From positions 1 to 36,594 of the forward strand of contig JALSKB010000212.1 of assembly GCA_026989035.1 (NCBI GenBank): 36,594 nt of DNA, given 5' to 3'. Shown piece by piece: positions 1 through 36,594 of this stretch. Numbering within the stretch: position 1 is the stretch's first letter; the number at the start of each line of letters is the position of its first letter. This stretch comes from Saprospiraceae bacterium. Lineage in GTDB: Bacteria; Bacteroidota; Bacteroidia; Chitinophagales; Saprospiraceae. The position numbers were made by a program, and so were the translations under genes. The notes under the pieces are model-generated. The model saw only the letters and a program-made list of their open reading frames with translations, had not been told where the DNA came from and searched no databases.

Positions 1-42
1 TGCTGCGATTAGGGCCTGCTCTATGGAAATTTGTCCTGCGGC

Positions 43-66
43 AGAGACGCACGATCGTGCGTCTCT
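43..66. repeat. Perfect 24-bp palindrome
   Basis: AGAGACGCAC, GATC, GTGCGTCTCT reads the same on both strands. A diverged partner, AGACGCACAA and TTGTGCGTCT around a single T, lies at 827-847 in the second copy of the composite repeat. The loop sequence changed while pairing was kept. Confidence 0.8.
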
Positions 67-372
67 ACTTGCTTGCTTACCTTGCCCTGCGGCTATCCCT
101 GTGGCATACCGCGACGGCCGCTGGGACCAGGCCGGGGGCATAGGGTATGCGTAGGCTTTGATTGGAAATGGATTTTGAAACGGAGAAAAGCAGTAAATCC
201 ATTTCTCCGATTAGCCGATTTTACCGATTAACCCGATTTAACCGATTAGCCGATTAACCCAATAACCGTAACGGACGTGATCGTCGTAATCGTCGTGACA
301 ATTGTAAAGCTTCTTCTTTTGGCTTGATCCAAAAGAAGCAAAAACTCAAGGCTGACCAAGGCTACCAGCATG

Positions 373-447
373 AACCAGCGGGTTGATATAAAATGGAACC
401 AGCGGGTTGATATAAAATGGAACCAGCGGGTTGACACCCGCTGCAAC
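373..447. repeat. 24-bp tandem repeat (about 2.6 copies) ending in a hairpin
   Basis: Two identical 24-bp units (373-396 and 397-420) start with AACCAGCGGGTTGATATAAA. A third, partial copy turns into the inverted repeat CAGCGGGT-TGAC-ACCCGCTG (424-443). A near match, CAGCAGGT-TCAC-ACCCGCTG, precedes the second composite copy at about 535-553, so this hairpin probably marks the unit boundary. Confidence 0.8.
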
Positions 448-826
448 TAGGGCCTTCCCGCCAGCCCGAGGATTTTATACTCAAGGCTAAAGAAGACAAT
501 GACAGCAAAACAACACGCAGGACTAAATGGGAGCAGCAGGTTCACACCCGCTGCGATTAGAGGCCTGCTCTATGGAAATTTGCTCTCCGGCACCCTACGA
601 GCAAAGCCCCAAGCCGCGACGGCCTCTGTCTTAACGGCCGCTCGGGCCAGGCCGGAATTTTGGCATGCGCAGGCTTTGATTGGAAATGGATTTTGAAACG
701 GAGAAAAGCAGTAAATCTATTTCTCCGATTAGCCGATTTTACCGATTAACCCGATTTAACCGATTAGCCGATTAACCCGATTAACCGTAACGAACGTGAT
801 CGACGTAATCGTCGTGACGATCGTAC

Positions 827-847
827 AGACGCACAATTTGTGCGTCT
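827..847. repeat. Palindrome, second copy
   Basis: Arms AGACGCACAA and TTGTGCGTCT are separated by one T. This is the diverged partner of the palindrome at 43-66. Confidence 0.7.
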
Positions 848-1100
848 CTGTCGGTGGAAATTCATTTCCCCAATTGATCCGATTTAATCGATTAGCATTC
901 AGCACAATCTTAAAGGCTTGTTCTTTTGGCTTGACCCAAAAGAAGCAAAAGATCAAGGCCCGGCCAAGGCCTACTAATTACTGTCTACTGATCACTGCTT
1001 TGCACGCTTTGCATGGCCCTTTGCGGATAAAGCAATTTTCTCTTACACCCCAAACGATGCATGGAAGTTAATCAAGCCGAGAGCTCAGCAAATAAAAGAA

Positions 1101-1125
1101 GGGAACCCGGCATGGCCGGCTTCCC
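1101..1125 (-). terminator. Intrinsic terminator of the TonB receptor gene
   Basis: On the minus strand GGGAA-g-CCGGC, loop CAT, GCCGG-g-TTCCC forms two 5-bp stem segments with one G-G mismatch. It is followed by the T-rich tail TTCTTTTATTTG. It lies about 85 nt beyond the receptor stop codon at 1210, in the right orientation. Confidence 0.75.
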
Positions 1126-1144
1126 TCTTTTCATTCACTCACTG

Positions 1145-1160
1145 CATTTGCCGAAAGGCA
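1145..1160 (+). repeat. Dispersed GAAA-loop hairpin motif
   Basis: CATTTGCCGAAAGGCA, with stem TTGCC/GGCAA closed by a GAAA loop. Identical 16-mers occur at 8735-8750 and, reversed, at 24192-24207. Here it lies in the 3' untranslated part of the TonB receptor transcript. Confidence 0.8.
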
Positions 1161-1209
1161 AGATATTCGCCAAACGCTGTAAGCAGTGAGATTCACAACT
1201 CTTCCCGAT

Positions 1210-3969
1210 TTAGAAGGTCAACTTCAGCCCTATATTCCAAGTGCGGCCAAAGCCAAAGAAGCCCCGAGCATCGGACAAAGTACTTGCCGTGCGTGCTTCG
1301 GCAATGTACAATTTATCCAAGGCATTATACACATTAGCGCGGAGCGTAACACCTACACCGGCAATTTTGGTCCTATAGCTTGCTCCCAGATTCATAATCC
1401 CATAAGCGGGCAACTGCAAAGCCTGCTCGCCTTCCTGAGAGGGGTCCGTGTAATCTGTCGGATCAAACAGCGCAAAAAACTGATCGTAGTAAGTATAATC
1501 CACATCCATACGCAGACCGAATGGGAAGTCGTAATCCAGGCCAAGGCGGAAGGTCGTTTGAGGAGCATCGCCGACTTTCAAACCTGAAGCATAGACCGTT
1601 ACGGTATCAATGACCACGTTGTTTTCATCAGACAACAAAGCCTCTACGTTATTCACCCATTGCCAGCTACCCAAAGAAGCCATACCTGTGAGGCTCAAAC
1701 CTCCGATCACTTTGGCATTGAAATCGAGTTCTACACCTTGATGAACGGCATCCAGGCCGGTAACGTTAGCGTAGCCATCCGTAGCTTGAACATAGACGAA
1801 AAGGCTCTTGTCTTGCCAGTTCATCCAGTAGAGATTCAGGTTAGCAGCCATGCGAGGCATGCGCAAACCATAACCCAATTCAGCAGCCAACACTTTTTCG
1901 TTGACGGCATCGGGGTTCACATCTTCGTTGTTGTAGTTCGGAAAAACGGCATCGAAAATGGGCGCACGGGAGTAATAACCGCCATTGGCAAAGATGTTAT
2001 GGTGCTCATTAATGTTGTAATTGGCACCAGCCTTGGCATTGTATCCCAGAAAGCTGTATCGATCGGAAACTTCCAGATCGCTGCCTATGGCATAGTTGAA
2101 GCGATCCTGACGCTGATAGCTGGTATTGGAAACCGAGCCAGCCAGGAACACGGTCAAGGCATTCCGGGTGTACTCCAGTTGCGCAAAACCACCTTGCCAA
2201 CCGACGATACCGTCGTTGTCGTAGTGGATTTTGTTTTCCTGAGGTGTACCGTCGAAATCACCGGCATCTTCCTGCACCAGTTTACCCTCTTCCTTGCTGT
2301 CCACATCGCCATTGCCGTTGAAATCTATCCAGACGGGCTTGTCCACGTTTACATCGCGGGGATCGAGCCAATAGTCGTTACCCAGCAAGTCTTTAACACG
2401 GCGATAGTGCAAACCGCGGTATTGGCGAACATCTATACCCACCATCAGATTCAGGTTGTCGGTCAGGTCGTGCTTAAAGGTAGAAAGCACGCCCAGCCAG
2501 TTGTGTTCGTTCATGGAAGCTCGGCGAATGAGACCGTTGCGTTCACCGGCTACATAGCCGTATTCCGGGTCTTTGCGGTTTCCTTCCGTGGGGAATCCAT
2601 CCAAACCACCGGTACCACTGTTCCAGGCAACGATGTCGTCCATGCGAATCAAACCATTCTCATCGCGGAATCCCCAGGTACCTTTTCCATCGATTTTGCC
2701 TCGATCTCCCGTACCACCGCCACGGCCGAAGGAAACATAAGCCGAAGTAGCCAGGAAGGTGCGGGGGCTGATGGTCCAGTAGTGGTTCAAAGCGATTTGG
2801 GGTTTGTGGTAGAAGTTTTCGCGAATGTTGAAAATTTCACCGTTCAGATAGCCCCAATCGCTGTTGTAGCGAATACTCCCCGTAGTTTCTTTCTCTGCAA
2901 AATCACCGGCTTTTTTGGAATTCAAGAAGTTAGCATACTCTTCGGAAGTAACATCTCCATCGCCGTTGGCATCAGCCTCATCCGTCGGCACATAAACCGA
3001 TAGTTTTTCGCGGAAAGAGCGCTGACCATGACGCTGAGGAGCACCAATAGCGGTAAAGACCAACTGATGGTTTTCGCCCAGTTCTTTGGAGATCGAGGCG
3101 AAATAAGACCAGGCATCGATCCAGGTAGCATCGATGTAGCCGTTGCCGATGGTACGCGAGCCGGAGACCGTAAAGGCCCAGCCGTTTTCGGTGCGTCCGG
3201 TGGACAGCGTCAGACCTGCTTTCAAAAAGCCGTCATTACCTACTGTCGTAAAAGCAGAACCACCGCGTTTGGCATCCGTGGTCTTGGTAATGATGTTAAT
3301 AGTACCGCCTACAGAGTTGATAGCCAATTTCGAGGCTCCCAATCCGCGCTGCACCTGAATCTCGCGGGTTACGTCGCTCAGGCCGGCCCAGTTTGACCAA
3401 TAAACCCAGCCGTTTTCCATGTCGTTAACGGGAATACCGTTGATGAGCACAGCCGTGTTGCGCTGATCGAAACCGCGAACATTGATACGGGCATCGCCAA
3501 AACCACCACCACCACGGGTAGCATAAACCGAAGGCGTAGAGTTCAACACCTGAGGAAATTCTCTATTGCCCACTTTAGCTTCGATCTCGGCAGATCCCAC
3601 TACCGATACAGCAACCGGGGTCTTTCTATCTACCGCCGAAGAAGCCACCACGTTAATCTCTTTCAAGCCAATGGCATCAAAGCCCAGGCGAACGGTCCCC
3701 ACGTCAACTTTACCGGAAACAGAAACCGGCACGTCCATGGTTTCATAACCCGTATAAGAAATCTGCAACGTGTAATTGCCTTCGGGGACATTGGCAAGCA
3801 TAAACTTGCCGTCCACATCGGTAATGGTACCTATCGTAGTACCTTGCAGTAAAACGGAAGCACCGATCAAAGGTTCATCCGTTTCGGCATCCAATACCGT
3901 TCCCATGATGCTCTGGCTAAAGCCTGCAACAGCAGCCAACAGCAAGATGAAAGTAAACAACTTTTTCAT
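1210..3969 (-). CDS. TonB-dependent outer-membrane receptor with EF-hand-like loops
   Basis: A predicted ligand-gated outer-membrane transporter energised by TonB; the ligand is unknown. The 919-residue protein begins with signal peptide MKKLFTFILLLAAVAGFSQ. A carboxypeptidase-regulatory-like domain follows (about 20-100, 'GTVLDAETDEPLIGASV'), then a plug (about 110-215, 'VLINGIPVND', 'SVGGTINIITK') and a barrel ending in LTF. Two perfect EF-hand loops lie in the barrel: DANGDGDVTSEE (333-344) and DFNGNGDVDSKE (549-560). I chose the start at 3969 over the in-frame ATG at 4014 because the signal peptide begins there and a promoter lies between the two. No SusD partner is adjacent, so this is not an obvious SusC. 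A terminator follows at 1101. Confidence 0.93.
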   Translation of the reverse strand: MKKLFTFILLLAAVAGFSQSIMGTVLDAETDEPLIGASVLLQGTTIGTITDVDGKFMLANVPEGNYTLQISYTGYETMDVPVSVSGKVDVGTVRLGFDAIGLKEINVVASSAVDRKTPVAVSVVGSAEIEAKVGNREFPQVLNSTPSVYATRGGGGFGDARINVRGFDQRNTAVLINGIPVNDMENGWVYWSNWAGLSDVTREIQVQRGLGASKLAINSVGGTINIITKTTDAKRGGSAFTTVGNDGFLKAGLTLSTGRTENGWAFTVSGSRTIGNGYIDATWIDAWSYFASISKELGENHQLVFTAIGAPQRHGQRSFREKLSVYVPTDEADANGDGDVTSEEYANFLNSKKAGDFAEKETTGSIRYNSDWGYLNGEIFNIRENFYHKPQIALNHYWTISPRTFLATSAYVSFGRGGGTGDRGKIDGKGTWGFRDENGLIRMDDIVAWNSGTGGLDGFPTEGNRKDPEYGYVAGERNGLIRRASMNEHNWLGVLSTFKHDLTDNLNLMVGIDVRQYRGLHYRRVKDLLGNDYWLDPRDVNVDKPVWIDFNGNGDVDSKEEGKLVQEDAGDFDGTPQENKIHYDNDGIVGWQGGFAQLEYTRNALTVFLAGSVSNTSYQRQDRFNYAIGSDLEVSDRYSFLGYNAKAGANYNINEHHNIFANGGYYSRAPIFDAVFPNYNNEDVNPDAVNEKVLAAELGYGLRMPRMAANLNLYWMNWQDKSLFVYVQATDGYANVTGLDAVHQGVELDFNAKVIGGLSLTGMASLGSWQWVNNVEALLSDENNVVIDTVTVYASGLKVGDAPQTTFRLGLDYDFPFGLRMDVDYTYYDQFFALFDPTDYTDPSQEGEQALQLPAYGIMNLGASYRTKIAGVGVTLRANVYNALDKLYIAEARTASTLSDARGFFGFGRTWNIGLKLTF

Positions 3970-4001
3970 AGTTGAAAGTTTGGTTGTGAAGTAATTTGCC
4001 G

Positions 4002-4034
4002 CAAAGGTAAGCAAGTCTTAGTGCTAAAACCAAA
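4002..4034 (-). promoter_or_regulatory. Bacteroidota-type promoter of the TonB receptor
   Basis: On the minus strand, -33 TTTG (4034-4031) and -7 TACCTTTG (4009-4002) are 21 nt apart, matching TTTG/TAnnTTTG. Transcription would start near 3996, which excludes the upstream ATG at 4014 and supports the start at 3969. Confidence 0.7.
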
Positions 4035-4178
4035 CGCAAAAAAAGTTAACTTAAAATTCATCTAACTGATTTATATCACCCTTAAGGGGCTATCAGGTTA
4101 TCATTCCAAATAGTCATCGTATTTTTACCACGCCAACAAAACCAACTTTTTCAAAACACCGTCAAAAGCTTTCCCGAT

Positions 4179-7100
4179 ATGCGAATCGTTCCTATCCTTG
4201 CCCCCCTATTCCTGCTTACTCTCGGCTTTTTTTCCTGCAAGAACTCCTCAGTACCTGCTTCAAAAGACGCTTGGAGCGGCAGCCTGCTGGAGCTCCTGCC
4301 TCCTGAAAAAACGGGCATAGACTTCTCCAACACCCTGTCGGAAAGCCCCAACATGAATATAGCTTTCTACGACTATTACTACAACGGAGCCGGCGTGGCA
4401 GCAGGAGACATAGACAACGACGGTCTGCCCGACTTGTTTTTTTGCGGCAACAACCAGCCCAACAAGCTCTATCGAAATCTCGGCAACTTCAAATTTGAAG
4501 ATATCTCGACCAAGGCCGGCATAGCCCGAAACAACGCTTGGGCCGTGGGTGTTACCATGGCCGATGTCAATGCCGACGGCCTACTCGACATCTACGTCTG
4601 CCATGCCGGGCCCAATGATCCGGCAAACTTCCCCAAAGCCAATGAACTTTTCATCAATCAGGGTAACGGCACCTTCAAAGAGATGGCCCGCCAATACGGC
4701 ATAGCCGATTCGGGCTACTCCATGCACGCCACTTTCTTCGACTACGATCAAGACGGCGACCTGGACCTCTTTGTTTTAAACCACAGCAACATCTACGAAA
4801 CCAATACCTATACCTATCACGATTGGCTAGCCAAAGCTTCCAAGGAAGAAATTCAACGCTACAGCAATACGCTGTACCGCAACAACGGCAACGGCACTTT
4901 CACCGATGTAACCGAACAGGCCGGCATGCTCAAACCGGGCTTCGGCCTGGGTGTCATAGCGGCAGATTTTAACGAAGACGGCCTGACCGACCTCTACGTC
5001 TCCAACGACTACTTCATTCCCGATTTCCTATACATCAACCAAGGCGATGGCACTTTCAAAGACGTCATCGAAGCCCACACTGCGCACACTTCTTTTTACT
5101 CCATGGGCTGCGACGGCGCCGACATCAACAACGACGGCTTGATCGACCTGGGTGCCGTGGACATGACCCCTGCAGATCACGTGCGTTCCAAAGTCTTGAT
5201 GCCCTCCATGGACGTCCCTCAATTTTACTACCTGATCCGCGACAAGGGATATCAACTACAATACATGTTCAACAGCCTACAGGCCAACAGAGGCTACGGC
5301 ATTTTTAGTGAAATAGGAAATTATTCCGGTGTTTCCAAAACGGATTGGAGCTGGACTGCTCTCTTTGCCGATTTGGACAATGACGGCTTAAAAGACTACA
5401 TCGTAACCAACGGCTTCAAACGCGATACCAAAGACAACGATTTCCGCATAGCCAGTCAAAAAGCCCGCAGGGAAGGCAAACCCCTGACACCCGAACAAGT
5501 CTGGGAAAACCTCAACAAGATGGAAAGCCACCCCCTGCCCAATTACCTCTACCACAACAAAGGGAATTTCAAATTTGAAAATGTGGCCGACGCTTGGGGC
5601 TTTGCCGAACCATCTTTCTCCAATGGCACCGCTTATGCAGACTTTGATCGAGATGGCGACTTAGACCTCGCCATCAACAACGTAGATGCCCCGGCCTTCA
5701 TCTATCGAAACCACGCTTCCGAAACGGGAAAGCACTTCCTGCAAGTCCAACTGACCAGCAGCTCACACAAGCCAATCTTCAACAGCAAAATCGAAATCCG
5801 CTATCCGGGGGGCAAGCAATTCATCGAAATCACCCCCAGTAGAGGCTACGCCTCTTGCTCTGAAACCATAGCGCATTTTGGCCTGGGAGACGAAACTACG
5901 GTAGATGAAGTACGCATCATCTGGCCCGACGGAAAAACCCAAACCCTTATTCAAAAACCCAAGATAGATCAATTGCTCACCGTAGATATGGATCGGGCCA
6001 ATCGGCAAAACTTTCAAAAACCGCCATCCAAAACGCCTTTCCTCGACATCACTTCCCAAAGCGGCATAGATTTCGTCCACAAAGAAAACCCCTTCAACGA
6101 CTACGCCAAGGAAGTGCTGCTACCTCATAGCCAATCCAAATTGGGCCCCTTCATCGCCGTAGGTGATGTCAACGGAGACGGCTTCGAAGACTTTTTCGTC
6201 GGAGGTGCTTTGGGGCAAGCCGGCAAAATGTACCTGCAAGACCCCACTACCGGCAAATTCGTACCTAACCCCTCTCAAGCCTGGCAGCAGCATCAAAATA
6301 TGGAAGACATGGGCGCCCTACTCTTTGATGCCGATGGCGATGGCGACCTGGACCTCTACGTCGCCAGTGGCGGTGGCGGCGATGTCGAAGGCCAAAAACA
6401 CCTACTCCAGGACAGACTCTACCTCAACGATGGAAAGGGCCAATTTAGCTATGCTCCCGACAGGCTACCCAAAATCGACATCAGCAGTGGCCGAGTCAAA
6501 GCAGCAGATTTTGATGCTGACGGAGACCTGGACCTGCTCGTCTGCGGACGCACACAACCCGGAAAATACCCTTCCCCGGTCTCTTCCCTGCTGTTGGAAA
6601 ACCAAAACGGCCGCTTCACTGAGGTCAGCGCCCAAAAAGCTCCCGACCTGCAAAACATCGGCATGATTACAGATGCCTGCTGGACCGACTTCAACCAAGA
6701 CGGACGTCTCGACCTCATCCTCACCGGAGAGTGGATGCCCGTCGTGTTTCTGGAAAACCAAGGAGGAAAGCTCAGCCGAATTGATGACACCCGCTTGCTG
6801 CCGCAAAATACTACCGGCTGGTGGTATGCCATTCGGGCCGCTGATGTGGACGGCGACGGAGACACCGACTACCTGCTCGGCAACGTAGGTGAAAACAACA
6901 AATTTCACCCCTCGGAAGACCACCCCCTGCACCTCTTCTTCAACGACTTCGATGACAACGGCACCTACGACATCGTGCTCAGCAAAGACTACCACGAAAA
7001 ACTGGTACCCGTACGAGGTAAAGAGTGCTCCACAGCGCAAATGCCTTTCGTCTCGGAAAAATTTCCCACCTTCCGGGGCTTTGCCAACGCCTCCCTGGAG

Positions 7101-7547
7101 GACATCTACGGCGCCGAAAAACTCGAAAAAAGCCTGCACTATACCGCCAAAACCTTTACCAGCTACTGGATGGAACGCACCGAAAACGGAAACTTCCGCC
7201 TGCATCGTCTGCCCTATCCGGCCCAATGGTCTCCGGTTAATGCTATTGTCGCAACGGATTTAGACGGCGATCAACGCAATGACATCATCCTGGGAGGAAA
7301 CATGTTTCAAGCAGAAGTAGAAACGCCGGCCTATGATGCGGGCAAAGGCCTCTGGATGGAAAAACAGGCTGACGGCCAGTGGAAGGCCCCCATCAACATG
7401 GAAGAAACCGGGCTTTACCTGCCTCACGACCTCAAAGACCTCCAACTCATTCACATCACCCCTCAAAAGCTACCCGCCTTGTTGGTCGCCAACAACAACA
7501 ACCTGGTACAGTTGGTCGTCTTCCTACAACAAAATCAAGCACAATAA
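4179..7547 (+). CDS. Large VCBS/FG-GAP repeat lipoprotein with ASPIC/UnbV domain
   Basis: A 1122-residue secreted lipoprotein of the CRTAC1-like/UnbV type. The leader ends at LGFFSC (Cys20). About fourteen blades carry the calcium-binding signature DxDxDGxxD, for example GDIDNDGLPDL, FDYDQDGDLDL, ADFDRDGDLDL, DADGDGDLDL and ADVDGDGDTDY. They form two groups either side of an ASPIC/UnbV domain at about 510-605 (RGYASCSE, HFGLGD, IIWPDG). The repeats are expected to fold as Ca-stabilised beta-propellers. The biochemical role is unknown; related proteins in Bacteroidota are cell-surface and often encoded near outer-membrane receptors, as here, divergent from the TonB receptor. I see no recognisable ribosome binding site, which is usual in this phylum. 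Confidence 0.9.
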   Translation: MRIVPILAPLFLLTLGFFSCKNSSVPASKDAWSGSLLELLPPEKTGIDFSNTLSESPNMNIAFYDYYYNGAGVAAGDIDNDGLPDLFFCGNNQPNKLYRNLGNFKFEDISTKAGIARNNAWAVGVTMADVNADGLLDIYVCHAGPNDPANFPKANELFINQGNGTFKEMARQYGIADSGYSMHATFFDYDQDGDLDLFVLNHSNIYETNTYTYHDWLAKASKEEIQRYSNTLYRNNGNGTFTDVTEQAGMLKPGFGLGVIAADFNEDGLTDLYVSNDYFIPDFLYINQGDGTFKDVIEAHTAHTSFYSMGCDGADINNDGLIDLGAVDMTPADHVRSKVLMPSMDVPQFYYLIRDKGYQLQYMFNSLQANRGYGIFSEIGNYSGVSKTDWSWTALFADLDNDGLKDYIVTNGFKRDTKDNDFRIASQKARREGKPLTPEQVWENLNKMESHPLPNYLYHNKGNFKFENVADAWGFAEPSFSNGTAYADFDRDGDLDLAINNVDAPAFIYRNHASETGKHFLQVQLTSSSHKPIFNSKIEIRYPGGKQFIEITPSRGYASCSETIAHFGLGDETTVDEVRIIWPDGKTQTLIQKPKIDQLLTVDMDRANRQNFQKPPSKTPFLDITSQSGIDFVHKENPFNDYAKEVLLPHSQSKLGPFIAVGDVNGDGFEDFFVGGALGQAGKMYLQDPTTGKFVPNPSQAWQQHQNMEDMGALLFDADGDGDLDLYVASGGGGDVEGQKHLLQDRLYLNDGKGQFSYAPDRLPKIDISSGRVKAADFDADGDLDLLVCGRTQPGKYPSPVSSLLLENQNGRFTEVSAQKAPDLQNIGMITDACWTDFNQDGRLDLILTGEWMPVVFLENQGGKLSRIDDTRLLPQNTTGWWYAIRAADVDGDGDTDYLLGNVGENNKFHPSEDHPLHLFFNDFDDNGTYDIVLSKDYHEKLVPVRGKECSTAQMPFVSEKFPTFRGFANASLEDIYGAEKLEKSLHYTAKTFTSYWMERTENGNFRLHRLPYPAQWSPVNAIVATDLDGDQRNDIILGGNMFQAEVETPAYDAGKGLWMEKQADGQWKAPINMEETGLYLPHDLKDLQLIHITPQKLPALLVANNNNLVQLVVFLQQNQAQ

Positions 7548-7555
7548 AAGCATGA

Positions 7556-7585
7556 CGACAGGCTACTCTTTCCGGTAGCCTGTCG
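7556..7585. terminator. Bidirectional terminator between convergent genes
   Basis: Perfect 11-bp stem CGACAGGCTAC/GTAGCCTGTCG with an 8-nt loop. On the minus strand it is followed by TGCTTTTATT, so it best serves the pyrophosphatase-like gene, with its T-tract overlapping the end of the VCBS gene. The plus side lacks a T-tract. Confidence 0.7.
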
Positions 7586-7587
7586 CT

Positions 7588-8172
7588 TCACTCTCCCTGA
7601 GGTGCTACCCAGCCCTCTAACTCTGTGCGACCGTAACCCAAATGGTTTTTAAACCAAACTTCCAGCAAACGCCGAGCAGCTTCTCCTTCAATCATAAAGT
7701 CCGAAAAATCATCTACCGGCAAAAGGCGCAAAGAGCTCTCTAAAGGTATGTAGATGCCCAAAGACCGCTTTTTACCGCTTTCGCGAAATTTCAACACGGC
7801 CAAAGGCAAAGCCTTAAGCACCTTCCCTCTCGGCAAAGCCTCAGCTAAAAGCAAACCGTTAGACCACAAACGACGGTCTTCTTCGCCTTCCCGAGGAATA
7901 AAACCCGCATTGGCCGGCAAAGGAAGAAAAGACACCCGAGCCTTAGCTTTTCGAAACCCTTTGCTTGTCGGATCGTAGCGCATCACAGGTAAAGTGCCGG
8001 CAGGATTCTCCACCACAAACCAAACTGTATCTGAAACAAATGCCGGCAAACGCCCGTAACCTCGCCTACGGATGGAGGCATCCTCCTTACACGAAAACCA
8101 GGACAGGAAAAAGAGCCACAAAAGTCCGCATCCCAACAGTCGCAACCCTTTGTTTACTGAAAAAAAAATCAT
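7588..8172 (-). CDS. Inorganic pyrophosphatase-like lipoprotein, catalytic residues lost
   Basis: The 194-residue protein has a leader ending near WFSC (Cys28), so it is probably a lipoprotein, though the lipobox is loose. The rest follows soluble family I pyrophosphatase: VVENPAGTLPVMRYD (about 53-67, compare the family's EIPxxxxxKYE), LPANAGFIP (85-93, compare YPxNYGFIP), GKVLKALPLAVLKF (116-129, compare the family's RPIGVLKM) and a final LEGW. The metal-binding DGDPxDVLV is replaced by RRLWSNGLLL (100-109), the active-site Tyr of NYG is Ala, and the later Asp/Lys cluster reads KKRSLGIYIP. I infer a pyrophosphatase fold without pyrophosphatase activity, perhaps a periplasmic binding or structural protein. 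Divergent from the CMD gene; terminator at 7556. Confidence 0.75.
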   Translation of the reverse strand: MIFFSVNKGLRLLGCGLLWLFFLSWFSCKEDASIRRRGYGRLPAFVSDTVWFVVENPAGTLPVMRYDPTSKGFRKAKARVSFLPLPANAGFIPREGEEDRRLWSNGLLLAEALPRGKVLKALPLAVLKFRESGKKRSLGIYIPLESSLRLLPVDDFSDFMIEGEAARRLLEVWFKNHLGYGRTELEGWVAPQGE

Positions 8173-8189
8173 ATCTTGTGTATCCCTTT

Positions 8190-8197
8190 TATCTTTG
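8190..8197 (+). promoter_or_regulatory. -7 element upstream of the CMD/ArsS pair
   Basis: TATCTTTG matches TAnnTTTG exactly, 51 nt before the ATG at 8249. No -33 TTTG lies at the usual spacing; CTTG at 8175-8178 is only 11 nt away, so the promoter is incomplete by this measure. Confidence 0.5.
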
Positions 8198-8248
8198 GTT
8201 ACTCAACGACAAAGAAACCACATTTTCACCATCAAAAAAAATCCGAAC

Positions 8249-8602
8249 ATGGAAGCCAAACAACAAAAAAAACGTCACTACTTTGACCCTGCAGATTTAG
8301 CGAAATTTGGCAACATCACCGAATTTCAAGAGCAAATGGGCAAAAAATTCTTCGAATGGTACGGTGAAGTCTTTAAGGAAGGAGCCTTGAGCCAACGGGA
8401 AAAAGCACTCATCGCCTTAGCCGTAGCCCACACCGTGCAATGCCCTTACTGCATTGATGCCTACACCAGCGACTGCCTCGAAAAAGGCGCCGATGAAGAA
8501 CAAATGATGGAAGCCGTTCACGTCGCCGCAGCCATCAAAGGCGGAGCTACCCTGGCCTTTAGCATCCAGATGATGAACCAAGTCAAAGAAATGACTTTCT
8601 AA
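8249..8602 (+). CDS. CMD/AhpD-like peroxidase-type protein of arsenosugar type
   Basis: A 117-residue carboxymuconolactone decarboxylase-domain protein. It has the redox motif CPYC (Cys65, Cys68) in HTVQCPYCIDAYT and a downstream His91 (EAVHVAA), as in AhpD-like alkylhydroperoxidases. Proteins of this kind are found beside ArsS and are called arsenosugar-biosynthesis-associated peroxidase-like proteins; some relatives carry selenocysteine in this motif, whereas here both positions are plain Cys codons. I chose ATG 8249 because upstream in-frame codons read into the divergent promoter region and encode unconserved sequence. arsS follows after 53 nt, so they are probably co-transcribed. No signal peptide: cytoplasmic. 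Confidence 0.88.
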   Translation: MEAKQQKKRHYFDPADLAKFGNITEFQEQMGKKFFEWYGEVFKEGALSQREKALIALAVAHTVQCPYCIDAYTSDCLEKGADEEQMMEAVHVAAAIKGGATLAFSIQMMNQVKEMTF

Positions 8603-8622
8603 CATTTGGCTTTCGCCAAATG
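8603..8622. repeat. Dispersed GAAA-loop hairpin motif, full symmetric form
   Basis: CATTTGGCTTTCGCCAAATG: a perfect 8-bp stem starting directly after the stop codon of the CMD gene. Its complement is the GGC/GCC version of the motif with a GAAA loop. It could act as a processing or attenuation hairpin between the CMD gene and arsS; it lacks a T-tract. Confidence 0.8.
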
Positions 8623-8655
8623 AAATAGAGAGCATATCCACACAAAGCTTCTAAC

Positions 8656-9723
8656 ATGGTCAAACAACGCAGCAAAACCCTCAGCAGTCGAAAGAGCGAA
8701 TTGGCAAATACCTTTTTCCAACTCCAAGTCATTTCATTTGCCGAAAGGCAGGAAAAAGCTATCCCCGCCTTCGAAGAAAAACTGACCAAAGCCGGAGAAT
8801 TTCCACTTCGCCCCCACGGCCTGCACATCTTCCAAATCAACATCGGCAAGCTCTGTAACCAAAGCTGCATCCACTGTCATGTCGATGCAGGCCCAGACAA
8901 AAAGCGCGAAAACATGAGCCGCCAAACGCTCGAGCGTTGCCTGGAAATCATCGCCTCTACGCCCGACATCCACACCGTGGACATCACCGGCGGCGCTCCG
9001 GAAATGAACCCCCACTTTCGCTGGTTCGTCGAAGAAGTCTCCCGCCTCGGCAAACAAATCATCGATCGCTGTAACCTCACCATCATTGTCTCCAACCCCA
9101 AGTACCACGACCTGCCCGAATTCTTCGCCAAACATCGGGTACAAGTCGTTTCCTCCCTACCCCACTACAACCGCCTGCGTACCGACCGCCAACGAGGAGA
9201 CGGAGTCTTTGAGGCCAGCATACAAGCTCTAAAAAAACTCAATGCCGCAGGCTATGGACAAGAAGACTCCGACTTGGAACTGCACTTGGTCTATAACCCC
9301 TCCGGCTCCTTCCTGCCGGCAGGGCAAGCCTGCCTGGAAGCCGAATTCAAACAACACCTCAAACGCAAATACGACATCAGCTTCAACAAATTGCTCACCA
9401 TCACCAACTTGCCCATCAGCCGCTTTTTGGACTACCTGCTGCAATCGGGGCAATACGAATCTTACATGGAGACCCTCCATCAGGCCTACAACCCGGCAAC
9501 CCTGCAGGGCTTGATGTGCCGCAGCATGGTTTCCGTCAGTTGGGATGGATACCTTTACGACTGCGATTTCAATCAAATGCTGGACCTCAAAGTTCAAGAC
9601 ACCGGCACCCATATCGATGATTTTGATTGGGAGACTTTCGTCAAACGCCGCATTGTCGTCAACAGGCATTGCTACGGCTGTACGGCCGGAGCCGGCTCCA
9701 GCTGCGGAGGAGAAATCGCCTGA
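8656..9723 (+). CDS. arsS: Arsenosugar biosynthesis radical SAM protein ArsS
   Basis: A 355-residue radical SAM enzyme. The [4Fe-4S]-binding motif CNQSCIHC (Cys67, Cys71, Cys74) is followed by HVDAGP and the glycine motif TGGAPEMNP. The C-terminal DUF3641-type domain ends in the Cys-rich CYGCTAGAGSSCGG (Cys339, Cys342, Cys350). ArsS is proposed to transfer the 5'-deoxyadenosyl group of SAM to dimethylarsenite, giving a precursor of arsenosugars. The usual partner ArsM (arsenite methyltransferase) is not in this window, so it must be elsewhere or the substrate differs. The first ~40 residues form an extension containing the dispersed hairpin motif (8735-8750). No other ATG lies before the conserved FEEKL region, so the start stands. 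Confidence 0.92.
   Translation: MVKQRSKTLSSRKSELANTFFQLQVISFAERQEKAIPAFEEKLTKAGEFPLRPHGLHIFQINIGKLCNQSCIHCHVDAGPDKKRENMSRQTLERCLEIIASTPDIHTVDITGGAPEMNPHFRWFVEEVSRLGKQIIDRCNLTIIVSNPKYHDLPEFFAKHRVQVVSSLPHYNRLRTDRQRGDGVFEASIQALKKLNAAGYGQEDSDLELHLVYNPSGSFLPAGQACLEAEFKQHLKRKYDISFNKLLTITNLPISRFLDYLLQSGQYESYMETLHQAYNPATLQGLMCRSMVSVSWDGYLYDCDFNQMLDLKVQDTGTHIDDFDWETFVKRRIVVNRHCYGCTAGAGSSCGGEIA
8735..8750 (+). repeat. Dispersed GAAA-loop hairpin motif inside arsS
   Basis: CATTTGCCGAAAGGCA, identical to 1145-1160. It is read here as ..S-F-A-E-R-Q in the N-terminal extension of ArsS. Confidence 0.8.
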
Positions 9724-9852
9724 GCTGCTCAAACAGCACCCTCTGCACGTTTCGGTAATATTTCCTAACTTGCGCCCACATCGCAAAAAGCGACACGCGT
9801 GGCATGGACAACACATCCCCGCGGGTCTGCTCTGCAAAAACTTTCATATTCC

Positions 9853-9871
9853 GAATGCATCAACTGCATTC
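9853..9871 (+). promoter_or_regulatory. Small leader hairpin before the OmpA lipoprotein gene
   Basis: GAATGCA-TCAAC-TGCATTC forms a 7-bp stem 26 nt before the ATG at 9898. A possible -7-like TAACTTGC lies at 9766-9773 without a clear -33. A regulatory role is only a possibility. Confidence 0.3.
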
Positions 9872-9897
9872 CGACATAAAAACCGAAATGCTGCACT

Positions 9898-10869
9898 ATG
9901 AAAAACCGAGCTCTCATTCTGCTGCTGGGCATTGTCCTTTCTCAAACCTCCTGTGTCAGCATGCAGAAATACAAAGAACTGGAGTTGGTCAAAGACCACT
10001 ACAAGGCAGAATATGAAAACTACAAAAACGTAGCAGACGAAAATGCCAAACTGCAAGAAGAACTCAACAGTTGCAACAAACAACTCAAACAATCCTATCG
10101 GGAAGCAGAAGAACTAAGCGTGCAGGTAGAAAAGTTACAACGCGAACGCGACGAATTGCAGCAGGAATACGACAATCTGCTCGAGCAAAACAAAGCCCTG
10201 ATGGCCAGTGCCTCCTATGAGACCCAATCCCTGCAGGAACTGTTAGCGGCCAAACAAGAAGAACTCGATCGCAAGGAACGAGAGCTGGCAAATGCACTCA
10301 GCGAACTGCAAAACCGCCAATCCAACCTCTCCAACCTACAAAAAAGCCTCGAAGAACGAGAAAAGAAAGTCAAAGAACTCGAAGCCCTACTCGCTACCAA
10401 AGACGAACAAGTCAGGCAAATGCGGGCCCAAATAGAAGAGGCCCTGCTCGGCTTCTCTTCCTCTGACTTCACCATTACGGAAAGAGACGGCAAGCTCTAC
10501 CTGTCTCTCAGCCAGGGCCTGCTCTTCAAAAAAGGTTCGGACAAACTCGACTACAAAGGACTCAACGCCATCAAGCAGATTGCAGAAGCACTCAACACTA
10601 ACCCCGATATGGATATCGTAGTCGAAGGCCACACCGACTCCGACGGCAGCCCCGAACGCAACTGGGATCTCAGCGTACTGCGGGCTGCCACTGTCGTCAA
10701 GGCCCTCACCCAAAATGGCGTTGACCCTCAACGCATCAGTGCCTGTGGCCGAGCTTTCTATAGTCCTGTGGCACCCAACGACACCGAAGCCAACAAAGCA
10801 CTCAATCGCCGAACGGAAATCATCCTCACCCCTAAACTGGACCAACTCTACAAGATTCTGGACCAATAA
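9898..10869 (+). CDS. OmpA-family lipoprotein with long coiled coil
   Basis: A 323-residue lipoprotein whose leader ends at LSQTSC (Cys19). Residues ~25-180 are Glu/Lys/Gln-rich heptad sequence, a long coiled coil. The C-terminal OmpA domain (~195-315) contains VVEGHTDSDG and ends in the peptidoglycan-binding NRRTE. The predicted role is to tether the outer membrane to peptidoglycan across the periplasm, with the coiled coil as spacer, as in Lpp/Pal or MotB-like architectures. Transcribed alone: 174 nt separate it from arsS and a strong terminator follows at 10902. Confidence 0.92.
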   Translation: MKNRALILLLGIVLSQTSCVSMQKYKELELVKDHYKAEYENYKNVADENAKLQEELNSCNKQLKQSYREAEELSVQVEKLQRERDELQQEYDNLLEQNKALMASASYETQSLQELLAAKQEELDRKERELANALSELQNRQSNLSNLQKSLEEREKKVKELEALLATKDEQVRQMRAQIEEALLGFSSSDFTITERDGKLYLSLSQGLLFKKGSDKLDYKGLNAIKQIAEALNTNPDMDIVVEGHTDSDGSPERNWDLSVLRAATVVKALTQNGVDPQRISACGRAFYSPVAPNDTEANKALNRRTEIILTPKLDQLYKILDQ

Positions 10870-10901
10870 GACCTCCTTCAGGCACATATTTTGGCTTCAA
10901 A

Positions 10902-10938
10902 GCATAAAAAAAGTGGGTAAACCCCACTTTTTTTATGC
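10902..10938. terminator. Strong bidirectional intrinsic terminator
   Basis: A perfect 16-bp stem GCATAAAAAAAGTGGG/CCCACTTTTTTTATGC with a 5-nt loop. The A-run and T-run flanking the GC core give terminator form in both directions. It lies 33 nt after the stop of the OmpA lipoprotein gene. Confidence 0.85.
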
Positions 10939-11401
10939 TCATACCCCTATTTTGGCACGGTATTTGATATTAAAAAAGCAGAGGCAGAAAGCCAAATTCT
11001 CCTCAAAAAAAGCGAGAGAAAGACAAATTAAAAAAAGTCTTATCTTGCGCCCGAAAAGCTGTGCTTATATCACGGCGGCTCGAAACACTATAACTCACAC
11101 TATTGAAACACACTCGACATGAAACACATCAACACCTTCCATTCACCACCCCTTAAAAGGGGCCTTTCTCCAGCGAAAACTTCCAGGTCAAAAATTCCGA
11201 TAAGCTCTTAAATCTCGTAAAAGAGCCTTTGGAAGAGGTAAAGCTGCAAGCTTTGCCAAGGGGCTAAGTATGCCTCAACCTGATCTCCCCCCATTTCTCC
11301 CTTTTAACCGATTTGCCTAACGGCAGGTAAGAGTCCTGCAAAATTTTGGGAGTCTCTCCCGAACACACACGCTATATCTAACCTCTAAACAATAATCACA
11401 C
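10939..11401. other. 463-nt intergenic leader region with 11-bp direct repeats
   Basis: No supported gene. A possible -7-like TATCTTGC is at 11041-11048. The 11-mer ACATGAAACAC occurs at 11117-11127 and again at 11400-11410, where it spans the start codon of the small membrane protein gene. The first copy opens a 30-codon frame without family features. Between them are hairpins (CCCCTTAAAAGGGG near 11150, GGGAGTCTCTCCC near 11360) and a variant of the dispersed motif (ATTTGCCTAACGGCAG near 11314). Confidence 0.6.
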
Positions 11402-11611
11402 ATGAAACACGCACAAGCTACCACCGCACAGACTTCCGGCAAGAATCAAATGCTCGTTCTTCTCGTCATCGGAATCCTCGGCGCCGCCGGACTGTTTTAC
11501 GTTCTCAACTCTTCCAATGACAAAACCGGTTTTTCCGAAAAGCAACAACCTCAGAAAATCGAACTATCTCAACACATCCAACAAACGGAAGAAGTGGCAA
11601 CAATCCGCTAA
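11402..11611 (+). CDS. Small single-pass membrane protein, unknown
   Basis: Unrecognised. The 69 residues hold one hydrophobic segment (MLVLLVIGILGAAGLFYVL, ~18-36) preceded by a Lys/Gln/Thr-rich, mildly basic N-terminus and followed by a polar Gln/Glu-rich tail, so N-in, tail-out topology is likely. The hydrophobic pattern and the clean start after an AT-rich leader suggest a real gene, but there is no family evidence. It precedes the PspC-domain gene by 169 nt with a hairpin and repeat fragment between them. Confidence 0.5.
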   Translation: MKHAQATTAQTSGKNQMLVLLVIGILGAAGLFYVLNSSNDKTGFSEKQQPQKIELSQHIQQTEEVATIR

Positions 11612-11672
11612 ATCAAATCGGGCAAAAGCCTTACAGCTGTTTGTCGCAATAAACCCATACAAAGAGCGTTTG

Positions 11673-11707
11673 CCAAGTAGCCCGAAGCAGCAGATCGGGC
11701 TGCTTGG
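11673..11707. repeat. 13-bp inverted repeat between small membrane protein and PspC gene
   Basis: Arms CCAAGTAGCCCGA and TCGGGCTGCTTGG, with one T-G wobble, surround a 9-nt loop. No T-tract follows on the plus strand, so it is a hairpin of unknown function rather than a clear terminator. Confidence 0.65.
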
Positions 11708-11723
11708 CTCGTTGTTTCTATAT

Positions 11724-11757
11724 ACTCATGGCGAAGTGATTTGGGAGGCGTTAGCCT
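11724..11757 (-). repeat. Partial, inverted copy of the ~97-bp intergenic repeat
   Basis: The minus strand reads AGGCTAACGCCTCCCAAATC, then ACTTCGCCATGAGTAT. This matches the right part of the copy at 27497-27594 with one difference, then similarity stops. It ends 23 nt before the PspC gene. Confidence 0.75.
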
Positions 11758-11780
11758 CAACATTTCACCATCAGATAGAT

Positions 11781-11993
11781 ATGAAAAGGCTAAAAACGAT
11801 ATTAGAACGCTCGTTGTTCGGGGTATGTGCTTCCATAGCGGAAAAGCTGGGCATTCCCGTAGCTAAGGTTCGCTTGTATTTCATTTATGCCTCTTTTGCG
11901 ACTTTGGGCTCGCCCCTTTTGTTTTATCTCATTGGAGCCTTTTGGATTAAAGCTAAGAAATGGCTCTTCCAGCGCAGCCCTATTTTCGAGTGA
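11781..11993 (+). CDS. PspC-domain small membrane protein
   Basis: 70 residues. LERSLFGVCASIAEKLGI followed by VRLYFIYASFATLGSPLLFYLIGAFWI fits the PspC domain (an amphipathic start with GVCxxIAExxGI, then VRL and one membrane helix ending in a short charged tail). PspC is known from the phage-shock envelope stress response of Proteobacteria; short stand-alone PspC proteins are common in Bacteroidota, where the role is not established. The longer frame upstream runs through the hairpin and repeat at 11673-11757, so I start at ATG 11781. Confidence 0.85.
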   Translation: MKRLKTILERSLFGVCASIAEKLGIPVAKVRLYFIYASFATLGSPLLFYLIGAFWIKAKKWLFQRSPIFE

Positions 11994-12022
11994 GCTTATG
12001 TCATTCAACCAAAATTGGCTTT

Positions 12023-12856
12023 TCACTTCTCCTCGGGAACCAGTACATAACCCTCTACGGCCATCTTGGAAAAGGACTTGTAATCCAGCCAGGCATAGCC
12101 AAATCTTCCCCACTGAGCCCCAAAGGCAGAACGCAACTCAAAGGCTTGTTTTTCCTGGTCAAAACCAACGACCAAGAAAGGGTGTAAGTTTTCCCCTGCA
12201 GCATATTTCGGTAAAACAGGCAATAAATCTCCTTCTGTCTTGAGAAGCACCACCACCGGATTACCCCGCATCAAAGACTTGCGCGTAGCAAAGATTTTTT
12301 GGGTCGGACGACTCCCCGTGTGATACAATTCCAAAAAATTAACGAGTTTGTAGTGAGGTACTGAACGCAGAGCAGCCGGCAAAGAACGCGTGCCATAAGG
12401 AACAAAAGCCGCATCCACGGTACCCTCTTCAGCTAAAATTTCCAAGGCATGGCGAAGTTCGGGCTTGACCATGTTTAGCAACAAAAAGTCAGGGCTGAGG
12501 TTTTGCTTGTAGTTTTGATCGTAATTCAGGTAAAACTCCATAGCATCGGCCAGCACTTGGCAAAACTCAGCGGCGTAAACCTGCTGACTGCGAACCGGCA
12601 GCAAAAAGGGTTTGACACTCTGTTCTCTCAGCATCTCTGCAGAGCTTTCGCCAAAACCGGGCATGCGCGGCATAAACAAATCAATCAAAGCCGCATCACG
12701 CACACCCAAAGCCACTTCCTTAGCCGTAAGCGTCTCAGGTAAAGTGTCCACTACAACACCTCCTGCCTCCAAACAAAAAGTGCTATTCCGATCTGCTTTC
12801 AAAGCCAAAGCATGCAAAAAAGAAAAAGCGATTAGCGAAAAAACAAGCAGCCGCAT
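12023..12856 (-). CDS. Divergent papain-like (C1 family) exported protein
   Basis: 277 residues from MRLLVFSLIAFSFLHALA, a signal peptide; an ATG 13 codons upstream (12895) would place charged sequence before it. The C-terminal half follows C1 peptidases of Bacteroidota: NPVVVLLKT, then LHPFLVVGFDQEKQAFELRS, FGAQWG, FGYAWLDY, and a final YVLVPE. His225 fits the catalytic His (HAxxVVGYD). The catalytic Asn of NSWG is Ser243 in R-S-A-F-G. Cys99 (AAEFCQVLA, followed by LSPDFLL) probably aligns with the active-site Cys, although the usual Trp after it is Gln. A weak or altered protease, or a non-catalytic relative, is likely. Convergent with the PspC gene. Confidence 0.7.
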   Translation of the reverse strand: MRLLVFSLIAFSFLHALALKADRNSTFCLEAGGVVVDTLPETLTAKEVALGVRDAALIDLFMPRMPGFGESSAEMLREQSVKPFLLPVRSQQVYAAEFCQVLADAMEFYLNYDQNYKQNLSPDFLLLNMVKPELRHALEILAEEGTVDAAFVPYGTRSLPAALRSVPHYKLVNFLELYHTGSRPTQKIFATRKSLMRGNPVVVLLKTEGDLLPVLPKYAAGENLHPFLVVGFDQEKQAFELRSAFGAQWGRFGYAWLDYKSFSKMAVEGYVLVPEEK

Positions 12857-13050
12857 AAAGAAGTAATTTGAGCTCGGAAATCGGAAACCTTTCATGAGAT
12901 GGGACTTTAGCTCTTACAACGCAGCAGACAAGGGCTTTGGTCTATTTCTCGGGCAGCTCCATCGGTTAACAGCAAAGCAAACCACGGAAAGTACGACTAC
13001 AAAACCACAAAGGAAGATTTGATTTAGAAAACGGAGCAATTCTGAGCTTC

Positions 13051-13084
13051 CTTGTTTCACTTTCCCAAATCTCTCGTAATTTTG
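13051..13084 (+). promoter_or_regulatory. Promoter upstream of thyA
   Basis: -7 TAATTTTG (13077-13084) matches TAnnTTTG; TTTC at 13055-13058 lies 18 nt upstream, or CTTG at 13051-13054 lies 22 nt upstream. It implies a leader of about 170 nt before thyA. The rest of the 12857-13260 gap shows nothing else convincing. Confidence 0.5.
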
Positions 13085-13260
13085 TCCGCACACCTAGGGA
13101 AAATAACCCAATTGGGGGAATTGGAAACGACGGAATCATCTATGCGCAAACACAACAGATAGCGCATGCAAACAATGCTGCTCAATCTGTTTTCATCCAC
13201 CCTACCCGATACGGCGGCCGGCAAGCTGCTCCGTTACAGGGCAAACCCAAAACGCTGACT

Positions 13261-14052
13261 ATGCAAGCCTACCTCGAACTCATGCGCCACGTCTTGGAAA
13301 ACGGCACGGAAAAAAACGACCGTACCGGTACAGGCACTTTATCCTGCTTTGGCTACCAAATGCGATTCAATCTGCAAGAAGGCTTCCCCTTACTCACGAC
13401 CAAAAAGCTTCACCTCAAAAGCATCATCCACGAACTGCTCTGGTTCCTGCGGGGAGACACTAATGTGCGTTATCTACAGGAAAACGGCGTGCGCATTTGG
13501 AACGAATGGGCCGATGAAAACGGCGATTTAGGCCCCATATACGGCAAACAATGGGTCCGCTGGGAAGGTCCGGAAGGCCCCGTCAACCAAATAGCCCGGG
13601 CCGTGGAAACCATCAAGAACAATCCCGACTCCAGGCGCATCCTCGTCAGTGCTTGGAATGTGGGCGAATTGCCACAGATGGCACTGAGCCCCTGCCATGC
13701 TTTCTTTCAGTTTTACGTAGCTAATGGCAAGCTCTCCTGCCAACTCTACCAACGCTCGGCAGACGTCTTCCTAGGCGTGCCTTTCAACATCGCCTCCTAT
13801 GCCTTGCTCACCTTGATGATGGCCCAGGTTTGCCAATTGGAAGCCGGCGAATTTGTACACACCTTCGGAGATGTACACCTCTACAAAAACCACTTGGAAC
13901 AGGCCCGCTTGCAACTCAGCCGAGAGCCACGCCCCCTGCCCCAAATGAGACTCAATCCCGAAGTTCAAGACATCTTCGCCTTTCAATACGAAGACTTCAA
14001 GCTGGAAAACTACAATCCCCATCCCCACATCAAAGCCCAAGTGGCTGTTTAG
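13261..14052 (+). CDS. thyA: Thymidylate synthase
   Basis: Makes dTMP from dUMP with methylene-tetrahydrofolate as methyl donor and reductant. 263 residues, the same length as the E. coli enzyme within one residue. Motifs: [21 protein letters not shown], the nucleophile [12 protein letters not shown] (Cys145), [20 protein letters not shown] and [15 protein letters not shown], all intact. It is the first gene of a plus-strand run; the UbiD-family gene begins 3 nt after its stop. Confidence 0.98.
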
Positions 14053-14055
14053 ACC

Positions 14056-15816
14056 ATGTATAAAAGCCTCAAAGACTGCCTGGCCGACCTAGAGCGACAC
14101 GGCCAGCTTCGCCGCATCAGTAAAGAAGTTGACCCCCAGCTGGAAATGGCCGACATCCACCTGGAAACTTTTGAAAAGGGCGGCCCGGCCCTCCTCTTTG
14201 AAAAAGTGAAAGGTAGCCCTTTTGCAGCAGCCTCCAACTTGTACGGCACTTTTGAACGGACTGAATTTCTCTTCCGCCGAACTCTAGAGCCTCTTCGCTT
14301 AGCCCTGCGCTTCAAAGACGACCCCTTGCTGTTGTTGCGCCGGCCCCAACATTTGGCGAAAGCCCTCAAAACGATGACTCATGCCCTGCCCCGGCGCCTG
14401 AGGAGACGCCCCCCCTCCATGCAAGCCAAAACAAAAATATCTCAATTGCCGCAAATCAAATCCTGGCCCCTGGACGGCGGTGCTTTTATCACCCTACCCC
14501 AAGTGCTCACCCTACCCCCAGATACTACAGACATCAAGCACGCCAACCTCGGCATGTACCGCATTCAGCTTTCCGGCAACGAATACTTAACAGACAAAGA
14601 AGTGGGCATGCACTATCAATTACACCGCGGCATAGGCATACACCACAGCTTGTACAAGAAATCCAAACAGCCCTTTAACGCCTCTGTCTTTGTCGGTGGC
14701 CCTCCGGCTCATACCTTTGCCGCCATCATGCCCATGCCGGAAGAACTTTCGGAACTTTTGTTGGCAGGCATGCTGGCAGGGCGCAGATTTCGGTACTACC
14801 GGCATGAAGGACACATCATATCCGCTGACGCAGACTTTGTCATAACGGGAGAAATCAAAAAAGAACAGCTCAAACCCGAAGGGCCTTTCGGAGATCACCT
14901 CGGGTACTACAGCCTGCAACACGACTTTCCCTTCATGCGTGTAAAAGACGTCTGGCACAGACGCAACCCCATTTGGCAATTTACTGTCGTGGGAAGACCG
15001 CCCCAGGAAGACAGCAGCTTCGGCTATCTCATTAAGCGCATTGTCGAACCGATTACAGCTGCCGAGTTTCCCGGTATTCTCGACATCAACGCCGTAGATG
15101 CAGCCGGTGTCCATCCCCTTTTGCTCGCTATAGGCAGTGAGCGCTACATGCCTTTTCGCCAGGCCCGCCCGGAAGAAATACTCACCCAGGCCAATCACCT
15201 GCTCGGCAAAGGACAAACCTCTTTGGCCAAATTTCTGCTCATCACAACCCGCGAAGGCAATCCTCAATTAAGCACCCACGACATACCCACCTTTTTCAAC
15301 CACCTGCTCAAACGCATCGACTGGAAGCGCGACCTCCACTTCTATACCCGCACCACCATAGACACCCTCGATTACTCCGGCTCCGGATGGAACCAAGGCT
15401 CCAAAGTCGTCATGGCTGCACACGGCCCCGAAATACGAGATTTATCCAACAGCCTTCCGGCAAATTTCACCCTCCCCAAAGGCTTCTCGAATCCTCGTTT
15501 TGTCCTTCCCGGCATTCTGGTTGTAGAAAGCCCCGCATTTAAAAGCGAAGACGGGTACCGGCAAGCTGAAGATTTCGCAAAAACCCTGAAAAAAACTGAC
15601 ACTGAGGGTCTAGCCTTGATTGTACTCTGTGATGATAGCAACTTCCTCAGCAGTACCCTCGATAACTTTCTCTGGGCAACTTTCACCCGAGCCAACCCCT
15701 CTCACGATTTGCACGGCGTCGGGGCCTTTATAAAACACAAGCACTGGGGTTGTGCCGGCCCCCTCATCATCGACGCCAGAACAAAACCGCATCACGCACC
15801 GGTCTTAGAGAGATAA
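14056..15816 (+). CDS. UbiD-family decarboxylase
   Basis: A 586-residue UbiD-type (de)carboxylase, the family that uses prenylated FMN made by UbiX to remove aromatic or alpha,beta-unsaturated carboxyl groups. Visible: MHYQLHRGIGIHH near 190, the active-site segment PEGPFGDHLGYYS (Glu275 in EGPFGDH) and GPLIIDAR near the end. It is longer than E. coli UbiD (about 500) mainly at the N-terminal side, where an Arg-rich stretch (RRLRRR, ~112-117) occurs. In menaquinone-using Bacteroidota its substrate could be a menaquinone or other aromatic-acid intermediate; not determinable here. Close spacing to thyA and 25 nt to the next gene suggest one operon. Confidence 0.9.
   Translation: MYKSLKDCLADLERHGQLRRISKEVDPQLEMADIHLETFEKGGPALLFEKVKGSPFAAASNLYGTFERTEFLFRRTLEPLRLALRFKDDPLLLLRRPQHLAKALKTMTHALPRRLRRRPPSMQAKTKISQLPQIKSWPLDGGAFITLPQVLTLPPDTTDIKHANLGMYRIQLSGNEYLTDKEVGMHYQLHRGIGIHHSLYKKSKQPFNASVFVGGPPAHTFAAIMPMPEELSELLLAGMLAGRRFRYYRHEGHIISADADFVITGEIKKEQLKPEGPFGDHLGYYSLQHDFPFMRVKDVWHRRNPIWQFTVVGRPPQEDSSFGYLIKRIVEPITAAEFPGILDINAVDAAGVHPLLLAIGSERYMPFRQARPEEILTQANHLLGKGQTSLAKFLLITTREGNPQLSTHDIPTFFNHLLKRIDWKRDLHFYTRTTIDTLDYSGSGWNQGSKVVMAAHGPEIRDLSNSLPANFTLPKGFSNPRFVLPGILVVESPAFKSEDGYRQAEDFAKTLKKTDTEGLALIVLCDDSNFLSSTLDNFLWATFTRANPSHDLHGVGAFIKHKHWGCAGPLIIDARTKPHHAPVLER
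14350..14364 (+). repeat. Dispersed GAAA-loop hairpin motif (GGC/GCC form) inside the UbiD gene
   Basis: CATTTGGCGAAAGCC, read as Q-H-L-A-K-A. It is identical to the complement of 18939-18953. Confidence 0.75.
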
Positions 15817-15841
15817 ACCCACTCCTACCAAAAAAAACACC

Positions 15842-17173
15842 ATGCAATTTCCGCCGTATTTCATCCAACGCATGAAAAAACAACTCGGTCCGGATTGGGA
15901 AAACTTCGCTCAAGCACACCGAAAAGAAGCTCCGGTAAGCTTGAGAGTTCACCCCCTAAAGTGGAGAGATGAATTGGCCGATGAACTGCCCCGAATGGAA
16001 CCCATACCTTGGTGCGAACAAGGCTACTATCTAACAGAGCGACCTCATTTTGCCAGGCAAGTCCTCTGGCATGCAGGAGCGTATTACGTGCAGGAAGCTT
16101 CTTCCATGCTCCTCGCCCACCTCCTTGCGCAGATAAAACTCCCCCAAAATGCCTTCGTACTGGACTTGGGTGCTTCTCCCGGAGGTAAAAGTACACTCCT
16201 GCTCGATTATTTGCCGAAAGGCAGCATCTTGCTAGCCAACGAACCTCTCAGAAATCGCCTGCCTGCTCTCAGGGAAAACCTCCAACGCTGGGGCTACCCC
16301 AATGTCCTCATCAGCCAACATCAAGCAAGTGAAATTACCGCATCCGGATGCCAATTCGACCTCATACTCATCGACGTCCCTTGCTCAGGAGAAGGACTGT
16401 TCAGGAAGCGACCCGAAGCCGTAAAAGAATGGAATGAGCAACAAGCCGATTTTTGCGCCTTGCGGCAAACAAAAATCATACAAGACATCTTACCCGCGCT
16501 CAAATCCGGAGGACATCTCATTTACTCCACTTGCACCTACAACCCGAACGAAAATGAAAAACAAGTCAAAGGCCTCGTCAAAGAGGGATTTCGCGAAATC
16601 CATCCCGAGTTTCCTTCTGCTTGGCAGATAGAAAGGAGGAGTTTAGGCTATCAATGTTATCCTCATCAAGTAAAGGGCGAAGGCTTCTACTTTGCCTTGC
16701 TTCAAAAGGAAATCAAAACAGAAAGACATGCTGTCTCTTCTCAGCCCAAACCGACTTCTTCCAACTGGAAATCGAGCAATAAAAAAACAAAAGAACAACT
16801 CTCGACCTGGCTTCCGAACATTCAAGAAAGGGTCGTATTGGAAAATCCGCGTCACGGCTTTTTTGCGCTGCTCCCCGAGCATGCCGAAAAAGCCCTGCAT
16901 TTGCTTTCCCGATTGAGACGCTGTCGTCCAATAGCAGAAGCTGCCCGCCTCAAGGGCAAGCTGTTACGCCCTGCTCCGGCTTCAGCTTTGCAAATCGATT
17001 GGCATGCAAAAACAAACCGCTATGAACTCTCAGCCGAAGAAGCCCAAGCCTGGCTCCGAGGAAGCCCCCCGACTAATCCCCTGGAAAAAAGGGGGTATTT
17101 ACTACTGACCTATCGCCAACTGCCTCTGGCCTGGGCTAAAGGTGTCCCGGGAAGAATGAATCTCTTGAAGTAA
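15842..17173 (+). CDS. NOL1/NOP2/Sun RNA (cytosine-5) methyltransferase, RsmF-like
   Basis: 443 residues. The N-terminal RNA-binding region is followed by a Rossmann methyltransferase: SAM loop VLDLGASPGGKS (~107-117), DVPCSGEGLFRKRP with Cys181, and catalytic STCTYNPNENE with Cys231, which attacks C6 of the target cytosine. A C-terminal domain of about 170 residues resembles RsmF, which makes m5C in 16S rRNA. The SAM loop reads A-S-P-G-G instead of the usual A-A-P-G-G, a mild change. It is last in the thyA run; no terminator is visible before the tRNAs. Confidence 0.93.
   Translation: MQFPPYFIQRMKKQLGPDWENFAQAHRKEAPVSLRVHPLKWRDELADELPRMEPIPWCEQGYYLTERPHFARQVLWHAGAYYVQEASSMLLAHLLAQIKLPQNAFVLDLGASPGGKSTLLLDYLPKGSILLANEPLRNRLPALRENLQRWGYPNVLISQHQASEITASGCQFDLILIDVPCSGEGLFRKRPEAVKEWNEQQADFCALRQTKIIQDILPALKSGGHLIYSTCTYNPNENEKQVKGLVKEGFREIHPEFPSAWQIERRSLGYQCYPHQVKGEGFYFALLQKEIKTERHAVSSQPKPTSSNWKSSNKKTKEQLSTWLPNIQERVVLENPRHGFFALLPEHAEKALHLLSRLRRCRPIAEAARLKGKLLRPAPASALQIDWHAKTNRYELSAEEAQAWLRGSPPTNPLEKRGYLLLTYRQLPLAWAKGVPGRMNLLK
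16209..16223 (+). repeat. Dispersed GAAA-loop hairpin motif inside the methyltransferase gene
   Basis: ATTTGCCGAAAGGCA, read as Y-L-P-K-G-S. It matches 15 of 16 positions of the core 16-mer. Confidence 0.75.
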
Positions 17174-17238
17174 AAAAGGCGCGGCAGACAGAGAGGAAAA
17201 AAATACTTGTACGAATATGCCTGAAAAAGATTTTTTTA

Positions 17239-17246
17239 TACCTTTG
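17239..17246 (+). promoter_or_regulatory. -7 element of the tRNA pair
   Basis: TACCTTTG lies 14 nt before the 5' end of tRNA-Thr. No TTTG is found at 17-23 nt upstream. Confidence 0.55.
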
Positions 17247-17260
17247 CAACCGCATTTGCC

Positions 17261-17336
17261 GCCACCCTAGCTCAGCTGGTAGAGCGACGCACTCGTAATG
17301 CGTAGGTCGGGGGTTCGAGTCCCCTGGGTGGCTCCA
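17261..17336 (+). tRNA. tRNA-Thr(CGT)
   Basis: Complete cloverleaf: acceptor GCCACCC/GGGTGGC, D arm GCTCAGCTGGTAGAGC, anticodon stem ACGCA/TGCGT with loop CTCGTAA (anticodon CGT, reads ACG), and T arm with TTCGAGT. The 3' CCA is encoded after a T discriminator. Confidence 0.97.
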
Positions 17337-17337
17337 T

Positions 17338-17412
17338 CGGGGTGTAGCGCAGTCCGGTTAGCGCGCGTCGTTCGGGACGACGAGGTCGGAGGTTCGAATC
17401 CTCTCACCCCGA
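17338..17412 (+). tRNA. tRNA-Pro(CGG)
   Basis: Acceptor CGGGGTG/CACCCCG, anticodon stem CGTCG/CGACG with loop TTCGGGA (anticodon CGG, reads CCG), and T loop TTCGAAT. It starts one nucleotide after tRNA-Thr ends, so both come from one transcript. The 3' CCA is not encoded (A discriminator, then CAA). Confidence 0.97.
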
Positions 17413-17479
17413 CAAAGTTTGTAGCAAAACAAAGCGAAGAGGCATGCGGCATTACAGCCAAATGCCTCTTTGTACAAAA

Positions 17480-18406
17480 ATGAGAACACTACTTCTCCTA
17501 TGGCTCTTCTGGCCCGTGGCCCTGCTTGCCCAGCGCGACAGCCTGACGGATTACATCTACACCGTCATCACCTTGGATTCCGTTACGGTTTCAGCTACGC
17601 GGGAAGAGCTCGACCTGCGAGATTTCATCAACCTGGTCCAAGAAGACCTCTCTTTCTACAAGGCTTTTTACCACTTGCGTACAACCCCCCACCGCTCTGA
17701 GGTTCAAATGAAATTTTTCAACAAACAAGGCCGACAAAAAGCCGGTTATTTCGCACGTACCCACCAGTTCAATGATGGCCTGTGCCGAAGCATGAAGATG
17801 GAGGAAGAAGATATCAGCGGGCATTTTTTTTCCCGAAAGGGAGCCTATATCTACTACACCGCAGAGCTTTATGCAGCCATTTTCTTTACCCGAGATACCC
17901 TCTGTGTTTCCGGTCGAAACGAAGCCTGGCGCCCACAAAAAACCGACAAACTCAGCGGAATGGCCAAACATATCGAAGAGCTTAAAAAGGTCATTTTTGC
18001 CACCGGACAACCGGCTGAGGTACCTTTTACAGGCGATAAGATGGCCATCTTTAGCAAAAAAATGATTGACCGCTATACCTACAAAATCCAAAGCGATACT
18101 TTAAATGGAAAACCCTGTTATCTCTTTTCCATTCGAGCCAAACCCGAACTCCCCCCATCCAAAACTGTTATCAAAAAGTTAGACATTTGGTTTGAACATG
18201 GCAATCTGCAAGTTCTCCGAAGACAATTTCACCTCTATGCCCGAACCCTTCTTTACGACTTCGATGTGAATTTCGACATCTTGCTTCACCAAAAGGGCTC
18301 TTACTATTTGCCACAGCAGATCAATTATCGAGGTTGGTGGAAAATTCCTACGCAAAGGCTGGAGAAGAGCCAAATAGACGTGCGTTTCTACGATTTCTTC
18401 AACTGA
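17480..18406 (+). CDS. Exported protein of unknown function
   Basis: I do not recognise the family. 308 residues from MRTLLLLWLFWPVALLAQ, a signal peptide; the frame is open 12 codons further upstream, but that part would put a polar stretch before the leader. The mature part begins with an acidic strand-rich segment (ITLDSVTVSATREELDL) and continues with alternating aromatic and charged residues, ending KSQIDVRFYDFFN; probably an all-beta or alpha/beta periplasmic or outer-membrane-associated protein. The sugar kinase gene begins 6 nt after its stop, so they are co-transcribed. Confidence 0.8.
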   Translation: MRTLLLLWLFWPVALLAQRDSLTDYIYTVITLDSVTVSATREELDLRDFINLVQEDLSFYKAFYHLRTTPHRSEVQMKFFNKQGRQKAGYFARTHQFNDGLCRSMKMEEEDISGHFFSRKGAYIYYTAELYAAIFFTRDTLCVSGRNEAWRPQKTDKLSGMAKHIEELKKVIFATGQPAEVPFTGDKMAIFSKKMIDRYTYKIQSDTLNGKPCYLFSIRAKPELPPSKTVIKKLDIWFEHGNLQVLRRQFHLYARTLLYDFDVNFDILLHQKGSYYLPQQINYRGWWKIPTQRLEKSQIDVRFYDFFN

Positions 18407-18412
18407 ACAATC

Positions 18413-19285
18413 ATGCTACAACTATTGGTTGAAAGCGGTTCTACAAAAACCGATTGGGCCTTAATCGAAAGGGAAAGCGGAGCTTCCAGGGTAATAAAAA
18501 AATGGCAAAGTGAAGGCCTCAACCCTAGTCTGTTAAATCGGGAAAAACTTTTCCGTCTTTTGAGGGAGGCTTGTAAAAACATAGAGAAAGGGAAAATCGA
18601 ACAAGTGGATTTTCACGGGGCCGGTTGTGAAAGTCCGGAGGCCCAAAATCAAATCAGAGCATTCTTTAAAAAAAATTTCGGCTGTCAACGAGTTTTGGTT
18701 GCCAATGACCTCTTGGCCGCTGCCCGAGCTTGCAGTTTAGGCAAAGCCGGCATCATCTGTATTCTCGGAACGGGTAGCTCTTCTGCTCACTACGACGGCA
18801 AAAACATCTCAGCCAGCTTGCCGGGATTGGGCTATATCCTAGGCGATGAAGGAAGCGGAGCTTACATCGGCAAAAGACTTCTACAATCCTTTTTCTATGG
18901 CTACATGCCCAAAGAAGTAGAAGAGAAATTTGCCCACTGGCTTTCGCCAAATGAAAACCTAAGCTCGGAAAAGCTGCGCGATGCCATACTTGAAAAAGTA
19001 TATCGCCAAACTCCGGCCAACCGTTATTTAGCTTCGCTCACCCACTTCATCAGTGCTCACCCCCACCCCTTTCTCGACCACCTCCTCAAGCGCAGCTTTG
19101 ACGACTTCCTACAGCTGTTGCACCGCTATCCGGAATCCAATCGACTACCCGTACACTTTGTGGGCTCCATCGCCTGGCATTTTCAAAAACAACTCAAAAG
19201 CGCCTTACAAAACAGGCAATTGCAAGCCGGACAAATCGTACAAAGCCCCATGCAAAAACTGATAAAACAAGCTTTAATCACCTAA
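18413..19285 (+). CDS. BadF/BcrA-type ATPase, probable N-acetylglucosamine kinase
   Basis: A 290-residue ASKHA-fold kinase. Phosphate-1 motif LLVESGSTKTDWALI at the start, phosphate-2/adenosine region GIICILGTGSSSAHYDG (~120-136), then LPGLGYILGDEGSGAYIGKRLL (~143-164). This combination is that of stand-alone Bacteroidota N-acetylglucosamine/muramyl-sugar kinases of the BadF/BadG family, which recycle cell-wall amino sugars. No [4Fe-4S] Cys ligands of the true BadF reductase activators are present. The partner upstream is an unknown exported protein. Confidence 0.85.
   Translation: MLQLLVESGSTKTDWALIERESGASRVIKKWQSEGLNPSLLNREKLFRLLREACKNIEKGKIEQVDFHGAGCESPEAQNQIRAFFKKNFGCQRVLVANDLLAAARACSLGKAGIICILGTGSSSAHYDGKNISASLPGLGYILGDEGSGAYIGKRLLQSFFYGYMPKEVEEKFAHWLSPNENLSSEKLRDAILEKVYRQTPANRYLASLTHFISAHPHPFLDHLLKRSFDDFLQLLHRYPESNRLPVHFVGSIAWHFQKQLKSALQNRQLQAGQIVQSPMQKLIKQALIT
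18939..18953 (-). repeat. Dispersed GAAA-loop hairpin motif (GGC/GCC form) inside the kinase gene
   Basis: The minus strand reads CATTTGGCGAAAGCC, identical to 14350-14364. The plus strand encodes W-L-S-P-N-E. Confidence 0.75.
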
Positions 19286-19353
19286 GCAAAACATCACATC
19301 CTCCCCACAAACACAACCCGCCAGTAAGCCCCGGACACTTAAAAGGCCGGCCG

Positions 19354-19382
19354 TTTCAATACCGATCAGATGTTTACCTTTG
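19354..19382 (+). promoter_or_regulatory. Promoter abutting the kdsA start codon
   Basis: TTTC (19354-19357), 17 nt, then TACCTTTG (19375-19382). The kdsA ATG begins at 19387, only 4 nt after the -7 element, so a transcript from this site would start at or very near the A of the ATG. Confidence 0.6.
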
Positions 19383-19386
19383 CGGC

Positions 19387-20196
19387 ATGAATCTGCTACC
19401 CCATTTACGACATACCGATTCGGGAAATTTTTTTCTCATCGCCGGCCCTTGTGCCATCGAAGGCGAACAAATGGCTATAGGCATAGCCCGCCAGATTTCA
19501 GCCCTTTGCGACAAACTGGAAATACCCTACATTTTTAAAGGCTCCTATCGCAAGGCCAACCGCACTCGATTGGACTCCTTCACCGGTATAGGTGATGAAA
19601 AAGCGCTCCGCATCTTGCGCCACATACGCGACGAACTGAGTATTCCCGTTTTGACGGACATCCACAGCGTCAGGGAAGCCCGACTGGCCGCACCTTTTGT
19701 AGATATCCTCCAAATACCGGCCTTCCTGTGTCGGCAAACGGATATTCTGGTGGCTGCGGCCCAAACCGAGCGCATCGTCAACATCAAAAAAGGCCAGTTC
19801 ATGAGCCCTGCGGCCATGCGTTTTGCCGTAGATAAGGTCTTGCTTTCAGGGGGTAAAGCAGCCTGGATAACCGAACGCGGCACGACTTTCGGTTACAACG
19901 ACCTGGTGGTGGACTTTCGCGCTATTCCGCAAATGAAAGCATTCGGCCAGCCTGTCATCATGGATTGCACCCACGCCCTGCAACAACCCAACCAAAACAG
20001 CGGAGTTACCGGTGGACGGCCTGAACTGATCGAAACCCTGGCCAAAGCAGCTGTTGCTGTAGGTGCCGATGGCCTTTTTATAGAAACCCACCCCAAACCG
20101 TCCGAAGCCTTGTCGGATGGCGCCAACATGCTGCCGCTAAACAAACTCGAAGAGTTGTTGACCAAACTGGTGAAACTCAGGAAAGCCGTGCTCTAA
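19387..20196 (+). CDS. kdsA: 3-deoxy-8-phosphooctulonate (KDO-8-P) synthase, metal-dependent type
   Basis: Condenses phosphoenolpyruvate with arabinose-5-phosphate to KDO-8-phosphate, the committed step to the KDO of LPS. 269 residues. FLIAGPCAIEGE, FKGSYRKANRT, TDIHS, MDCTHALQQPNQNSGVTGG and FIETHPKP are all present. Cys22, His196, Glu233 and Asp244 match the metal ligands of the Aquifex enzyme (Cys11, His185, Glu222, Asp233) with a constant offset of 11, so this is the metal-dependent class; metal-independent enzymes carry Asn at the Cys position. The HAD phosphatase gene follows after 53 nt. Its promoter overlaps the start region. Confidence 0.96.
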   Translation: MNLLPHLRHTDSGNFFLIAGPCAIEGEQMAIGIARQISALCDKLEIPYIFKGSYRKANRTRLDSFTGIGDEKALRILRHIRDELSIPVLTDIHSVREARLAAPFVDILQIPAFLCRQTDILVAAAQTERIVNIKKGQFMSPAAMRFAVDKVLLSGGKAAWITERGTTFGYNDLVVDFRAIPQMKAFGQPVIMDCTHALQQPNQNSGVTGGRPELIETLAKAAVAVGADGLFIETHPKPSEALSDGANMLPLNKLEELLTKLVKLRKAVL

Positions 20197-20249
20197 GCCT
20201 TTGAAATAACCGACCATTATTCCCTTCACTCGCTTATCCGCTTCTGTTT

Positions 20250-20918
20250 ATGTCAAATCCTTTTTCCGACATCAGACTCATTGTATTTGACTTAGACGGC
20301 ACTCTGGTCAACTCTCAATTCGACCTGCTCGATGCAGTCAATTACGCCCTGGGTAAATTAGACAAAAACCCTATCGAGCAAGAGCAAATTGCCGGGATGT
20401 TGGGAGGGGGCATTCGCCAATTGATTAGCCTGGCTCTGGGTCAAAATACCGAACCGGCCTTTTCCAAAGCCTTTCAGTTGTTCAAGCAGCACTACAGCAA
20501 GCACTTTGCCAACAAAACCAAGCCCTACCCTGGCGTGCCGGAAACCCTGGCTGCTTTGTCGAGCTACAAAAAGGCTGTTTTGAGCAACAAGGCGCACCCC
20601 TTTACAGTGCAAATCATTCGCAAAACCGGCTTGGAAAAACACTTCGAGCTGGTACTCGGCGCACAACCCGACAAATACGCCCTCAAGCCCAGTCCGGAAG
20701 GCTTGCGCTACATTCTCCAAGAGCTAAACATCAGCAGCCGGCAAGCCCTCATGGTGGGCGACTCCACCCACGACATCGAAGCTGCCAAAGCGCTAAATAT
20801 GAAGACCTGTGCCGTTACCTATGGCTATCGCCCTGCCGATCTGCTAAAACGAGCCAAGCCCGATGTACTGATCAAACAGATGCAGGACTTACGAGAGCTG
20901 CTCTTGCATTCAAAGTGA
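20250..20918 (+). CDS. HAD-superfamily phosphatase, Gph-like
   Basis: 222 residues. Motif I FDLDGTLVNS (Asp14, Asp16), a helical C1 cap (~20-85), motif II VLSNK, motif III with KPSPEG, and motif IV VGDSTHDIEAA. It resembles phosphoglycolate phosphatase and pyrophosphatase PpaX-type enzymes. Position behind kdsA suggests KDO-8-P phosphatase, but KdsC lacks a cap domain and this protein has one, so a general sugar-phosphate or phosphoglycolate role is more likely. Convergent with the minus-strand gene at 20971; the 52-nt gap shows no clear terminator. Confidence 0.88.
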   Translation: MSNPFSDIRLIVFDLDGTLVNSQFDLLDAVNYALGKLDKNPIEQEQIAGMLGGGIRQLISLALGQNTEPAFSKAFQLFKQHYSKHFANKTKPYPGVPETLAALSSYKKAVLSNKAHPFTVQIIRKTGLEKHFELVLGAQPDKYALKPSPEGLRYILQELNISSRQALMVGDSTHDIEAAKALNMKTCAVTYGYRPADLLKRAKPDVLIKQMQDLRELLLHSK

Positions 20919-20970
20919 AATGCTTGGCAAGGAACGATTCCGTTCATACCATCAGGAGCCCAAAACCCTT

Positions 20971-21834
20971 TCAGCTAAAAACCCGAAGTTGCTTCCCCCT
21001 GCTCGTCTCCTCTTCAATCGAAGATTCCGGCTCCCGGTTTGCCTGTTCGCTACAATCCGGCAAAAGCCTCTTGATCAATCTCAGGCGGTACAAGTAATTG
21101 CCACGTTCGGTATCGAAAAGTCCGAAGTGATCAAAAAGGTCTATGCGCACCCTGTCGTGAACGTGCACAACTTGCCCGTCTTCCAAGGCTATGCCTACGT
21201 AAAAACGGTGGTTCTGAAAACCTTCGAAAAAGAGCAAATCGCCCAATTGAACCTGTTGCACAAAAGGCACCATGCGCCCCCAAAGGAGTTGCTCCAAAGG
21301 CCGACGAGGCAACTTATAGCCCAACAAACTATAAATCAATTGCACAAAGCCACTGCCATCTATGCCCAAATGCGTCCGACCGCCGTGCTGAAAGGGCGCA
21401 TTCATCAGTTGTACAACCAATTGCTTTAGCAAATTCGGATCCGCCCGCAAATCTCGGGGGAAGACCGCTCTGCCACTAAAGGTGTAGGCATCACCGCCAA
21501 GGACAAAGCCCATGCCATCAAAAGCCGGCAAACGGGCACCCAGGGTAATGGGCTGAAAAAAATCCGGTGTGCGCAAAGACTCCTTCAATTCAAAATTAAA
21601 GGCGAATTCCTCTTGATAGCGTTTGTATTCCGCTTCTCCAATGAGGTGGATTTGGGCTGTGCGCACCCAGCCCTCTACCTGATCAATTGATGTCTGCACT
21701 TTGACCCACGCCTTCCCTTTGAACTCCACAATCTGCATCAATTCACCGAAGAGCAACTGGCTGAGCTGTTCCGAACGATCTGAGGCCGAAGAACGAATAG
21801 GTATTACACTCAAAGGGCAAATGGCATAAGACAT
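20971..21834 (-). CDS. SH3 plus NlpC/P60-like protein lacking catalytic Cys and His
   Basis: 287 residues from MSYAICPLSVIPIR; a longer frame starts at 21870, overlapping the exonuclease, but the SH3-domain proteins of this family begin with this MSYxICxLS sequence. The N-terminal bacterial SH3 domain (~1-65) is followed by NlpC/P60 features: FQHGGRTHLGIDGSGFVQLI, LPRRPLEQ, GDLLFF, VGIALEDGQVVHVH. The catalytic Cys of the family motif DCSG is Gly160 (codon 21357-21355, GGC against TGC). The catalytic His of HVGI is Tyr212 (21201-21199, TAC against CAC). His224 remains. I infer a cell-wall-binding pseudo-peptidase. No signal peptide is evident. Transcribed after apbE and the exonuclease. Confidence 0.85.
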   Translation of the reverse strand: MSYAICPLSVIPIRSSASDRSEQLSQLLFGELMQIVEFKGKAWVKVQTSIDQVEGWVRTAQIHLIGEAEYKRYQEEFAFNFELKESLRTPDFFQPITLGARLPAFDGMGFVLGGDAYTFSGRAVFPRDLRADPNLLKQLVVQLMNAPFQHGGRTHLGIDGSGFVQLIYSLLGYKLPRRPLEQLLWGRMVPFVQQVQLGDLLFFEGFQNHRFYVGIALEDGQVVHVHDRVRIDLFDHFGLFDTERGNYLYRLRLIKRLLPDCSEQANREPESSIEEETSRGKQLRVFS

Positions 21835-21862
21835 AAGCGCATATTTTCTGCCGGAACGAATC

Positions 21863-22690
21863 TCAAGCATTCTGCTTTCTGTCCCGCTTGTATTCCTGTA
21901 AAAGCCGGCGGGTGATCTTTTTCACCTGAGCGGAAAACTCTTTTTCCTGGATCCAATTAAAATACTGGCGGTTTTCGTAAAGAACTTTGCCCACAGGCTG
22001 CCCCACAAACTTGCCAAAATTAAAAACGATTTCTCCCGAATCCGTTCGACGCAATTTGCGAGTTACATCCACCGAATGTTGATCTCGGGTAAAAGCACAA
22101 ATCGAAGCTACATTTTTGCCGAAAGGCACGGGTCTCTCCTCTCCCTCAGCATCGATGTAAACCCCTCCCACATAGCGCTCCAACTGCCCGTCTAAAACCT
22201 TAACGGTAGCACGCACATCGGCCAGGGCATCGTGGGCATCTTCCAATTTTTCCTCGCAATAAAACCGAAGCGCTGCCCGCAAAGTACGCGGCTCCATCTT
22301 GTGGAAAAGGGTCTGTATGTCCAACAAGTGACGCTTCTCCAGGTCGAAATCCAACCCTGCCCGGGCAAATTCCTCAACCAACATGGGCACATCAAAGCGA
22401 TTGGAATTGTAACCCGCCAGATCCGCATCGCCAATGAAGTCATACAGCTTTTGAGCAACTTGAGCAAAAACGGGCTTATTGCGCAAATCAGCAGGCTTAA
22501 TGCCGTGCACGGCCATAGCTTCTTCCGAAATGGGCATACCGGGATTGATCAACATCTCCAATTCTTCGGGCGCACGGCCATCGGCAAAATATTTGATGAT
22601 GGCAATTTGCAGAATGCGATCCTGCATCACGTTCAAACCCGTAGCTTCCAGGTCAAAAAAACACAGATCGCGATCGAGTTCCAATTTCAT
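21863..22690 (-). CDS. DnaQ-like DEDDh 3'-5' exonuclease
   Basis: 275 residues. Exo I FFDLEATGL (Asp13, Glu15), Exo II LAGYNSNRFDVPML, and Exo III HDALADVRAT place it in the DEDDh family of DNA polymerase III epsilon-like and RNase T-like exonucleases. After ~190 comes a C-terminal segment FNFGKFVGQPVGKVL..FNWIQEKEF of the DUF3820 type often attached to such nucleases. A function in DNA repair or RNA processing is likely; the substrate is not predictable. The gene lies 58 nt after apbE and 28 nt before the pseudo-NlpC gene, all minus, so probably one operon. Confidence 0.92.
   Translation of the reverse strand: MKLELDRDLCFFDLEATGLNVMQDRILQIAIIKYFADGRAPEELEMLINPGMPISEEAMAVHGIKPADLRNKPVFAQVAQKLYDFIGDADLAGYNSNRFDVPMLVEEFARAGLDFDLEKRHLLDIQTLFHKMEPRTLRAALRFYCEEKLEDAHDALADVRATVKVLDGQLERYVGGVYIDAEGEERPVPFGKNVASICAFTRDQHSVDVTRKLRRTDSGEIVFNFGKFVGQPVGKVLYENRQYFNWIQEKEFSAQVKKITRRLLQEYKRDRKQNA
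22115..22128 (+). repeat. Dispersed GAAA-loop hairpin motif inside the exonuclease gene
   Basis: TTTGCCGAAAGGCA. On the coding (minus) strand it encodes V-P-F-G-K-N. Confidence 0.7.
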
Positions 22691-22748
22691 ACAAAGCTTT
22701 TTTCAGAGCCCTCCCTCGACAAACCCATGATCGCCTCTACTCCAAAGT

Positions 22749-23822
22749 TTATTGCTGCTCAAGTTTTTTCCAAAGTTTTTGCTCTCCGGAAGTTGCGACA
22801 AAGATAAGCCAGGCCTCTACATTTTCCAAAGAATCCAGCATGCGAATGGCCTTTTCCTTTCCCATGGCCATGCAAGCTGTGGCCAAAGCATCTGCACGCG
22901 TACAATTGACCGCCCGTATCGAAGCACTCAAGAGCTTGCTCCGTTTGGTATAACCCGTGTGGGGGTTTATCGTATGAACAAATTTTTCACCTCCCTCTTC
23001 ATAAAAATTGCGATAATTACCTGAGCTGGCCAACCCACGCAAATCGGATTGAGTCACTTCCTCTCCAGCTTCCCAAAGCAAACCACAAGAAGAAGACATC
23101 GGCAAGGTCAAAGCAAAAGCAGAGGGGTCCGCTCCTTCTTCAGGTGTATTGATGCCAATTTGCCAAGCTCCTCCATCGGGACGCTCGCCACTCACAGCCA
23201 ACTCACCTCCTATCTCGACCAACCAATCACAACAACCCAAAGAAGTCAACAAATCGCCAACGACATCCACACCATAACCTTTAGCTATAGCGCTAAAATC
23301 CAACTGCATACCGGGCAAGCTCTTGCGCAAAAAAGAGCCCTCCCATTTCAGTTTGTCCATACCCACCAAATGATGAAGAGAATCGATCAGGGCGCTGTCC
23401 ACCCCTTCAGATTTGCCCTTAGGGGTATAACCAAAACCCCAATAGTTGACCAAGGGCATGACCGTAGGATCGAAATACCCCTCTGACAGTTGATAAATCT
23501 CATAAGCCACGCGGTAATTTGCTAAAAAGTGACGACGCAAAGCAGGAGCTTCGGCAGCAAAATCCAAACCCTCTTCCGATCTGTTAAAACGGGAAATCAA
23601 AGAGCTGTCCAGGTAAGTAGAAAGCCCCAAATTGACCTCATCCAACAGGGAATCAACTTGAGGTTTCAGGTTTCTGCCCAAGCTATCGCGATAAGTGATG
23701 TGATAGCTTGTGCCCATGGTAGCCCCCGTAATGCGATAATAATCGGTGGTCTTTTGTTCTTCATGAGCAGAAAGACAAGACAGAAAAAAGAGGGCAAAAA
23801 ATCCAAAAGGAAAATAGCGCAT
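22749..23822 (-). CDS. apbE: FAD:protein FMN transferase ApbE, lipoprotein
   Basis: A 357-residue lipoprotein (leader MRYFPFGFFALFFLSC, Cys16). It transfers FMN from FAD to Thr/Ser of exported proteins such as Na+-NQR or RNF subunits. Motifs: ITGATMGTSYHITY, DFSAIAKGYGVD, VEIGGELAVSG, SSGNYRNFY, and HTINPHTGYT, then ADALATACMAMG with the Mg-binding Asp/Thr region. Between GINTP and SGNYRNF there is a somewhat longer loop than usual (SSSCGLLWEAGEEVTQS). First gene of a three-gene minus-strand run. Confidence 0.95.
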   Translation of the reverse strand: MRYFPFGFFALFFLSCLSAHEEQKTTDYYRITGATMGTSYHITYRDSLGRNLKPQVDSLLDEVNLGLSTYLDSSLISRFNRSEEGLDFAAEAPALRRHFLANYRVAYEIYQLSEGYFDPTVMPLVNYWGFGYTPKGKSEGVDSALIDSLHHLVGMDKLKWEGSFLRKSLPGMQLDFSAIAKGYGVDVVGDLLTSLGCCDWLVEIGGELAVSGERPDGGAWQIGINTPEEGADPSAFALTLPMSSSCGLLWEAGEEVTQSDLRGLASSGNYRNFYEEGGEKFVHTINPHTGYTKRSKLLSASIRAVNCTRADALATACMAMGKEKAIRMLDSLENVEAWLIFVATSGEQKLWKKLEQQ

Positions 23823-23886
23823 GCTTTGTGAATTTTTGCAAAGAAAGGCAGTTTTCTAAAACTTTGGCGTTCTTTGCAGCAGCTAA

Positions 23887-25131
23887 ATGCCATTTATGCG
23901 ACTCAGCACCTTCAGCAAAAACGTTTTGCAGCTAAGCGGCAGCACGGCTTTTGCCCAACTGCTCCCCCTGCTGGTAGCACCGGTTCTGACCAGGCTGTAC
24001 ACACCGGCCGAATTTGGCACTTATTACGTTTTTTCCTCCCTGGTATCCATGGGAAGTGTGTTGAGCACAGGCCGCTATGAAATGGCTGTTATGCTACCTC
24101 AAAAAGAGAGGGTTGCCGCAACTATTTTTTCGACGGGATTACTGTTGTGCAGCCTCATCGCCTCCTTGCTCGCCCTACTTTTCCTCTTCCCTGCCTTTCG
24201 GCAAATGATAGCCGACCGAACGCATTTGGGGCTTTGGTTGTGGTTCATCCCCCTGGCCATTTGGCTACAAGGCAGTTTCAACCTCTTGAGCTATTGGCAC
24301 AACCGCCACAAACGCTTCAAAGCCATTGCTATCTCAAAATTCGTGTTAAGCGGCAGCAATGCTGCCGGGCGACTGGGCTTAGGCTTTTGGAAAGGCGGAA
24401 CGGGAGGACTGATTCTGGGAACCCTGCTGGCTTGGTTAGCTGCAGTGGGGCAATTTGCCTTTTTACTCTGGAAAAAAGACAAAAAAAACTGGTCAGGTCT
24501 GTCTTTACAAAAAATTCAAAAACAGGCTGTCAAGTACCGCCACTTTCCTCTTAACATGGTGCCTGGCAGTTTATTCAACAAAGGTTCTTCGGATTTACCC
24601 GCCCTACTCCTCAATTCGTTTTTCCTGCCCGGAGTTGCCGGCTGGTATGGCCAGATGACTGCCATCATCAGGCGGCCCATCCAAGTCATTGGTCGGTCTT
24701 TTGAAGAGGTCTTTCGGCAGGCCGCGGCTGAAGAAATTCATCGCCATGGGCATTGCCGCAGCCTGTTCAGACGCAGCTTAAAAAAACTTTTTCTCATAGG
24801 CTTTCTGCCCTTTGCTTTCTTTGCCTGGGTGGCACCACTTCTATTTGCCGTAGTCTTCGGCCCCGAGTGGGAAACAGCAGGGCGCTATGCCCGAATTTTT
24901 GCTCTACCTTTCTTTTTGCAATTCATCAGCGCTCCACTGTCTTCTATTTTTTATCTCAAGGAACGCGTCGGTTGGTACAGTCGGCTGGAGTTTTTCCAAC
25001 TTTTATTGGTCGTTTTGGCCTTAGGCCTGGGCAAATGGGTTTTTCAATCTGCCGATGCAGCCATTTACCTCTTGTCTGCCTCTTATACCCTGGGATACTT
25101 GCTCAGGCTGGGTGTATTATTCAAAATTTAA
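23887..25131 (+). CDS. Polysaccharide biosynthesis flippase (Wzx-like, MOP superfamily)
   Basis: 414 residues with about twelve hydrophobic helices. The N-terminus NVLQLSGSTAFAQLLPLLVAP followed by VLTRLYTPAEFGTYYVF is the hallmark of O-antigen or lipopolysaccharide flippases (Wzx/RfbX type). It is expected to flip undecaprenyl-linked sugar units across the inner membrane. A loop carries YWHNRHKRFK. It stands alone: no glycosyltransferases flank it. The start could also be Met4. Divergent from apbE, and followed by one copy of the ~97-bp repeat. Confidence 0.9.
   Translation: MPFMRLSTFSKNVLQLSGSTAFAQLLPLLVAPVLTRLYTPAEFGTYYVFSSLVSMGSVLSTGRYEMAVMLPQKERVAATIFSTGLLLCSLIASLLALLFLFPAFRQMIADRTHLGLWLWFIPLAIWLQGSFNLLSYWHNRHKRFKAIAISKFVLSGSNAAGRLGLGFWKGGTGGLILGTLLAWLAAVGQFAFLLWKKDKKNWSGLSLQKIQKQAVKYRHFPLNMVPGSLFNKGSSDLPALLLNSFFLPGVAGWYGQMTAIIRRPIQVIGRSFEEVFRQAAAEEIHRHGHCRSLFRRSLKKLFLIGFLPFAFFAWVAPLLFAVVFGPEWETAGRYARIFALPFFLQFISAPLSSIFYLKERVGWYSRLEFFQLLLVVLALGLGKWVFQSADAAIYLLSASYTLGYLLRLGVLFKI
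24192..24207 (-). repeat. Dispersed GAAA-loop hairpin motif inside the flippase gene
   Basis: The minus strand reads CATTTGCCGAAAGGCA, identical to 1145-1160 and 8735-8750. The plus strand encodes P-A-F-R-Q-M. Confidence 0.8.
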
Positions 25132-25140
25132 CCCCAATAG

Positions 25141-25236
25141 ACCCAAGCCGAAGTGGTTTGGGATATTCGCAGCTCGTAAACGAATGCAGAATAAGGAGCT
25201 TGGGGCCGGCACACCCCAGACCATTTCGTCATGCGC
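25141..25236 (+). repeat. ~97-bp intergenic double-hairpin repeat, copy 1 (diverged)
   Basis: Starts ACCCAAGCCGAAGTGGTTTG, ends near CCATTTCGTCATGCGC, with the second hairpin as GGAGCTTGGGG..CCCCAGACC. It occupies the gap between the convergent flippase and lptE genes and may terminate both. Confidence 0.75.
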
Positions 25237-25270
25237 ATAAAAGGCAAACAGCCCTTCCGATTGCACACGC

Positions 25271-25756
25271 TTACCAATTCGTAAATGCCTTATTGAATAT
25301 ATTCTCAACCAGCTGATCAGTGATGTCTTCGATGAGTTGGTCCTGCACATCTAACAAGTTGGTATCGCCGGGAAAGTCTTCAAACCAGGAAGCCGTAAAA
25401 GTTTTGGGCTCCTCCTCCGAAGTTTTATCCTCCAGGGTGATTTTAACGGCTATGGTCAAGCGATTAACAGTAGTTTGCCCTCCAGCTTGAGGAGCCTCGG
25501 AAGTAACTCGATAAGAGGTGATGACACCCTTAAAAGTGATATCAGCATCAGTTTCGGATTGCTTCAAAGGCGTATCGTTGCGCAGACGGTCGCTCAATTT
25601 TTGAGTAAAAATTTCAGATAAATTGGGTGGAGCATCCGCCGTTTGTGCTGTAAAAGGCTGCACGTAAAAAGTTTTAGCTTCCGGGCTAATAGCTATCCCC
25701 GTAAAAGTATAACAAGAAGAGAACAACAAAGTCAAAACAAACAGAAGTTTTTCCAT
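25271..25756 (-). CDS. lptE: LPS assembly lipoprotein LptE
   Basis: 161 residues from MEKLLFVLTLLFSSCYTF (lipidated Cys15); an ATG four codons earlier (25768) is equally open. The mature part follows Bacteroidota LptE: CYTFTGIAISPEAKTFYVQPF, PNLSEIFTQKLSDRL, DADITFKGVITSYRVTSEAP, then VKITLEDK. LptE plugs the LptD barrel and completes LPS transport to the outer surface. LptD is not in the window. Last in the run ompA-like, SCP2, lptE. Together with kdsA it shows an LPS-bearing outer membrane. Confidence 0.88.
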   Translation of the reverse strand: MEKLLFVLTLLFSSCYTFTGIAISPEAKTFYVQPFTAQTADAPPNLSEIFTQKLSDRLRNDTPLKQSETDADITFKGVITSYRVTSEAPQAGGQTTVNRLTIAVKITLEDKTSEEEPKTFTASWFEDFPGDTNLLDVQDQLIEDITDQLVENIFNKAFTNW

Positions 25757-25804
25757 CCAAAGTAGCATTTACAGGTTTAAGGGGTAGCTAAGAGCCTTGA
25801 GAAC

Positions 25805-26116
25805 TCAGGCCAGACCCAACATGGCAGCATAGCGAATCAGTTCCGAAGGCTTGCTGATCTTGAGTTTCCCGGTAAATACAGCCGTCATTGGGTTCAGTTC
25901 CTTGCTAAGGATTTTTTCCATATTTTCTTCACTGATTTTGACGACACAGCTGGCTTCCCCTTGCAGACCTTCAGCCACGGAGAGGGTTCCGTCGCTTATT
26001 TTCAAGGTATAATTCCCCGAGCCTGTAATTTCAAAATGAAATCTGGTCTCAACGCCTTGAAGTTTGTCGGAAGATACGCGCTGAGGGAGAGAAAAAAAGA
26101 ACTCTTTAACGGTCAT
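25805..26116 (-). CDS. SCP2 sterol-binding-domain protein
   Basis: 103 residues. The start at 26116 (MTVKEFFFSLPQRV) is chosen because the upstream part of the frame overlaps the OmpA gene and is Lys-rich nonsense. SCP2 features: FHFEITGSGNYTLKISDG, CVVKISEENMEKILSKELNPMTAVFTGKLKISKP; the last segment (NPMTAVFTGKLKI) is the strongest match. Such small stand-alone domains bind lipids or acyl-CoA; the ligand is unknown. It lies 58 nt after the OmpA gene and precedes lptE, so an envelope-lipid task is possible. Confidence 0.9.
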   Translation of the reverse strand: MTVKEFFFSLPQRVSSDKLQGVETRFHFEITGSGNYTLKISDGTLSVAEGLQGEASCVVKISEENMEKILSKELNPMTAVFTGKLKISKPSELIRYAAMLGLA

Positions 26117-26174
26117 GCTTTGTCCTGAGATTGATGAAGCAAAAGTTTTTTGAAAAGGAAACGCAAAAGGGTTG

Positions 26175-27407
26175 CTATTGGTCGTTGTTTTTCTTTTTCG
26201 CTTTTTCAATATCGCGCCGTATTTCCTCCGGCAGCTCTTCACCGGGTTTGAGTTGGATGACTTCTCCACCACTTTCCAGCAGGTGTTGCAACTCGGCTTC
26301 CATGCGCTCTTCTCGCAAAATTTCACTTAATGGCTTATATCCTTCAGCCAGGGAGTCGGTGAAGCCGATAATTTTCAATTCCGTGCGGCGATTTTGTTGG
26401 TGTTCCTCTTCACTGCATTTTACGCCGTTGCGACAACGATTGACCAATTGCGTTTCGCCATAGCCCTTGGCCACAATGCGATCAGGTGATATACCACCCT
26501 GCTCAACGATATAATCCACAGCAGCCTGAGCGCGTTTTTGCGAAAGCTGCAAATTATAACTGTCTTTACCACGGGCATCCGTATGAGAGCCCAGTTCCAC
26601 AATGATATCCGGATTGTCCCGAAGCATTTGAATGACCTTGTTCAATTCTTTGGCAGCATCGGGCCGAATATCCCACTTGTTGTAGTCGTAATAAATGTTT
26701 TCAATGCGCAGCGTCTTGTCCAAAACTGCGGGCTTCAAAGTAATGTTCCCCAGCAAGGTACCCTCCGTAAGCCCCGAAGTGAGGTTATCGGAAACGCCCG
26801 GCCCCAAATCGCTGACACCGTCAATGCAGAGGATACAGCCCTCCACATTCACATAGGCTTCTATGCGTTTGGCAAAGTAGCCCTTTTTCCGAATCATAAT
26901 GGTGTAGTGATTACCCGGTTGTAAAGCCATGTTAAAAGTCGGGTAGGGATGATTTTTCAACACCAAGACTTCCTCTTGCTTGGTGTTGTTGTACACTTCA
27001 ATCAAAGCTCCTGTTATGGCCTCAGCCGTTTGCAAGCTGTCGTAGTCCGAAGCCAAGGTCATCTCAAACCAATAACCCGGTAAGCGCTTCATCTGCAGTT
27101 TGAGGAAGACCTTCTCCTCTACTACGGAAAAGGGCAACTCCAAAGGCTCGAAAACCCATTTCTCAGCCCGAGCGATGTATTCGCCTTTCGGCAAATGGGC
27201 GGAAAAATAACCCGTTGAATCGCTAAACACTTTGTAAATAGTATCTCTGCTACCTGCTTGCAAAAAGTAAATTTGTACCTGCGACAAATAACCTCTGTTC
27301 TCCGTTTCAAAGGTATATCCCTCTACCGGAACAGCTTCCTGTGCCCTCCCAGGCAGAAAAAAACAACAGCAGAAAAAGAATGACAAAAAAATTGTGCGTT
27401 TCCTCAT
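26175..27407 (-). CDS. OmpA-family protein with N-terminal beta-sandwich domains
   Basis: 410 residues. Signal peptide (MRKRTIFLSFFFCC..GRAQ, cleavage near residue 22). A carboxypeptidase-regulatory-like segment (~27-105: VEGYTF, DSTGYFSAHLPKGEYIARAEK) is followed by a second similar one (~115-205: TGALIEVYNN, NMALQPGNHYTIMIRKKGY). The OmpA domain (~238-349) has IYYDYNKWDIRPDAAKELNK, ELGSHTDARG, and the peptidoglycan-binding NRRTELKI. The C-terminal 60 residues are Glu/Lys-rich. The role is anchoring an outer-membrane complex to peptidoglycan; the domain order resembles OmpA proteins of Bacteroidota gliding/secretion clusters, but the adjacent genes are SCP2 and lptE. Confidence 0.92.
   Translation of the reverse strand: MRKRTIFLSFFFCCCFFLPGRAQEAVPVEGYTFETENRGYLSQVQIYFLQAGSRDTIYKVFSDSTGYFSAHLPKGEYIARAEKWVFEPLELPFSVVEEKVFLKLQMKRLPGYWFEMTLASDYDSLQTAEAITGALIEVYNNTKQEEVLVLKNHPYPTFNMALQPGNHYTIMIRKKGYFAKRIEAYVNVEGCILCIDGVSDLGPGVSDNLTSGLTEGTLLGNITLKPAVLDKTLRIENIYYDYNKWDIRPDAAKELNKVIQMLRDNPDIIVELGSHTDARGKDSYNLQLSQKRAQAAVDYIVEQGGISPDRIVAKGYGETQLVNRCRNGVKCSEEEHQQNRRTELKIIGFTDSLAEGYKPLSEILREERMEAELQHLLESGGEVIQLKPGEELPEEIRRDIEKAKKKNNDQ
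27182..27197 (-). repeat. Dispersed GAAA-loop hairpin motif inside the OmpA gene
   Basis: The minus strand reads CATTTGCCGAAAGGCG, read as H-L-P-K-G-E; 15 of 16 positions match the core motif. Confidence 0.75.
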
Positions 27408-27454
27408 ATTCTGTTATCAAGTAATGCGAACAACCTATACCGCCTACTCCATGG

Positions 27455-27462
27455 CAAAGATA
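27455..27462 (-). promoter_or_regulatory. -7 element of the OmpA-SCP2-lptE run
   Basis: Minus-strand TATCTTTG lies 47 nt before the OmpA ATG at 27407. No TTTG lies at the usual upstream spacing. Confidence 0.5.
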
Positions 27463-27496
27463 CAAAACTAAAGACATTATGTACTCAGTCTATTAT

Positions 27497-27594
27497 ACCC
27501 AAACCGAAACGGTTTGAGATATTTAAAACGCGCAAACAGGCAAAAGATAGGGAGTTTGGGAGGCTAACGCCTCCCAAACCACTTCGCCATGAGT
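27497..27594 (+). repeat. ~97-bp intergenic double-hairpin repeat, copy 2
   Basis: Left hairpin AAACC-GAAAC-GGTTT; right hairpin TTTGGGAGGC-TAAC-GCCTCCCAAA (perfect 10-bp stem), followed by CCACTTCGCCATGAGT. It lies between the divergent OmpA and fmt genes, just upstream of the fmt -7 element. Confidence 0.85.
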
Positions 27595-27613
27595 ACGGTA
27601 AGTCATTAAAACC

Positions 27614-27621
27614 TACCTTTG
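27614..27621 (+). promoter_or_regulatory. -7 element upstream of fmt
   Basis: TACCTTTG lies 43 nt before the fmt ATG and 19 nt after the end of repeat copy 2. No good -33 is seen at standard spacing. Confidence 0.5.
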
Positions 27622-27664
27622 CTACAAACTTGAAAAGCCCCCTGAACGGACAAAAGAAAATCAC

Positions 27665-28579
27665 ATGAGAATAGTCTTTATGGGAACACCGGCCTTTGCC
27701 ATACCCTCTTTAAACATCTTGTTGGAAAACGGATACGAAGTGGTTGGAGTAATCACAGCTACGGACAAAACCGGCGGGCGGGGAGGAAAACAACTGCTGC
27801 AATCCGCGGTTAAAAAATATGCCTTGGAAAAGGGCTTGCACATTTTGCAACCCCCTAACCTCAAAGCCGAAGCCTTTCAAAAACAACTCAAGGCCCTGCA
27901 AGCAGACCTCCAGGTGGTGGTGGCTTTCCGCATGCTGCCCGAAAGCGTATGGGCCATGCCCCCACTAGGCACCTTCAACCTGCACGCTTCCCTGCTGCCT
28001 AAATACAGAGGAGCAGCTCCCATCAACTGGGCCATCATTCGCGGTGAATGGGAAACCGGATTGACTACTTTTTTCATTCAAAAAGAAATCGACACCGGGG
28101 ATATCCTCTTGCAAAGCAAACTATCCATTGGAGAAAACGAAACAGCCGGAGAGCTGCACGATCGCATGATGCTGCAAGGAGCAAAGCTGGTTTTGCAGAC
28201 CGTACAACTCATCGAAAGCGGAAATTACAAATTGCAGAAACAAGATGCCTCACAGGCTACTTCCGCTCCAAAAATTTTTCACGCCGACTGTCGCATTTCC
28301 TTCGACCAAAGCAGCCGTAACGTACACAACTTCATCAGAGGGCTAAGTCCCTGGCCGGGAGCCTGGACGAATTTCAAAGGCAAAACCCTCAAATTGCTTC
28401 GCTCCGAAATCCTTCCCCTGCAAAAACCGTCACTCCCCCCGGGCACGCCTTTCCGACTCGATAAAAAAACGCTTTGCTTCACTACGGCCGACGGCTGCCT
28501 CAAAATCACAGAGCTACAACTCCAAGGTCATAAAAAAATGGACGCACAAGCCTTTCTCAACGGTTACTTCAAGGGTTAA
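27665..28579 (+). CDS. fmt: Methionyl-tRNA formyltransferase
   Basis: 304 residues. Formylates initiator Met-tRNA using 10-formyl-tetrahydrofolate. Starts MRIVFMGTPAFAIPSL; the formyl-transferase core has FNLHASLLPKYRGAAPINWA with Asn105 and His107, and KEIDTGDIL with Asp143, corresponding to the catalytic Asn/His/Asp of the E. coli enzyme. The C-terminal OB-like domain (FIRGLSPWPGAWTNFKGK..LKLLRSE) is complete. The usual partner def is not adjacent. Direct copies of the ~97-bp repeat flank the gene on both sides. Confidence 0.97.
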   Translation: MRIVFMGTPAFAIPSLNILLENGYEVVGVITATDKTGGRGGKQLLQSAVKKYALEKGLHILQPPNLKAEAFQKQLKALQADLQVVVAFRMLPESVWAMPPLGTFNLHASLLPKYRGAAPINWAIIRGEWETGLTTFFIQKEIDTGDILLQSKLSIGENETAGELHDRMMLQGAKLVLQTVQLIESGNYKLQKQDASQATSAPKIFHADCRISFDQSSRNVHNFIRGLSPWPGAWTNFKGKTLKLLRSEILPLQKPSLPPGTPFRLDKKTLCFTTADGCLKITELQLQGHKKMDAQAFLNGYFKG

Positions 28580-28582
28580 AAA

Positions 28583-28598
28583 CATTTTGGCGAAAGCC
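28583..28598 (+). repeat. Dispersed GAAA-loop hairpin motif (GGC/GCC form) after fmt
   Basis: CATTTTGGCGAAAGCC, with one extra T compared with 14350-14364, followed by CAAAA that can extend the stem. It starts 4 nt after the fmt stop codon. Confidence 0.7.
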
Positions 28599-28625
28599 CA
28601 AAACAAAAAATCAGTCTGCCTTAAT

Positions 28626-28722
28626 ACCCAAACCGAAATGGTTTGGGATTTTTACGACTCGCAAAGGAACGAAAACAGGGAGTTTGGGAAGCTGACACCT
28701 CCCAAACCACTTCGCTATGAGT
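28626..28722 (+). repeat. ~97-bp intergenic double-hairpin repeat, copy 3
   Basis: Left hairpin CCCAAACC-GAAAT-GGTTTGGG (perfect 8-bp stem); right hairpin GTTTGGGAAGCTGACACCTC then CCAAAC; tail CCACTTCGCTATGAGT. Between fmt and the alpha-2-macroglobulin gene, in the same direction as copy 2. Confidence 0.85.
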
Positions 28723-28811
28723 TTAAAAGACACTTTGCAAGCTAACCAGGCTCTGCAAAGACCTCGATACGGCCAAGCTTCTTTCCGTTTTGTAAGAGCT
28801 CAAGTATCCGG

Positions 28812-28842
28812 CTTGAGCTTTTCTCTATTTTGTTTATCTTTG
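28812..28842 (+). promoter_or_regulatory. Promoter of the alpha-2-macroglobulin gene
   Basis: CTTG (28812-28815), 19 nt, then TATCTTTG (28835-28842). The start codon at 28877 gives a leader of roughly 28 nt. Confidence 0.65.
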
Positions 28843-28876
28843 AGGCATAGTAAGATACCACACAAACACCCCACAC

Positions 28877-31800
28877 ATGTATTACAACATCCGAACTTTC
28901 CTCAACTGCACGCTCCTTTTGGTTCTGTTCTCTTGCTCACAAAATCAAAAACAAGAAAACATTAAAATACCGGAAGAAGCCGGCACTTACATTGATGCCT
29001 ACACTTCAGGCATCATTTCCCGACATTCCGACATCCAAGTACATTTCACACAAGCCGCCATACTACCGGATCAAATTGAACAGGAAGAGAAACGCAAACT
29101 GCTCAGCTTATCCGACGGAATAAGAGGAAAGCTCTATTGGGAAAACCCCACCTCTTTGGTCTTTTCACCCGATCAACCCCTTGACCCCGGCAAAAGCTAC
29201 GTAGCTACGCTCTACCTGAGCAAGCTGTTTCCCGATGCCCCTCGTTCTATCCGGCAAGTCCGTTTTTCCTTTCGCACCCGAGATATTAAAATGGATGTGC
29301 AACCCGTTGGGCTACAAACTCCGGATCCGCAAAATCTCAGCCAACAAAACTGGAGCGGAATACTCTACACCACCGATCAAGTAGATATCGACAAGCTGGA
29401 ACAGTGCCTACAAGCTACGCAAAACGGTCAAAAGTTGCCCGTAAAATGGGAACACGAATCGGGTAATGTTCATCGCTTTGTCGTGCTGAACATCCGACGT
29501 GGAGAACAAAGAGAACGCGTCCTGATCAGCTGGAATGGAGCCCCCGTTCAATCCAAAGACAAAGGAGATTTGGAAATTGAAGTACCTCCTATCGGAGAGT
29601 TCTCCCTGACAAATGCCCTGGTGCAAAATGAACCACAACAGCACTTTATCCTGGAATTTTCCGACCCCTTACTGCCTTCTCAAGATCTCAACGGTTTGAT
29701 CAGCCTAAAAAACCACAGAGCAACTCATATTGGAGCTAGCCCCAAAAGTTTCAACACCACCATCGAAAGCAATTTGCTCTACATCTATCCTACCTCAGCC
29801 ATCGTTGGCTCTGTTGAGATTCGAGTTGAAGCTGGCTTGCAAAACAGTGCAGGAAAAAAACTAAAAAAAGCCGAAAAAATTGAGCTTGAAACTACACCTT
29901 TAAAACCCCAAATACGCATCAGTGGACCCGGCAATATCGTACCCGATTCTCGTGGCCTCATTTTGCCTTTTGAAGTAACCAGCCTTAAAGCCGTAGAACT
30001 CGAACTACTCGAAATTTACCACGACAACATTTTACAATTTCTACAAACCAACAGCCTCAATGGAAGCAATGAACTGCATCGCGTAGGAAAAATTATCGCA
30101 CGCCAAAAAATAGATTTGCAAGCCAGGAAAGGCGAATTGCTAAAAAACGGCTGGACGCGCTATGCCATCAAACTGGATGACCTCATACCTGAAGACTCAA
30201 AATCCATCTACCAGGTAAGGCTCGGCTTTTTCCCGGGCTACACCACCATCGACTGCGATTTTGACAACGACAAACACATCAGCTATCTGGAACCTACCGA
30301 AAAAGAGCGCAAAGACGAACAAGGGCATTTTCTCAGTTTCATGGACAACTGGTATGGTATCTACGGATATTACAGCGGTTATTGGAACAAGCAGGAAGAC
30401 CCCTGTGAAGCAGCTTACTACAATCCCGATCACTTCGTCTCGCGCAATCTTTTGGCGTCTAATATCGGCCTCATGGCCAAAAAGGGCGACAACGGATCCA
30501 TCTTTTGCGTAAGCACCGATCTGCGAACGGCCCTGCCGCTGAGCGGTGTAGAACTCTCCCTCTATAACTACCAACAACAACTTTTGGCAAAAGCCCAAAC
30601 CAATACAGAGGGTTTTGCCAGCTTTGAAGATCCTGCCATCAACCAAGATGCCTTTTTCCTCGTGGCCTCTTACAACCAACAAAACAGCTACCTGCGACTA
30701 ACAGATAACAGCAGCCTCTCACTGAGCAGATTCAACACTTCAGGAACAAAACAGCAAGAGGGCCTGAAAGGGTATTTTTATGCCGAGCGGGACGTCTGGC
30801 GGCCGGGAGACAGCATCTACTTGCACTTCGTCTTGCAAAACGCAGAAAAGCTGCCCAAACAACTACCCATCACTTTTGAGCTGTACGATGCTCGCGGGCA
30901 AATGAGAGAAAAAAGAACGACCACAGAAAACCTCAAAGGCATCTATCCGCTCCACTGCAAGACCGACACGGATGCGCCCACCGGTCAATGGACAGCTAAG
31001 GTCATAGCCGGCAATGCCCGCTTTCGCAAAACCCTGCTCGTTGAAACCATCAAACCCAATCGCCTCAAAGTAAGTCTGGATTTCGGAGAGAAAGAACTCA
31101 CCCGGAGACATGAACCTTACAAGGGCAAAATAACCGCTCGTTGGTTGCACGGCGCACCAGCTAAAAACCTGCGCGCCGTAATAGAAATGCAAGTTATCGG
31201 CAGCAAAACCTCTTTTAAAGACTTCCCTGCTTTTGTTTTCAACGACCCCCTGCAAAACATACCCGATTTCACGCCGACCACGACCTTATTTGACAGTTAT
31301 CTGGATGAAAACGGCCAGGCTTCCTTTTCCAGGCAACTGATCGGCAACAACGGTTATCCGGGCATGCTTCGCCTGAGGTTCAAAACGCGGGTATTTGAAC
31401 AAGGTGGCAACTTCAGCAGCAACACCCAATCTTTCAATTATTCACCTTATGCATCCTATGCCGGCCTCCTCATTCCACTCAATGCTTATCGGGAAAAACG
31501 CCTGGACATCGGAAAAGAAAAGGAGCTGAGCTTTGCAGCCGTTGACGAAAAGGGCAAAGCCCTCAAAAACCACCCCCTAAAAGTGGAAATTTATCGCGTC
31601 CAATGGCGCTGGTGGTGGGACGCCGGGCAGGAATCTCTGGCTCAATACATCAACGACAGCGAGGTCAGCCCTGTCTTATCCACCACCCTCACCACCAACG
31701 ACAAAGGCCTGGCAGTATGGAACGTCAAAATCGACCACTGGGGGCGCTATTTGGTTCGGGTTTGCGACAAAGTAAGCGGGCACTGTGCAGGAGACTTTTT

Positions 31801-34486
31801 CTATGCCGGCTATCCCTGGTTCAGCGAAGATGGCCTGGCCGATGCCAGCGGGAGCAGCATGCTCAGCATCAATACCTCAAAAGACCGCTTCCAAACCGGA
31901 GAAGAAATTGAAATCAACATTCCCGCAGCAAACAACAGCCGCTTATTGCTTTCCCTCGAGAACGGAAACGGGGTATTGCAAGCTCGCTGGTATGGACTAC
32001 AGGCAGGTAACAACACCATCCGCTTTAAAGCAACGGCCGAAATGAGCCCGACCATCTATGCCTTTGCCACCCTCATCCAGCCCCATGCTCAAACCGAAAA
32101 CGACCGTCCCATACGCATGTACGGTGTAGTACCTATTCAGGTAGAAGAGCCTTCCAGTCGGTTGCATCCCCAAATACAAACAGCTGAAGAGTACCGCCCC
32201 AACAGCGCCATAAAAATCACTGTCTCCGAAGCTGACGGACGTCCCATGGCCTATACCCTGGCCGTGGTGGATGAAGGCTTACTCGATCTAACCAATTTCA
32301 AAACCCCAGACCCCCGGGATGGCTTCTACGCCAAAGAAGGCCTTGGCGTAAAGACCTTTGACTTGTATGACTACGTGCTCGGAGCCTACAGCAACAAGAT
32401 TAACCGTCTGCTCAGCGTAGGGGGAGACGGCGATCTCCCCCCCAGGCCTGAGGGCGACAAAAAAGCCAATCGGTTCAAACCCGTTGTCCTTCATCTCGGT
32501 CCGTTTCAGCTCCAAAAAGGACAAAAAACCACCCATACTCTTCGACTACCCAATTACCTGGGTTCGGTACGGGTCATGCTCGTAGCTGCATCCGCTGACG
32601 AAAAAGCCTACGGCCATGCCGAAAAAACAGTACCCGTTCGCCAGGAACTGATGGTGCTGGCCAGCCTGCCCCGCGTATTAGGGCCAGGAGAAGAGCTGTT
32701 TTTACCTGTCAACGTCTTCGCCATGAACGACAAGTTGCGCGCAGTAAACGTCAGCCTCAAAACCGACGGAAAGCTCATTAAAATTAAGGGGGAGCCACGA
32801 CAAAAAGTCTCCTTCTCGGCACCGGATGAGAAAATGGTGTACTTTCCCATACAAGTAGGCGAAGGCATAGGCGTGGGAAAGGTTTTGGTACTGGCCAGCG
32901 GCCATGGTTTTGAAAGCGAGCAGGAAATTGAAATCCAAGTGCGCAATCCCAATCCCTACCTCGCTCAAAGTTGGGAGCATAGCTTGAATGGCAAAGACCA
33001 GTGGAAACAAAGTTATAGCCCCATCGGCATAGCCGGCACCAACGAAATCGTTCTGGAAGCCTCTACCCTACCGCCTATCAAATTGCAACAGCATTTGAAT
33101 TACCTCATTCACTACCCCTACGGGTGTTTGGAACAAACCCTGTCAGGAGGGTTTCCCCAATTGCACCTACCGGATATCTTGGCTTTAAGCGAAGAACAAA
33201 AAGCCGAAATTTCCAAGAACATACGGGCAACCATTCAACGACTGCAAAATTTCCAGAAAAGCAACGGCTCCTTTGCGTATTGGCCCGACGGAAGCTACGA
33301 CAATCCCTGGAGCGACCTTTATGCAGGACATTTCCTACTCGAAGCACAAGACAAGGGTTATCACGTGCCTTTTGGCATGCTCAATCGATGGCTCAAGCGT
33401 CAAAAGACCCTGGCACGCAACTGGGATCCCAAACAAAACCAACTGGGTTATTACCGCTATCAAAGCGATCTGGAACAAGCTTATCGCCTCTACCTGCTGG
33501 CCTTAGCACAAAAAGCGGAAATGGGCGCTATGAATAGACTGCGCAAACTACCCGGCCTTTCGGCAAACGGGCGCTGGCGTTTGGCGGCAGCCTATGCACG
33601 CATCGGCAAGCAACAAGCCGCTGAGGCCTTAATTGATGAACTGCAACCCCAAGTATCCCCTTACAGAGAATTATCCGGAACCTTCGGATCTTCCTTGCGA
33701 GACGAAGCCCTCATTCTGGAAACCCTCACGCTATTGGACCACCGCGACCAAGCGGCTAAACTCCTAAAGCGCATGGCCGAAAAACTCAACAGTAACAACT
33801 GGTGGAGCACCCAAAGCCTGGCTTTCGCCCTGACCGCCATCAGCAAATTCGCCGGCCAAAATCTCGCCGATAATCGGCTACATTTCACTTACGCCACCAG
33901 CGGAGGCTCCGAGGAAAGCATCTCTTCCGACAAGGCCGCCATCCTCATTCGCCTTCCGGCAAAGGCAGCTAACATTACAGTGAAAAATCTGAGTGAAAAT
34001 TTGCTCTTTGTGCGCATTACAGCTACGGGGCAGCCCGCTCCAGGTGGAGAACAAGCTCAGGCTTCCAACCTGCAACTCCAAGTCGAATACACCGATTTGG
34101 AAGGCAAACCCATTGCCGCTCAAAAACTGACTCAAGGCACCGATTTCCTGGCGAAAGTAACCCTCAGACACCCGGGAGCTTTGGCACCTTTTAGCCAGTA
34201 CAGAGAACTGGCCCTGGAACAGATCTTCCCTTCCGGCTGGGAAATAGCTAATTCCCGTTTGGATCAACTGGACTACGGCCGGGAATCGCCTTTCACTTAT
34301 CGGGATATTCGAGACGATCGCGTCATCACTTTCTTTAATTTGGACGAGGGGCAACAGGCCACCTATCTGATACGTCTCACCGCAGCCTACAAAGGCAAAT
34401 TTTACCTACCGGCCACGCGCTGCAGCGCCATGTACGACAACAGCATAACGGCCAACAATCAAGGACAGTGGGTCGTCGTCGAATAG
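28877..34486 (+). CDS. Bacterial alpha-2-macroglobulin lipoprotein with thioester
   Basis: An 1869-residue lipoprotein (leader ends LVLFSC, Cys20). Bacterial alpha-2-macroglobulins trap attacking proteases in the periplasm. Domains: N-terminal macroglobulin-like domains; MG2-type segment KGYFYAERDVWRPGDSIYLH near 630; AVVDEGLLDLTNFKTPDP near 1128-1145; A2M core LPNYLGSVRVMLVAAS near 1220; and the thioester domain YPYGCLEQTLSGG, with Cys1417 and Gln1420 forming the intramolecular thioester. A helical toroid follows (NWWSTQSLAFALTAISKFA), then a C-terminal domain to the end. It is longer than the roughly 1650-residue E. coli YfhM protein. No penicillin-binding protein 1C gene is adjacent, unlike the proteobacterial arrangement. 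Confidence 0.95.
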   Translation: MYYNIRTFLNCTLLLVLFSCSQNQKQENIKIPEEAGTYIDAYTSGIISRHSDIQVHFTQAAILPDQIEQEEKRKLLSLSDGIRGKLYWENPTSLVFSPDQPLDPGKSYVATLYLSKLFPDAPRSIRQVRFSFRTRDIKMDVQPVGLQTPDPQNLSQQNWSGILYTTDQVDIDKLEQCLQATQNGQKLPVKWEHESGNVHRFVVLNIRRGEQRERVLISWNGAPVQSKDKGDLEIEVPPIGEFSLTNALVQNEPQQHFILEFSDPLLPSQDLNGLISLKNHRATHIGASPKSFNTTIESNLLYIYPTSAIVGSVEIRVEAGLQNSAGKKLKKAEKIELETTPLKPQIRISGPGNIVPDSRGLILPFEVTSLKAVELELLEIYHDNILQFLQTNSLNGSNELHRVGKIIARQKIDLQARKGELLKNGWTRYAIKLDDLIPEDSKSIYQVRLGFFPGYTTIDCDFDNDKHISYLEPTEKERKDEQGHFLSFMDNWYGIYGYYSGYWNKQEDPCEAAYYNPDHFVSRNLLASNIGLMAKKGDNGSIFCVSTDLRTALPLSGVELSLYNYQQQLLAKAQTNTEGFASFEDPAINQDAFFLVASYNQQNSYLRLTDNSSLSLSRFNTSGTKQQEGLKGYFYAERDVWRPGDSIYLHFVLQNAEKLPKQLPITFELYDARGQMREKRTTTENLKGIYPLHCKTDTDAPTGQWTAKVIAGNARFRKTLLVETIKPNRLKVSLDFGEKELTRRHEPYKGKITARWLHGAPAKNLRAVIEMQVIGSKTSFKDFPAFVFNDPLQNIPDFTPTTTLFDSYLDENGQASFSRQLIGNNGYPGMLRLRFKTRVFEQGGNFSSNTQSFNYSPYASYAGLLIPLNAYREKRLDIGKEKELSFAAVDEKGKALKNHPLKVEIYRVQWRWWWDAGQESLAQYINDSEVSPVLSTTLTTNDKGLAVWNVKIDHWGRYLVRVCDKVSGHCAGDFFYAGYPWFSEDGLADASGSSMLSINTSKDRFQTGEEIEINIPAANNSRLLLSLENGNGVLQARWYGLQAGNNTIRFKATAEMSPTIYAFATLIQPHAQTENDRPIRMYGVVPIQVEEPSSRLHPQIQTAEEYRPNSAIKITVSEADGRPMAYTLAVVDEGLLDLTNFKTPDPRDGFYAKEGLGVKTFDLYDYVLGAYSNKINRLLSVGGDGDLPPRPEGDKKANRFKPVVLHLGPFQLQKGQKTTHTLRLPNYLGSVRVMLVAASADEKAYGHAEKTVPVRQELMVLASLPRVLGPGEELFLPVNVFAMNDKLRAVNVSLKTDGKLIKIKGEPRQKVSFSAPDEKMVYFPIQVGEGIGVGKVLVLASGHGFESEQEIEIQVRNPNPYLAQSWEHSLNGKDQWKQSYSPIGIAGTNEIVLEASTLPPIKLQQHLNYLIHYPYGCLEQTLSGGFPQLHLPDILALSEEQKAEISKNIRATIQRLQNFQKSNGSFAYWPDGSYDNPWSDLYAGHFLLEAQDKGYHVPFGMLNRWLKRQKTLARNWDPKQNQLGYYRYQSDLEQAYRLYLLALAQKAEMGAMNRLRKLPGLSANGRWRLAAAYARIGKQQAAEALIDELQPQVSPYRELSGTFGSSLRDEALILETLTLLDHRDQAAKLLKRMAEKLNSNNWWSTQSLAFALTAISKFAGQNLADNRLHFTYATSGGSEESISSDKAAILIRLPAKAANITVKNLSENLLFVRITATGQPAPGGEQAQASNLQLQVEYTDLEGKPIAAQKLTQGTDFLAKVTLRHPGALAPFSQYRELALEQIFPSGWEIANSRLDQLDYGRESPFTYRDIRDDRVITFFNLDEGQQATYLIRLTAAYKGKFYLPATRCSAMYDNSITANNQGQWVVVE

Positions 34487-34529
34487 AAGCCCCTCTGCAA
34501 CACCCTAAGAGCTCCTACTCAAATAAAAG

Positions 34530-34554
34530 CCCCCAAAGGCCAAGCCTTTGGGGG
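34530..34554. terminator. Terminator hairpin between convergent A2M and ftsZ genes
   Basis: Perfect 11-bp stem CCCCCAAAGGC/GCCTTTGGGGG with loop CAA. The minus-strand side is followed by CTTTTATTTG, making it a good terminator for ftsZ; the plus side lacks a T-tract but may still stop the A2M transcript. Confidence 0.8.
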
Positions 34555-34647
34555 TACCGAAAATAGCAAGTTATGATGGCTGTAGATGCAAGTCAACCGC
34601 CAACATGAAAGGCCCTCGACGGGAGTGCAGGCACTCCCTCAGGCACC

Positions 34648-36105
34648 TCAATCGGGATTGCCCTGCAAATACGAGTTGCCTCCCTCCGTAGAGGAAAGTT
34701 TGACTTCATCGTCCTCGCCTATGCTCCAATTGGAAAGCGTGGATTTTTGCGCATCCGGCAACTCTTCCAACTTGATGCCGCGCCGCAAATAGGCCGGCTC
34801 ATTTTCCAATTCAACAACAGCGCCCGGACTTTTGAGCTTTCGGTGTAAATCTCGCAAGCGATCTTCGCTCAGGCGTTCTTTCTTTTTCTTGGCATGGAGA
34901 TGCTTTTCTTGCTCACTTTCCGACATCGCTTTTCCATCGGCCTCACCCATAGGTTGAGCGGGTTCTTCGGAAGAAGAAACGAAACGCTTGCTCATCAGAT
35001 CGGTAAACTCTATGACATTTTCGGCCAAATCGCTTTGCCCGGACAAAAATTCACCATCGCCGGTTTCCTCGTTAAGCTCATCCTCATCCTCCAAGCTAAC
35101 CACGATTTTCTGATTCTTCTTGTGCTCCACACTCAGTTGGTTTGACTGGGGTTCAAAACCCGTAGCTATTACCGTTACACTCACGCCTTCACCCAGGCTT
35201 TCATCTTTGCAATTACCCCAGATCAAGTCTGTGCTATGACCTGCTTCTTCCTGGACAAATTCCGTGATTTGGAAGATTTCATCCATGGTAATTTCCTTGG
35301 TTCCCGAGGTGATGTTCAGCAAGATGTGTTGAGCACCCCAGATGCTGTTCTCTTCCAAGAGAGGTGAGTTCAAGGCCTCATCCACAGCCCGACGAGCGCG
35401 GTTTTCGCCTTCGGCATAACCGATACCCATGATGGCTACGCCGCTATCTCGCATGACCGTATTCACGTCCTCAAAATCGACGTTCACATAGCCGGGTACA
35501 GTGATGATTTCTGCTATGCCCTTTGTCGCTGTGGTCAAAATGCCATCGGCTTGAGAAAAGGCCTCCGACAAGGGCAAATCGCCGTGAATCAACCTCAACT
35601 TATCGTTGGAGATAACGATGAGCGTATCCACATGTTTTTTCAATTCCGCCAAGCCTTCCGAGGCTTGTTGCATACGGCGACGCCCTTCAAAAGAAAAAGG
35701 AATGGTAACGATACCCACTGTGAGGATATCCATTTCCTTGGCGGTTTTGGCAATCAAGGGAGCTGCACCCGTTCCGGTTCCACCGCCCATACCTGCCGTA
35801 ACGAACAGCATGCGACAGTTACCGGCCAGATATTGCTGTACTTCATTCAGGCTCTCTTCACAAGCCAGGCGCCCCACATTGGGCTTAGAGCCTGCACCCC
35901 GGCCTTCCGTCAGGGAAGGTCCCAGTTGAATCTTAGTCGGTACAGGGCTGAGCTCCATGGCTTGGGCATCGGTATTGCAAATGGCAAAATCCACCCCTAC
36001 AATCCCGTACTTAAACATGTGATTGACGGCATTGCTACCACCACCGCCTACACCAATCACTTTTATGATCGGCCGTTCTTTATCGTCGTTGATCAAGTTA
36101 AACAT
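34648..36105 (-). CDS. ftsZ: Cell division GTPase FtsZ
   Basis: The tubulin homologue that forms the Z-ring. 485 residues. Nucleotide loop GVGGGGSNAVNHM, tubulin signature GMGGGTGTGAAP (Gly107-Gly113), and T7 loop NVDFEDVNTVM are intact. After the globular core (~315) follows a ~120-residue acidic linker, then PAYLRRGIKLEELPD (~437-451), which resembles the membrane-tether-binding peptide normally at the very end (PAFLR). A further ~35 residues end in NSYLQGNPD; this terminal extension is the usual Bacteroidota form. It starts 50 nt after ftsA. Confidence 0.98.
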   Translation of the reverse strand: MFNLINDDKERPIIKVIGVGGGGSNAVNHMFKYGIVGVDFAICNTDAQAMELSPVPTKIQLGPSLTEGRGAGSKPNVGRLACEESLNEVQQYLAGNCRMLFVTAGMGGGTGTGAAPLIAKTAKEMDILTVGIVTIPFSFEGRRRMQQASEGLAELKKHVDTLIVISNDKLRLIHGDLPLSEAFSQADGILTTATKGIAEIITVPGYVNVDFEDVNTVMRDSGVAIMGIGYAEGENRARRAVDEALNSPLLEENSIWGAQHILLNITSGTKEITMDEIFQITEFVQEEAGHSTDLIWGNCKDESLGEGVSVTVIATGFEPQSNQLSVEHKKNQKIVVSLEDEDELNEETGDGEFLSGQSDLAENVIEFTDLMSKRFVSSSEEPAQPMGEADGKAMSESEQEKHLHAKKKKERLSEDRLRDLHRKLKSPGAVVELENEPAYLRRGIKLEELPDAQKSTLSNWSIGEDDEVKLSSTEGGNSYLQGNPD

Positions 36106-36155
36106 GACGCTTATTGTTTTCTAGTTAAAAACTGTTTACGCAACTCAAGGGAGAG

Positions 36156-36594
36156 TTAAAGCTCCTCGTCCGGCTCGGTTTCAAACCATGCTTTGGTCTT
36201 TTGGAAAAGTTTCTCGTACCAGGGGCCGACATGCTGTTTCTCCTGTTCGTCTTCCTCCATGCCATTGGCTCGATGGATTGCAGGTTCTGACAATTGGAGC
36301 TTCCCCGACTCCACGGCTTCAATACCATTGAGCAGCAGGCCGATGGAAGTGGCATAGACCGGACTGCTCAGGTATTCGGCATAGCCGTGTGCCAGATGTT
36401 CGACGGGGATTCCGATGCGGGTCCCCATACCGGTGTGATAACTAGCCAGTTTCTCAATGTGTTTGAGTAAGGCCCCTCCACCTGTAAGTACGATGCCTCC
36501 GATGAGTTTGCGCTCATAGCCCGAACGTCGGATTTCCCACAAGACGTAATCAAAGATTTCTTCGACACGGGCTTGGATGATCCGAGCCAGGTTT
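36156..36594 (-). CDS. ftsA: Cell division protein FtsA (C-terminal part, runs off the window)
   Basis: About 145 C-terminal residues of the actin-like protein that tethers FtsZ to the membrane; the gene continues past 36594, so no start is visible. The adenosine motif LIGGIVLTGGGALLKHIE and the following TRIGIP..YATSIGLLLNG match FtsA. The end, WYEKLFQKTKAWFE, fits the C-terminal amphipathic membrane-targeting helix, then an acidic tail. The order ftsA-ftsZ with 50 nt between them is the conserved dcw-cluster end. Confidence 0.93.
   Translation of the reverse strand, partial: NLARIIQARVEEIFDYVLWEIRRSGYERKLIGGIVLTGGGALLKHIEKLASYHTGMGTRIGIPVEHLAHGYAEYLSSPVYATSIGLLLNGIEAVESGKLQLSEPAIHRANGMEEDEQEKQHVGPWYEKLFQKTKAWFETEPDEEL

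Follow-up and report, generated by a model that had tools for sequence, protein, structure and literature searches.

The 36,594-nucleotide window analysed here (Saprospiraceae bacterium, assembly GCA_026989035.1, contig JALSKB010000212.1) encodes an SH3b-NlpC/P60 protein in which both the catalytic cysteine and the catalytic histidine have been replaced. Loss of the cysteine is a broad feature of Saprospiraceae, and the window's genus stands at the extreme end, with the histidine gone too. The reading that we lean towards, from sequence comparisons, is that the protein is a cytosolic, non-catalytic binding module derived from a former murein-peptide recycling enzyme and probably tethered to the sliding clamp.

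A YkfC-type fold without its catalytic dyad

The gene is part of a 3.12-Mb assembly that is 97% complete. Its frame is unbroken from the ATG at 21834, the start used in orthologues, to the stop at 20971; another in-frame ATG lies further upstream at 21870. The main features are listed below.

20971–21834 (−): SH3b-NlpC/P60 pseudo-peptidase gene, 287 aa plus stop
21649–21804 (−): N-terminal SH3b domain, residues 11–62 (Pfam SH3_16/SH3_3; alignment)
21139–21399 (−): NlpC/P60 domain, residues 146–232 (Pfam PF00877, E = 7e-14; fold match to 3h41, Z 27.2)
21355–21357 (−): Gly160 codon GGC, catalytic Cys position; DCSG has become D-G-S-G
21301–21303 (−): Arg178, in place of YkfC Asp256 (L-Ala amine binder)
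21199–21201 (−): Tyr212 codon TAC, catalytic His position; HVGI has become Y-V-G-I
21163–21165 (−): His224, third triad residue, conserved in 170 of 170 orthologues

Both the profile match (52 bits for NLPC_P60, PF00877, against a cut-off of 23) and the papain-like fold place the protein in the NlpC/P60 fold family of C40 homologues, and SH3_16 and SH3_3 score above their Pfam gathering thresholds. The AlphaFold2 model (pLDDT 94, pTM 0.88) matches Bacillus cereus YkfC (3h41) over its whole length (246 residues, rmsd 2.2), as well as the Bacteroides dipeptidyl-peptidase VI (DPP VI) structures 3npf and 4r0k. Architecture and fold are thus held in common with the YkfC/DPP VI enzymes (B. cereus 3h41; Bacteroides BT_1314, 3pvq/4r0k; BACOVA_00612, 3npf; C. 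trachomatis YkfC), the structures aligning over 246–251 residues at Z scores of 26–27. This includes the packing of the N-terminal SH3b domain on NlpC/P60. No signal peptide was found in the window protein, and orthologues begin at the first SH3b strand; chlamydial YkfC, a cytosolic tripeptide hydrolase, also has no signal peptide (PMC9928106). The first SH3b strand holds Cys6 (21817–21819), which 87 of 91 Cys-less and 63 of 79 Cys-bearing orthologues retain. The genome has one other NlpC/P60 gene, encoding an intact small lipoprotein of the MepS/Spr type.

The Cys-His dyad needed for C40 peptidase activity is absent from the window protein, where Gly160 and Tyr212 occupy the two sites. The codons are as the preliminary description gave them (GGC at 21357–21355, TAC at 21201–21199), and an orthologue alignment finds both changes in each of the genus's three genomes. 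The two other genomes carry orthologues 74–77% identical to the window protein, and the three share Gly and Tyr with partly different codons (GGC/GGC/GGC and TAC/TAC/TAT). The segment around the dead site, residues 149–165, is identical at 17 of 17 positions across these three proteins, compared to 75% over residues 1–245.

The pair of Cys-less loci with unsaturated dS (L004/L005, dS 0.35) has a dN/dS of 0.056, close to that of two neighbouring genes used for comparison (0.04 and 0.07). Another Cys-less pair gave 0.04, Cys-bearing pairs gave 0.04–0.10, and the window against L004 gave about 0.10 with dS near saturation. As judged from these sequences, the pseudo-peptidase gene is under purifying selection across the lineage. 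Because both changes recur in three genomes with partly different codons and dN/dS is low, neither sequencing error nor decay accounts for them: error is ruled out by the three genomes sharing the changes, and general decay by the open frames and low dN/dS. The proposals that the gene is not decaying generally and that a pseudo-peptidase has been kept by selection (shared changes, dN/dS 0.06) are therefore borne out.

Natural non-catalytic forms of the domain are known elsewhere. One, the NlpC/P60 protein RipD (Rv1566c) of M. tuberculosis, has an altered triad, Ala83-Ser132-Glu144, and is described as a cell-wall protein that binds peptidoglycan and carries pentapeptide repeats at its C-terminus (PMC12067865). 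The window protein resembles it in having triad residues replaced, but has an SH3b domain, a Gly-Tyr-His triad and a clamp-like tail, and has neither signal peptide nor pentapeptide repeats. It scores 30.8 bits against the RipD-type model NCBIfam NF033743 (cut-off 215), and RipD-like export is ruled out by the missing signal peptide.

Loss of the cysteine and of pocket residues across Saprospiraceae

A family-wide search gave matches at E ≤ 1e-10 in 302 of 398 genomes. From family and order we aligned 110 orthologues and then added 60 more family members, for a total of 170. At the catalytic Cys position these carry C (79), A (39), S (34), G (13), D (2) and one each of T, K and P. The cysteine is hence absent in 91 proteins, nearly all from Saprospiraceae, with seven different replacements. 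The His212 position is far more uniform, with H in 167 of 170 and Y in the remaining three, all from the window's genus. The preliminary description was right that a pseudoenzyme is under selection, but its scope was too narrow given a family-wide loss. Likewise, "single-base changes" describes the two codons correctly in terms of the genetic code; as history it does not hold, the cysteine having been lost in an old, broad group.

The best 110-row tree implies about seven changes at the Cys position, of which only one or two are forced by well-supported branches, and an AU test (52-row subset, pocket columns left out) did not reject a single Cys-less origin (p = 0.075). With the pocket columns left out, the window's genus is not placed firmly inside the main Cys-less group, so its loss of the cysteine may be separate from that of the main group.

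Residues of YkfC that bind L-Ala-γ-D-Glu have been listed by Xu et al. (PMC2954226). Mapped by spacing and sequence alignment, rather than by residue-by-residue superposition, V53, F148, H150, R178 and P179 of the window protein occupy the positions of YkfC Y118, Y226, W228, D256 and S257. In YkfC the free L-Ala amine is bound by Tyr118 and Asp256; their counterparts are Val53 and Arg178 in the window protein and Thr and Lys in sister species. Cys-bearing orthologues match the YkfC/DPP VI enzymes at the pocket residues almost throughout: all 79 have Y53, Y148, W150 and S161, and 78 have D178. Among the 91 Cys-less orthologues, in contrast, Y53 remains in 15, Y148 in 34, W150 in 53, S161 in 19 and D178 in 10, with Glu at position 178 in 38. 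Unlike the characterized enzymes, the window protein has lost Cys, His and the Tyr118, Tyr226, Trp228 and Asp256 contacts.

When Cys-less proteins are compared with Cys-bearing ones of the same family, column 53 (YkfC Tyr118) shows the largest entropy rise of 261 columns, and columns 178, 161 and 150 (equivalent to Asp256, Ser239 and Trp228) are among the top eight; pocket relaxation in the Cys-less group has a permutation p below 1e-5. The L-Ala-γ-D-Glu contacts were relaxed together with Cys loss, suggesting that the known binding mode for stem peptides disappeared along with the nucleophile and making canonical stem-peptide binding by Cys-less forms unlikely. Asp159, Arg177 and both histidines are retained in the group (His212 in most members), and at the sequence level the groove itself is not collapsed.

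These results qualify the preliminary view that the fold is well preserved, which stands for the overall fold (pLDDT 94) and for His224, but not for the substrate pocket. Its suggestion of a protein that binds stem peptides without cutting them is unlikely for the known binding mode, as the side chains for the L-Ala amine and γ-D-Glu were lost with the cysteine. The substrate shield, also suggested, is unlikely to act on periplasmic peptidoglycan, because there is no signal peptide.

The C-terminal tail and its clamp-like motif

The most informative new lead, missed in the preliminary description, is a clamp-like C-terminal tail.

20974–21066 (−): C-terminal tail, residues 257–287, mostly of low model confidence (pLDDT 58–69, last three blocks of ten)
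20977–20991 (−): QLRVF, a degenerate version of the clamp-binding-like motif Q-x-x-[LIM]-F at the C-terminus of the family

In the model the tail is probably disordered. Outgroup proteins stop directly after the last core strand, whereas most Saprospiraceae orthologues, Cys-bearing and Cys-less, have 20–30 extra residues ending in Q-x-x-L-F (NQVELF, QQIELF, NQIELF and NQVALF, among others), an addition that also sets them apart from the YkfC/DPP VI enzymes. Of 65 tails, 53 have the pattern Q..[LIM]F near the end, whereas per-tail shuffles average 0.57; among 237 other open frames of the same loci it occurs in 5. With the pattern fixed beforehand, a second set of 60 genomes gave 51 of 55 tails, against 0.42 after shuffling. 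The motif is conserved while the linker before it is variable (3–4 bits per column).

Bacterial sliding-clamp motifs have the form QL[S/D]LF, or more generally QxxLF, and often lie in C-terminal, flexible segments (PMC12309361, PMC4549789, PMC9690074). In the same genomes, DinB proteins have QIDLF, QINLF, QMALF, QLELF and QMELF. We infer from this likeness that the tail would bind the DnaN sliding clamp. In known DnaN clients such as PolC and many transposases, a short motif ends a flexible tail and is kept despite divergence of the linker, as here; those clients act on DNA. Our search of the literature on DnaN clients found no client of NlpC/P60 type.

The window's own motif, QLRVF-S, fits the clamp consensus at positions 1, 2 and 5 and departs from it at position 4, where it has Val. 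Its tethering may therefore be weakened, although the motif is intact in a sister species (QQVLF). DinB of the window's genus (L141, L134; G000, G001) reads EPLQLF, without the canonical Gln, compared to the QIDLF-like motifs of relatives; a shift of the clamp motif within the genus is possible.

Tail and Cys loss do not always go together. Cys-less proteins make up 69 of 104 motif-bearing rows and 21 of 65 motif-free rows, and tailless Cys-less orthologues exist. Since Cys-bearing sister proteins also have tails, gain of the tail may have preceded loss of the cysteine in the main group.

Genome context, alternative explanations and proposed role

Directly upstream, 28 bp away, lies a gene that is linked to the pseudo-peptidase in all three members of the genus, and only there.

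21863–22690 (−): DnaQ/ExoX-like 3'-5' exonuclease gene, upstream neighbour

Outside the genus the conserved neighbours are not replication genes, but a PorP/SprF gene and cysteine synthase. In 57 loci (L095–L114 and others, e.g., L080:2329-3594), Cys-bearing as well as Cys-less and none from the window's genus, the PorP/SprF-type (type IX secretion) gene is found some 180 bp upstream, in the opposite orientation. It was set aside as a functional partner, being present with and without the cysteine; many Cys-bearing flanks were also too short for comparison.

Two gene associations bear on murein recycling. A full-length Mpl/MurC-like ligase other than MurC occurs in 34 of 37 Cys-bearing genomes, compared to 10 of 43 Cys-less ones, and in none of the window's genus; it scores below the NCBIfam cut-offs for mpl and murC (e.g., L124:322-1671), so that its name is provisional. 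An intact lipoprotein-type DPP VI paralogue with DCSG shows the opposite distribution (21 of 43 Cys-less, 0 of 37 Cys-bearing genomes), and is likewise not present in the window's genus. This paralogue (L115–L121, e.g., L115:38-1234) is a second SH3b-NlpC/P60 protein, about 400 aa long and with a lipoprotein signal. Fisher tests gave p = 2e-10 for the ligase and 2e-7 for the lipoprotein, over genomes that are not phylogenetically independent and offer too few independent contrasts for a sign test. The associations fit an altered recycling of murein peptides that left the cytosolic hydrolase without its original task, the protein being retained for a new one. The enolase-superfamily family PF13378 was dropped as a marker of L-Ala-D/L-Glu epimerase, as it was too broad to inform.

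Closest to the preliminary description is a stem-peptide sensor, in which the dead protein would bind cytosolic murein peptides and report wall turnover. The retained fold, Asp159, Arg177, His224 and, in most members, His212 would suit such a role, as would the resemblance of Cys-bearing sisters, with all YkfC contacts intact, to tripeptide hydrolases, and the exchange of Asp178 for another acid, Glu, in 38 of 91 Cys-less members. We nevertheless consider a sensor unlikely: the Tyr118, Tyr226, Ser239 and Asp256 equivalents are relaxed group-wide, the window has Arg for Asp256 and His for Trp228, and the Mpl-like ligase that accompanies the Cys-bearing form is missing from 33 of 43 Cys-less genomes, those of the window's genus included. 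Slightly less probable still is a pure scaffold that stabilises another protein, its tail binding a partner other than the clamp, such as a chaperone or protease adaptor. Pseudo-peptidases of other families are often scaffolds or regulators (PMC11266112), and Q-x-x-L-F is so short that a partner cannot be named from sequence alone; the identity of the motif and its terminal, flexible position, however, match known clamp motifs and the DinB motifs of the same genomes.

A relaxed relic, drifting with little function once its work had passed to periplasmic or other enzymes, and with the window's genus furthest along, would be in keeping with the lipoprotein paralogue found only beside Cys-less forms and with the lost ligase. 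It is improbable given dN/dS values as low as those of Cys-bearing pairs, frames complete in diverged species, a tail motif that stays while its linker varies, and the 17 identical residues of segment 149–165. We give hardly any credence to catalysis by a substitute residue, whether Ser (at the Cys site in 34 of 170 orthologues) or another cysteine such as Cys6. Other members have Gly, Ala, Lys or Pro at the site, and the window has Gly and also lacks the His; Cys6, though present in 87 of 91 Cys-less members, sits in the SH3b domain and is common in Cys-bearing members too (63 of 79).

For the clamp-tethered binding module that we favour, the ancestor would have been a YkfC/DPP VI-type enzyme cutting murein tripeptides for recycling. 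The sequences show the nucleophile lost and the L-Ala-γ-D-Glu pocket relaxed, with the fold kept. The tail would dock the protein onto DnaN, and the remodelled SH3b/NlpC groove, its His-His pair still there in most relatives, could bind an altered ligand or another protein, without catalysis, where DNA is synthesised or repaired. Points against this reading are the window motif's departure at position 4, the missing Gln in the genus's DinB, the tailless Cys-less orthologues, and conserved neighbours outside the genus that have no replication role. A bolder version, possible but tentative, is that in Saprospiraceae a peptidase fold from murein recycling first came to the clamp and only later ceased to be catalytic, leaving a pseudo-peptidase associated with the replisome.

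Among the Saprospiraceae sampled, Cys-less forms are no rarer than intact ones, although they would be annotated as C40 peptidases. The family offers a natural pseudoenzyme series: intact enzyme, enzyme with tail, tail without catalysis, and loss of both triad residues. If the tail binds the clamp, a cell-wall-enzyme fold would be present at the replication machinery, linking wall metabolism and DNA; a replisome-associated pseudo-peptidase, if real, could connect the state of the cell wall, or of another ligand, to DNA replication or repair.
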